A DNA stretch of 46,191 bases, taken from NCBI GenBank assembly GCA_947087275.1, contig CAMUBZ010000007.1:1-46191 (forward strand). The letters run 5' to 3'. Position numbers and translations under genes: made by a program. Below, piece after piece: positions 1 through 46,191 of the stretch. The notes below the pieces were generated by a model. That model saw only the letters and a program-made list of their open reading frames with translations. It did no database searches and had not been told where the DNA came from. This DNA is from an uncultured Candidatus Saccharibacteria bacterium. Its GTDB lineage: Bacteria; Patescibacteriota; Saccharimonadia; Saccharimonadales; Saccharimonadaceae. Position 1 is the stretch's first letter. Each line of letters begins with the position of its first letter.

Positions 1-542
1 TGGGCGGCGGCAACGCCGCCGCCCAAGAGGCGCTCTATCTCGCGCCCCTCGTGCACGACCTCGACCTCATTACTCATTCCGCGCTCAAGGCTGATGCAGT
101 GCTTCAGCGCGAGATAGAGCGCCAGGCGCACATTACTGTGCGCGAGCACCTCGAGCCCGTGCCAGAATTGCTCAACACGTATGATTACGTTTTCGTCTTT
201 ATTGGCAAACGGCCATCCACAGAGTGCCTGCACGGGCTCGAGGTGCAGACCTTGGCAAGCAAAAAGACTAAATTGTTACAGTTCGAAGTTACCAAAGAAC
301 TCGAATTGCTTGATGATGACGGCTTCATTATGACAGGAGCAGCCAAACGTGTCGTAGCGCTTGGTCGCACTACTTCGCAACTTTTGCGTCGCGCGGCCAC
401 TCCCCACGAGACTGTCATTGCGGGTCTGTTTGCGGCCGGCGATGTGCGCTCGGGCATGCTCCGCCAAGTCGTGGCTGCCACTGGTGATGGCGCCACTGCG
501 GCCACCGAAATCAACGAATTCTTGCGTCAACAATCTGCATAA
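1..542 (+). CDS. thioredoxin reductase-like flavoprotein, C-terminal part (5' truncated by window)
   Basis: The reading frame is open from base 3, so the gene begins upstream of the window. The first codons read GGGNAAAQEALYLA, the NADPH-binding glycine motif of the thioredoxin reductase/alkyl hydroperoxide reductase F family, and the end carries the FAD-binding block GLFAAGDVRSG. These enzymes pass electrons from NADPH through FAD to a redox disulfide. The CxxC would lie just before the window, so thioredoxin reductase and ferredoxin/thioredoxin reductase-like members cannot be told apart. The GTG at 51 is internal and not the true start. No terminator is evident before the cassette promoter at 624. 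Confidence 0.85.
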   Translation, partial: GGGNAAAQEALYLAPLVHDLDLITHSALKADAVLQREIERQAHITVREHLEPVPELLNTYDYVFVFIGKRPSTECLHGLEVQTLASKKTKLLQFEVTKELELLDDDGFIMTGAAKRVVALGRTTSQLLRRAATPHETVIAGLFAAGDVRSGMLRQVVAATGDGATAATEINEFLRQQSA

Positions 543-623
543 TAGGCTAAATCAACTTTACCATTCACCTCTGTATTTCTCCCAAGAACATCAATCAAAC
601 TAACTGCTATAAGCATAAAGGTA

Positions 624-676
624 TTGACATTTTTAAGATTCTGTGCTACAATGAAAGCATAAGGTAATAATATTTG
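624..676 (+). promoter_or_regulatory. cassette promoter A with 5' hairpin
   Basis: TTGACA at 624-629, 17-nt spacer, TACAAT at 647-652 inside an extended -10 (TGC before TACAAT). A hairpin (AAGG with CCTT) starts within a few nt of the expected transcript start, and a second one (TGCAA-ACCA with TGGT-TTGCA, about 689-717) lies further down the leader. Confidence 0.85.
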
Positions 677-768
677 CCTTATAGTAACTGCAAGACCATA
701 ACTATGGTGGTTTTGCATCATTAAGAAATTACTACCAAAAAATATAATAAAAAGGGGGTTATTTTATT

Positions 769-1536
769 ATGTACGTATGGTTTTTGATTTTTTGTGCTCT
801 GTTCGGAGCACTGGTAGCCACCTTCGTTGGCTACCGCTTCTGCTGTACAGGAAATGACTTAGGCATTGAATACGAGATGTGTTCGCTAACGGTCACTGTT
901 ATCCTTATGTTGCTTGTCTTCATTGGCCCTATCGATTGGTCACTGATTGACTTCAACAAACCATGGGTCGGCCTTGTTGCCATTGCTGTGAGTATTGCGG
1001 CGATGATGATGTATTATCATGTGCTGATGCTCTGCGCCGCTTGGGGAGAAGAATTAAACTATCCCGCCGACGTGCGTAAAGCCAGACGTAGAAGCCGCCG
1101 TCAGGATGTCAAAACGGTGATTACGCCAGAAGACATCAGGCGGGCATTGCGTCGGGAGGAACAACAAGAATACGATCAACAGCTGGAGCGTATGCTGGAC
1201 TGGGTTGACGGCATAGAATGGGTTGATTTGGATACAGATCCTGAACTTAACTTGATGGCAGAGCCGAAACAGGATATGTCATCACAGCCCACGGCCACCA
1301 CTCAGGCGCCGCGCAACATTACACGTCCGAACGCAGTGAGCACGGTCAAGGCTTTGGTACGCCACTTAGGTCTCAGTGATTTACGTTTGGTAATTACAGC
1401 TTTTCGGCGTGAGCCGGCACTATTATATATGCTGCGTAGCAATGAACTTTTTGCCAAATTGGAAATCGTTGGAGAAGGTGACCAAAGACGTGTCCGGATT
1501 AAAGGAGCAGTCTATCCGCGCCGAGCGCATAGGTAG
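769..1536 (+). CDS. orphan membrane protein, cassette A
   Basis: I do not recognise this 255-residue protein. The first 90 residues contain about three hydrophobic membrane segments (about 2-22, 37-55 and 66-90), with cysteines in the first loop (FCCTG). A strongly basic stretch (KARRRSRR) and a charged, probably cytoplasmic, helical region follow, then a Pro/Thr linker near 175 and a compact C-terminal domain (about 190-255). It has its own promoter (624-652), a leader of about 110 nt, a GGGGG-type ribosome site and a terminator at 1555-1582. It sits between two core genes as a self-contained unit. Function unknown. Confidence 0.75.
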   Translation: MYVWFLIFCALFGALVATFVGYRFCCTGNDLGIEYEMCSLTVTVILMLLVFIGPIDWSLIDFNKPWVGLVAIAVSIAAMMMYYHVLMLCAAWGEELNYPADVRKARRRSRRQDVKTVITPEDIRRALRREEQQEYDQQLERMLDWVDGIEWVDLDTDPELNLMAEPKQDMSSQPTATTQAPRNITRPNAVSTVKALVRHLGLSDLRLVITAFRREPALLYMLRSNELFAKLEIVGEGDQRRVRIKGAVYPRRAHR

Positions 1537-1554
1537 TAAAAGTAACAACAGGAC

Positions 1555-1582
1555 GCTCGCCGAGCAATATGGCGGGCTTTTC
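1555..1582 (+). terminator. intrinsic terminator of cassette A
   Basis: GCTCGCC (1555-1561) pairs with GGCGGGC (1571-1577), followed by TTTTCT. Confidence 0.7.
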
Positions 1583-1591
1583 TGTGCGTGT

Positions 1592-1597
1592 TATAAT
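1592..1597 (+). promoter_or_regulatory. -10 box for leaderless sbcB
   Basis: TATAAT ends 6 nt before the ATG at 1604; no Shine-Dalgarno fits between. It sets the start of the downstream gene. Confidence 0.75.
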
Positions 1598-1603
1598 AGT
1601 GGC

Positions 1604-3061
1604 ATGCGGGAGAGTTTTTATTTTTACGACTTGGAGACTTCGGGGCTGAACCCTCGGACTGACCGAATCATGCAGTTTGCTGGACAACGCACCGATACAG
1701 ATTTTAATCCAATCGGCGAGCCAGCTAACATTTTGGTAGAACTTCCTGATGACACTTTGCCGAGTCCTGGCGCTATTATGGTGACCGGTATCACACCGCA
1801 GTCCACCAAACAGGACGGTACCACCGAACGGGAATTTTGCGATTTCTTTATTAACGAGGTGGCTACACCAGGCACCACAATTTTGGGTTATAATTCGGTA
1901 CGGTTTGACGATGAGTTTATTCGCGCTACTTTGTGGCGCAATTTTTATGACGCTTATGAATGGCAATGGAAAGATGGGCGCAGTCGCTGGGATATGCTAG
2001 ATGTGGTGCGGTTAACGCGTGCCTTGCGTCCAGAAGGCATCGAGTGGCCGGTGACACCCGACGGCAAGGCCACCAACCGCCTGGAACTTCTGACTAAACT
2101 CAACGGTATTTCGCATGAGCACGCGCATGATGCTCTGGCAGATGTGGTGGCGCTGATTGAGGTGACGAAATTAGTCAAACAAAAACAGCCGCAAATTTTT
2201 GATTTTCTCTATAATTTACGCAACAAGCGTGCCGTGCAGCGCCTGGTGAATTTGCAAAATCCGCAGCCTTTTGTCTATGCCTGTGGACGCTATCCCTCGG
2301 AATTTGATAAGACCACCGTAGCCTATCCATTTGCCGTTGCTAAAAACGATAATATTTTGGTTTTTGACTTGCGTTATAATCTAGATGAATTGTTACAAGC
2401 TGAGCAAGATGGCACTTATATTGAAAAATATGGCAATCACTGGCAAAAAGCTAATCCCAAGAAGGCGAAGATTGATTTTTCTCCGATTGTCAAAGTTTTG
2501 CAGTATAACCATTGCCCGGCCGTAGCGCCACTGGGAGTATTAGAAAAAGGTGACGGCTGGGATAAGATCAAACTTACTAAGGCGCAAATCGAGGCTAATC
2601 TCAAATCTTTGCAGGCGCACCCGGAATTTGCTGAGCGCGTGCAAAAAATTATCGGCGATCGCCCAGAATTCCCACCGGCGGTAGATCCAGAGTCGGCCCT
2701 ATATGACGGCTTTATGGATGACCGCGACCGCAAACTTTGTGAAGTTGTGCGTAACAATGGGGCTGATGATCTGGCGGATTTTCACCCACCCTTTGCTGAT
2801 GAGCGCTTGCCGGAACTGCTATTGCACTACAAGGCCAAGAATTATCCCGAGAGTTTGGCTACGGATGAAGTGGAAAAATGGGAGCAGTATCGTATCGCGC
2901 GCCTCGGCCGACAGGCGCCCAAATTTATGGCTGAACTTACCAATATCCAAAAGGACCTGGCCACAGATAAACCTTGGGGCGGCAAATCGGTGGAGGAATG
3001 TGCTTATTTGGTTGAGGAACTGATGCTCTGGTACGAAAGTTTGCAACCAGGGGATTATTAA
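1604..3061 (+). CDS. sbcB: exodeoxyribonuclease I
   Basis: A 485-residue 3'-5' single-strand DNA exonuclease of the ExoI family (E. coli 475), acting in mismatch repair and recombination. The DEDD-type exonuclease core is visible: FYDLETSGL near residue 9 (first acidic pair), GYNSVRFDDEF (second motif), SRWDMLDVVR, and HEHAHDALADV (final His and Asp). The following RQPQIFDFL-like stretch and C-terminal SH3-like and helical regions also match the family. I chose ATG 1604 rather than the longer frame because the protein alignment starts here and a TATAAT box ends 6 nt upstream. Next comes a cassette promoter, so the gene is probably monocistronic. Confidence 0.95.
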   Translation: MRESFYFYDLETSGLNPRTDRIMQFAGQRTDTDFNPIGEPANILVELPDDTLPSPGAIMVTGITPQSTKQDGTTEREFCDFFINEVATPGTTILGYNSVRFDDEFIRATLWRNFYDAYEWQWKDGRSRWDMLDVVRLTRALRPEGIEWPVTPDGKATNRLELLTKLNGISHEHAHDALADVVALIEVTKLVKQKQPQIFDFLYNLRNKRAVQRLVNLQNPQPFVYACGRYPSEFDKTTVAYPFAVAKNDNILVFDLRYNLDELLQAEQDGTYIEKYGNHWQKANPKKAKIDFSPIVKVLQYNHCPAVAPLGVLEKGDGWDKIKLTKAQIEANLKSLQAHPEFAERVQKIIGDRPEFPPAVDPESALYDGFMDDRDRKLCEVVRNNGADDLADFHPPFADERLPELLLHYKAKNYPESLATDEVEKWEQYRIARLGRQAPKFMAELTNIQKDLATDKPWGGKSVEECAYLVEELMLWYESLQPGDY

Positions 3062-3096
3062 AATATTGTAAATTTGTAAAATAAACATTAAAAGTA

Positions 3097-3208
3097 TTGA
3101 CAAAATCGGCATCATCTGCTACAATGATAGAAGATGGAGCAGAATTTGGCTCACATCTAGTAACTGTTTTCATTGAAAACAGTAGCAATCACGTTTTTTG
3201 ATTGCTAC
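3097..3208 (+). promoter_or_regulatory. cassette promoter B and structured leader
   Basis: TTGACA 3097-3102, 17 nt, TACAAT 3120-3125. The leader has a 5' hairpin (GATG-AGC with GCT-CATC), then two overlapping hairpins: ACTGTTTTC/GAAAACAGT (3163-3183) and GTAGCAATCA/TGATTGCTAC (3182-3208). The last two share two bases, so they compete at the junction. Confidence 0.85.
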
Positions 3209-3232
3209 TTAGGACATTATAGGAGGGGTAAA

Positions 3233-3637
3233 ATGGATATTTTAACAATTATTGGAAGAAGAAGTAAAAGGGCAAAGTTATTGCAGAAAGCGGGCGTTTC
3301 ACTGGCATTAGCGAATCTGGGAGTCGAAAAGGTTATTGGACAGGATCCTAATACAGTCTATGACCTCGTTATATATCAATCACCGTTCCAAATGCAATTC
3401 CAACCATTGGGGAGTGACTATGTACTGACTGATGGAGAAGCACAATATCGCGTGGTGGGTGGCAGGCTGACTGTTACTATAATCAATGCTCGATGGGTAG
3501 CACGGCCAACCGGTGCCCACGTTGTGCTCTTTACGGAAATGGATAACATGCATGCTGCGACTGCTATCAGGGGTTGGTTTAGGAAAAAAGGCAGAAGTAT
3601 CAAGCGACTTGGTTTTCCGGCATATAACTTACCTTAG
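3233..3637 (+). CDS. orphan small protein, cassette B
   Basis: A 134-residue protein that I do not recognise. ATG 3233 is preceded by AGGAGGGG at optimal distance, which rules out the longer frame from 3173 because that would start inside the leader hairpin. It has no signal peptide or membrane helix. The N-terminus is basic and helical (about 1-35); the middle is rich in beta-type residues, and the C-terminus is very basic (RGWFRKKGRSIKRLG), which would suit nucleic-acid or membrane-surface contact. It is a single-gene unit with its own promoter (3097-3125) and terminator (3677-3708). Confidence 0.7.
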   Translation: MDILTIIGRRSKRAKLLQKAGVSLALANLGVEKVIGQDPNTVYDLVIYQSPFQMQFQPLGSDYVLTDGEAQYRVVGGRLTVTIINARWVARPTGAHVVLFTEMDNMHAATAIRGWFRKKGRSIKRLGFPAYNLP

Positions 3638-3676
3638 GGCGCCCTTGCTACGACTTCTCAAAACTGTATATCTATT

Positions 3677-3708
3677 AATCCTCCAGCCATTGCGGCCGGA
3701 GGATTTTT
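3677..3708 (+). terminator. intrinsic terminator of cassette B
   Basis: AATCCTCC (3677-3684) pairs with GGAGGATT (3698-3705), with inner GCC/GGC, followed by a T run. Confidence 0.85.
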
Positions 3709-3712
3709 ACTG

Positions 3713-3718
3713 TATAAT
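3713..3718 (+). promoter_or_regulatory. -10 box for uvrA
   Basis: TATAAT ends 10 nt before ATG 3729; there is no ribosome site, so the mRNA is probably leaderless or nearly so. Confidence 0.6.
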
Positions 3719-3728
3719 ATATATACTG

Positions 3729-6728
3729 ATGAACGACAACTATATCCAAGTCCGCGGTGCGCGGCAACATAATCTCAAGGACCTCGACGTCGACATTCCA
3801 CGTGATAAGTTGGTGGTAATTACTGGCCTTTCAGGCAGTGGCAAGTCGAGCCTGGCTTTTGATACGATTTATGCCGAAGGCCAGCGCCGCTACGTAGAGA
3901 GTTTGTCGAGCTATGCGCGCATGTTCTTGGGCGTGATGGATAAACCAGATGTGGATAGTATTTCTGGCCTCTCGCCAGCGATTTCGATTGACCAAAAGTC
4001 CACCAGTCGTAACCCGCGCTCGACCGTGGCCACCGTGACCGAAGTATATGATTATCTGCGCCTTTTGTTTGCGCGCGTTGGTGTGCCGCATTGTCCGATT
4101 TGTCACCGCGAAGTTTCACGCCGCAGCGTGGAAGACATTGTGAATGAAGTGATGAAACTGCCGCTCGGTAGTAAATTGATGCTCCTTGCTCCAATCGTGA
4201 GCCAGAAAAAGGGTAGTTTTATGCACGTTTCGGAGCAGTATCAAGCCAAAGGTTTCTCGCGCGTGCGGGTGGATGGCATCGTCTACGCACTAGATGAATT
4301 TCCAGAGCTCAACAAAAACGATCGCCACGATATCGAAATTGTGGTTGATCGGTTTATCCTCTCTCCCGACTTGCTGAGCCGGATCTCTGGCTCGATCGAA
4401 CAGGCCCTCGAACTTGGTCAGGGAATTATCAAGCTGCTCAAGATTAACGACAATTCAACCACGATTGAGACGCGTGGAATTGGGCAACTCGACGCCTCTA
4501 TGCGAGAGGGTGCGGAGGCTACGGCCGAGCATGCAGCGCGCGAAGCCCGTGACGACGGGCCTGAGCGACGCGTCTCTCGCGGAGATGGCATCAAGTTGCC
4601 CAATGGTGATGGGCTTTATACGTTCTCCCAACGTTACGCCTGTGAACTCCACCCTGATGAACTCATCCCAGAACTCGAGCCACGCCTGTTCTCATTTAAC
4701 GCTCCACAAGGTGCCTGCCCCACTTGTACTGGTCTGGGTACACGCATGGAAATCGACCCAACCTTGGTTTTGAATCCTAATTTAACGATTGCGGAAGGTG
4801 GTATCCGCCCATTCAATCGTATCACACAAGAGTCTTGGTGGCTCAAGCGCCTCACGGCTGTGGGCGAAAAGCATGGTTTCTCGGTGCACGTGCCAATTCG
4901 CGATCTTTCTGAAGACGCGATTCAAAAGATTCTTTACGGCACCGGTGACGAAAAATATAAAGTAGACGTGGGTGGCCACGGTAAATGGGGTGACGGTGCT
5001 ACTTACCAGTCTACGTATGAAGGTGTGATCCCTACTCTAGAACGTCGCCACCGTGAATCCGAAAGTGAGTTTATCAAAAAAGACATCGAGCGCTTTATGC
5101 GTGTGCATGAGTGCCAGACTTGCCATGGTGCACGGCTCAAACCGGTAGTACTAGCCGTCACGGTGCATGGCCTGAGCATCGTCGATATGTGCAATCTGGA
5201 TGTCGACGCTACGTTAGAAGTTCTCAATGGCGATTTGGAATTCTCCGAAAGTGAGGCTATGATTGCCGGTCCGATTCTCAAAGAAATTCGTGAGCGTGTG
5301 CAATTCATGCAAGATGTTGGTCTTGGCTATCTTGAGCTTGGTCGTGCCGCCAACACGCTTTCTGGAGGTGAGGCACAACGCATTCGCCTGGCCACGCAAA
5401 TCGGCTCTGGTCTCCAGGGCGTGCTTTATGTGCTAGATGAACCCAGTATTGGTCTACATCAGCGTGATAATGATAAATTAATCTCCACTCTCAAACATCT
5501 ACGCGATCTCAAAAACACCGTGCTGGTAGTGGAGCACGATGAAGACACGATGCGAGAGTCGGATTATATTATTGATATCGGTCCTGGAGCCGGTAAGAAT
5601 GGCGGTCGCTTGATGGCGGCTGGCACACCAGATGAAGTAGCAGCTAACGATGATTCGCTCACGGGCAAATACCTCTCCGGCAAACTTACAATTCCAGTGC
5701 CCAAAAAACGTCGTACGCCCAAGAAAGACCAAGAATTAGTGGTTTATGGTGCACGCGAGAATAACCTCAAAAACATCAACGTGCATTTCCCGCTTGGGGT
5801 GATGACGGTCGTATCTGGCGTTTCTGGATCCGGCAAGTCGACGCTTGTGAATGATATTTTAGCCAACGAACTTCTGGCGCGTTTGCACCGTGCGCAAACC
5901 GTTCCTGGAGCGCACGATAAAATCGATGGAATTAAGTATCTCGACAAGGCTATTGTGATTGACCAATCTCCAATTGGGCGCACCCCACGTTCTAATGCTG
6001 CAACCTATACCGGTGTATTCAACCAAATTCGTGAACTTTTTGCCAAACAACCCGAAGCCGAACTCCGTGGCTATAAGGCTGGGCGGTTTAGTTTTAATGT
6101 CAAAGGCGGACGTTGCGAAACTTGCCAAGGTGATGGCGTCAATAAGATTGAAATGCACTTCTTGCCCGATGTCTATGTCACTTGCCCCACTTGCCATGGC
6201 AAACGCTATAATCGTGAGGCGCTTGAAGTTAAGTATAAGGGTAAGGACATTGCTGAAGTCTTAGACATGACTATCGACGAGGCTGTGGAGTTCTTCGAGA
6301 ATATCCCTGCCATCGCGCCCAAACTCAAGACCATTCAAGAAGTGGGGCTAGGCTATATCAAACTCGGTCAGCCTGCTACTACTTTCTCAGGTGGTGAGGC
6401 ACAGCGTATCAAACTCGCCACTGAGCTCTCGCGCCGTAGTACCGGCAAGACTCTCTATATTCTTGACGAGCCAACTACAGGCTTGCACACTGATGACGTC
6501 AAACGCCTACTCAGTATTCTTGGGAAGTTAGTGGATGGCGGTAACTCCATGATTATTATCGAACATAACTTACACGTGATTAAGTGCGCAGACTGGATTA
6601 TTGACATGGGCCCCGAGGGTGGCTTACATGGTGGCCAAGTAGTAGCCGAGGGTACCCCAGAACAGCTGGCTCAGCGTTCAGATACACCAACAGGGAAGTA
6701 TCTAAAAGAAATTCTCGCGCAGAAATAA
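3729..6728 (+). CDS. uvrA: excinuclease ABC subunit A
   Basis: UvrA, the damage-sensing ATPase of nucleotide excision repair, 999 residues (E. coli 940). Both ABC modules are intact: Walker [11 protein letters not shown] (about 33-42) and [10 protein letters not shown], signatures [14 protein letters not shown] and [13 protein letters not shown], and Walker B segments [10 protein letters not shown] and [10 protein letters not shown]. Zinc cysteines are seen in [25 protein letters not shown] and CPTCHGKR. About 26 residues near 258-284 do not belong to the family: they are encoded by a palindromic repeat (4502-4580) that also occurs at 31028-31117. It falls in a loop before the FSQRYAC zinc region, so the protein may tolerate it. 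ATG 3729 begins the usual [11 protein letters not shown] start. Confidence 0.97.
4502..4580 (+). repeat. palindromic element, copy 1, in frame inside uvrA
   Basis: The ends are inverted repeats GCGAGAG (4502-4508) and CTCTCGC (4574-4580). Inside are hairpins GGC/GCC (about 4517-4526) and GCCCGT-GACG-ACGGGC (4545-4560). The core is about 94% identical (4 differences in about 65 bp) to 31041-31105. It adds a multiple of three and no stop; at least four of the six frames stay open across it. In uvrA it encodes an Ala/Arg/Glu-rich stretch that UvrA homologues lack. Confidence 0.85.
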
Positions 6729-6784
6729 CTTCAACCTTGTGGAAAACTCCCCCAAAATCACCAAAATTCGCCCAAAAAAGTCTA

Positions 6785-6813
6785 TTGACTTAAGCATAAC
6801 CGTCCTATATAAT
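6785..6813 (+). promoter_or_regulatory. promoter of the surface locus
   Basis: TTGACT 6785-6790, 17 nt, TATAAT 6808-6813. A roughly 50-nt A-rich leader leads to AAAGGAG before ATG 6870. Confidence 0.85.
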
Positions 6814-6869
6814 AACAATTACAAAGGTCATAAAACAAATAAATTAAATAAAATACAAAAGGAGAATTT

Positions 6870-7490
6870 ATGTCCAAAATGTCAAAAGCTATCGCTGTGT
6901 TGGGCGTAGTAGCTGGTCTTGGTGTTGCTGCATTGCCACTTAGCTCTTATGCTGCTGATGAACCATACAGCCAGAGCGCTAGCGCGGACGTCCAAGTTGA
7001 GGTTGGTGGCGCCATTTCAATCGAAGTTGATAACGGTGCAACCGAACCAGATGCTGCCAAGAACTTGGTAGATCTCGGTCAAATCAAACTTAACGGTGAC
7101 ATCGTAAGCAAGGGTCTCAAGGTTACTGTCAAGACTAACGCTGGCGTCCAAGACGACGTGGCTTACAGCTTGACGATGACAACTGAAGGCACCAACAACG
7201 CTTTGATCAACGAAAACGGTGTTGAATTGGCTGCTGGTGTGCCAAAACAAGGTGATTCTGCTTGGGGCTATGCTTTAGGCGACGCTATTGATACCGCTAC
7301 TGCTAGCCTGACCGGCTGGGCTGCTGTTCCTGCTAAGGGTGCAACTCCTGCTGAACTCAAGGCTAACGGTAACGTTGCAGCCGCTACTCACAGCGAGGAT
7401 ACTTTTGTACACTTCGGTGCTACTGCTTCCAACAACCAGAAGGAAGGTACTTACACCGGTACGGTTGTCTTCACTGCAACTGTGAAATAA
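6870..7490 (+). CDS. secreted WxL-like surface protein
   Basis: 206 residues with a Sec signal peptide (SKAIAVLGVVAGLGVAALPLSSYAA, cleavage near residue 28). The mature part is acidic, rich in Ala, Thr, Val and Asn, and has no cysteines. It looks all-beta, and its end (FGATASNNQKEGTYTGTVVFTATV) resembles the C-terminal part of Gram-positive WxL domains (FG...GTYTGTVTYT); that comparison is from memory of the family. WxL domains bind the cell wall non-covalently. Next to two DUF916-like proteins, it is the likely cell-surface ligand of this locus. Strong promoter, ribosome site and terminator suggest high expression. Confidence 0.75.
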   Translation: MSKMSKAIAVLGVVAGLGVAALPLSSYAADEPYSQSASADVQVEVGGAISIEVDNGATEPDAAKNLVDLGQIKLNGDIVSKGLKVTVKTNAGVQDDVAYSLTMTTEGTNNALINENGVELAAGVPKQGDSAWGYALGDAIDTATASLTGWAAVPAKGATPAELKANGNVAAATHSEDTFVHFGATASNNQKEGTYTGTVVFTATVK

Positions 7491-7508
7491 TCTAGATTCT
7501 AGATTTCT

Positions 7509-7542
7509 AAATCCCGTCCTCTCGCAGGGGCGGGATTTTTCT
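7509..7542 (+). terminator. intrinsic terminator after the WxL-like gene
   Basis: AATCCCG with CGGGATT, extended by CC/GG, then TTTTTCTT. Confidence 0.9.
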
Positions 7543-7553
7543 TGTGCTTTGCC

Positions 7554-7582
7554 TTGATTTCTGTGTCGGCGTGCTATATAAT
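7554..7582 (+). promoter_or_regulatory. promoter for the DUF916-like pair
   Basis: TTGATT 7554-7559, 17 nt, TATAAT 7577-7582, followed by AAGGAGG before ATG 7603. Confidence 0.8.
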
Positions 7583-7602
7583 AGGAGGAAATAAGGAGGT
7601 TA

Positions 7603-8532
7603 ATGAAAATTTTTCAACAGTTGAAGTATGTTTTGGTGGCCATTTTTGCCTCAGCGACAATGGCGCTAGTTGGTTCATCTGCAGTCAGTGCGGCCGATGT
7701 GCCAGAATATCGTTTACAGGTTTCCCCGGCTAGAGAGGATATCGGTGATTTGAAGCCCGGAGAAAGTTACACCGGTACTTTCAAAGTGCAGAACACTGGG
7801 TCAAAGGCTTTCGATTTCAAAGTCAGTGTCACGCCATATTCTGTTGCTGATCAATATTACTCCACCAACGAAGCGTCTAACCAGTATACCGATATTGTGA
7901 ACTGGGTAAAGTTCTCTCAAGAATCTGGTCATGTCGATCCTAACGGTGAAGTTGAAATTACCTATACAGTTACCGTTCCAGCCGATGTTCCTGCTGGTGG
8001 GCAATACGCTTTGCTGACTGCAGAACTTGTTAACCAGTCTGGCAGCACCGATGGCTCTGGCCTAACCACAATTAATCGTGTTGGCATGATTCTTTACTCT
8101 AACGTTCAAGGTAACACCCGCAAGACTGGTTCCATTATCGAAAACAAAGTCCCTAGTTTTCTCTTTAATCCTCCCGTATCTGCCACTTCTATTGTAGAAA
8201 ACACTGGTAACACTCATACCAATGCTAAGTACGTCTTGCAGGTTTACCCATTGTTCGGTGACGAAGAAGTTTATACCAATGAAGAAAACCCCACTACGCT
8301 CACAATTTTGCCAGAGACTCAACGCTTTAATACTATCACATGGCCAAATGCTCCACATCTTGGCATCTTCCGCGTCAAGCAGACAGTAACCATCTTTGAC
8401 AAGACTTCTGTTACTGAGAAAGTCGTCTTCCTGTGCCCAATTTGGTTCCTCTTCATTGTGCTAGCACTTATCTTCTGTGCTATCTTCTGGATTGTCACTC
8501 GTATTCGTGCTCGTAAACAAGACCGTAGGTAA
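7603..8532 (+). CDS. DUF916/WxLIP-like membrane-anchored surface protein
   Basis: 309 residues: signal peptide (about 1-30), two Ig-like extracellular domains and a C-terminal membrane helix (about 278-300) with a basic tail (RIRARKQDRR). The first domain has the DUF916 pattern of WxL-interacting proteins: VSPAREDIGDLKPGESYTG, QNTGSKAFDFKVSVTPY, then TYTVTVPADVPAGGQYALL. In Firmicutes such proteins bind both peptidoglycan and WxL proteins. It is followed after 26 nt by a paralogue with the same layout, probably in one operon. ATG 7603 is supported by AAGGAGG. Confidence 0.8.
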   Translation: MKIFQQLKYVLVAIFASATMALVGSSAVSAADVPEYRLQVSPAREDIGDLKPGESYTGTFKVQNTGSKAFDFKVSVTPYSVADQYYSTNEASNQYTDIVNWVKFSQESGHVDPNGEVEITYTVTVPADVPAGGQYALLTAELVNQSGSTDGSGLTTINRVGMILYSNVQGNTRKTGSIIENKVPSFLFNPPVSATSIVENTGNTHTNAKYVLQVYPLFGDEEVYTNEENPTTLTILPETQRFNTITWPNAPHLGIFRVKQTVTIFDKTSVTEKVVFLCPIWFLFIVLALIFCAIFWIVTRIRARKQDRR

Positions 8533-8558
8533 TTAATGTTGGAGTTAGGAGGCTTAAA

Positions 8559-9548
8559 ATGAAAAAAATTATTAGCACACTCTTCGCCACCACCCTCATG
8601 GTGGCAGGGGTTTTGGGTGGTTCGCCGGTTGTTTATGCCGAGGAAGAGGCCACTCCAGAAACTTGGCTACAGCTGTCGCCAACTGCTGTCACAGTCACGC
8701 TGATGGGAGGAGACGTTCTAGAAGGAAAGGCAGATAAGTGTCCTAAGGATGTTGATGGTGGCTGTGTCATGGAAGTCAAAAATATTGGCACGAAGGCATT
8801 TCGTTATCGTGTCTATGCATCACCTTATGTAGTTAAGGGTGAGAATTATGATCTAGACTTTTCTGAGTCATCCTCCACGTCATATACGCAGATTTCTCGC
8901 TGGATTACTTTCTTAGCAGAAGATGGTTCTTATGCCAAAGAAGCCGAGTTTGCCATTGAACCCGGCGAGACTCAAACAATTCACTATCGCATTGAGGTGC
9001 CAGAAGACGTACCAGGCGGCGCGCAATATGCTGTGATCTGGGCGCAAACTATTGGCAGTACCACCACTGGTACCGGCGTACAGACAATTTCTCAAGCCGG
9101 CATGGTAGTGTCTGGCCGCACCATCGGCGACACCGAACAAACTTCCGAGATTTATGAATACAGTTTTGATCGCTTCGCTCTCAGTGGCCCACTCACGGCT
9201 AAAGCTACAATCAAGAATACTGGTAACACCGACTTCGATGCTTACTATACTTATTCTGCACACACTTTGTTTGGCAAAGAAATCTATACCGACCAAGGGA
9301 GCATTGCTACCTTTCCTGATACCGAATACCATGTCGATCTTAATTGGGAAAATCCACCACTACTAGGCATCTTTCAAGTTGAATTTCGGGTCACTGGTGC
9401 TGATACTATCAAAACTGAAACCCATATTGTTGTGATTATGCCGATTTTCGTTATAGTTTTGTTAATTTTATTGTTGACAGTTGCAATTGTCTGGATTATA
9501 ATCATAATCAGAAAGCGCAAAGAGCGCAAAGCCCGTACCCTCGTGTAG
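8559..9548 (+). CDS. DUF916/WxLIP-like membrane-anchored surface protein, second copy
   Basis: 329 residues, same plan as its upstream neighbour: signal peptide ending near VVYAEE, N-terminal domain with KNIGTKAFRYRVYASPY, the marker RIEVPEDVPGGAQYAV, a second domain with IKNTGNTDFDAYYTY, and a long Ile/Val/Leu membrane helix (about 290-315) with a basic cytoplasmic tail. It differs by a two-cysteine insert (DKCPKDVDGGCVME, about 60-73) that could form a disulfide. It lies 26 nt after the first copy, with GTTAGGAGG before ATG 8559. The two probably hold the secreted protein at 6870 to the cell surface; that is inference from Firmicute WxL loci. Confidence 0.8.
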   Translation: MKKIISTLFATTLMVAGVLGGSPVVYAEEEATPETWLQLSPTAVTVTLMGGDVLEGKADKCPKDVDGGCVMEVKNIGTKAFRYRVYASPYVVKGENYDLDFSESSSTSYTQISRWITFLAEDGSYAKEAEFAIEPGETQTIHYRIEVPEDVPGGAQYAVIWAQTIGSTTTGTGVQTISQAGMVVSGRTIGDTEQTSEIYEYSFDRFALSGPLTAKATIKNTGNTDFDAYYTYSAHTLFGKEIYTDQGSIATFPDTEYHVDLNWENPPLLGIFQVEFRVTGADTIKTETHIVVIMPIFVIVLLILLLTVAIVWIIIIIRKRKERKARTLV

Positions 9549-9654
9549 TGGAATTCACGAAAGCGGGTAGCCGTGACTACTAGTGCGAGTAGTAGTCCTG
9601 CGAGACGGCAGCTCAGCGAGTTCAAACAAAAACTAAAAAGAAAGAGTGTAGAGT

Positions 9655-10596
9655 ATGCAAAAGACAAAAAAGCAACTTTTGGGCTTTGTTGGCTTGGCTA
9701 CTGTCGGCATTATGACGGCGGTAGCTTATGCTATGCCGGCCGCAGCGGCGGAAGATGAGCCGCTAACGGGGACGGGCGACGTCAATGTGGTAGTTACAGT
9801 GCCTACCCAAGAGGGTTCAGGCAAAATCACATTGCCAGTTGATGGCCGTGTCGAAACTGAACCTGAGACCGAAATTGCCTACATGTATAACGAAATTGGC
9901 AATGCTAAGTTGTATATTGAATACAAAGATCAAAATAACAACATTGTTAGAAAGTTGTTGGATGATTTTACGCCCGATGAACCGTATAGTGCTGGTGAAC
10001 GTCGGCTTACTGTCAATTTGTTGGACTATTCCGAAAAGGAAAATGATTATAAACTAATTCTCCAAGTTACCAACCGGGAAGGCGCAAGCACTGGTGATGA
10101 TATCGTTACCTTTAGTTACCGCGTTATGACGGCAAACTTTGAGAAAAAACCAGCCTCCAATGGTGACCCAATCCTCAACATCGATATTAATAGCGAAGTC
10201 GACAAAGTCTATGTCTATATTTATGACAAAAATGGCGAACCGCTGATTACTGATGAGGATGGTAACGAGGTGCCAGTTTTGGTCAACCGCGATGATATTG
10301 ACCCTGCTACTGGATTGATTACCAAAGTCTTACCGTTCGCCGAAAATGAAGCCGCTAACGGCAAATACACCGCAGTAGTAGTGGCTTATAACGCTAAAGG
10401 TAATATTATCTCGATGGTTAGTCTGGACACAGAATACACTTTTGTTAACCCTGATTTACCCGAGACTCCAAATACAGGTTTCACGATTGGCGATCTCAAC
10501 ATCTCTAGAGTTGATTATCTCATCACGGGTCTAATCGTCTTTGGTGTGGTTGCAGGTTTTGCGCTCTATCTTGTCTATCGCAAGAGTCGCCGCTAA
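9655..10596 (+). CDS. surface protein with TPxTG-type C-terminal anchor
   Basis: 313 residues: signal peptide (about 1-32), a beta-rich extracellular region that looks like two Ig-like modules (about 45-165 and 170-265), then PDLPETPNTG, a hydrophobic helix (about 287-305) and a basic tail (YRKSRR). This is the layout of a sortase substrate, though the pentapeptide is LPETP or TPNTG, not canonical LPXTG. The downstream gene has TPRTG in the same place. It starts 106 nt after the DUF916-like pair with only a weak ribosome site, so it may be the last gene of that operon. No sortase gene is in the window. Confidence 0.7.
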   Translation: MQKTKKQLLGFVGLATVGIMTAVAYAMPAAAAEDEPLTGTGDVNVVVTVPTQEGSGKITLPVDGRVETEPETEIAYMYNEIGNAKLYIEYKDQNNNIVRKLLDDFTPDEPYSAGERRLTVNLLDYSEKENDYKLILQVTNREGASTGDDIVTFSYRVMTANFEKKPASNGDPILNIDINSEVDKVYVYIYDKNGEPLITDEDGNEVPVLVNRDDIDPATGLITKVLPFAENEAANGKYTAVVVAYNAKGNIISMVSLDTEYTFVNPDLPETPNTGFTIGDLNISRVDYLITGLIVFGVVAGFALYLVYRKSRR

Positions 10597-10613
10597 TCCT
10601 CTAATCTAGACAA

Positions 10614-10646
10614 ACTACCGGTAGTGAGTGAATGCCGGTAGTTTTT
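10614..10646 (+). terminator. intrinsic terminator
   Basis: ACTACCGG (10614-10621) pairs with CCGGTAGT (10635-10642), followed by TTTTT. Confidence 0.9.
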
Positions 10647-10660
10647 GTTACGCACATATA

Positions 10661-10689
10661 TTGACAGTATATCAAGTTAGTGATAAAAT
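10661..10689 (+). promoter_or_regulatory. promoter of the Pro-rich surface gene
   Basis: TTGACA 10661-10666, 17 nt, TAAAAT 10684-10689. Confidence 0.75.
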
Positions 10690-10720
10690 AGCGCAAAGTG
10701 GAGCCGATCTGGGAGAAAAT

Positions 10721-11383
10721 ATGTCATATCGCAAACTTTTGCTTAATTTGAGTATGCTTTTAGCCTTGGGTGCACCATTTTTGGCGACACCAGTTTTTGC
10801 TACTGGGCAAGATGAAACGGAAAATACTCCAGACCAAGGTCAAGAAATCGAAGAAGATTCACCGGCTGACTCTGCTGACGGACCAGCGATTGGTGGTGGA
10901 GTTAATAACGATATGGAGCAACCTTCAACTCCAACGGAACCAACTCAGCCCGCGGAGCCTAGCATCACGCAACCAGTACCACAGCCAGAAATTTCTGATC
11001 CAGAGACCAAGCCCGCTGAGCCAACTACTCCCTCTACGACGGCGCCAACTCAAACTCCGCCTTCTGTAGTGATCACAGTAAAGAAGCCACAAATTCAACC
11101 CGTCCAAAAAGTTCCCGCAGTATCACATACCACTGAGATTGAGGAAGTAAATGAACCCGAAGAGGCGGAAAACGCGCCAGTTCTGCCCACTGTCCCTAAT
11201 GATAATATCGCTCCAGATACCACAATTGAAACTCCGCGTACTGGCATCATAGACTCACAATCATCAACGCCCAATCCCTTAGCGATTGCTCTACTAATCG
11301 TATCTGGGATTACAATTGCGGCCGCTGGCATTGTTACAGCGTTTCTTGAGAAGGCTGCTAAGCGTCGTCAAACCGCACTTTAA
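10721..11383 (+). CDS. Pro/Thr/Glu-rich surface protein with TPRTG anchor
   Basis: 220 residues. Signal peptide (about 1-27, ending PVFATG), a low-complexity stalk rich in Pro, Thr, Glu and Gln (about 28-180), then ETPRTG, a hydrophobic segment (about 190-210) and a basic end (KAAKRRQTAL). It has no recognisable folded domain; such stalks usually span the cell wall. ATG 10721 starts the signal peptide; the in-frame ATG at 10628 would precede the promoter and is rejected. It shares its C-terminal plan with the gene at 9655. Confidence 0.75.
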   Translation: MSYRKLLLNLSMLLALGAPFLATPVFATGQDETENTPDQGQEIEEDSPADSADGPAIGGGVNNDMEQPSTPTEPTQPAEPSITQPVPQPEISDPETKPAEPTTPSTTAPTQTPPSVVITVKKPQIQPVQKVPAVSHTTEIEEVNEPEEAENAPVLPTVPNDNIAPDTTIETPRTGIIDSQSSTPNPLAIALLIVSGITIAAAGIVTAFLEKAAKRRQTAL

Positions 11384-11395
11384 TCCACAAAAATC

Positions 11396-11424
11396 TTCAC
11401 ATTTCTCCCATTCTGTGATATAAT
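11396..11424 (+). promoter_or_regulatory. promoter of the tRNA pair
   Basis: TTCACA 11396-11401, 17 nt, TATAAT 11419-11424, 23 nt before tRNA-Val. Confidence 0.65.
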
Positions 11425-11446
11425 CAAAACGTCTAGTAAGGAAATT

Positions 11447-11523
11447 GGGCTGTTAGCTCAGTTGGCTAGAGCGCGTCTTTGACGTAGACGAGGTCAGAGG
11501 TTCGAATCCTCTATGGCCCACCA
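11447..11523 (+). tRNA. tRNA-Val (GAC)
   Basis: Full cloverleaf: acceptor GGGCTGT/ATGGCCC, anticodon stem CGTCT/AGACG with loop TTGACGT (anticodon GAC), T loop TTCGAAT, encoded CCA. Confidence 0.95.
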
Positions 11524-11544
11524 GCGTGTCTTAGTAGGCTTCCT

Positions 11545-11621
11545 GGGTCGGTAGCTCAGTTGGTTAGAGCACGGGCCTTTTAAGCCCGGTGTCGAGAGTT
11601 CGAGCCTCTCCCGACTCACCA
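11545..11621 (+). tRNA. tRNA-Lys (TTT)
   Basis: Acceptor GGGTCGG/CCGACTC, anticodon stem CGGGC/GCCCG with loop CTTTTAA (anticodon TTT), T loop TTCGAGC, encoded CCA. It lies 21 nt after tRNA-Val, probably one transcript. Confidence 0.95.
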
Positions 11622-11633
11622 TGTATAGCCTAG

Positions 11634-11663
11634 AAAAGAAACTCCCGTCATGGGAGTTTCTTT
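11634..11663. terminator. terminator after tRNA-Lys, works in both directions
   Basis: GAAACTCCC (11638-11646) pairs with GGGAGTTTC (11652-11660); T run on the + side, A run (T on minus) on the other. Confidence 0.85.
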
Positions 11664-11891
11664 GATTCTCAAGATCGGCACCTCCGCGGCGCATACAACC
11701 CAGCGGAGGGGGAGACCGTTGTAGCGATTGTTCGGGCCATACGACGGGCGCGACTCAGTAGCATTAAACTCAAACCAGTAAGACAGCGTCGACGAGGTAG
11801 GAGAAGTACGCGACGACCACTCGTAGCCAATGTTGCCAGCGTTCCTGAAAGTACCAGCAGTATTTGCCGGATTGACGTGCCCGCTGCGCAC
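11660..11891 (-). pseudogene. FISUMP-type C-terminal fragment (copy 1)
   Basis: On the minus strand, from GTG at 11891, the frame reads RSGHVNPANTAGTFRNAG, then GYEWSSR, GPNNRYNGLPLRW: the end of a Fib_succ_major (FISUMP) domain, a family of secreted lectin-like surface domains. The rest of the gene is missing; upstream the frame is soon closed, and the normal stop seen in copy 2 (after GVPIF) is lost here. Copy 2 at 44064-44288 shares about half its residues. It may be a broken gene or a silent cassette. The region 11892-12156 holds the paired leader element (12030-12110), no gene. Confidence 0.65.
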
Positions 11892-12135
11892 GAACCCGTA
11901 CCGCGCCCTTCTCTGAGCTTAGGAATGACAACTGATGACAAACACCACGGTCATTGGTAAAGAGGTTTATTTCATTGTAATTACAGCCATAACCATAATC
12001 ACATCTATCCTTTCGTTTTCTTTACATTTTCAAGGCAAACCTCACGATCTTTGACTGAAGACCGCTGGTGAGCGGAGGAGCGAACTCGGCTACCTTTGGT
12101 GTCCATGGACTATCATTATCCACAAAAATATTGTA
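11665..12135 (-). repeat. composite dispersed repeat, copy 1
   Basis: Two blocks match 44070-44510 in the same order and spacing: the FISUMP C-terminal block, and about 140 bp away a leader block (12044-12110) with hairpin CCGCT-GGTG-AGCGG and the conserved sequence around CCATGGAC. On the minus strand a TACAAT box (about 12131-12136) precedes an ATG and this block, so it looks like promoter, 5' region and 3' end of a gene whose middle was deleted in both copies. Confidence 0.7.
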
Positions 12136-12144
12136 GCATGATGT

Positions 12145-12150
12145 TATAAT
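12145..12150 (+). promoter_or_regulatory. -10 box for leaderless YjbR-like gene
   Basis: TATAAT, 6 nt before ATG 12157. Confidence 0.7.
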
Positions 12151-12156
12151 CAAAAT

Positions 12157-12516
12157 ATGGATCGTGCTCAAACCGAAACCTTTATTCATGAAAACTTTGG
12201 CGGTATTTTGCAGGATTGGCCCTGGGACGAGACGCCGGACTATACGGTTTTTCGCCATGCCGATAATCGTAAATGGTTTGCTCTCATCGCAAATGTCAAA
12301 TATCAGACGCTCGGCCTCGACCAGCCGGGGAATGTTGATTTTATTAACCTCAAATGCGACCCCGACCTTCTTGAGACCCTCGTACAGGAGCCCGGAATTC
12401 TCCCTGCTTATCATATGAACAAGCGACATTGGCTGACGATTCCTCTCGACGGGCGTTGCTCGGCCGACCAAATCAAGAGTTTGATAGATTTAAGTTATCG
12501 TCTAACTATGCTATAA
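12157..12516 (+). CDS. MmcQ/YjbR family protein
   Basis: 119 residues of the MmcQ/YjbR family (CyaY-like fold), usual length about 115-120. Diagnostic stretches: a start with acidic FIHENFGGILQDWPWD, then TVFRHADNRKWFALI, LKCDPDLLETL, GILPAYHMNKRHWLTIPLD. The fold may bind DNA, but the biochemical role of the family is poorly known. It starts leaderlessly 6 nt after TATAAT, and its last codons overlap the -10 box of the next gene, so the two are separately promoted. Confidence 0.85.
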   Translation: MDRAQTETFIHENFGGILQDWPWDETPDYTVFRHADNRKWFALIANVKYQTLGLDQPGNVDFINLKCDPDLLETLVQEPGILPAYHMNKRHWLTIPLDGRCSADQIKSLIDLSYRLTML

Positions 12517-12517
12517 T
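12512..12517 (+). promoter_or_regulatory. -10 box for the methyltransferase
   Basis: TATAAT overlaps the stop of the upstream gene and ends 10 nt before ATG 12528. Confidence 0.6.
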
Positions 12518-12527
12518 AAAGGGAATT

Positions 12528-13403
12528 ATGGTAGAAAAAACTGCGAAATCCTCCAAAACGGAGAAAAAAACTACGACGTCAACTAAGAAACCTGCTCGTT
12601 CAACCAAACCGGCTTCCAAGCAAGCAGCTAAGGTCACCAAGAAGGCTCAGTCTTCTACTAAACCAAAGGCTAAGTCAATTTCGGATTACAATGGCTACGA
12701 TTATAAGAAAATTTTCTGGGAAGATGCTGATCGTAAATACGAAGATGCAGCCGATCGTATGGCAATTCGTCGGTTGCTGCCCCGCGAAATGGATAATTTT
12801 GTAGACATTGCCGGTGGTTATGGCCGCCTTGCCAACGAGTACCTCTCGCGCGCCAAAGTTGCTACCCTTTTTGACTATTCCGAAACCGAACTCGCTCAGG
12901 CTAAGGAAATTTATGGCGATCAGCTCAAAACCAAGTCCGGCGATATTTACAGCCTGCCGTTTAAGGATAATACCTTTGATGCTTTGCTCATGGTGCGTGC
13001 CACGCATCATTTTAAGGATATGCAAAAGGTTTCAGATGAACTTTATCGCGTGCTCAAACCTGGTGGCGTCGCCGTGATTGAAGTTGCCAACAAGAAAACT
13101 CTCCCTCGTATGTTCCGCTACTGGGCAGGGAAGACCGACCAAAATCCCTTTAGCCTTGAGCCTATCCATCTCAAAGAAATCGACGCCGATGGTTTTTATA
13201 ACTATCACCCCAAATATATTGAAGCAATTTTCAGAAACTCTGGTTTCCAGATTAGCGAAGTGCTGTCTGTGTCTAATTTCCGTAGCGCTCGCCTCAAGGC
13301 GATTTTCGGCAACAAATTCCTCATCAACCTCGAGTCTGGTGCTCAAAAACTCCTTGCCCCAGTGCGCTTTGCCCCTTCAATTTATTATAAACTAGTTAAA
13401 TAG
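12528..13403 (+). CDS. class I SAM-dependent methyltransferase with Lys-rich tail
   Basis: 291 residues. Residues 1-50 are a disordered, Lys/Thr/Ser/Ala-rich tail resembling nucleic-acid-binding histone-like tails. A class I methyltransferase follows: motif I FVDIAGGYGRLAN, the acidic residue in LFDYSE, motif with SGDIYSLPFKDNTFDALLMV, and YRVLKPGGVAVIEV, typical of Methyltransf_11/UbiE-like enzymes. The substrate cannot be read from sequence. ATG 12528 follows a TATAAT box, and the longer frame from 12429 lies inside the YjbR-like gene. The basic tail is the odd feature; it could target the enzyme to RNA, DNA or ribosomes. Confidence 0.85.
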   Translation: MVEKTAKSSKTEKKTTTSTKKPARSTKPASKQAAKVTKKAQSSTKPKAKSISDYNGYDYKKIFWEDADRKYEDAADRMAIRRLLPREMDNFVDIAGGYGRLANEYLSRAKVATLFDYSETELAQAKEIYGDQLKTKSGDIYSLPFKDNTFDALLMVRATHHFKDMQKVSDELYRVLKPGGVAVIEVANKKTLPRMFRYWAGKTDQNPFSLEPIHLKEIDADGFYNYHPKYIEAIFRNSGFQISEVLSVSNFRSARLKAIFGNKFLINLESGAQKLLAPVRFAPSIYYKLVK

Positions 13404-13405
13404 TA

Positions 13406-13516
13406 TTGACATTTTAGCATAAGTGTGATACTATGTAGGCATGGGGTTATTCACCCCTAAATTTAGCATGTCCCAAGCGGAGTAACATCCGTATACGGAT
13501 GTTTTTATGAAGATAA
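13406..13516 (+). promoter_or_regulatory. cassette promoter C with attenuator-like leader
   Basis: TTGACA 13406-13411, 17 nt, TACTAT 13429-13434. 5' hairpin GGGG/CCCC (about 13443-13457). At 13494-13512, AACATCCGTA pairs with TACGGATGTT and is followed by TTTAT: a terminator-like hairpin about 50 nt before the start codon, so the leader may regulate by premature termination. Confidence 0.75.
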
Positions 13517-13565
13517 AAACATCAAACCATTTTAAGGCTACGAACCTTCAGAAAGGAGTGATATT

Positions 13566-14204
13566 TTGAATCAACAACAAGTTCTTCTGGTACTCAAGTT
13601 TTACGAACTCACTAATAGGCTCAAAAACACTATCCGCACTGGTTGGAAGCGCTGGCATGTTAAGCGCGAACGTCTTGATAGTGTCGCCGAACATACCTTC
13701 AACGCGCAGATGCTGGCCGTTGTGATGTGTAGCGAAGGGAAGTACGATGTGGATTTGCAAAGGGTCTGCTGGATGCTGTCGCTGCATGAGCTGGAAGAAG
13801 TCATAATTCCGGACTATACCCCGTACGACGGCATATCTGCGGCCGAAAAGTTGCAGCAAGGGCACCAAGCGGTCCATGAGTTATTGAATGGGCTGCTAAA
13901 ACAGGCAGAGATTGAGGCGCTTGTGTTGGAGTTTGATGCCCGTGAGACGCCCGAGGCGAAGTTCGCCTATCAGTGCGATAAATTGGAGGCCGATTTACAA
14001 TGTTGTCTCTACGACCGCGAAGGTTGTGTTGACTTGTCTCAACAGGAAGATAACCCAATTATGCAAAACGCGCTGATTCAGGAATTATATCGGAAAGGAC
14101 TATCGTGGTCGCAAATCTGGTGCGAAGTCGACCGCCAGACGATCGGCTACGACGATAACTTTTTGGCCGTCCTGTCGGCCGCGGTTGCTCAGTCCTCGGA
14201 GTAG
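13566..14204 (+). CDS. HD-domain hydrolase (YfbR-like), cassette C
   Basis: 212 residues, related to the YfbR/HD-family 5'-deoxynucleotidases. Visible motifs: the N-terminal RWHVKRERLDSVAEHTF (Arg and first His), LSLHELEEVIIPDYTPYD, and KFAYQCDKLEADLQ with the last metal Asp. In the usual HD pair the Asp is replaced by Glu (HE), an unusual change at a metal ligand, so activity is uncertain. The start is TTG 13566, supported by AAAGGAG 7 nt upstream. It is expressed from its own cassette promoter through a leader with a terminator-like hairpin. A nucleotide-salvage role would fit; that is inference. Confidence 0.75.
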   Translation: MNQQQVLLVLKFYELTNRLKNTIRTGWKRWHVKRERLDSVAEHTFNAQMLAVVMCSEGKYDVDLQRVCWMLSLHELEEVIIPDYTPYDGISAAEKLQQGHQAVHELLNGLLKQAEIEALVLEFDARETPEAKFAYQCDKLEADLQCCLYDREGCVDLSQQEDNPIMQNALIQELYRKGLSWSQIWCEVDRQTIGYDDNFLAVLSAAVAQSSE

Positions 14205-14238
14205 ATTCGCTAGCAATATTCGCTCAAAATCACACAAA

Positions 14239-14259
14239 AGCCGCCTATCATGGGCGGCT
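14239..14259 (+). terminator. hairpin after cassette C
   Basis: AGCCGCC/GGCGGCT; the T run is weak. The stretch 14260-14343 shows nothing else. Confidence 0.6.
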
Positions 14260-14343
14260 AAGTGCTTATTCTATATATGTTTTTAACTTCACAATAAGCT
14301 CTCCCACGTCTACCGCTTCACGTAACTCATCCTCAAAAAGATA

Positions 14344-14481
14344 TTGACAATTTACAAATAGTATGATACAATGAGGGCATAGTTATAGTAATAATTTTAT
14401 AACTATGCCCATTACGATGACAAGAAGAATGTTTTCGCCCTAAACGCCCATCGGCTTGGTGGGTATCTAGGGCGAAAACAC
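14344..14481 (+). promoter_or_regulatory. cassette promoter D and two-hairpin leader
   Basis: TTGACA 14344-14349, 17 nt, TACAAT 14367-14372. A 5' hairpin GGCATAGTTATA/TATAACTATGCC begins within a few nt of the start; a second, GTTTTCGCCCTA/TAGGGCGAAAAC (about 14433-14480), has inner CCCA/TGGG. The leader is about 155 nt. Confidence 0.85.
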
Positions 14482-14534
14482 TGGTTTTCCCCACACTTCA
14501 CAGTCTATAGGACTTTAAACAGGAGGGAAATACC

Positions 14535-15041
14535 ATGAAAGTTAAAAAGGTTATAAGTTATGTCTTAGCGTGTGCGGTCGCATTTGTTTTAGGCTTCGCT
14601 CTGCGTCCCGTTATAAAACCCGCAACTGCGCTTCAGGTCGTTCAGAATCAAGAAAATGAAATCGACACACAGCTATTGACGGCAGATAATGGCGCACACC
14701 TCGTCATTAAAGCTGACTACCCGAACCCGGCCAGAGTCGATTTTGTCTTACCTGAACCAATTGCTCCTGACTTTTTTGTTGGTTATGGAGACATCGGTGG
14801 TAACTATGACATATTTCAGAATAACCCCGCGCGGGATCCATTGGGGATTGGCGTCGACGAGGCATTGGCTCTTACCGAGCGAATCCGCAGCGAAGTTCCC
14901 GGAATTACAGATAACATTTACGCTTACGGTTATGAATTAAGCATTACAATTGCGGATAGTCATCTTTCTCGTAAAGATGAGATTATTAAAGAAGTTATCG
15001 CAATTATTCAGGAAACATACGGGGCGGGCGAATCTATCTGA
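14535..15041 (+). CDS. orphan membrane-anchored protein, cassette D
   Basis: 168 residues, not recognised. A basic start and one hydrophobic segment (about 7-25) form a signal anchor. The outside domain is acidic with few basic residues in its middle: a Pro-rich stretch (VLPEPIAPDFFVGYGD, about 74-89), an Asn/Tyr-rich loop, then helices and a beta strand (SEVPGITDNIYAYGYELSITIAD). The plan resembles small single-domain lipoprotein-like or effector proteins, but I see no lipobox. ATG 14535 follows AGGAGGG. It is a single-gene unit between two other cassettes. Confidence 0.7.
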   Translation: MKVKKVISYVLACAVAFVLGFALRPVIKPATALQVVQNQENEIDTQLLTADNGAHLVIKADYPNPARVDFVLPEPIAPDFFVGYGDIGGNYDIFQNNPARDPLGIGVDEALALTERIRSEVPGITDNIYAYGYELSITIADSHLSRKDEIIKEVIAIIQETYGAGESI

Positions 15042-15076
15042 CAATCTTTGAATCTCATTTTTGTCATCAACAAAAA

Positions 15077-15118
15077 GACCTCGACCATCCATACGACAAT
15101 TGTATGAAGGCCGAGGCC
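15077..15118 (+). terminator. hairpin after cassette D
   Basis: CCTCG (15079-15083) with CGAGG (15112-15116) and inner ATAC/GTAT. Confidence 0.6.
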
Positions 15119-15136
15119 ATTCTAATTCTTAACCTC

Positions 15137-15211
15137 TGGCGACCTCAGCTGGAATCGAACCAGCATTGTAGACTTAGAGGGTCTATGTCCTATCCGTTGA
15201 ACGATGAGGCC
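15137..15211 (-). tRNA. tRNA-Arg (TCT) with C at position 33
   Basis: Acceptor GGCCTCA/TGAGGTC, D stem GTTC/GGAC, anticodon stem TAGAC/GTCTA, loop CCTCTAA (anticodon TCT), T arm CTGG-TTCGATTC-CAG, encoded CCA. The base 5' of the anticodon is C, not the near-universal U33; the other five tRNAs here have U33. Confidence 0.9.
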
Positions 15212-15256
15212 GTGGCCTAATTTTAGCACAAAATTGCCCAAAACGCCAGTTTACTA

Positions 15257-15450
15257 TTGACAATTTTCGTCATCTGTGCTATAATAGATAGTATAGCATG
15301 GTGCTAGAAGGCCCGCATGCGGGATTTTTGATTGGTATATCAAAAATCCCCATCGTTTGCTAAGCAGTTTACAAATTAACGCTGGTATTGTTTCTACCGC
15401 AACTGTTCACTCGGATAGTGAGTGGTTGTGGTAGAAACACGACTTTTATA
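15257..15450 (+). promoter_or_regulatory. cassette promoter E and long structured leader
   Basis: TTGACA 15257-15262, 17 nt, TATAAT 15280-15285. Leader of about 185 nt: 5' hairpin TAGCA/TGCTA, a terminator-like hairpin CCCGCATGCGGG followed by ATTTTT (15312-15328), an overlapping GGATTTTTGAT/ATCAAAAATCC pairing, and a long hairpin GTTTCTACCGCAAC with GGTTGTGGTAGAAAC (about 15389-15438). The first two hairpins share bases and cannot both form. Confidence 0.8.
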
Positions 15451-15477
15451 CTCAATAAATCATAGGAGGTGGATAAA

Positions 15478-16008
15478 ATGTATAAAAGTATAGCAAGACA
15501 GATTAGTAAAGACTTAAAGGCGTATGCTGAGGAATGTAATCGGATGATGGTGAACAATTCTCACGACCAGAATACCCTGTCACCCTTGTTGTATTCGTTT
15601 GTGTCCGATTATTTACACGGCGGACACACAACCGTCCACGGCACCTTGTGTGGTTATCACTTCGTCATATCGATTGATGATAATCAGCATGTTGTAGCGA
15701 GTGTTAGCGACGGTCCGGAATGGCAGAACGTTGGTCAAGTTATCTACAGTGTTTGTACGTCGGCTGTTGGTACTGAGCTTTTTGCTCACTCGGACTTTAC
15801 GGCCTCACGTCAGCAATGTCTGGATGAGGTATTGACAACACAGAGCGTCACATTGCTTGACAAGGACGCGGTTTACACCATGGAGATACCATTGCATATG
15901 ATGGAATGGTACACTGCCGATAGTGAAGTTTGGCAGATGGAAAGCATACCGCAGACTTTGCCGAAGTCGGTTGGTCAACTCAATCTGAATATGACGAACT
16001 TTTGCTAA
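15478..16008 (+). CDS. orphan soluble protein, cassette E
   Basis: 176 residues, unrecognised. No signal peptide or membrane segment is evident. It starts with a basic helix (MYKSIARQISKDLKAYAEEC), then a His-rich patch (YLHGGHTTVHG, about 46-57) and mixed alpha/beta sequence with five or six cysteines. ATG 15478 is placed correctly after AGGAGG; the in-frame GTG at 15469 lies inside the ribosome site and is rejected. Two terminators follow (16034-16061, 16072-16103), then the left end of the integrated element. Confidence 0.7.
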   Translation: MYKSIARQISKDLKAYAEECNRMMVNNSHDQNTLSPLLYSFVSDYLHGGHTTVHGTLCGYHFVISIDDNQHVVASVSDGPEWQNVGQVIYSVCTSAVGTELFAHSDFTASRQQCLDEVLTTQSVTLLDKDAVYTMEIPLHMMEWYTADSEVWQMESIPQTLPKSVGQLNLNMTNFC

Positions 16009-16033
16009 TCTCACCAAACGCCAGCATTACCCC

Positions 16034-16061
16034 AAAGGCTGCCGTGTATTCGGTGGCCTTT
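16034..16061 (+). terminator. intrinsic terminator of cassette E
   Basis: AAAGGC/GCCTTT with inner CCG/CGG. Confidence 0.75.
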
Positions 16062-16071
16062 AAAACTGCAA

Positions 16072-16106
16072 AAAGTATACCACCCTTGCGGATGGTATAC
16101 TTTAAC
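16072..16106 (+). terminator. second terminator-like hairpin
   Basis: AAAGTATACCA (16072-16082) pairs perfectly with TGGTATACTTT (16093-16103). Confidence 0.65.
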
Positions 16107-16126
16107 ATAATTTTGAGTTCTTGTCA

Positions 16127-16149
16127 ATGGTGACCCTTATTGAATCGAA
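16127..16149. other. putative left attachment site
   Basis: ATGGTGACC, 6 nt, GAATCGAA. The tRNA-Glu end at 22183-22206 has the same two blocks with 7 nt between. Confidence 0.45.
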
Positions 16150-17100
16150 GTGGAACGACCTCATATCTGACTTTTACCGTATAAAAGGTATAATGTCTAT
16201 TTTGTATGGGGTAAGCTCTATTCCCTCCGGGTGTAGAACTACTACTCACTCCTACTAAGATTCTATACGAACATCAGCCTGTAGCCTCTGCCACATCTGG
16301 GTCATGTTCATAGTATACCACGTGAACAGTTATTTGTGAAGTCTTTTATTATCCAAAGGAGAAAGGACGAGGTATGAGAACCCTCGCCCTTGTTGTTTTA
16401 CAACAGCCATAGGCTGTTTATTATCTCATATCCCCTACGGAGGTGCTACACAACGCCCGAAGGGCGCGTGGTCAATTGGGGGTGAAAAATAGGAAAGTGG
16501 GTTGCTAGAGTGTTCAGATACACCCGTAGAGCCCCCTTGTCCGTCTAGTTTGATGTATATGGAGTGGCTTACAGTCCACGGAATAGAGTGCGCTTGAGTA
16601 GTATCTGTCGCATGATTATCTGTTCACTGGTTATTTCTTTGTTGTCTATTGATTTTGCTATCCCTCTTCCGCCCGGCTTTATATCGCCCCGCCGTAGCTC
16701 CCACTAAGCGAAGGCGGGCGAATCTTTAGGAAGGAGTTGGGTTGCTATCTTGTAGTGGTTAAACATAGCTTAAGAAACGCGTTTTAAGGCTCTAAGACCA
16801 CCAGGCTCATGGAGTTTTAGACCTCCTAATTGTCGAGATGATACAACAATCGTCTTTGATGTTAGGGGTCTGTAGAACACGGTATTCTGGCGTTATATAA
16901 CGCCTAAAATGACGTTATTTGATGCCCTATGAGTGTAATTTTTGGGGTGGAAAAACATGAGAGTGGTTGGGTTAGTGCTACATGACGTCATATAGAGAAG
17001 AAAACATAATAAAGTATATACCCCTGTAAAAGACAGGTAGGTAGGCTTATTTAGGTATTGGTGTTTTATATTAAATCCTAGCACCGCCCGTAGAACTTAT
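16150..17100 (+). ncRNA. gene-free, hairpin-rich stretch; possible large structured RNA
   Basis: No ORF of useful size. A TATAAT box (about 16188) could start a transcript. Paired segments include ACAGCC/GGCTGT (16403-16417), GCCC/GGGC (about 16455), CGCCCCGCC/GGCGGGCG (16685-16720), AGACC-CCTAA/TTAGG-GGTCT (16819-16871) with ATTGT/ACAAT nested inside, and the perfect palindrome GGCGTTATATAACGCC (16889-16904). A direct repeat near GGGGTG-AAAAA occurs at 16479 and 16944. I cannot assign it to a known RNA family; decayed genes are the alternative. Confidence 0.35.
16374..16412 (+). CDS. possible 12-residue leader peptide
   Basis: ATG 16374 after AAAGGAGAAAGGACGAGG encodes MRTLALVVLQQP and stops. 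The hairpin ACAGCC/GGCTGT overlaps the stop codon, the layout of a translational attenuator, but no regulated gene follows directly. Confidence 0.3.
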   Translation: MRTLALVVLQQP

Positions 17101-17227
17101 TTTATTTTTTGATGATAGTATTCTTGGTGTTAATGCTAGTTAGACGACCGACTCTGACGGCAGCCTTTAGGCTTGCCGGCGAACCACCTATGGTGGTTGT
17201 TCTCCTTGATGAATTGGGCTGGTATGG

Positions 17228-17364
17228 TATAATATAAACAGTCTTACTTACTGTATTATATCTAATACATAAAGGTGCCCGATAAGAGGACGCCACATAA
17301 ATACCAGGACAGCTTTATGTCTAGGTATGATACAGGAAGTAAGACGCCTTGTGGCGTCCTTTTT
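17228..17364 (+). promoter_or_regulatory. promoter, small RNA or attenuator before the element operon
   Basis: TATAAT 17228-17233 starts a likely transcript that meets a strong terminator GACGCC-TTGT-GGCGTC plus CTTTTT (17343-17364). Upstream AGGACGCCACA (17287-17297) is an exact complement of TGTGGCGTCCT (17350-17360), so two pairings of the same 3' arm compete. Between them ACATAAA pairs with TTTATGT. The operon starts 38 nt later, so this could control read-through or be a free small RNA. Confidence 0.55.
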
Positions 17365-17401
17365 AGTTGGTTGCCACTCCTAACGCAAGAAAGGTTTTCA
17401 T

Positions 17402-17794
17402 ATGGAATTGAGTGGTGATGATGCTAGTCGCTGGGAACAAACAAGCGATAAACTCCAAGAGCTTGAAGAGCGGGTTGCTTCCTATAGGGAAGTGGCAAAA
17501 AGCGTGAATAGTGCTCTGTCGGAATTATTGGTAGATCTAGAGAAAACCAAAGAAACAATCTCCGAGCTTAGTAAGTTAACCTATAAGGAATCGCTGCGTC
17601 AAGTATCGGGAATGTTGAACGCTGATGAAAATTACACACCAACAGTTTCAATAGAGTCACAGTCTCAATATGAGATTCAAAAGAAACCTGCGAAAAAGCC
17701 CAAAGCTAAAGGCAAGAAACCTACTCACGTTGACGGTAAAGCACAACCTATAGTTCCGAGACAAACAAATCTTTTAGATACTGAGGATAAGTAG
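17402..17794 (+). CDS. coiled-coil protein of the integrated element
   Basis: 130 residues. Residues 1-65 form a heptad-like, charged coiled coil (KLQELEERVASYREVAKSV and LVDLEKTKETISELSKL). Residues 95-115 are a Lys/Pro/Ala tail (KKPAKKPKAKGKKP), and the end reads RQTNLLDTEDK. It is unrecognised. It is the first gene of an operon: its stop TAG is one base from the ATG of the helicase, so the products are probably translationally coupled and may act together at element DNA. A weak ribosome site (AAGAAAGG) precedes ATG 17402. Confidence 0.7.
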   Translation: MELSGDDASRWEQTSDKLQELEERVASYREVAKSVNSALSELLVDLEKTKETISELSKLTYKESLRQVSGMLNADENYTPTVSIESQSQYEIQKKPAKKPKAKGKKPTHVDGKAQPIVPRQTNLLDTEDK

Positions 17795-17795
17795 T

Positions 17796-19208
17796 ATGTC
17801 CGATAGCCTCATAGATACTTCCGCACTTAATGAAGAAAAAGTCCGTCTCTATAATAAAATGGAACACACCAATAATTGTATGTATATTACGGGTCGGGCT
17901 GGTTCTGGTAAGTCATATCTGCTAGACTTCTTCGTTAAAAATACTCATAAAAGCATAGCTGTTGTGGCTCCTACTGGAGTAGCTGCGCTTAATGTTGGTG
18001 GACAAACGATCCATTCATTCTTTGCGCTAGATATAGGTGTCCAGAATATTGCAGAAATTCGCAAGAAAGGGGTTTGGGGTAAGCTCAAGGAAATCCTAAG
18101 TAAAATAGATACTCTGATTATAGATGAAGCTTCTATGGTGCGAGTGGACATTATGGAGGCTATTAACGCTAAGCTTCAATGCGCTAATGACAGCAGAGAG
18201 CCGTTTGGGGGTAAGCAAGTAATCCTATTTGGCGATTTGTATCAACTACCACCTGTTGTAGAACCACAGGTCGATAGGTATTTTACTGCTGAATACGGCA
18301 ACGTATTCTTCTTTAATGCTCCGGTATTCGAACGATCGGCGCTAACGGTCTATGAACTCAAGACGGTCTTCCGTCAAAAAGACGCTGCCTTCGTAGGCAT
18401 CTTAAACGACATTAGAATTGGCACAGTGACCGACAATGAGCTAGAAGTCCTTAATAGTTGCTCTGGAAGTAGCCCCAAGAACCAACGGAATCACGCGATA
18501 GTGCTAACTCCACGCAATGAAACAGTGTCCCGCATTAACCAAGAGAAACTCGACCAGCTACGAGGACCAGAATACATTTATAAAGCGGAGATTACTGGAG
18601 ATTTCAAGCGCAGTTCTTATCCTACCGAGCCAGAGTTAAGACTTAAAGTTGGCGCTCAAGTAATGATGCTTAAGAACGATAGTGGTGACGCTCAGCACGG
18701 CGAAAATCAAGGGAGACGCTGGGTAAATGGCACTCTTGGTGTTATCTCCGATTTAGGGGAGAACTTTATCAAAGTAATGATTAACAAGGTAGAGCATAGT
18801 ATTGACCGTGCTACATGGGAAAAGAGTATTTACGAATATGACGCAGATAAGAAAAAACTAACCTCACGCCCGGTAGCTACTTTTACACAGTTCCCGGTGC
18901 GGCTTGCGTGGGCTTTAACTATTCATAAAGCGCAAGGACAAACCTATCAGGCAGTAGAAGTTAATCTTGAGGGTGGAGCTTTTGATGCGGGTCAAGCCTA
19001 TGTGGCTCTGTCTCGATGCGTTTCAATGGACGAGCTATACTTGACGTATCCGATTAGCCGTGATGACATCATAGTTAAGCAAGAAGTCGCTAATTTTATG
19101 GACAAACACAAAGACGATGGCTTCCGTGACGGAGTTGAAGTAAGTGATAAGGCTAGGCGTCGAGAAGAATTACTAGCAATGCTTAAAGCGTTAGATGAAG
19201 AGGACTAA
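17796..19208 (+). CDS. Pif1-like superfamily 1B DNA helicase
   Basis: 470 residues. ATP-dependent 5'-3' helicase of the Pif1/RecD2 type. Motif I GRAGSGKSYLL (about 32-42), motif Ia VVAPTGVAALNVGGQTIHSFF typical of Pif1, motif II LIIDEASMVR, motif III LFGDLYQLPPV, motif IV-like VFRQKD, and the C-terminal TIHKAQGQT and YVALSRC of motifs V/VI are all present, so it should be active. It probably helps element replication or excision. Its stop TAA is directly followed by the GTG of the next gene. Confidence 0.92.
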   Translation: MSDSLIDTSALNEEKVRLYNKMEHTNNCMYITGRAGSGKSYLLDFFVKNTHKSIAVVAPTGVAALNVGGQTIHSFFALDIGVQNIAEIRKKGVWGKLKEILSKIDTLIIDEASMVRVDIMEAINAKLQCANDSREPFGGKQVILFGDLYQLPPVVEPQVDRYFTAEYGNVFFFNAPVFERSALTVYELKTVFRQKDAAFVGILNDIRIGTVTDNELEVLNSCSGSSPKNQRNHAIVLTPRNETVSRINQEKLDQLRGPEYIYKAEITGDFKRSSYPTEPELRLKVGAQVMMLKNDSGDAQHGENQGRRWVNGTLGVISDLGENFIKVMINKVEHSIDRATWEKSIYEYDADKKKLTSRPVATFTQFPVRLAWALTIHKAQGQTYQAVEVNLEGGAFDAGQAYVALSRCVSMDELYLTYPISRDDIIVKQEVANFMDKHKDDGFRDGVEVSDKARRREELLAMLKALDEED

Positions 19209-20048
19209 GTGGAACTTATAGGCTGGCTTTCATTATCTGGCTGGATGCTTGGCGAAATCGGCATATGTCTATGGGTTCTAGTGGTTTTTAGAACTACAGA
19301 CGACGAGAAGTTGAGATTGAGAATTATTAGGCAACTACCTCTTTCTATCTGCGTCGGTGTTGCCTTAGGATTCTTTATGTGGTCAATTCAGAACAATACT
19401 AATGATGAATCTATTTCAAACTGGCAAGCCCTAGATATTAATGCGCAACTTATCTTATGCGTGCTAATTTGTGCGCCAATTTGTTGTTTATTGCTTATAA
19501 AACTCATTAAAGTCATAGCTTACCTCGGGACGTATTTATTGCGTAAGCTCCAGACCTCTAGAAAAAACAACACTTATCAACGTTCCGGGAAACCACGGCA
19601 TATGCCGAACGCTCCAAAGTTTAACGCATTATTTGACTTAATGGAGGACCCGTCGCTCAATGATAGTGATAGTGTAGAAGAATGGGCAAAGCTTGCCCGG
19701 AAACGTGGCATTGCGTCTAAGCATCCAATAAAATCACCCAGAAGAAGCCGGAAGAATACCACCACCCCTAAACCAGCTAGCAAGAGTTTAAGCACCCCAA
19801 TACGAAGTACTACAGGCATAAAGAACCTATCGCCAGATGCCAAGAAAATGCTCAGGAGTGAAATCATGCGCCAGCTTAAGGCTCTAAATATCAAAGATAA
19901 TCGCCAACCTCGCCAAGGCATTCAGACATTGCTTCCGTCTATCGATAACAGCCAGAATAACGATACCCTGCCGATCCAACCAATGACGCCAAAGCAACGC
20001 CTTAAGGCAGAATTAGAGCATGAGCTAGCTGGCTTAGACAACAAGTAA
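19209..20048 (+). CDS. membrane protein of the integrated element
   Basis: 279 residues starting at GTG immediately after the helicase stop. Three hydrophobic segments (about 5-27, 43-60 and 80-112) are followed by a long basic, disordered cytoplasmic part with PRRSRRKNTTTPKPASKS, and two similar short helices, LRSEIMRQLKAL and LKAELEHELAGL. I do not recognise a family. The layout, a membrane anchor with a basic tail, would suit tethering element DNA or the helicase to the membrane; this is inference. A weak hairpin (20052-20070) follows. Confidence 0.65.
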   Translation: MELIGWLSLSGWMLGEIGICLWVLVVFRTTDDEKLRLRIIRQLPLSICVGVALGFFMWSIQNNTNDESISNWQALDINAQLILCVLICAPICCLLLIKLIKVIAYLGTYLLRKLQTSRKNNTYQRSGKPRHMPNAPKFNALFDLMEDPSLNDSDSVEEWAKLARKRGIASKHPIKSPRRSRKNTTTPKPASKSLSTPIRSTTGIKNLSPDAKKMLRSEIMRQLKALNIKDNRQPRQGIQTLLPSIDNSQNNDTLPIQPMTPKQRLKAELEHELAGLDNK

Positions 20049-20051
20049 TTT

Positions 20052-20070
20052 CACCGACCTTGTGTCGGTG
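20052..20070 (+). terminator. hairpin after the element operon
   Basis: CACCGAC/GTCGGTG, without a T run. The stretch 20071-20339 holds no gene that I can see. Confidence 0.45.
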
Positions 20071-20379
20071 GCGTCGCAGACACTAGTCATAATAAAGCTT
20101 TTGTGCTAATATAGAGTTAAGAACTTTATAAAAATAGAAATGTAGCTCGAAAGAGGTCAGGGGCACTTAGGGAGAGTGAATCGACAGGCAGAAAAATGTT
20201 TCACGCTTGTATTCCTAAGTTGAGCCAATAAGCCCTGTAAGGAGAAAGTTGCTCAGGCTAAGTAAACGACTCCATATATCACTACGATAAGTAACTGACG
20301 CCGATGTATTCGTGTTATTGCGGCTGAGGGCAAGTATATATGAACACCTACACTGTAATACCCTTTGAAAGGAGGGTTT

Positions 20380-20406
20380 ATGGTGTTTGGTGTTTTTTGT
20401 TCTTGA
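20380..20406 (+). CDS. possible 8-residue leader peptide
   Basis: A very strong AAAGGAGGG precedes ATG 20380, which encodes only MVFGVFCS. GGTGTTT pairs with AAACACC (about 20382-20412) across the mini-ORF. The next gene lies 27 nt on. It looks like a translational attenuator or a reinitiation device. Confidence 0.35.
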   Translation: MVFGVFCS

Positions 20407-20432
20407 AACACCTAGCACGCCCTACAATACAA

Positions 20433-20630
20433 ATGGAGGAAACATATACAAACATTTTCGGAGACAAGCCTGTCATCTCCGTCAAAGAGGCTAGAAAATT
20501 ACTAGGCAAAGAACTGTCAGAGCAGTTAAGCGATGCTGGCCTTATGGAAGTAGTTAGCCTAATGTCACACCTAACTATAACGCTACTTGAGCATAATTCA
20601 GTTCCACAAAATGTTATGGTTGAGGTATAA
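20433..20630 (+). CDS. small helical protein next to the recombinase
   Basis: 65 residues from ATG 20433: acidic start, then ISVKEARKLLGKELSEQLSDAGLMEVVSLMSHLTITLLE, two helices reminiscent of small proteins found beside recombinases in such elements (recalled, not checked). In-frame ATG 20340 would add 31 residues but crosses the strong mini-ORF start at 20380. The stop lies just before the recombinase ATG and overlaps its -10 box. It may assist recombination direction, as small excision factors do; this is inference from position only. Confidence 0.55.
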   Translation: MEETYTNIFGDKPVISVKEARKLLGKELSEQLSDAGLMEVVSLMSHLTITLLEHNSVPQNVMVEV

Positions 20631-20631
20631 T
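20626..20631 (+). promoter_or_regulatory. -10 box for leaderless recombinase
   Basis: TATAAT, 6 nt before ATG 20638. Confidence 0.65.
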
Positions 20632-20637
20632 AATAGT

Positions 20638-22224
20638 ATGGAAGAGGTAACGAAGAAAGCATTCGGCTACATTAGGGTTTCGACGGAAGAACAAGCAGGT
20701 AATGCTTCACCAAAAACACAGCATGACGCTATACAAGCATACGCCAACAAGAATAACGTGGAGATTGTCGGATGGTTTGAAGATCTGGGCGTATCAGCAA
20801 AAACCGCCCATCGTCCTGGTCTTCAGAAGCTTATCAAAACAGCTAAGGAACATAGAGGAGAAATCGACCAGCTCATTGTCTATAATGTCAGCCGAATCTC
20901 CCGCAACGTAAAATCCTATATGTCCGATATCGGAAAAGAACTTTCCGCTTACGGTATAGTCTTACGCTCCACTATGGAGAACATTGATGAAACCCCTACT
21001 GGCAAGCTAATGCTTAATATAGCTCTTGCTATCCACCAATTTGATAATGACGTTAAGGGGCAAACCGTTAAAGACAATATGTCAGCCCTAGCACACGATG
21101 GCTGGTGGATGACGCAGGCGCCACTCGGGCTTAAACTTAAGAAATGCCTTACTGGTGAACGCGATAAAAACGGTAAGCAAAGATACCACAATACGCTAGT
21201 TCCTGATGATAGTGATGACCTAGCAAGCAAGATTCAACAACTGCTCGTGCGCTTCTCGGAGGGAGATATGAGTCAGACAGACCTAGTTAATCTAGCTGAT
21301 AAACTTGGCGTTAAAAGCAAAAACGGCAAGAAACTGGAGGTCAAAGCTATAGGTAGGCTCCTTGAAAAACCAGTTTATGCCGGTTATAACGACTCCGAGA
21401 AACTACTTAATGGCAAGATGAACAAAATCAGACTATTTGACGGGCTGATACCACTTGAGATTTACGAAAAGAACCAGCGCATTCTAAAAGGTAGTAAGCA
21501 AGAATACACTCAACACGAAGACGCTCTCTACCCTCTACTACATACGCTTAAATGTGGTTGCTGCGGGAAAGATTTATTGGCCAGTGCTCCTAGAGGGGGC
21601 TCTGGTAAACCATCGCCACGATATCATTGTAGAGATAGTAGACATGGCTCAGTTAACATCCTGGAGGCGCATAACGTCTTTAACAACTTTCTACAGCAAA
21701 TTACACCAGAAGATAGCACGATTAAACTATTTAAGGAGATAGTGCGTAGGACGGCTGCCCTGAAACTTGGTAAAATTAACCAAGAAATCTCCACACTAGA
21801 AAATCAAAAGAATGCTCTAAGCGATAGGAGGCTTAAAGCAATTAATGCCTTTCTGGACGGGGCAATTTGCCAAGAAGAGAAAGACGCCGTGTGTGATAGT
21901 ATTGATAAAGACAAAAACATAGTTGAACTAGAGAGAGAACGCCTTAGCAAAATACAGAAGCTTAATGAAGCAACCATTGATTACGTATGTAACTTTATAA
22001 CTATGCCGGCAAAACTATGGCGTGACTCTAATTTGGAGGCTAAACAAGCCTTTCAGAAGATGCTGTTTCCAAACGGTTTACATATCAATATCAAGACCAG
22101 AATCTGTGGAACGGAAGACCTAAGTCCTCTCTTCTCTGTTATAACCACCAAAAAAGCGTCCGAAGACGCATCTGATTCCCATATGGTGACCTCTGCGGGA
22201 ATCGAACCCGCGTTGCCGGGATGA
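20638..22224 (+). CDS. large serine recombinase (integrase)
   Basis: 528 residues. N-terminal resolvase domain with the catalytic Ser in GYIRVSTEEQ and conserved ISRNVKSY-like Arg residues; recombinase domain (about 160-290); zinc ribbon LKCGCCGKDL ... YHCRDS (about 303-335); then a coiled coil (about 375-450). This is the integrase of the element, cutting DNA through a phosphoserine link. The last residues (MVTSAGIEPALPG) are read from tRNA-Glu, because the stop lies inside the tRNA gene; integration therefore made or kept a fused end. ATG 20638 follows TATAAT by 6 nt; the frame from 20587 overlaps the upstream gene. Confidence 0.93.
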   Translation: MEEVTKKAFGYIRVSTEEQAGNASPKTQHDAIQAYANKNNVEIVGWFEDLGVSAKTAHRPGLQKLIKTAKEHRGEIDQLIVYNVSRISRNVKSYMSDIGKELSAYGIVLRSTMENIDETPTGKLMLNIALAIHQFDNDVKGQTVKDNMSALAHDGWWMTQAPLGLKLKKCLTGERDKNGKQRYHNTLVPDDSDDLASKIQQLLVRFSEGDMSQTDLVNLADKLGVKSKNGKKLEVKAIGRLLEKPVYAGYNDSEKLLNGKMNKIRLFDGLIPLEIYEKNQRILKGSKQEYTQHEDALYPLLHTLKCGCCGKDLLASAPRGGSGKPSPRYHCRDSRHGSVNILEAHNVFNNFLQQITPEDSTIKLFKEIVRRTAALKLGKINQEISTLENQKNALSDRRLKAINAFLDGAICQEEKDAVCDSIDKDKNIVELERERLSKIQKLNEATIDYVCNFITMPAKLWRDSNLEAKQAFQKMLFPNGLHINIKTRICGTEDLSPLFSVITTKKASEDASDSHMVTSAGIEPALPG

Positions 22225-22258
22225 AAACCCGATGTACTAACCGTTATACTAAGAGGCC
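22184..22258 (-). tRNA. tRNA-Glu (TTC)
   Basis: Acceptor GGCCTCT/AGAGGTC, anticodon loop TTTTCAT (anticodon TTC) on a TCGGG/CCCGG stem, T arm GCGGG-TTCGATT-CCCGC, encoded CCA. Its 3' end is the right attachment site of the element. Confidence 0.95.
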
Positions 22259-22299
22259 TTAATTCTATTGTAACAAAAGTCTTGATTTTAGTCAACTAA

Positions 22300-22785
22300 T
22301 TACTTTTGCGCAAAATCACCCTCTTCGCATCGCCAAATGTAGTCAACGGTATAGTCGCGCGGCCCATACGGTTCTACTGGGTAAAACTTCACACCTGTTG
22401 CATTCGTGTCGCACTCCAAGCGATCAAAATACTTGGCCGATTTTGCAAATTCGTCATCATTATAGTGTAATAACTGTCGCAGATATGTTGTAGGAACGCC
22501 TACTTCATAATATACTTGCAAAACCGCTTTTGGATCATTGTCCAAATTTCCTAATAACCGCGGATACAGGTACTCGGTGTAGTAAGCGTCGGCGATTTTT
22601 TCGAGTTCTATTTCGGCCTTCTCTTGTGGAGTTTTGAAAAATCCCGTGCAGAGCGCCGCAATAATCAACAAAGTTGAGCAAATCACAATCCCAATCAAAG
22701 TCCATTCTGGCCAGCCCAAAACGTGCTTCGCTTTTGATTTATGCTGTGATTTTGTTGCAACTTTTTTGGTTGATTTCTTGCCCAT
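22300..22785 (-). CDS. small single-pass membrane protein
   Basis: 161 residues. Lys-rich cytoplasmic start (MGKKSTKKVATKSQHKSKAK), one membrane helix (about 29-50), then a mostly helical outside domain: TPQEKAEIELEKIADAYYTEYLYPRLLG, a Tyr-rich middle, and two cysteines (near 125 and 152) that could pair outside the cell. I recall no named family. A TAAAAT box (22792-22797 on the minus strand) is 6 nt before the ATG, so it is leaderless, and it is divergent from pyk. Confidence 0.8.
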   Translation of the reverse strand: MGKKSTKKVATKSQHKSKAKHVLGWPEWTLIGIVICSTLLIIAALCTGFFKTPQEKAEIELEKIADAYYTEYLYPRLLGNLDNDPKAVLQVYYEVGVPTTYLRQLLHYNDDEFAKSAKYFDRLECDTNATGVKFYPVEPYGPRDYTVDYIWRCEEGDFAQK

Positions 22786-22791
22786 GGCCCA

Positions 22792-22797
22792 ATTTTA
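22792..22797 (-). promoter_or_regulatory. -10 box for the small membrane protein
   Basis: TAAAAT on the minus strand, 6 nt before the ATG. Confidence 0.55.
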
Positions 22798-22849
22798 CCA
22801 TAAACGTTATAAAAAAGGAAGACGGCTAGGCGCTTCTCTGTATTTATGG

Positions 22850-22855
22850 TAAAAT
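22850..22855 (+). promoter_or_regulatory. -10 box for pyk
   Basis: TAAAAT, 8 nt before ATG 22864, no ribosome site. Confidence 0.6.
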
Positions 22856-22863
22856 AGTCACAT

Positions 22864-24294
22864 ATGAGTAAACTATTTAAACGCACAAAAATCTTGGCGA
22901 CGATTGGCCCGGCCGTCGATAGCGCCGAAAAAATCGAAGAAATTATCATGGCTGGCGTCAACGGTTGCCGCCTCAACTTTTCGCACGGTACTTACGAAAA
23001 AATGGACGAATTTATTGGTTGGATTCGCCAGGCCGCCGAGAAAAAGGGTCGCGCCATCACGATTCTACAGGACTTGCAGGGGCCCAAGATTCGCCTTGGT
23101 CAGATTCAGAACAATCACCACGATATCAACGAGGGCGACGAGATCATTCTTGATTATGCTGTCAAAGAACACGATGGTAGTCTGACTTTCCCAATTCAGT
23201 ACAACTTGGCCGAAAAGGTCAAAGTTGGCGAACCAATTTACATTTTTGATGGCAAAATTCGCACCCATGTCACAGAAATTCTTTCTGATACCGCAATCAA
23301 ATTGGTTGCCGAAAATTCCGGTTTTATCATGAGCAACAAGGGTCTCAACCTGCCCGACACCGACTTTGGTGGTGATATTTTGACACCCAAGGACTTAGCA
23401 GACATTGAGTGGGGAATTAGCCGCGATTTCGATTATGTTGCGCTTTCATTTGTACAATGCGCTGAAGATATTGAACAGTTGCGTGAGTTGTTGCGCTCCA
23501 AGGGCTCCAGCGCCAAAATTATCGCCAAAATCGAGACCAAAAAGGCCGTCGAGGATGACGCTCATCTCGAGAAGATTGTCGAGGCCAGTGATGCTATTAT
23601 GGTGGCTCGTGGCGATATGGCTTACGAAGCCGGCGCCGAAATTGTCCCGATTGTTCAGCGCAAATTGGTGAATTTCTGCCGCAAACATGCCAAAATCTGC
23701 ATCGTTGCTACCCAAACCATGGGTTCGATGGTCGACAGCCCAATCCCAACGCGCGCCGAGGTCAGCGACGTTGCTAACGCTGTGATTCAAGGGGCCGACG
23801 TAGTGATGCTTTCCGACGAGACCACCAATGGCAAATACCCACTAGAGACCGTCAAAGAACTCAAGAAAATCATCCTTTATACCCAGAACAATTCCGTAGT
23901 TGCGCCAATTCCAGAAGACCCACAGGGCGATAACCCTAACTATGACGCTCTTTCGGAAGCGGCGGCAAATCTTGCTGAACGCCTTGAGGCGGATGCAATT
24001 ATTTGCCAAACTGCCTCAGGTGCCACGGCACGCGCCATGGCTTCACAGCGGCCTAATTTGCCTATTATCACCGTCACTGGCGATCAACGCGTTGCTAATC
24101 AGCTGGCCTTGGCTTATGCCAACTCGGCCTTTGTTCGCCCTTATTCTGTCAACTGTGGTATCGATCTTGCTCGCGAGCTCAAGGCATCGGGCTATCTGCA
24201 ACTTTCAGAAGGGCACGACCGCTTGCGCGTGGTCGTGGTGTCCGGCGACCGGGATGTCGCCGGAACCGACACCATCAAATTGCGTGAGATCTAG
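22864..24294 (+). CDS. pyk: pyruvate kinase
   Basis: 476 residues, usual length. Converts phosphoenolpyruvate and ADP to pyruvate and ATP. Start TKILATIGPAVDS, then CRLNFSHGTYE, LQDLQGPKIRLG (active-site region), KIETKKAVED with the catalytic Lys, VARGDMAYE, ATQTMGSM and PTRAEVSDVANAV (K+/Mg2+ and substrate loops). The C-terminal allosteric domain is present but ends early. It starts a glycolytic pair with pgk 20 nt downstream, which has its own AAGGAGG; co-transcription is likely. Confidence 0.97.
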   Translation: MSKLFKRTKILATIGPAVDSAEKIEEIIMAGVNGCRLNFSHGTYEKMDEFIGWIRQAAEKKGRAITILQDLQGPKIRLGQIQNNHHDINEGDEIILDYAVKEHDGSLTFPIQYNLAEKVKVGEPIYIFDGKIRTHVTEILSDTAIKLVAENSGFIMSNKGLNLPDTDFGGDILTPKDLADIEWGISRDFDYVALSFVQCAEDIEQLRELLRSKGSSAKIIAKIETKKAVEDDAHLEKIVEASDAIMVARGDMAYEAGAEIVPIVQRKLVNFCRKHAKICIVATQTMGSMVDSPIPTRAEVSDVANAVIQGADVVMLSDETTNGKYPLETVKELKKIILYTQNNSVVAPIPEDPQGDNPNYDALSEAAANLAERLEADAIICQTASGATARAMASQRPNLPIITVTGDQRVANQLALAYANSAFVRPYSVNCGIDLARELKASGYLQLSEGHDRLRVVVVSGDRDVAGTDTIKLREI

Positions 24295-24314
24295 CATATA
24301 TTATAAGGAGGTAA

Positions 24315-25448
24315 ATGTTTTCTAAGAAAACAGTTCGCGACATTGATGTCGAGGATAAAATTATTTTAGTGCGCACGGATTATAATGTGCCACTCGTACC
24401 AGTTGAAGCTGGCGAACTTGAGCATGAGCCAATCGTGGTCAACCCCACCAGCGACCAAAATCTACAAATTGCGAGCGACTTACGCATTCAGGCTAGCCTG
24501 CCCACCATCAAATATCTACTTGAGCATAAGGCAGCCAAAATTATCTTGATGTCGCATCTTGGCCGACCAGATGGCAAACGTGACAAGTCCCTTTCGCTAC
24601 GCCTCGTTGCCGAAAAGTTAGCCGAGTTATTGTCAGGTGTCGTGGTAAATTTTGTGGACGATGTTTCGGGCCCAGAGGTCGAAATGGCGGTCGAGGATTT
24701 GCCCGACGGTGGCATCCTGCTCCTTGAGAACCTGCGCTTTTCTCCCGAAGAAGAAGCCAACTCCGAAGAATATGCTCGCGAAATCGTGGATTCTACGCAT
24801 GCCGAACTCTTTGTTCAGGATGGTTTTGCAGTTGTGCATCGTGCTCATGCTTCCACGGATGCTATCACGCATCTTATCCCTGCCGTAGCCGGCCTCCTGC
24901 TCGAAAAAGAAGTCAAAACGCTGACCAAAATTACCGCAAGTCCAGAGCATCCTTTTGTGGTGATTATCGGTGGCGCCAAAGTCGCCGACAAGCAGCCTCT
25001 GATCGACAAATTTCTGAAGTTAGCCGACACTATTTATGTTGGCGGTAAAATCGCTGCCGATGGCTATCAGCCGACTGACCCTAAGATTCTGGTTGCAACA
25101 GATTTTGATGAAGATAGCGCTGGCGCCAAACTTGACATCGGCCCTGTATCCACCGCCAAGTTGGTTGAGCTGCTACAGTCTGCCAAGACCGTCCTTTGGA
25201 ACGGCGTTTTGGGCAAAGTTGAAGACGCTGCCTATGCCACCTCCTCAACTATTGTGGCCAAGATTTTAGGCGAAAATCCCGCTATTACTTCTGTAATTTG
25301 CGGAGGCGACACGGCAGGTTTTGTCGAAAGTCTTTGTGCCGAGGACCCAGCCTTGCAATACTCACTCATCTCCACCGGTGGGGGCGCCGCGCTAGAATTA
25401 CTCTCTGGCCAAGACCTCCCAGGGGTAGACGGATTAGAAGATTTGTGA
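24315..25448 (+). CDS. pgk: phosphoglycerate kinase
   Basis: 377 residues, slightly short for the family (about 390-415). Transfers phosphate from 1,3-bisphosphoglycerate to ADP. VRTDYNVPL near the start, LMSHLGRPDG, LLENLRFSPEEEANS, GGAKVADKQPLIDKFL, VLWNGVLGKVED, GGDTAGFVE and STGGGAALELLSG are the expected blocks. Near residues 30-50 an insert (EAGELEHEPIVVNPTSDQNL) is longer than usual. ATG 24315 has AAGGAGG. The stop TGA lies in the -10 region of the rplY promoter. Confidence 0.97.
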   Translation: MFSKKTVRDIDVEDKIILVRTDYNVPLVPVEAGELEHEPIVVNPTSDQNLQIASDLRIQASLPTIKYLLEHKAAKIILMSHLGRPDGKRDKSLSLRLVAEKLAELLSGVVVNFVDDVSGPEVEMAVEDLPDGGILLLENLRFSPEEEANSEEYAREIVDSTHAELFVQDGFAVVHRAHASTDAITHLIPAVAGLLLEKEVKTLTKITASPEHPFVVIIGGAKVADKQPLIDKFLKLADTIYVGGKIAADGYQPTDPKILVATDFDEDSAGAKLDIGPVSTAKLVELLQSAKTVLWNGVLGKVEDAAYATSSTIVAKILGENPAITSVICGGDTAGFVESLCAEDPALQYSLISTGGGAALELLSGQDLPGVDGLEDL

Positions 25449-25537
25449 TAAGATGAGAAGTGTGAGAGAAAAGTTATGCTTGCATAACTTTTCCGAACCG
25501 CCGCTATCTTATCTGAAGTTTTACTTCAGATAAGATA
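25426..25537 (+). promoter_or_regulatory. promoter and double-hairpin leader of rplY
   Basis: TAGACG 25426-25431, 17 nt, TAAGAT 25449-25454 with TGTGA before it, so it is cassette-like. Two strong hairpins follow: AAAAGTTATGC/GCATAACTTTT (25469-25492) and a 15-bp TATCTTATCTGAAGT/ACTTCAGATAAGATA (25505-25537). Confidence 0.65.
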
Positions 25538-25576
25538 GATAGCAAAGATAGAGAATAGAAAAAGGAGTTAAATTTT

Positions 25577-26230
25577 ATGTCTAACCAACTAACTTTGGAA
25601 AGTCGCACGGCCCAGGGCAAGAAGCTCAAGGCGTTGCGCGCTGCTGGCCAGATCCCGTCCGTCGTTTACGGTGGTGCCGAACCAGTGTTGGGCGCTTCCG
25701 CTTACAATGCCACCGAGAAGGTTTTGCTGGAAGCGGGTTATCACTCTCCAGTTGAGCTGCTGATTGCAGGCAAGCCTCAACTCGCCATCGTCAAGAATGT
25801 TGCTGTTGATCCAGTCAGCCGCCGGATTATGAATGTCGAATTCCAAGCGATCTCTGCCGATGAAGTTGTCGAGGCTACTACCCCAATCCGCGTGGTCGGG
25901 TTTGATGGTTCCGACGCTGCCAAGTTGCACTTTGTCTTGATGCCGGTTTTGGAAGAGATCGACGTCAAAGCCAAGCCATCCGATTTACCCGAAGAGTTGA
26001 CTATCGACGGTTCCAAACTTGCTACCACCGAGGACAAGTTGACCATTGCCGACCTCGTCTTGCCAAAGGGCGTGGAACTTGCTGATAAAGAACTTGAAGT
26101 CACTACTGTGATTGCTAACGTTTATGACCCAGTAGCCGAAGCAGCTGCGCGTGACGCCGAAGACCAGAAGCCTGCTGAGGGTGCTGATGCTCCTGCTGCC
26201 GAAGCTGCTCCTGCTGAAAAAGCTGAATAA
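25577..26230 (+). CDS. rplY: 50S ribosomal protein L25 (CTC form)
   Basis: 217 residues: the long general-stress (CTC) form of L25, which binds 5S rRNA. N-terminal L25 domain: LTLESRTAQGKKLKALRAAGQIPSVVYGG, then the CTC beta domain with DVKAKPSDLPEELTIDGS, and an Ala/Glu/Pro-rich acidic tail (about 195-217). AAAGGAG precedes ATG 25577. Two leader hairpins may couple its level to ribosome state or simply stabilise the mRNA. It ends in a terminator shared with the convergent cassette M. Confidence 0.95.
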   Translation: MSNQLTLESRTAQGKKLKALRAAGQIPSVVYGGAEPVLGASAYNATEKVLLEAGYHSPVELLIAGKPQLAIVKNVAVDPVSRRIMNVEFQAISADEVVEATTPIRVVGFDGSDAAKLHFVLMPVLEEIDVKAKPSDLPEELTIDGSKLATTEDKLTIADLVLPKGVELADKELEVTTVIANVYDPVAEAAARDAEDQKPAEGADAPAAEAAPAEKAE

Positions 26231-26268
26231 GCCTAGTCTCAAATCGTAGACTGCGCTTGCAAGAAATG

Positions 26269-26296
26269 AAGGCCGTGTATAAAATACACGGCCTTT
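26269..26296. terminator. terminator between rplY and cassette M
   Basis: AAGGCCGTGTAT pairs perfectly with ATACACGGCCTT; the symmetrical stem can serve both strands. Confidence 0.85.
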
Positions 26297-26347
26297 GTCT
26301 AGACAAAGTTAATTGAGATTATAACGAATAGGGAATATCGAGAGGGA

Positions 26348-26752
26348 CTAAATCCTCAAAGTGTGGCGGAATTGTGCCAATCCGGGTTTGGAATACGGAT
26401 AGAGGTGCTCCTCGTCGTTTTTGGACAACTTCACCCAAAAAGTCTCCGGTGTCATCTCATAGCCGCGAACTTCAGCCTCCTTGGTCAAGAGTTCAAAACT
26501 GTCACCCCATCTTGCCCGCCAGTTAGCGGCGGTGAGCATCAAATCAGCTTCGACTTCGGCATGGCCACCGGTACTAAAACTAAATGCTCTTGACGCAATT
26601 TCACCCTCGTCCAGCAAATACTGCAAGGTGACCACTTTCTCATCCTCATCTACGTATACCGCTCCGTCCAGAAACCATGCTTTTTGGTCCAATTCCGCAA
26701 ATAATTCTTTCAATAATACTGTTTCCTTTGTGAATATTACAGTTTCAGCCAT
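26348..26752 (-). CDS. orphan small protein, cassette M
   Basis: 134 residues, acidic, soluble, not recognised. Contains a helical N-terminal part (FTKETVLLKELFAELDQKAWFLD), two beta hairpins (GAVYVDEDEKVVTLQYLL and AFSFSTGGHAEVEADLML) and Trp-rich sequence (NWRARWGDSF). On the minus strand its AGGAGG is 8 nt before ATG 26752. Its promoter lies back-to-back with that of cassette F, about 70 bp apart. It shares a terminator with rplY. Function unknown. Confidence 0.7.
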   Translation of the reverse strand: MAETVIFTKETVLLKELFAELDQKAWFLDGAVYVDEDEKVVTLQYLLDEGEIASRAFSFSTGGHAEVEADLMLTAANWRARWGDSFELLTKEAEVRGYEMTPETFWVKLSKNDEEHLYPYSKPGLAQFRHTLRI

Positions 26753-26827
26753 TTTTCCATCCTCCTAAAAGTCTCTTCTTTGTCAAAAATACCTTTGGTG
26801 AGGTACCAAAATACTTCCTCATCCCTA

Positions 26828-26856
26828 ATTATAGCACACATCATCAAAAAAGTCAA
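26828..26856 (-). promoter_or_regulatory. cassette promoter M
   Basis: On the minus strand TTGACT (26851-26856), 17 nt, TATAAT (26828-26833) with TGC before it. The leader contains TACCT/AGGTA followed by TTTTT, a weak terminator-like hairpin. Confidence 0.8.
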
Positions 26857-26927
26857 TATACAATTAGCATTTTACACCAAAAAGCGGTATAGTTCTTGCC
26901 AAAACAGGGATATAAACATAACTGCTA

Positions 26928-26995
26928 TTGACATTTTAGAAATTGTGTGCTACAATGGAACTAGGAGATAATTCTAATTCCGCTCCTGAAGTACC
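26928..26995 (+). promoter_or_regulatory. cassette promoter F with 5' hairpin
   Basis: TTGACA 26928-26933, 17 nt, TACAAT 26951-26956, then 5' hairpin AGGAG/CTCCT (about 26963-26990). Confidence 0.85.
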
Positions 26996-27058
26996 TGTAC
27001 AATCTGTTAGTTGACATAAAGTAGTTGCTCAAAAAATATTTGTATGGAGGGATACAAT

Positions 27059-27544
27059 ATGCTGAAAAGATTATTTTTGACACTGTTAACCTGTTTTGCC
27101 CTGATATTCCCGGGAATATCAGTTTGCGCCACCGAGCTGCAAACTGATATCGAGGACTCAGGAGACCCCGCTAATGACGTGAGCAAATTTTATAATAATG
27201 ACATTTTTTATTACAAACCCGAATCCGCGGCATTGAAAGAGGTTCTTTCATCGACATCGCCCTACCCGCATTTTATGACGTATGGTTTAACCGATAAGGA
27301 CTACCAGACGGTAGTGTCATACGACGACCTGCGGGAGGCTTATAGTATGCTCTTGGATGATACCCTTGCAATGCAACGACGCTTGAATTATTTTGGCCGG
27401 GCACTTGTATGTCTTATGCTCATGTTGTTTTGTATTATTGTATATAATGTTGTCACGTGGTTCAAGCATCGGCGCGAGATTGCGGAATATGAAGAGATAA
27501 TAGCGCAGTTACACAATAGCACTTCCGTGGAATCGGATGAGTAA
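27059..27544 (+). CDS. orphan secreted, membrane-anchored protein, cassette F
   Basis: 161 residues. ATG 27059 is chosen over ATG 27044 because GGAGGG lies at 27045-27050, inside the longer frame. Signal peptide (LKRLFLTLLTCFALIFPGISVCA), an outside domain of about 85 residues rich in Asp and Tyr (KFYNNDIFYYKPES), a membrane helix (about 115-135) and a short cytoplasmic tail with coiled-coil character (HRREIAEYEEIIAQL). Unrecognised. Single-gene unit with terminator 27567-27597. Confidence 0.7.
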   Translation: MLKRLFLTLLTCFALIFPGISVCATELQTDIEDSGDPANDVSKFYNNDIFYYKPESAALKEVLSSTSPYPHFMTYGLTDKDYQTVVSYDDLREAYSMLLDDTLAMQRRLNYFGRALVCLMLMLFCIIVYNVVTWFKHRREIAEYEEIIAQLHNSTSVESDE

Positions 27545-27566
27545 TAACTAACAAATTGTACCAAGC

Positions 27567-27597
27567 GAAAAGCAGCCTCAACCGAGACTGCTTTTTC
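27567..27597. terminator. terminator between cassette F and the fused aldolase
   Basis: GAAAAGCAG/CTGCTTTTTC; useful in both directions. Confidence 0.85.
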
Positions 27598-27609
27598 AAT
27601 CTTTAGACT

Positions 27610-29511
27610 CTATGACCACTCCAAAACATCAATATTCTGCAAACCACTACTACTGCGCGCCTCCAACTTCAGGTAATGGAGCGCATCAGTATTGGCCGCC
27701 AAGTGCCTACCCAGAGCCGCCTGCGCAGCCTTGATATTCTCCGCATCGCCCTTCCAAGTTGCCAGGACTGGTTCTTCGAGGGCTCGCGAGAAAGCATACG
27801 TCACCGGCCAACTAAAGGGTGAATTTTGCATCACCGCGGTCAAATTTTTGGTGGCGGTTTTTGGCTCGGTGCCGCCACTCAAGAGTAACACTCCTGCCAA
27901 GAATTTCGGCACCACGTGGCGTAGAATCGCCGCTGTGGCCATGCCAACTTCATTTGGCTCCGCCTTCACCTCGGCCTCACGTCCGCTGCTAATCATATTG
28001 CACTTTAGCAAACATCCCGCTAGGTCAATATGCCGCATGGCGAGTTTCTCAAATACTGTACCTAGGACCTTAGCGGTTACCTCGGCCGCCTGCTCCAAAC
28101 TATAATCACCCTCTGGCAAGACGTCGGTTTCTACCACCGGAACCAGGCCGGCTAGCTGGCATTCTTTGGCAAAACTCGCCAACTCATCCGCATTGGTTTG
28201 CACTGCCACAAAACCTGGCTCATCCTTGGCTACGCGGAACGCCGCGCGCCACTTTGCAAATCGGAAGCCCATATTATAATAGTCGCGGAGACGCTCAGCC
28301 AAACCATCTTGACCCAAAGTATGGGTCTCTGTGCTACCCTGCAATGGCGCTAATCCCAAGTCTGCTTTAATCCCCGGGATAATACCCAAATCTGTAACGT
28401 ATTCTAGCAATGAACGTCCACCTGGCAATTTTTGTTCACGGTTTTCGTCGGAAAGAATAACGCCGCTAATTGCGTCCCGCACCCCTGGCGCCGTAATCAT
28501 CATGCGATAAACTTCGCGCCGATTCTGGAGATTGTTGGTAATTTGGAATTTCTCGAGCCGTTTCGCCAGACTCTTGCTTGACTCGTCCAGCGCCATGATA
28601 CCTTTACCCGAAGTCATCAGCGAACGAGTAATTAGGCGCAAGTTGGCGCGCTTGTCTAGTTCGGCTTTGGCTAACGCTTGCAATTTCTCAGCCGAAAGCG
28701 AACCCTCAAGGCTGGCCTGCTCAGCATTAATCTTGGCCCAGAGCAACGCATCCGCCGGGCTACCGCCCGCCGTCACCACGCCCAAAATCGTTGCCACAAT
28801 CGTGGAGTACACCGTCAAATGCGTCATCATATCTGCACGGTCTAGACTCCAACTTTCCTCAGCCTCGCCCAGCACAATCTTGCGTGGGCTAATATGGCAT
28901 ACTAGCTGCGTATGCGGCTGGTCGAGTTCAATCTTGTCAACAATCTTTTCCTCGGTATGAACCGGCGGTTCATCCTCGACGAAGAGAATGTCGGCCATCT
29001 CTGCCAGCCTCTGATCTACTGGCGTCTGGTGCTTAGCGGCGTGTACAGCTAATTTCGTGCCACCAGAAAATTTCAGAAAGTTCTTTAGTTCATCCACCAA
29101 GCGCCCGGAAACATTGGTAGAACGGTCAATCAAAATCCATTCCGGTGTTCCTTTAGGCATGGCCCAATCCGTCGCCTTGCGACTACTTGGCACAAAATAA
29201 GTAATTCCGCCTTTGTGCGAGAAAATATAACGATAATCCGCCGGATCGTCCGACCAAGTGATGTCGCCCGCCTTCATCTCTGTCTTTGAATTCAAAATCG
29301 CTGCATCCACCCCCAAGTTATGCAAGGTTGCTAGGGAAACTGCCGCTCCACCAAACACACTGGTACGCTTAAAGAAACTATGCGCCGCCCCATTAAAGCC
29401 CAACTCCAACCAACTAATCCCGCGTTCATCCGTTTCAAAGTCATTCTGGCGCTCGTCTAGTTTGATATAGACGTCCTTCAGCACGTTCCCAATAATCAAA
29501 ATCTTGCTCAT
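27610..29511 (-). CDS. PfkB-like domain fused to class I fructose-bisphosphate aldolase
   Basis: 633 residues. The first 290 resemble PfkB/ribokinase sugar kinases (ILIIGNVLKDVYIKLDE, FGGAAVSLATLHNLGVDAAIL), but the C-terminal GAGD catalytic motif is missing: the matching place reads ILGVVTAGGSPADALLWAK. From about 295 on it is a class I aldolase: GKGIMALDESSKSLAKR, GIIPGIKADLG, FAKWRAAFRV, VPVVETDVLPEGDY, LLKCNMI with the Schiff-base Lys (usual LLKPNM), and SGGTEPKTATKNL. It cleaves fructose-1,6-bisphosphate. The start at 29511 follows TATAAT by 6 nt. A regulatory or scaffold role for the kinase-like part is inference. Confidence 0.9.
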   Translation of the reverse strand: MSKILIIGNVLKDVYIKLDERQNDFETDERGISWLELGFNGAAHSFFKRTSVFGGAAVSLATLHNLGVDAAILNSKTEMKAGDITWSDDPADYRYIFSHKGGITYFVPSSRKATDWAMPKGTPEWILIDRSTNVSGRLVDELKNFLKFSGGTKLAVHAAKHQTPVDQRLAEMADILFVEDEPPVHTEEKIVDKIELDQPHTQLVCHISPRKIVLGEAEESWSLDRADMMTHLTVYSTIVATILGVVTAGGSPADALLWAKINAEQASLEGSLSAEKLQALAKAELDKRANLRLITRSLMTSGKGIMALDESSKSLAKRLEKFQITNNLQNRREVYRMMITAPGVRDAISGVILSDENREQKLPGGRSLLEYVTDLGIIPGIKADLGLAPLQGSTETHTLGQDGLAERLRDYYNMGFRFAKWRAAFRVAKDEPGFVAVQTNADELASFAKECQLAGLVPVVETDVLPEGDYSLEQAAEVTAKVLGTVFEKLAMRHIDLAGCLLKCNMISSGREAEVKAEPNEVGMATAAILRHVVPKFLAGVLLLSGGTEPKTATKNLTAVMQNSPFSWPVTYAFSRALEEPVLATWKGDAENIKAAQAALGRHLAANTDALHYLKLEARSSSGLQNIDVLEWS

Positions 29512-29517
29512 GTTAAC

Positions 29518-29523
29518 ATTATA
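29518..29523 (-). promoter_or_regulatory. -10 box for the aldolase fusion
   Basis: TATAAT on the minus strand, 6 nt before the ATG at 29511. Confidence 0.7.
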
Positions 29524-29547
29524 ACACACCTTTTTAGCATTAGCGTA

Positions 29548-29600
29548 TTGACTTTTTGAGCAATGTGTGATAAAATAGAAAGAGGAGGGATATACCTCAG
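29548..29600 (+). promoter_or_regulatory. cassette promoter G with 5' hairpin
   Basis: TTGACT 29548-29553, 17 nt, TAAAAT 29571-29576, then GAGG/CCTC (about 29583-29598). Confidence 0.8.
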
Positions 29601-29626
29601 AATATATTTAGAAAAGAGGTGCTAAG

Positions 29627-30289
29627 TTGGGATTAGACGCAAATATAATCGCTCAACGTGGCCTGACAGACAACTGTGTTCTAGAGTATTTTGGTACTCT
29701 CTACGAAGTAATTTCCCAGTTTCGTTGCTCTGGTGAAGAAATTTTACAGCGGCGGAATGGTTTTCGTAGCCGGGCGTGGGTAGAATCGTTGTTTAAAGTT
29801 GCTGCTGAGCATCACTGTTTTGCTAATCGTAATTGCCCGCAAGGATTACCGTTTGAGGTAGTTCAACCACTCATTACTCAGGATTTAGTAGCGTATATTT
29901 GTCTCGCTGCCGACATTCTTGAAACCATGTTCTACGAACGTTTGTTGTTCCAGCAACACCAAGAGCTTAGTTCAAGGAACAGCTCCAGCAAGGCTGTCAA
30001 AGAGACGCTCAAAACTTTGCGTATTGCGAGGCGTAAATTCTGTAAGTGCAAGATGGAGTATATCGATTTGGCTTATGGGCCAAAACCAGCACGGCATCTT
30101 GTTGGCATGTATGATGTTTGTACAGTTCACAAACACGATCTAATACAACAAGATATTATGCTGGCTCTTGATTTGATGCCGATAGTCTTTCAAACTTGCC
30201 CTCGCAATGAAACCGCAGCCGAAATGGTGCCAGTCATGAAGCTGCGCCGTAAGTACATTCGTCTTTTTGACATCAGTGCAGAAATTTGA
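29627..30289 (+). CDS. orphan soluble protein, cassette G
   Basis: 220 residues from TTG 29627 (AAGAGG about 8 nt upstream). Mostly helical, eight or so cysteines, including CKCKMEY (about 141-147), and a basic patch KTLRIARRKFCK. Middle: VAYICLAADILETMFYERLLFQQHQEL. No signal peptide and no family recognised. Single-gene unit between divergent core genes, ending in a strong terminator shared with rpmA. Confidence 0.65.
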   Translation: MGLDANIIAQRGLTDNCVLEYFGTLYEVISQFRCSGEEILQRRNGFRSRAWVESLFKVAAEHHCFANRNCPQGLPFEVVQPLITQDLVAYICLAADILETMFYERLLFQQHQELSSRNSSSKAVKETLKTLRIARRKFCKCKMEYIDLAYGPKPARHLVGMYDVCTVHKHDLIQQDIMLALDLMPIVFQTCPRNETAAEMVPVMKLRRKYIRLFDISAEI

Positions 30290-30314
30290 GAAAATCGAAT
30301 TTTGCTGTGCAGCA

Positions 30315-30342
30315 AAAGACCTCCCAAACCTGGGAGGTCTTT
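30315..30342. terminator. terminator between cassette G and rpmA
   Basis: AAAGACCTCCCA/TGGGAGGTCTTT, perfect 12-bp stem, 4-nt loop, works both ways. Confidence 0.9.
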
Positions 30343-30354
30343 GAACGTAGTGCC

Positions 30355-30627
30355 TTAGCGCACTTCTACGCGTACACGAGGTACACTTTTGCCAGAGAAG
30401 TGGCATTTCTTAGTCTTTACAAAGGTCACGACACCATCTTTGGCAGCATGAATCGTAAAATTGCGACTCATATAAGTACCCGGGCCGGCAATCTTGGTGG
30501 CGCCAGTCTGGCGAACCAAAACTTCGCCGTTACGGACTTTTTGGCCGCCGAAGCGCTTTACGCCCAAGCGTTGGCCAGCATTGTTGTGGATGTTTTTGGC
30601 GGTACCGCCAGCTTTGACATGTGACAT
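30355..30627 (-). CDS. rpmA: 50S ribosomal protein L27
   Basis: 90 residues. Small basic ribosomal protein near the peptidyl transferase centre. Start SHVKAGGTAKNIHNNAGQRLGVKRFGGQKV, then VLVRQTGATKIAGPGTYMSRNFTI and KKCHFSGKSVPRVRV match L27 and its usual length. It begins one base after the stop of the THUMP methyltransferase gene on the same strand, with AAGGA inside that gene's end, so the two are translationally coupled. Confidence 0.95.
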   Translation of the reverse strand: MSHVKAGGTAKNIHNNAGQRLGVKRFGGQKVRNGEVLVRQTGATKIAGPGTYMSRNFTIHAAKDGVVTFVKTKKCHFSGKSVPRVRVEVR

Positions 30628-30628
30628 A

Positions 30629-31837
30629 CTATTTCTTCCTTAAAACTATTATTTCTCTGGCTACAACTTGCTGATCGCGATGATACAGCAAATCTTTTTG
30701 TCCCAGATTTCTAAAACTCTTTACATTATAGCCCAGATTTTTAATTTCGTCAAGCAAATTTAAGCGTTCATATTCGCCGTTTGGTCGTAGCCAAGCTGGT
30801 ACGGCTATCACCACAGGTGTATCAGACTCAATTTGCCCAGACAAATTTTTGAGAAACCCGAGTACGATGCTTCCGCACTCTTGCTTCTCTTGCTTTAACT
30901 TAATCTCGGCTGGTGGTAGTGACATTGGCTGACCCAAATATCCCTCGCATGCCACCGCATCAATCGGTGATGTCCACTGGAAATTCGTCGCATCACCTTG
31001 AGCGACTGCGAAGGTAGCGTCTGTAGCCTTTGTCTGGGGGGGTGCGGAGGCTGCTGCCGAGCATGCAACGCGCGAAGCCCGTGAAGACGGGCCTGAGCGA
31101 CGCGACCCCGGGCAAAGCGCTACAGGCGTTACGGTCTGCAACCACTCAAGGTTTTTCCGGCTATATTCCACCATCCGCTCGCTCACATCTGTCCCATACG
31201 GCACATATCCTATCAACGCCGCCTCTTGCAGCACTACACCGGTTCCACAGAATGGATCCAACAAACGGCTGTGATCTGGCAAATCTCCGCACAAGTTAAT
31301 TAAAATCTGTGCCAACTTGGGCGGTAGCATACCAACTTTTGCGTCACGCGCTGGACGTGCTTGGTCGCGTTTTACATACGCATCGATATTCTGCACGCCA
31401 ATCACGCGATAATATTTTTTGCCGTATTTTACTAACTCAATTTTGTTATCATCAAACAAATGGTTATGAAAACTCGTTGCGCTTGAAAGCGTTGCGGACT
31501 TATTAGGTACCACGCGTACGCTATGGCCCAACTTTGTTAAAATTCGTTTGATTTTTAAGGCCTCACCTTGAGCCCTAAATGCAGTTGCTCCCCGTGAGTA
31601 ATCCGATACACCTATCGTCAGTTTACCTTTATCCGGTAAACTTTTGAGAAAATCTTGTAAATTCACCTCGATCTGTACTGCTAATTTTTGCGTGCCACCC
31701 AAACGCCGAATATCCAGAACACTTTTTGCCTCAAACTCTGCTAATTCTGCTCCCACAGGTTGGACATTATCAAACAAACATTCCAACTCAGCCAGAGAAA
31801 TTTTAGGCTGGCGCCCCAGCACGGCAAGATATTTCAT
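30629..31837 (-). CDS. THUMP/UPF0020-type RNA methyltransferase
   Basis: 402 residues. N-terminal THUMP-like domain (about 1-150), then a class I methyltransferase with motif I LLDPFCGTGVVLQEA (about 192-206), as in Trm11/RlmL-type guanine-N2 methyltransferases. The motif IV position reads VACEGYLGQPM instead of D/N-PP-Y, so catalysis may differ. About 30 residues near 241-270 (rich in Arg, Ser, Ala) come from the palindromic element also present in uvrA, in the opposite sense. It is followed directly by rpmA. Substrate (tRNA or rRNA) is not resolved. Confidence 0.8.
   Translation of the reverse strand: MKYLAVLGRQPKISLAELECLFDNVQPVGAELAEFEAKSVLDIRRLGGTQKLAVQIEVNLQDFLKSLPDKGKLTIGVSDYSRGATAFRAQGEALKIKRILTKLGHSVRVVPNKSATLSSATSFHNHLFDDNKIELVKYGKKYYRVIGVQNIDAYVKRDQARPARDAKVGMLPPKLAQILINLCGDLPDHSRLLDPFCGTGVVLQEAALIGYVPYGTDVSERMVEYSRKNLEWLQTVTPVALCPGSRRSGPSSRASRVACSAAASAPPQTKATDATFAVAQGDATNFQWTSPIDAVACEGYLGQPMSLPPAEIKLKQEKQECGSIVLGFLKNLSGQIESDTPVVIAVPAWLRPNGEYERLNLLDEIKNLGYNVKSFRNLGQKDLLYHRDQQVVAREIIVLRKK
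31028..31117. repeat. palindromic element, copy 2, in frame inside a methyltransferase gene
   Basis: Base stem CTTTGTCTGGGG (31028-31039) with CCCCGGGCAAAG (31106-31117), 12 pairs including two or so G-U. Inner hairpins GGC-TGCT-GCC and GCCCGT-GAAG-ACGGGC. The core matches copy 1 with four differences, but the base stem is different in sequence. It is read antisense relative to uvrA and again keeps the frame. Confidence 0.85.
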
Positions 31838-31846
31838 ATTGTCATT

Positions 31847-31852
31847 ATTATA
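31847..31852 (-). promoter_or_regulatory. -10 box for the THUMP methyltransferase
   Basis: TATAAT on minus, 9 nt before its ATG. Confidence 0.6.
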
Positions 31853-31867
31853 TCATAATATATGTGA

Positions 31868-31873
31868 TATAAT
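31868..31873 (+). promoter_or_regulatory. -10 box for the YbhN-like gene
   Basis: TATAAT, 6 nt before ATG 31880; divergent from the previous box with 15 bp between. Confidence 0.7.
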
Positions 31874-31879
31874 GCGATT

Positions 31880-32956
31880 ATGAGTAAAGACAAACCCAAA
31901 TTTAAAATTTCTTTTCGGACGATTCTAAGTATATTAACCTTAGTTTTAATTATCTACGTAGTTTATTCCAACTGGAACGATATTCGTGAAGCAGTTTCGC
32001 ACATTGGTGAGACCAACATCTTGATTTTACTATTGCTCATTCCCGAACAACTTTTTATGTATTTTTGTTGTGGGCAAATGTTCTTTTCTTACATGCGCGC
32101 CAAGAAAGATGCGCGAAAGATTTCGCCTTGGACTTTGATGCGCGTTTCGCTCGAGTTGAACTTTGTGAATCACGCTGTGCCAGCTGGCGGTCTGGGCGGT
32201 CTTGGCTATATTACTTGGCGTCTCAAGCCCTTTGGTGCCACTGCGGGACAGTCTAGTTTTATGTATATTTTGCGCTATATTATCACAATCTGTGCCAATC
32301 AGCTCCAGACCATCGTTGCCATCATCGCTTTGTTGCTATTCGGCACTGTGCCCACTGCTGGTGCTTGGGTAATTGGTTTTACGGCGCTCCTGAGTGTTGG
32401 CATCATTGCCGTGATTGCGATTATTGTGGCGATTGCAAGCAGCAAAAAGCGTATCGATTGGTTTGCTAAAACTGGAACCAATTTCATTAACTGGCTGGTG
32501 AAGACTATCACCTTCGGCCACAAAACTGACATTTTGCAACGCGAAAAGGTTGATAAATATCTTGGCGATGCACATGAAGATTTGATGACGGCTCGGCGCC
32601 ACAAGCAAATGCTGATTCGCCCAATCTTGTGGGGTATCGTTTATAGTTTTCTCGAAATTGCCACTTATTGGATTGTCGCTGCCAGCCTTGGCCATCCAGA
32701 AATCCTACCGCAAATCATGATTGGTGAGGCTATTGGCTCAGTGATGGGAGCGATTGTCCCTTATGGTCTATACGAACTAGGTATGGTGGGCATCATGGCT
32801 AGCCTTGGCGTGGACGCTGGCCTTGCCGCCTTGGTGGTTTTGATGACGCGCGTCATTGTCTTGGCTAGTACCATTGTCAGTGGCTATGGCTTCTATCAAC
32901 ATTCAATTTCAAAAATCGGTCGCAAAGAAAAAGCCGAACTTGATCATGACGCTTAG
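31880..32956 (+). CDS. YbhN/UPF0104 (LPG-synthase-like) membrane protein
   Basis: 358 residues, 7-8 membrane helices. Matches the lysylphosphatidylglycerol synthase transmembrane family: NFVNHAVPAGGLGGLGYITWRL (about 95-116) is the characteristic conserved loop, and GAIVPYGLYELGMVGIM the second. The family moves or flips lipid-linked molecules; no aminoacyl-transferase domain is attached. Leaderless start. Its last 11 nt overlap the start of xseA, so they are co-transcribed. Confidence 0.85.
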   Translation: MSKDKPKFKISFRTILSILTLVLIIYVVYSNWNDIREAVSHIGETNILILLLLIPEQLFMYFCCGQMFFSYMRAKKDARKISPWTLMRVSLELNFVNHAVPAGGLGGLGYITWRLKPFGATAGQSSFMYILRYIITICANQLQTIVAIIALLLFGTVPTAGAWVIGFTALLSVGIIAVIAIIVAIASSKKRIDWFAKTGTNFINWLVKTITFGHKTDILQREKVDKYLGDAHEDLMTARRHKQMLIRPILWGIVYSFLEIATYWIVAASLGHPEILPQIMIGEAIGSVMGAIVPYGLYELGMVGIMASLGVDAGLAALVVLMTRVIVLASTIVSGYGFYQHSISKIGRKEKAELDHDA

Positions 32957-34037
32957 CCCGACTTTTACGGTTTCACAATTTGTCGAAGTCTGTAACCAGT
33001 CTTTAGAATATGCTTTTAGCGGCGTCATTGTAGAAGGAGAAGTTGCTAGTTTTAAGGTTAATCAAGGCAAATGGGTGTTCTTTGACCTCAAGGAAGGTGA
33101 CACTAGCGTCGGTTGTTTTATTGCTTTGGATCAACTTGGTGTGGCGCTCAGTGACGGCATGCGTGTGCGTGTACAGGCTACCCCCAAACTCACACGTTGG
33201 GGCAAATTCTCCCTCACCGTACGCACTATCTTGCCGCTAGGAGAGGGGAGTATCAAGAAAAGTTTTGATGCGTTACGTCGTAAGCTCACTCTGGAAGGGA
33301 TTTTTGACCCCGCCAAGAAACGCCCTTTGCCCACTAATCTGAGTAAAATCGGTGTTATCTCTTCGACGAATGCTGCGGGGTATCTCGATTTTTTGAAGAT
33401 TCTTGATAATCGTTGGGGTGGTGTGAAGATTTTTACAATCAACACTCAAGTGCAAGGGCTGGATGCACCAGCACAAATTATGCGAGCGCTAGAATATTTT
33501 AACCAACAAGGTCAAGTCGATGTCATTGTAATTCTGCGTGGTGGCGGTAGTGCGGACGACCTCTCGGCCTTTAACGACGAGCAACTTGTACGCGCGATTG
33601 CCGCGAGCCGGATTCCAATCATCACCGGCATTGGTCACGAAATTGACGAGAGCCTCGCCGATCTGGCTGCCGATGTCCGAGCGTCCACACCCTCCAATGC
33701 AGCCGAGCGCCTAGTGCCAGACCGCGTCGCCATGCAACATCAGGTCAATCTTATGCTCGAGCGCGTGCATCAACAAATTATCGACCGCATTGAGGTTGCG
33801 CGTTCCACCAATCGCGCAACGGTTCAGCAACTTGGCCAAGAAATTCTACATCGCATTACTCTCAATATTCAACATATTCAAGAAACCGCCAAAATTCTTG
33901 ATTCTTTGAGCCCAGAAAACATCTTAAAGCGTGGATATGCGATTATTACAGGAAAACTTTCCCCCGGGAATGTTGTAAAAATTACAACATCTGATAAAAT
34001 TATAACCACAGAGGTACAAAATGTCACAGACCGCTAA
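32946..34037 (+). CDS. xseA: exodeoxyribonuclease VII large subunit
   Basis: 363 residues, shorter than E. coli (456). N-terminal OB fold (VSQFVEVCNQSLEYAFSGVIVEGEVASFK), then the catalytic core with GVISSTNAAGYLDFLKIL, VIVILRGGGSADDLSAFNDEQLVRAIA, IPIITGIGHEIDESLADLAADVRASTPSNAAE; the helical C-terminal region is short, ending in ILKRGYAIITG. Degrades single-strand DNA together with XseB. ATG 32946 overlaps the upstream gene by 11 nt; the longer frame from 32856 does not align. It overlaps xseB by 17 nt. Confidence 0.95.
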   Translation: MTLSPTFTVSQFVEVCNQSLEYAFSGVIVEGEVASFKVNQGKWVFFDLKEGDTSVGCFIALDQLGVALSDGMRVRVQATPKLTRWGKFSLTVRTILPLGEGSIKKSFDALRRKLTLEGIFDPAKKRPLPTNLSKIGVISSTNAAGYLDFLKILDNRWGGVKIFTINTQVQGLDAPAQIMRALEYFNQQGQVDVIVILRGGGSADDLSAFNDEQLVRAIAASRIPIITGIGHEIDESLADLAADVRASTPSNAAERLVPDRVAMQHQVNLMLERVHQQIIDRIEVARSTNRATVQQLGQEILHRITLNIQHIQETAKILDSLSPENILKRGYAIITGKLSPGNVVKITTSDKIITTEVQNVTDR

Positions 34038-34221
34038 TAAAACTCTTTCTAGCAAAATCGCCGAACTCGATCAATCGGTTGAGTGGTTTTACGGCGACAA
34101 GTTCAACTTAGATCAAGCCGTTGCTAAATATCAGTCCGCCACCAAGTTAGCGGGAGAAATCGAGCACGATCTTTCGGAACTCAAAAACCAAGTTGAAGTC
34201 TTGGCAGACTTTACAAAATAA
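34021..34221 (+). CDS. xseB: exodeoxyribonuclease VII small subunit
   Basis: 66 residues, usual length about 70-80. Helical hairpin with KIAELDQSVEWFYGDKFNLDQAVAKYQSATKLAGEIEHDLSELKNQVEVL in short form (family pattern FE.AL..LE.IV..LE). It binds several copies to XseA. The 17-nt overlap with xseA indicates coupled translation. Confidence 0.9.
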   Translation: MSQTANKTLSSKIAELDQSVEWFYGDKFNLDQAVAKYQSATKLAGEIEHDLSELKNQVEVLADFTK

Positions 34222-34223
34222 AC

Positions 34224-34229
34224 TATAAT
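34224..34229 (+). promoter_or_regulatory. -10 box for the next membrane protein
   Basis: TATAAT, 8 nt before ATG 34238. Confidence 0.6.
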
Positions 34230-34237
34230 AAAAGCAT

Positions 34238-35191
34238 ATGCAAAATCAACCACCGATGACTGGCAACCCTAATCCCACAGGCGCTCCTGCTGCAAATGGG
34301 GCTAATCCTCCTGTGCCACCTGCTGGCACTAGCGCAGTCGCTCAGCCAACAGTTGCTCCTGCTAGTGCTACAGTCAACCCTCTTGATGTTGCTAGCGGTG
34401 CTATGCCAGATCCGCTTGACATGCCAAGCGGTAGCGTGGTAGCGCCAGTTGCTCCGCAGCCATTTGGGCCGTCTGCTCCCGGCACCGTGCCTAATTTCGG
34501 CTCTGCTGCCGTCACTTCCACTCCCGATCCGGTGCCAGTCGTGCAAGCCCGCAAAAAAGCCAATCGTAACTTAATCGAAACCATCATCCTCGTTATTGTG
34601 AGCATTGTCGCGATGGTCTTCATTGGTTTGTTCATTTGGAAATACATTGAATGGGACACCGTCAAAACGGACGTTGATGGGCAAATCGACGCCGCGGTGG
34701 CGATGGCTGTCTCAGAAAACACCACCAAACTCGAAAATGAGTTTACCGAACGTGAAAAATATCCTTATAAAAGTTTTATGGGGCCGGCCGATTACGGTAG
34801 CCTGAGTTTTGAATATCCCAAAACTTGGAATATTTATGTTGCCAGAGATGCATCAAACGGTGGTGATTATGAGGCTTATCTGAATCCGGGAGAAGTGCAG
34901 CCTGTCAGTGCCACCACTATCAACGCCTTGCGTGTCACTATTCGCGATCAAGCCTTCGACAATGTCACTCGCACTTATGATAGCCTCGTACGCACAGGCA
35001 AGGTTGCCGTAGTCACACGCAATGTCGGCAGCACCGTTGCCAATGTATATACCGGCGATTTACCAAACAACATCCGTGGGACGGTCACTATCTTCAAGTT
35101 GCGCGACAAAACCGTCATGATTCAGGCTGACGCTGCAATTTTCTCAGACGAATATTATCGCTTGCTCGACACCGTGACTTTTGTTGAATAG
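34238..35191 (+). CDS. single-pass membrane protein with Pro/Ala-rich cytoplasmic tail
   Basis: 317 residues. The first 105 residues are low complexity (Pro, Ala, Val, Thr), then a basic stop (ARKKANRN), a membrane helix (about 113-136) and an outside domain of about 180 residues with a short coil (AVAMAVSENTTKLENEFTEREKYPY) and a PsbP/DUF-like beta fold (SLSFEYPKTWNIYVARD, TTINALRVTIRDQAFDN, VMIQADAAIFSDEYYRLLDTV). The last motif resembles proteins that follow short secreted domains in Patescibacteria; no function is known to me. Leaderless start; next gene 20 nt on. Confidence 0.75.
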   Translation: MQNQPPMTGNPNPTGAPAANGANPPVPPAGTSAVAQPTVAPASATVNPLDVASGAMPDPLDMPSGSVVAPVAPQPFGPSAPGTVPNFGSAAVTSTPDPVPVVQARKKANRNLIETIILVIVSIVAMVFIGLFIWKYIEWDTVKTDVDGQIDAAVAMAVSENTTKLENEFTEREKYPYKSFMGPADYGSLSFEYPKTWNIYVARDASNGGDYEAYLNPGEVQPVSATTINALRVTIRDQAFDNVTRTYDSLVRTGKVAVVTRNVGSTVANVYTGDLPNNIRGTVTIFKLRDKTVMIQADAAIFSDEYYRLLDTVTFVE

Positions 35192-35196
35192 AATGC

Positions 35197-35202
35197 TACA
35201 AT
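35197..35202 (+). promoter_or_regulatory. -10 box for the histidine kinase
   Basis: TACAAT, 9 nt before ATG 35212. Confidence 0.55.
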
Positions 35203-35211
35203 AGTAGTATT

Positions 35212-35895
35212 ATGGAGGTAAGTGGTATTTTGGTGGCGGCGCACGAACTCAAAGCGCCCCTCTGTCTCATTCGCCAACTTACGTTGGCGTTAAGCGTCGC
35301 ATCTGATGCCACCGCCAAGCAACGTTTACAAAATCAACTGGTAGAAGTTTCGGAGCGTGCTTTGCGCCAAGTTAATGACCTCGCCAAAATCGCGCGGCTC
35401 GAAGATGGCCTTTTCACCACCGAACCTGTCAGCGTGCGCGGGGTTTGCGAGTCCGTCTTGCACGAAATCTTGCCGCTCTTCCAATTCGAACGGCGCAGTC
35501 TTCGGGCAACTTATTCCAACAAAACTCGCCTTGCCGCCACCAATCGCGAATTATTATATAGTATTATTTATAACTTCTGCGTCAATGCTGTACGCTACTC
35601 TGATGCCAAGAGTTCGAGCCAACTTTCGGTTGCGGACCATAATGGTTGTATCCGCGTCAGTGTGCGCGATTTTGGCCCCGCCTTGCCTACCAAAATTTGG
35701 CAAGACTTACGCACTGGACAGCTCATCCAGCCAACGGCTATCGCCATGCGTCCTGGTAGTTCCGGGCTGGGCTTATATATCTCTACGCAATTTGCGCGTC
35801 ATTTGCATGCACACCTCGGCGCTGTGCGCCACCGTGACGGCACCAGTTTTTACATTGATTTGCCAATTTCTAAACAGGCCGCGTTGCCATTTTAA
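35212..35895 (+). CDS. soluble sensor histidine kinase without sensor domain
   Basis: 227 residues. H-box AAHELKAPLCLI (phospho-His at about 11), dimerisation helices to about 65, N-box IIYNFCVNAVRYS, G1 VRDFGPALP, G2 GSSGLGLYIS. The catalytic part is complete, but there is no membrane helix, PAS, GAF or HAMP. Input must come from a partner, possibly the membrane protein encoded just upstream. The response regulator gene starts 8 nt later with AAGGAGG. Confidence 0.9.
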   Translation: MEVSGILVAAHELKAPLCLIRQLTLALSVASDATAKQRLQNQLVEVSERALRQVNDLAKIARLEDGLFTTEPVSVRGVCESVLHEILPLFQFERRSLRATYSNKTRLAATNRELLYSIIYNFCVNAVRYSDAKSSSQLSVADHNGCIRVSVRDFGPALPTKIWQDLRTGQLIQPTAIAMRPGSSGLGLYISTQFARHLHAHLGAVRHRDGTSFYIDLPISKQAALPF

Positions 35896-35903
35896 GGAGG
35901 AAA

Positions 35904-36479
35904 ATGAGTTTAATTTATATCATCGAAGATGAACCAATCATGGCCGATTGCATTGCCGCCGCCATCGCCGGTGTCGCCACTGAGCCTAACGATATTGCGG
36001 TCTTCAATGATGCCGTCAGCGCCATGGAAGCAGTCAATGAACGCTTGCCAGACGTGATTCTGCTCGATATTATGCTCACTGGTCCTAACGGTTTTACTTT
36101 TCTCAACGAAATGATTTCTTACCCCGATACTGCCAAGGTTCCAGTTGTGTTGATTTCTTCGCTGGATTTATCCAAGCGCAACCTCGAGCATTACGGCGTG
36201 ACACAAGTCCTAGATAAAGCCAAAATGACACCAGACGATATTTATGCCGCCATTCAAGCCGCGCTGTCTGGCGCCTCGCAATCCATCATTGATACTGCTA
36301 TTGCTACCTCCAATCCCGAGCTTACCCCTACCGTTCCACTTCTACCTGAGCCAGCGGCGTCCGAGCCATCAGATACTCCAATGGCTATGCCTGCTACTCA
36401 GCCTGTCAATCCACCTATCAACTTGGACGATTTTAAGCAACGGCTTGCCGATTCAGCTAGTCAAAACCCAGATGCCTAA
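35904..36479 (+). CDS. response regulator receiver without output domain
   Basis: 191 residues. CheY-like receiver: IEDEP (acidic pair), PDVILLDIML (phospho-Asp near 53), SS in VLISSLD, and the Lys in VLDKAKM. Then a Pro/Thr/Ala-rich tail (about 130-191) ending in a short helix (DDFKQRLADSASQ). No DNA-binding domain, so output is by protein contact. ATG 35904 follows AAGGAGG. It overlaps recO by 8 nt. Confidence 0.9.
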   Translation: MSLIYIIEDEPIMADCIAAAIAGVATEPNDIAVFNDAVSAMEAVNERLPDVILLDIMLTGPNGFTFLNEMISYPDTAKVPVVLISSLDLSKRNLEHYGVTQVLDKAKMTPDDIYAAIQAALSGASQSIIDTAIATSNPELTPTVPLLPEPAASEPSDTPMAMPATQPVNPPINLDDFKQRLADSASQNPDA

Positions 36480-37146
36480 CGATCTCCGCACCCATGCTAT
36501 TGTGTTGCGCCGTACTAATTACGGTGAGTCCGACCGCATTCTTAATCTTCTTACGCCAGAGGGGAAGATTGCCGTGCTGGCGCGTGGCGTGCGCAAATCC
36601 AAATCGCGTCTCGCCGGGGGTATCGAACTCTTCTCCATGGCCGACGTTGTAATTCACCAGGGGCGCTCCAGCCTTGGCACACTCACTAGTGCCAAAATGC
36701 TCAAGTTCTATGGCGGCATTCTGACCGACGTTTCACGTCTCGAACTCGCTGGTGGTTTACTGAAACGTCTCGACCGCGTTGCTGAGCAAGTCTCGAGCCC
36801 CGAGCATTTTACCATTTTGCAACAAGTTCTGTCGGCGCTTGACCAAGGCTTATCTAACGACCTTGTTTCTACTTGGTTCACGCTAAACTTGGCACGTGCT
36901 AATGGGGAAGAAGCCAACTTACTATGCGACACGTCTGGCGCTGACCTAGATCCAAATCTTACTTATCGTTGGGACCCAGTTGAAGGAGCCTTATGCCCCG
37001 ATTTGCAAGGTCGTATTGGTGCTAACGAAATCAAATTAGCACGCTTTTTGCTTAGCAATCCGCTGGCTTGGGCTACCAAAATTGAAAATCTCTCCGCCAT
37101 CTTGCCACCAGTACACGAAATCGCCAAAGCCCTTGATAAGTCTTGA
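36472..37146 (+). CDS. recO: DNA repair protein RecO
   Basis: 224 residues, about usual size (E. coli 242). OB-fold start RTHAIVLRRTNYGESDRILNLLTPEGKIAVLARGVRKSKSRLAGG, then the helical domain. It loads RecA onto SSB-coated DNA with RecR. Family zinc cysteines (C..C) are mostly lacking; only LLCD and ALCPD hint at them. ATG 36472 lies within the end of the response regulator gene. The frame from 36244 is a shadow. Confidence 0.9.
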   Translation: MPNDLRTHAIVLRRTNYGESDRILNLLTPEGKIAVLARGVRKSKSRLAGGIELFSMADVVIHQGRSSLGTLTSAKMLKFYGGILTDVSRLELAGGLLKRLDRVAEQVSSPEHFTILQQVLSALDQGLSNDLVSTWFTLNLARANGEEANLLCDTSGADLDPNLTYRWDPVEGALCPDLQGRIGANEIKLARFLLSNPLAWATKIENLSAILPPVHEIAKALDKS

Positions 37147-37192
37147 CAAAATGCTTATGCTGTGCTACAATGAAAGTAATGGCTCTATGAGC
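37143..37192 (+). promoter_or_regulatory. cassette promoter H without its own ORF
   Basis: TTGACA 37143-37148, 17 nt, TACAAT 37166-37171, then the 5' hairpin GGCTC-TAT-GAGCC (about 37180-37192). No ORF with ribosome site follows; rarA begins 30 nt on from its own TATAAT. It is either a solo copy or a second promoter for rarA. TTGACA overlaps the recO stop. Confidence 0.75.
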
Positions 37193-37209
37193 CCTCTCTT
37201 GGGGTGTGT

Positions 37210-37215
37210 TATAAT
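37210..37215 (+). promoter_or_regulatory. -10 box for rarA
   Basis: TATAAT, 8 nt before ATG 37224. Confidence 0.65.
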
Positions 37216-37223
37216 AAGAATAT

Positions 37224-38429
37224 ATGAATCGTGTACCCCTAGCCGAGCGCATGCGCCCGCAAACTCTAAACGAGGTGGTTGGACAAGACGCAATTATTGG
37301 TGACGGCAAGATTCTCACCGAAATCGTCAAAAAAGCCGAGCCTGTCAACCTGATTTTTTGGGGCCCTCCTGGCACCGGCAAGACAACTCTTGCGCGAATT
37401 TTGGCGCACGAATACGAGGCTGATTTTGTGGAACTGTCAGCTGTGACCGCTGGCAAAAAAGACATTGAAGCCGTGGTTGAGCGCGCCAAGACCAACTGGA
37501 ATCTCAAAGTTCGCACGGTGCTCTTTGTGGATGAAATCCACCGTTTCAACAAGGCGCAGCAGGATGCCTTCTTGCCTCATGTCGAATCTGGCTTAATTAT
37601 TCTCATCGGCGCCACCACCGAAAATCCAAGTTTTGAGGTGATTTCACCGCTCCTTTCGCGCTCCCGGGTAGTGGTGGTTTCGGCATTGAAGAAGGCTGAT
37701 ATCCTCGAAGTGTTACGCCGCGCGCTCAAAGCCGAAAAGGCCGAAAAACGCGTCACCGATGAGGCCCTTGAATATATCGCTGATCTCAGTGGTGGTGATG
37801 CCCGCTCGGCACTAGGTGATTTGGAACTTTCACTCAATTTAGCCAAAAAAGTTGACAAGACAGTGGTCGAGACCGCCGTCGGCAAAAAGATGCCACTTTA
37901 CGACAAGTCCGGCGATTATCATTACGACAATATTTCGGCTTTCATCAAGTCGATGCGTGGCTCCGACGTGGACGCCACCCTCTATTATCTGGCGCGTATG
38001 GTGCAGAGCGGGGAAGATCCCAAATTCATCGCTCGGCGCATGGTGATTTTTGCGTCCGAAGACATTGGCCTAGCGGGGAACGGCGCGCTCAATTTGGCCG
38101 TGAGTTGTTTTCAGGCGATTGAGCGCGTGGGCATGCCCGAGGGCGGGATTATCTTGAGTCATGTGGCTGTGGTTTTGGCTAAGGCCAAAAAGAACCGCGA
38201 GACTTATGACGGCTGGGCACGGGCGCAAGCGGTAGCCGCCAAGAGCATGGGCTGCCCGGTGCCAACTTGGCTGCGCAATGCGCCCACCAAGTTGATGAAA
38301 GATCTCGGCTTTGGTGAGGGGCAAAAGTGGGAAGCCGGTTTCCATCTCGACAAAAGTTATCTTCCAGAGGAAGTCCAACACGAAAAAATCTTTGGCGTGC
38401 CGAGCAATTACGACCATAATGCCAAATAA
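37224..38429 (+). CDS. rarA: replication-associated recombination protein A (RarA/MgsA)
   Basis: 401 residues. AAA+ ATPase: PLAERMRPQTLNEVVGQD, Walker A GPPGTGKTTLARILA (about 48-62), DEIHRFNKAQQDAFLPHVE (Walker B), GATTENPSFEV (sensor 1), LSGGDARSALGDLE (sensor 2), and the C-terminal DHYD-like YDKSGDYHYDNISAFIKSMRGSD and ARRMVIFASEDIG typical of the family. Acts at stalled replication forks. Full length. Confidence 0.96.
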   Translation: MNRVPLAERMRPQTLNEVVGQDAIIGDGKILTEIVKKAEPVNLIFWGPPGTGKTTLARILAHEYEADFVELSAVTAGKKDIEAVVERAKTNWNLKVRTVLFVDEIHRFNKAQQDAFLPHVESGLIILIGATTENPSFEVISPLLSRSRVVVVSALKKADILEVLRRALKAEKAEKRVTDEALEYIADLSGGDARSALGDLELSLNLAKKVDKTVVETAVGKKMPLYDKSGDYHYDNISAFIKSMRGSDVDATLYYLARMVQSGEDPKFIARRMVIFASEDIGLAGNGALNLAVSCFQAIERVGMPEGGIILSHVAVVLAKAKKNRETYDGWARAQAVAAKSMGCPVPTWLRNAPTKLMKDLGFGEGQKWEAGFHLDKSYLPEEVQHEKIFGVPSNYDHNAK

Positions 38430-38441
38430 CTGATATCAACA

Positions 38442-38520
38442 TTGACAAAAATGCAAATCTGTGATACAATGGAAGAGATAGGGGCATTTTGCCGCTAGCT
38501 CTTTGGCATGCCCAAAACTG
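38442..38520 (+). promoter_or_regulatory. cassette promoter I with 5' hairpin
   Basis: TTGACA 38442-38447, 17 nt, TACAAT 38465-38470, then GGGCAT-TGCC/GGCA-TGCCC (about 38482-38515). Confidence 0.85.
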
Positions 38521-38570
38521 TATCAAATTCTATCTTTCATTTTTAGAAAAACAAAAGGAGGGGTAATCAC

Positions 38571-39317
38571 ATGAAAGACAAGAACGGTAATAAATTGCTC
38601 ATCATTCGCAAAGGGCTCAAAGTATGTATGGCGTTTTCATTTGTGCTTGGAGTTGTGTTTGTGATATGCGGGCTTGTGACACTGGTTGACGGAATTAGTC
38701 ATTCTTCTGACCGTATCGCATTGGCCGAAAATGCCAACTTGAAACGGGCAGGACAGATCTCTGTTGTATCAGAAGAAGCCATCTATACGCTTGAGGCGCG
38801 CGTCATCGACGACAACGACAGCGAGAACATGTGGTATCACGACGTGATTGCAGTAAGCTTTGGTCAGAAGATTGAAGTACGCCTTAAGGCGTTCTCCGCT
38901 CATCCGGAGAACGTGGAGCGAGAAGCAGTCTATCACAATGGCTTATCCATCACTCATGCATCAAGTTTAAAGGTGTTGGATTATTTCAGAAGGGGCTACG
39001 TTCTCTTGCCGGACGGTTCCAAATCAGACTATCTCGAGAATACCTACAATGATAACGTGCAATACTACAGCCTCGGCACATATCAGTTGAGCCTGAGTGC
39101 GTGGTTGTTGCGTAATCAACCCGATGCTACTTTAAGTGCATTCAACTCCGATGGTCCAAGTGCGACACTTCAGGTGGTGGCTGAGTACGGCGCGTTTAAT
39201 GTGCGACTATTCATTGGCTATCTGGTACTGTTTGTACTCTTTGGCCTTATGCTTCCTCGACTCATAGACAAGGCCGATGCAAAAGTAGTGGACGAATATT
39301 TAGCAAGCATGCAATAA
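38571..39317 (+). CDS. orphan two-helix membrane protein, cassette I
   Basis: 248 residues, unrecognised. Membrane helices at about 19-43 and 209-230, with an outside domain of about 165 residues between them (beta-rich, with an Asp/Asn-rich DDNDSENMWYHDVI and YFRRGYVLLPDGSKSDYL), and a short cytoplasmic tail (DKADAKVVDEYLASMQ). This hairpin-type topology occurs in several orphan proteins of the window. AGGAGGGG precedes ATG 38571. Terminator 39319-39351. Confidence 0.7.
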   Translation: MKDKNGNKLLIIRKGLKVCMAFSFVLGVVFVICGLVTLVDGISHSSDRIALAENANLKRAGQISVVSEEAIYTLEARVIDDNDSENMWYHDVIAVSFGQKIEVRLKAFSAHPENVEREAVYHNGLSITHASSLKVLDYFRRGYVLLPDGSKSDYLENTYNDNVQYYSLGTYQLSLSAWLLRNQPDATLSAFNSDGPSATLQVVAEYGAFNVRLFIGYLVLFVLFGLMLPRLIDKADAKVVDEYLASMQ

Positions 39318-39318
39318 A

Positions 39319-39351
39319 ACAAACCCCGCCTGTGCGGGGGATTGTTTTTTT
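39319..39351 (+). terminator. intrinsic terminator of cassette I
   Basis: ACAAACCCCGC/GCGGGGGATTGT then T7. Confidence 0.9.
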
Positions 39352-39374
39352 GTCTGGCATTCAGCGTCGTGTGC

Positions 39375-39380
39375 TATAAT
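39375..39380 (+). promoter_or_regulatory. extended -10 for ppa
   Basis: TATAAT with TGC before it (same surroundings as the cassettes) but no TTGACA at 17 nt. Confidence 0.6.
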
Positions 39381-39403
39381 GAAAAAGTAAACAAGGAGTT
39401 TTT

Positions 39404-39934
39404 ATGGCAGATTTTAATAAAGTCTTGACCCCGGGGGATTATGAGAATGGCGAAATCAACGTCGTGATCGAAATCCCAACCGGCTCTAATCATAAGATTG
39501 AATGGGACCGCAAGAATGCTTGCTTTATGCTTGACCGTGTCGAGCCAATGGCATTTGCTAAGCCTTGTAACTATGGTTTTATTCCTCAGACACTCGACGA
39601 AGATGGTGACGAATTGGACGTTTTGATGATTACCGACCAACCTTTGACTACCGGCATTTATGTCCCCGCCCGTATTCTAGGTGTGATGAAGTTCGTTGAT
39701 GACGACGAAGTTGACGATAAGATTATCGCCGTCCCAGCTGACGACCGCAACAACGGTGACGCTATCCAAACTTTGGAGGATTTGCCAAAGCAGCTTATCA
39801 AGCAAATTGAGTTCCATTTCAGCCACTACAAAGACCTCAAAAAACCAGGTTCTACCGTGGTTAAAGGCTTCTTTGGTGTAGATGAAGCCAAGCAGGTAAT
39901 TGCTGACGCCATCAAGCGCTGGAACGAGCAATAA
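39404..39934 (+). CDS. ppa: inorganic pyrophosphatase (family I)
   Basis: 176 residues, as E. coli. VVIEIPTGSNHKIEWD, YGFIPQTLDEDGDELDVLMI with the family signature DEDGDELDV, and KFVDDDEVDDKIIAVP. Soluble enzyme splitting pyrophosphate. AAGGAG precedes ATG 39404; the terminator AAAAATTCCCC/GGGGAATTTTT follows. Confidence 0.97.
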   Translation: MADFNKVLTPGDYENGEINVVIEIPTGSNHKIEWDRKNACFMLDRVEPMAFAKPCNYGFIPQTLDEDGDELDVLMITDQPLTTGIYVPARILGVMKFVDDDEVDDKIIAVPADDRNNGDAIQTLEDLPKQLIKQIEFHFSHYKDLKKPGSTVVKGFFGVDEAKQVIADAIKRWNEQ

Positions 39935-39955
39935 GGGCACATCGCTAAGCATACT

Positions 39956-39982
39956 AAAAATTCCCCTAGAAGGGGAATTTTT
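39956..39982 (+). terminator. intrinsic terminator of ppa
   Basis: AAAAATTCCCC/GGGGAATTTTT. Confidence 0.9.
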
Positions 39983-39996
39983 AGAGTAGCCAAGAC

Positions 39997-40071
39997 TTGA
40001 CATGCTTTTTGCACGGTAGTAGAATGGAAGTATAATTCTTTTGTTACCCTTGCTAGTTCTTAGCGAGGGTA
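39997..40071 (+). promoter_or_regulatory. cassette promoter J, no ORF, 5' hairpin
   Basis: TTGACA 39997-40002, 17 nt, TAGAAT 40020-40025, then TTACCCT-GCT/AGC-AGGGTAA (about 40044-40072). Its transcript would be antisense to the small minus-strand ORF at 40053-40118 and towards the ABC exporter end. Confidence 0.65.
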
Positions 40072-40118
40072 ATTTCGACTACAAAACATAGTCGACCGAT
40101 GTGCATCGCAAAAGCCAT
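40053..40118 (-). CDS. possible 21-residue peptide opposite promoter J
   Basis: On the minus strand AAAGGAG precedes ATG 40118; the frame encodes MAFAMHIGRLCFVVEITLAKN. A TTGCTT (40204-40209), 17 nt, TAGTAT (40181-40186) promoter lies upstream on the same strand. Small hydrophobic peptide facing an antisense RNA would resemble a type I toxin-antitoxin pair, but the peptide is short and this is speculative. Confidence 0.3.
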   Translation of the reverse strand: MAFAMHIGRLCFVVEITLAKN

Positions 40119-40238
40119 ACCACTCCTTTCCACAGTTATGTTAAAGTTAATGTCTTGGCGCCTTAGCCACTCTACTTCTCATACTATAGAAAGCCCTCAC
40201 AAAAAGCAAGCACCAGCATGATAAAAAGTTTATGAACT

Positions 40239-42038
40239 CTAATCTTCTTCCATAAACGCGCCGGATTGGCGACTCCAGAGGTGATTGTACACTCCGTGTG
40301 ACTTGCCTAACAGTTGATGATGTGTGCCTTGTTCCACAATTTTGCCGTCTTCCAGCACCACAATTCGGTCTAGGCTGGCCACGGTCGAGAGCCGGTGCGC
40401 AATCACGATGCTGGTGCGGCCCTGCATCAAAGTATTGAGTGCATCTTGAATCAAGGCTTCGCTTTCCGAATCCAGTGCCGAAGTTGCCTCATCCAGCACC
40501 AAAATTGGTGCATCTTTCAATATTGCCCGGGCAATCGCGATCCGCTGCCGCTGACCGCCAGACAACTTAATCCCGCGCTCGCCCACCAGTGTGTCATAAC
40601 CATCCGGCAAATCTTTGATAAACTCATGCGCATTCGCAAGCTCAGCCGCACGCTGAATTTCTTCTGGCGTGGCATCCAGCTTGCCATAAGCAATATTTTC
40701 TGCAATCGAGCGATGGAAGAGCGAAGTCTCCTGCGGCACATAGGCAATATTCTCGCGCAGGGAACGCTGGGTCACTTCTTTGATATTCTGATCCGAGATC
40801 GTAATTTGCCCAGCATCCACATCGGCAAACCGCAATAACAATTTTGTCAGTGTGGTCTTGCCAGAGCCAGACACACCCACCAAGCCAATCCGCTCGCCAG
40901 GTTTCACCTGCAAAGTAAAGTCTTGGAAAATCGGCTCCTTGGCATCTTTATGCTTAAAACTAATCTTATCAAAGTTTACCGACGCCTGCGCTAAGATAAG
41001 TTCGCTTGCATTCGGTGCATCTACGACGTCGTCCACCATATCTAGGATAATCGTCATCTCGTGCGCATCGCCAAACACGCGGTTGATATTCTTAAAAATC
41101 GAGTTAATATTCCAAAGTTCACCCTGAATTGTTTGAGCATAGTTCACAATCAACACCAACGTGGCGATCGAAATTCCCAGCCACTCGCGCCCAAACACCA
41201 AGAAGACCAAAATCAGCGCCGTAATCCCGATTTGCACGCCGTTAAACTCAATGTCGCGCTTGATGGTGGCGTGCATTTGCTTATAATTTGCGTCCAGTGT
41301 GGCCCGGGAGAAATTAGCATAGCGGTGGCGCTCATGTGCCTCGTGAGCGTAAGATTTGACCGAAATAATGTTGGAAATTGAGTCTGCCAGCTGTCCAGTT
41401 TGTTTGGTTTCAGCTGCGGCAGCATTATCACTCAAATGGGCGATTTTCTTGAATGACATCCCTGACACCAAGGCATAAATCGCTGCAAATCCCACAATCC
41501 CGGCAGCGAACCACGGCACCTGCGGCGCCAACACAACAATTACCATAATAATATATGCCAAAGTTGGCCACAAATCCCAAATCACCGTATCCACCAGGCG
41601 TTCAAACGCCCAGACAAATTTGTTCGTCTGCGACACCAGAGAACCAGAGAAACGGTCGTTATGGAATTGCATCGACTGGTCGTTCACTACGGTAAAACAA
41701 TTCACGGCTAAGTCATACATCGCCAAAACTTCCATTTTCCAACACCAGTAGAGCCGCAATTCTTCTAGCACGACCTTGTTGAGCACATACAGAGCAAAGA
41801 AACCAATAATTTCGATCGCCGCCACGCGCAGCATCTCTGCGGCCGGCAAGCCCAGAGTGGCCTTTTCAATCAAGTCCGCAAAAATCAACGGTGCCAGAAT
41901 CGCCCGGATAAACACCACAATCGGTGTCGAAATCACCATGCCCAGCGAATACCACTTATATTTCTTGACTTCCTGCCAATAATAATGCAGGGTACGCCCG
42001 GTGGTTTTGATTTTTGCTTCCTTCTTTGCTTTTGCCAT
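40239..42038 (-). CDS. ABC exporter, fused permease-ATPase
   Basis: 599 residues, half-transporter working as a dimer. Membrane domain about 30-320 with six helices, ATPase from about 350: Walker A GVSGSGKTTLTKLLL, Q-loop YVPQETSLF, signature LSGGQRQRIAIARAIL, Walker B ILVLDEATSALD, His in VIAHRLS. Similar to MsbA/MdlB-type multidrug or lipid exporters; the substrate is unknown. Basic start MAKAKKEAKIKTTG. Leaderless on the minus strand. Confidence 0.93.
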   Translation of the reverse strand: MAKAKKEAKIKTTGRTLHYYWQEVKKYKWYSLGMVISTPIVVFIRAILAPLIFADLIEKATLGLPAAEMLRVAAIEIIGFFALYVLNKVVLEELRLYWCWKMEVLAMYDLAVNCFTVVNDQSMQFHNDRFSGSLVSQTNKFVWAFERLVDTVIWDLWPTLAYIIMVIVVLAPQVPWFAAGIVGFAAIYALVSGMSFKKIAHLSDNAAAAETKQTGQLADSISNIISVKSYAHEAHERHRYANFSRATLDANYKQMHATIKRDIEFNGVQIGITALILVFLVFGREWLGISIATLVLIVNYAQTIQGELWNINSIFKNINRVFGDAHEMTIILDMVDDVVDAPNASELILAQASVNFDKISFKHKDAKEPIFQDFTLQVKPGERIGLVGVSGSGKTTLTKLLLRFADVDAGQITISDQNIKEVTQRSLRENIAYVPQETSLFHRSIAENIAYGKLDATPEEIQRAAELANAHEFIKDLPDGYDTLVGERGIKLSGGQRQRIAIARAILKDAPILVLDEATSALDSESEALIQDALNTLMQGRTSIVIAHRLSTVASLDRIVVLEDGKIVEQGTHHQLLGKSHGVYNHLWSRQSGAFMEED

Positions 42039-42045
42039 GTGTTCA

Positions 42046-42051
42046 ATTATA
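42046..42051 (-). promoter_or_regulatory. -10 box for the ABC exporter
   Basis: TATAAT on minus, 7 nt before its ATG. Confidence 0.65.
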
Positions 42052-42097
42052 TACTACATATCTATGGAAGACAAGCATTTTGTCACCTAAATTTGCT

Positions 42098-42107
42098 GGG
42101 GGGGGGG
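42098..42107. repeat. G10 homopolymer
   Basis: Ten G in a row in the gap between the ABC exporter and cassette K; prone to slippage. Confidence 0.9.
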
Positions 42108-42173
42108 TATTTTACAGAGGTAAACCTGTGGAAAACTTTTATTGACAAAGTCTCCCAGAAAAGCATAAAAGTA

Positions 42174-42245
42174 TTGACAATTTTGATAATCTGTGATACA
42201 ATGAAAGTATATCGTGTATGCGATATATAGCCTGCCGGATGGCAG
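42174..42245 (+). promoter_or_regulatory. cassette promoter K with 5' hairpins
   Basis: TTGACA 42174-42179, 17 nt, TACAAT 42197-42202; hairpins ATATCG/CGATAT and CTGCC/GGCAG. A second TTGACA lies about 32 nt upstream. Confidence 0.85.
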
Positions 42246-42270
42246 AGTACATGAATAGGGGGTAAATCGT

Positions 42271-42645
42271 ATGATTTACAAGAAAAAATTTAATGCAACT
42301 ATCGTCAATGGTCCTTCAAAGATGGACCTCCTCACTGCTTTTGCTTATGCGTTCAATAAGGAGCATGTTTTCCCTGTAACGTTCTATATGATAGACGAAG
42401 AGGGGAACCTGAAAGAGCAGCTGTGGCGCAAAATTGCTGGCGAGTCTGGCGCCCCACTGAAGGCGAAGATTATCAGCATCTCTTATGAAGATGGCAGTGG
42501 TGAGAAATTCTTGCTTGAGGGCTACCTTGATTATTATGGCAGCAAAAAGGTTGATTACAGAGTGCACTTTACGGCATACTATTCGGTATCAGACCGCAAA
42601 GGTACTGCCACGCTTGATCTGAATTTTGCAGATGATAAAAGATAA
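42271..42645 (+). CDS. orphan small soluble protein, cassette K
   Basis: 124 residues, unrecognised. No signal peptide. A helical start (SKMDLLTAFAYAFNKEHVFPVTFYMIDEEG) is followed by antiparallel beta sequence (KAKIISISYEDGSGEKFLLEGYLDYYG, VDYRVHFTAYYSVSDRKGTATLDLNF), which suggests a small alpha/beta or barrel-like fold. GGGGG before ATG 42271. Terminator 42662-42690 is shared with the convergent glyS. Confidence 0.7.
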   Translation: MIYKKKFNATIVNGPSKMDLLTAFAYAFNKEHVFPVTFYMIDEEGNLKEQLWRKIAGESGAPLKAKIISISYEDGSGEKFLLEGYLDYYGSKKVDYRVHFTAYYSVSDRKGTATLDLNFADDKR

Positions 42646-42661
42646 GTAGTTGTGTAACACA

Positions 42662-42690
42662 AAATCCCCGACTCAACGAGTCGGGGATTT
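42662..42690. terminator. terminator between cassette K and glyS
   Basis: AAATCCCCGACTC/GAGTCGGGGATTT, 3-nt loop, works both ways. Confidence 0.9.
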
Positions 42691-42709
42691 CTGCATCCTT
42701 AAAAAGATT

Positions 42710-44020
42710 TTACAACTCCCCCACCTTCATCCGCACCTGCTCAGTCGTGTCGCGGTCGCGTACTGTCACGGTATCGTCTTCCAAACTATCAAAGTCGATC
42801 ACGACGCACTTGGGTGTACCAATCTCATCCTGTTTCTTGTAGCGTTTGCCAATGTTGCCCGAATCATCCCAAGTCACAAAAGTATATTTATCTTTCAGCA
42901 TCTGATAAACTTCTTTTGCCTTGGCTACTAACTCTGGCTTATTTTTGAGCAAAGGACTCACGCAGAACTTATATGGTGCCAGATTCTCTGGCAGTTTCAG
43001 CACCGTGCGGTCATCTTCCTCTTTGTAGGCTGCGGTCAACACCGCCAAGAATAGCCGCTCCACCCCAATCGACGGCTCAATCACGTGTGGCACAAAACTT
43101 TCGCCCGTCACCTTGTCGCGGTATTCCATACTCTTGCCAGACGCATGCTGAATATTCGTCAGGTCAAAATCGGTGCGATAGGCCAAGCCCATCAGCTCCT
43201 CTTCGCCGTTCGGATAATCAAACATCATATCAATCGTACGCTTGGAATAATGCGCGCGGTCTTCGGCTGGCACTTCTAGGTCATGAACCATCTCTGCTGG
43301 CAAGCCAATCACTTGCTCTAAGAAGTAATGTTGCTCCTCGAGCATCTTCTCGAACTGCGGTTCCCAGTCATCTGGCCGCACAAAGTATTCAATCTCCATC
43401 TGGCTGCATTCACGGTCACGCAAGATAAAATCGCGCGGTGAAATTTCATTGCGAAACGCTTTGCCCTGTTGTGCCAAACCAAAGGGAATATTGGGATAAA
43501 TTGTGTCCACGACATTCTTGTAATTGGTAAAAATCCCTTGTGCAGTCTCTGGGCGCAAATACGCAATCGAGGAATCGTCCGTCACTGGGCCAACATGGGT
43601 TTGGAACATCATATTAAACTTGCGGATTTCGCTCCAGTTCTGCTTGCCGCAAGTGGGGCACTTGGGATTAACTTTTAGAAATTCTGCATCCGTAATACTT
43701 TCGGTGGCACCATCTACCAATTTATCCGCACGGAAGCGCCCATGGCATTCCTTACACTCCACCAGTGGATCGGCAAACGTGGCCACGTGGCCCGAAGCCT
43801 CCCAAGTCTTGGGATTCATAATAATTGCGGCATCCACCCCATACATATCATCCCGACTGTCCACCCAAAACTGCCACCAAGCATTCATGATATTGCGCCT
43901 CAGCATCACACCTAGCGGGCCAAAATCCCACGTTCCGGCCATTCCACCATACACATCTGACCCCGGAAAGATAAAACCGCGGCGCTTACATAAACTTACA
44001 ATATCCTCTAACTTACTCAT
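42710..44020 (-). CDS. glyS: glycyl-tRNA synthetase, alpha2 type
   Basis: 436 residues, the dimeric (archaeal/Gram-positive) type. CKRRGFIFPGSDVYGG, WDFGPLGVMLRRNIMNAWW (motif 1 region), zinc-binding CKECHGRFRAD and CPTCGKQNW, YLRPETAQGIF, FGLAQQGKAFRNEISPR (motif 2), EPSIGVERLFLAVL (motif 3), and a C-terminal anticodon domain. Complete. TACAAT (44028-44033 on minus) is 7 nt before the ATG, so leaderless. Confidence 0.97.
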   Translation of the reverse strand: MSKLEDIVSLCKRRGFIFPGSDVYGGMAGTWDFGPLGVMLRRNIMNAWWQFWVDSRDDMYGVDAAIIMNPKTWEASGHVATFADPLVECKECHGRFRADKLVDGATESITDAEFLKVNPKCPTCGKQNWSEIRKFNMMFQTHVGPVTDDSSIAYLRPETAQGIFTNYKNVVDTIYPNIPFGLAQQGKAFRNEISPRDFILRDRECSQMEIEYFVRPDDWEPQFEKMLEEQHYFLEQVIGLPAEMVHDLEVPAEDRAHYSKRTIDMMFDYPNGEEELMGLAYRTDFDLTNIQHASGKSMEYRDKVTGESFVPHVIEPSIGVERLFLAVLTAAYKEEDDRTVLKLPENLAPYKFCVSPLLKNKPELVAKAKEVYQMLKDKYTFVTWDDSGNIGKRYKKQDEIGTPKCVVIDFDSLEDDTVTVRDRDTTEQVRMKVGEL

Positions 44021-44027
44021 ATAATAT

Positions 44028-44033
44028 ATTGTA
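44028..44033 (-). promoter_or_regulatory. -10 box for glyS
   Basis: TACAAT on minus, 7 nt before the ATG. Confidence 0.6.
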
Positions 44034-44063
44034 CTACTTTTTGACTATCAGGGCAAATTATTT

Positions 44064-44288
44064 TCAAAAGATCGGCACCCCCGCGGCGCAATCAAGGCAG
44101 CGGAGGGAGAAACCGTTGTAACGATTGTTCGGGCCGTTGGATGGTTTAACCGCTGCTGGCTCCACCTGGAGGTAGTAAGCCGTAGTCGTAGCCGACGGCG
44201 CTGAGCGTGACGACCAGTAAATGCCGTAGGCGCCAGCGTTCCGGAAAGTACCAGCAGTGTTATGCAATTCTACATCACCGCTGCGCAC
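44064..44288 (-). pseudogene. FISUMP-type C-terminal fragment (copy 2)
   Basis: Minus-strand frame RSGDVELHNTAGTFRNAG, GIYWSSRSAP, GPNNRYNGFSLRC with a normal stop after GVPIF: the C-terminal half of a Fib_succ_major domain. As in copy 1 the sequence similarity begins abruptly at GTGCGCAGCGG, and no N-terminal part is present. Conserved residues (GTFRNAG, WSSR, NNRYNG) are kept while the residues between them vary strongly, including at synonymous sites. Confidence 0.65.
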
Positions 44289-44515
44289 GCCAACTGTATT
44301 AAAGCATTAACCAACACCGAATTTGTACAGCGCTAGGTAGGGAAGTTCACTTCACTTTGCCTTGGGCCATGGCCGCAGCAATCTATCCTCTGTCTTTTTT
44401 TACCTCAATCAAAAGGGGAACTTCACGATCTTTGAGTAGAAGACCGCTGGTGAGCGGAGGAGTGAACTCGGGCTTCCTTTGGGCTCCATGGACAAAAATA
44501 TCCACAAACTAATTT
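44070..44515 (-). repeat. composite dispersed repeat, copy 2
   Basis: Same two blocks and spacing as 11665-12135: FISUMP C-terminal block, about 140 bp of unlike sequence, then the leader block (44425-44492) with hairpin CCGCT-GGTG-AGCGG and the CCATGGA start. A TAAAAT-like box follows on the minus strand (about 44513-44518). Confidence 0.7.
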
Positions 44516-44543
44516 TAGCATGTGGATACCTAATAACTTATCC

Positions 44544-44618
<75 letters not shown>

Positions 44619-44658
44619 AATGCATATATTATATCACATTGGTAGGGTAATAAAAGTA

Positions 44659-44810
44659 TTGACTTTTCCGTAAAAGTGTGCTACAATGTAAGTATAAGCC
44701 TCTAACGAGGTCTAATCTGTAGTTGTCTTGACCAGATATTTTAACGGTTAAGACTTAACCCCATTAGCCAAAAGTTAAAGGTATAAGAACCTTAAATTTT
44801 TGGCTAAGAC
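44659..44810 (+). promoter_or_regulatory. cassette promoter L and long structured leader
   Basis: TTGACT 44659-44664, 17 nt, TACAAT 44682-44687. Hairpins: CCTC/GAGG at the 5' end, ATCTG/CAGAT, GGTTAA/TTAACC, and a long AGCCAAAA-TTAAGG-like stem with CCTTAA-TTTTGGCT (about 44767-44808). Leader about 145 nt. Confidence 0.85.
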
Positions 44811-44836
44811 CTGTTTATTCCGAAGGAGGAATAGTT

Positions 44837-45577
44837 ATGAGCGAAGTTTACGAGAAAGTTTTACCCCACATTTATGACGGCAAGGCTAACCGCCTGTATG
44901 AAGTCAAAGACCATCCGGATTTGTTGATTATCGAGCGCAAAGATGATGTCACAGCCGGCAACGGTGCCAAACATGGCACGATTCAGGATAAAGGATTTTA
45001 TAATAATAAAATCTCCAACTGCCTGTTCCAGATGCTGGATAATGCTGACATTAACGTTGCAACACACTTTGTGCAGGAAATCAGCGACCGCGAAACGCTG
45101 ATTCAGAAAGTAGAACCCATTAAACTTGAGGTCGTGGTACGCAACATTGCTACCGGTAGCATCTGTAAACGTTTGCCGTTTGCAGATGGAGAGGAGTTTA
45201 AAAACCCGGTCTTTGAAATCTACTACAAGGATGACGCTTGGGGCGACCCGCTGGTCAACGACGTTGAAGCGATTGAACTCGGTGTCCTGCACAACGTTGA
45301 TGAATACGAGGACATCTTCGTCGCCGCTTGTGAAATCAACGCGGTGTTGAAAGAATTTTTCCAGAGTATTGGCATTATTTTGGTAGATTTCAAGATTGAG
45401 TTCGGGCGTACGGCACAGGGCTGCTTGGTTGTGATTGACGAAATTTCTCCCGACACCTGTCGGCTGTGGGACGCAGAAACCCGCAAGAAACTGGATAAAG
45501 ACCGTTTCCGGCAGGATTTAGGCGACGAAGCTGGCGCGTATCGCGAAGTTTATCGTCGGGTTTGTGAACAGAAGTAA
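44837..45577 (+). CDS. purC: SAICAR synthetase
   Basis: 246 residues (E. coli 237). Joins aspartate to CAIR in purine synthesis. Blocks GKANRLYEVKDHPDLLIIERKDDVTAGNG (ATP loop), KVEPIKLEVVVRNIATGS, VLKEFFQSIGIILVDFKIEFG and DEISPDTCRLWD are all intact, so it should be active. No other pur gene is in the window. AAGGAGGAATAG precedes ATG 44837. It is the first gene of a cassette and its stop overlaps the ribosome site of the next gene. Confidence 0.95.
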   Translation: MSEVYEKVLPHIYDGKANRLYEVKDHPDLLIIERKDDVTAGNGAKHGTIQDKGFYNNKISNCLFQMLDNADINVATHFVQEISDRETLIQKVEPIKLEVVVRNIATGSICKRLPFADGEEFKNPVFEIYYKDDAWGDPLVNDVEAIELGVLHNVDEYEDIFVAACEINAVLKEFFQSIGIILVDFKIEFGRTAQGCLVVIDEISPDTCRLWDAETRKKLDKDRFRQDLGDEAGAYREVYRRVCEQK

Positions 45578-45587
45578 GGAGGCCGAA

Positions 45588-46049
45588 ATGACAGAAAAAG
45601 AAGTTCTGAGTAGTTCAATAAAAAATTGTATCGGCACGGCTTTGATTACGGTGTATTTTGCGTTTGCATACTTTTTATCGTGTTTGGCCCTGAATAGCGT
45701 CATTCCGCGCTTGATGCCAACCGAGCGTACAGCACAACAGTTTTGGATTTTTGGCGTAGCCGCACTGATGATTTGCGGTGCCGGTTTTGCCCTGTTCAAA
45801 GTTGCGCAAAGTCCGTCAGTTAGTTCGGTGCAAACCCACGTGCTCAAGGGCATGTGTTTCGCTTTTGAAGGGCTGATTTTTATCGGTGCAATCGTGATTG
45901 CTATTGAGGCAGTTCAATACACCGCATGGGTGGGACAGTTTGAAGTAATTACGGCTCATTCGGGGACAGACGTGCGCTTTTGGGTGGCAGGCGTGCTCCT
46001 TGTGAATGGAATCATGGGTAACCTACTGGCTGCTCTGTTGACTACTTAG
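45588..46049 (+). CDS. orphan four-helix membrane protein, cassette L
   Basis: 153 residues with four membrane helices (about 12-35, 48-68, 85-108 and 128-150), unrecognised. AAGGAGG overlapping the purC stop precedes ATG 45588, so it is translated from the same mRNA. The size and helix count recall small holin-like or DUF membrane proteins, but no motif is diagnostic. A link to purine or precursor transport is possible by position only. Confidence 0.75.
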   Translation: MTEKEVLSSSIKNCIGTALITVYFAFAYFLSCLALNSVIPRLMPTERTAQQFWIFGVAALMICGAGFALFKVAQSPSVSSVQTHVLKGMCFAFEGLIFIGAIVIAIEAVQYTAWVGQFEVITAHSGTDVRFWVAGVLLVNGIMGNLLAALLTT

Positions 46050-46062
46050 CCAAGACAATAAC

Positions 46063-46099
46063 AAAAAAGATCCACAACGCTTTATCGTGGGTCTTTTTT
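46063..46099 (+). terminator. intrinsic terminator of cassette L
   Basis: AAAAGATCCAC/GTGGGTCTTTTTT. Confidence 0.9.
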
Positions 46100-46114
46100 A
46101 ATCTTTCAAAATCA

Positions 46115-46190
46115 TGGTGGAGTAGATCGGACTCGAACCGACCACCTCAGCAATGCGAATGCTGCGCTCTACCAGATGAGCTACTACCCC
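46115..46190 (-). tRNA. tRNA-Ala (CGC)
   Basis: Acceptor GGGGTAG/CTACTCC, anticodon stem CAGCA/TGCTG with loop TTCGCAT (anticodon CGC), T loop TTCGAGT, encoded CCA. Complete within the window. Confidence 0.95.
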
Positions 46191-46191
46191 G

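Follow-up and report, generated by a model that had tools for sequence, protein, structure and literature searches.

A candidate new family of protein-coding palindromic DNA elements in Saccharibacteria

Palindromic elements inserted in frame in protein genes are best known in Rickettsia, and their movement and persistence are largely unexplored. Short palindromic repeats of the REP/RAYT type are mobilised via hairpins, and mitochondrial double-hairpin elements are small, mobile, GC-rich hairpins without a known enzyme. The Rickettsia palindromic elements (RPEs) are palindromes of about 100–150 bp that occur in many copies in a reduced genome and insert in frame in unrelated housekeeping genes, where the extra peptide is tolerated (PMC10969869). 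In nematomorph mitochondria, inverted repeats lie within protein genes, their arms evolve in concert and both arms are translated (PMC6649704).

The window analysed here is the whole 46,191-nucleotide stretch of contig CAMUBZ010000007.1 (assembly GCA_947087275.1) of an uncultured Candidatus Saccharibacteria bacterium. At positions 31028–31117, a GC-rich core of ~84 nt lies antisense and in frame within a gene for a Trm11-like tRNA m2G10 methyltransferase (30629–31837, minus strand, 402 aa; TIGR01177/UPF0020). A covariance model placed this core, a P1-P2-P3 three-way junction, at 31035–31118 of the plus strand (86 bits, E 5.6e-25), and the predicted fold (copy L063) flanks it with locus-specific plus-strand arms at 30995–31034 (left, containing CTTTGTCTGGGG) and 31119–31152 (right), which pair imperfectly with each other. 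The second copy has its core at 4503–4586 of the plus strand (78.2 bits, E 1.6e-22), in sense within uvrA (3513–6728, plus strand; NCBIfam UvrA equivalog, 1453.8 bits), and its fold (L065) gives plus-strand arms at 4479–4502 (ATTGGGCAACT...GCGAGAG) and 4587–4604 (...AGTTGCCCAAT). Both host genes are open through the element. The two copies are 87% identical across 79 nt (4494–4572 and 31026–31104), which bears out the initial annotation's reading of them as palindromes sharing a core. The 12-bp base stem that it described at the methyltransferase copy, CTTTGTCTGGGG/CCCCGGGCAAAG, does pair, through 10 Watson-Crick pairs and 2 T.G wobbles, but it is part of a stem that reaches from 30995 to 31152, far past those 12 bp; the uvrA stem (4479–4604, ATTGGGCAACT...AGTTGCCCAAT) is likewise longer than GCGAGAG/CTCTCGC. 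The hairpin fold at 31020–31130 is beyond chance: the plus strand folds at -63.8 kcal/mol (shuffled -46.7 ± 3.8; z -4.5), and the minus strand gives z -3.0 against shuffles.

Two other repeated features were seen in the window. A promoter-like consensus, TTGACA-N12-TGTGNTACAAT, has 15 matches with ≤2 mismatches (0.02 expected), for example at 624–652, 26928–26956 and 38442–38470. Related segments of ~410–425 bp at 11666–12089 and 44063–44471 show patchy conservation (83% across the initial 82 nt). Each lies near tRNA genes, and on the minus strand the two may encode paralogous ends of proteins.

That the methyltransferase gene stays open through the antisense element, gaining about 30 residues before QGDATNF, was confirmed. 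Residues 241–273 (window 31117–31019), immediately ahead of QGDATNF, are the insert, and they alone fall below a pLDDT of 50 in an AlphaFold model that scores 90.4 overall and has Trm11 (6zxw) as its top Foldseek match. The inserted segment is missing from many methyltransferase orthologues, and the model suggests that it forms a tolerated, disordered surface loop of ~30 residues. Of 169 genomes, about 72 carry an insert at this site and ~97 lack one; nearly all of the occupied genomes keep the frame open. One occupied orthologue (L167, G117:C55:11144-12373) has a single in-frame TAA.

Elsewhere, too, the element was found mostly within the frames of working, often essential genes. Further hosts in the source genome are pheT, argS, der, trmD, gpmI and tatD, and a third copy, recovered by a DNA query of the genome, sits at the def/fmt junction with arms (GGGAGATTTTGC...GCAAAATCTCCC) unlike those of both window copies. 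Long open frames contain 168 of 219 copies (core in sense in 91, antisense in 77), a count in which "genic" was assigned from the open frame itself, so that the methyltransferase site is the independent evidence for translation. When copies from the methyltransferase search were left out, long open frames still held 131 of 178, and in 73 of these the core was in sense. All six frames were seen and five are common, the rare one having a stop in 91% of cores; frame use thus tracks the stop content of the cores. Judged from these frames, about three quarters of copies appear to be read through in frame, sense and antisense alike, using five of six frames. Since both orientations and five frames are used, splicing or cleavage of the segment is not suggested.

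The element is abundant and narrowly distributed. With a covariance model derived from 27 copies, we found 23 copies at E < 1e-3 in the 829-kb source genome and at least one in 159 of 174 genus genomes; the highest counts per genome were 26 or more, a lower bound since at most 26 candidates were scored in each. A DNA search for the core gave matches in about half of 60 genus genomes. In a sample of the order, 5 of 156 genera were positive, all of one family, and the model detected no copies in this sample outside the genus and a few sister genera of its family. Among 84,980 genomes, all 79 matches to an exact degenerate motif were Candidatus Saccharibacteria MAGs, mostly from ruminant gut. The same exact motif had zero matches in IMG/VR, giving no phage link by motif, and an Rfam scan of the window and four copies returned no relevant match for the element. 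We did not find a description of the element in Saccharibacteria in the open-access literature.

Apart from its arms the element is 77–92 nt long, and on one strand this core folds as a three-way junction made of a short base stem (P1) and two hairpins (P2 and P3). Across 104 matches, P1/P2/P3 cells were paired in 88.7% of cases (76.6% when shuffled), 20 of the 24 pairs in the core had compensatory changes, and covariation scored 0.312, against 0.112 for shuffled and ≤0.080 for slid alignments. A lack of covariation across further copies, which would have counted against the initial annotation's structural reading, was therefore not what we observed. P2 and P3 switch between U-A and C-G with G.U intermediates nearly absent; the best-conserved part is the P3 tip, CCCGT-NANG-ACGGG, and the core strand repeatedly carries tandem G.A mismatches.

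The arms behave differently: each site, whatever its core type, has arms of its own, and yet these are complementary. The left and right arms of 219 distinct copies had a median pairing score of 37, against 13 when arms were swapped between copies, with a median of 27 paired positions; copies from sister genera (n = 25) gave 30 against 13. The scoring of mismatches gave no advantage to wobble. Pairing kept despite changed sequence, noted initially for the two window copies, is thus a general property. As to where the arms come from, the comparison of L097 with L144 agrees with an inverted duplicate of one native flank (p 0.027), while seven other close pairs do not, and a population-wide test gave an ambiguous signal.

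The methyltransferase site shows these changes among orthologues. The 90 orthologues examined include empty sites, cores in either orientation, other cores and naked hairpins. In a near relative (G213, 79% protein identity) the core at the same site is inverted (L092 compared with L091). Where orthologous pairs share ≥80% flank identity, 7 of 33 differ in core orientation, and at lower identity about half do. Changes in the arms of orthologous pairs comprised 94 compensated doubles, 53 other doubles and 186 on a single side; both sets of counts come from non-independent pairs, mostly of this one gene. A reading of occupied and empty alignments at 80–90% identity, which was not systematic, revealed no evident target site duplication. 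Five orthologues (L109, L112, L117, L120 and L165) carry other short, unrelated-looking cores between their arms, which by sequence may represent further element types.

Together, these results probably describe a dispersed, non-autonomous palindromic DNA element whose arms arise at or after insertion and are kept paired via template switching, and whose core is recognised as a folded strand. The spreading part would be the core of ~70–85 nt, folding on one strand as the three-way junction. It would land for the most part in protein genes, whichever way round and in whichever frame has no stops, and be read as a tolerated loop. The arms would arise at or after insertion, and it is probably template switching between them during replication that chiefly upholds their complementarity, a process that would both homogenise them and invert the enclosed core. 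Homogenised arms with an inverted spacer are the signature of template switching in coding DNA (PMC8604942), and the process has been proposed as creator and keeper of RNA hairpins (PMC8794818) and as the basis of concerted palindromes in nematomorph mitochondria (PMC6649704). A putative mobilising activity may recognise the core as a folded single strand. Apparent absence of SbcCD, judged from SbcD alone, could leave the palindromes unremoved and so act as a permissive condition: no SbcD exceeded the family cut-off in any of 60 genomes of the genus or 119 of the order, whereas the control set gave a match in 13 of 14 genomes. We rejected SbcD loss as the specific cause of the element, since the loss is order-wide and the distribution of the element narrow.

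It has to be asked whether the arms are instead a functional part of the host mRNA (a regulatory hairpin, an RNase site or an intron-like or bypassed segment), kept complementary by selection on RNA pairing. The strong covariation, the tandem G.A motifs and, near the core, an excess of G.U over A.C on the core strand would all suit such a role, and the initial annotation had raised selection on RNA or DNA structure. In the outer arms, though, the gene strand carries 96 G.U and 86 A.C mismatches; since G.U is not preferred there, this arm pairing is not maintained as mRNA structure, and RNA selection across the whole arm was rejected by this test. Out to ~30 aligned positions, and no farther, the core strand has more G.U than A.C and more A.G than C.T, even where core and gene lie in opposite senses. 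Constraint thus seems to act on the core and inner stem in the form of a folded strand other than the host mRNA, and the initial annotation's structural reading is narrowed accordingly. With the nearly even split of genic cores between sense and antisense, frames that are open as in translated sequence and the lack of an Rfam match also against it, we regard a function in the host mRNA as distinctly unlikely. The excess of G.U and A.G near the core is not explained by template switching alone either. An enzyme-free version of our account would be a selfish hairpin for which insertion, arm formation, homogenisation and flipping are a single template-switching process in bacteria without SbcCD; we consider that version rather unlikely.

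The order of events could also be reversed, with the core inserting into palindromes older than itself, as the initial annotation had offered as an option. Some inserting elements favour hairpins, and naked, core-less hairpins do occur at a few orthologous sites (L132, L133 and L150). Empty methyltransferase sites nevertheless have, in 33 of 37 cases, a hairpin potential no better than the rest of their own gene, the sites above that background being L150, L133, L132 and the AT-rich L158. The long hairpins of L150, L132 and L133 lie at the insertion site, exceed most true empty sites in length and are probably remnants of core deletion; L150, which adjoins L100, looks by its sequence like a flipped copy minus its core. 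Orthologues of one site moreover differ in their arms. Insertion into pre-existing palindromes is thus not supported, and we hold it to be very improbable. We give as little credence to the idea that the arms belong to the element itself, each insertion bringing its own from a wide range of divergent element types and nothing being generated or homogenised at the site. Several core types do exist, even at one site, but the arms follow the site and not the core type, and two close relatives (L103 and L104) retain the outer arm sequence of the site while inner arm pairs change jointly.

Our preferred account, a dispersed element whose arms are shaped at the site, includes a putative mobilising activity, and the candidates we considered were rejected because their distributions do not fit. 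The Y1 transposase domain (PF01797) and the IS110-family transposase domain (PF02371) are both absent from the source genome (G000), and each was found in 2 of 60 genus genomes. RVT_1 is absent from the source genome with its 23 copies and from four others with 18–25 copies (G003, G036, G054 and G056). Reverse transcriptase domains were seen in 39 of 60 genus genomes, none of them in the source genome.

The element numbers at least 200 copies across about 160 related genomes, and one orthologous site can be found occupied, empty, flipped or core-less. This makes it a resource for testing how a hairpin enters a gene, how its arms come to be complementary and remain so, and how a protein absorbs a foreign loop of ~30 residues. 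Different complementary arms at every site amount to many natural replicates of hairpin invasion of genes. The element also carries a warning: covariation in a stem may stem from DNA-level processes and alone is no proof of a functional RNA.

Among known systems, several classes fit poorly: a MITE, as the element has no conserved terminal inverted repeats (these are conserved only at core-proximal bases, the arms varying by locus); a self-splicing intron or known structured RNA, as no Rfam family matched; an element mobilised by reverse transcriptase, as RVT_1 is absent from genomes with many copies; and an IS110-type hairpin-targeting element, as PF02371 is absent from the source genome. REP/RAYT elements offer a likeness in their hairpins, whereas ours is mostly intragenic and occurs without a Y1 transposase in the source genome and in 58 of 60 genomes. 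Mitochondrial double-hairpin elements, likened here by description only, are mostly intergenic and organellar, unlike the Saccharibacteria element. The coding palindromes of nematomorph mitochondria share the concerted arms but lack a conserved mobile core (PMC6649704), while the arms described here enclose a three-way junction. RPEs are the nearest likeness, as palindromes of comparable size dispersed through the genome and inserted in frame in protein genes. They differ in having a conserved peptide (PMC10969869) where the Saccharibacteria element, sense or antisense, uses five of six frames; that paper does not mention core flips or arms that covary and are specific to the locus. No Rickettsia matches appeared when 84,980 genomes were scanned with the exact motif. 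Since a conserved peptide is lacking and the motif is confined to Saccharibacteria, our best reading is that the element works like an RPE without being one, appears unrelated to RPEs by the tests made, and represents a new, RPE-like family of palindromic, protein-coding DNA elements of Saccharibacteria that are non-autonomous.
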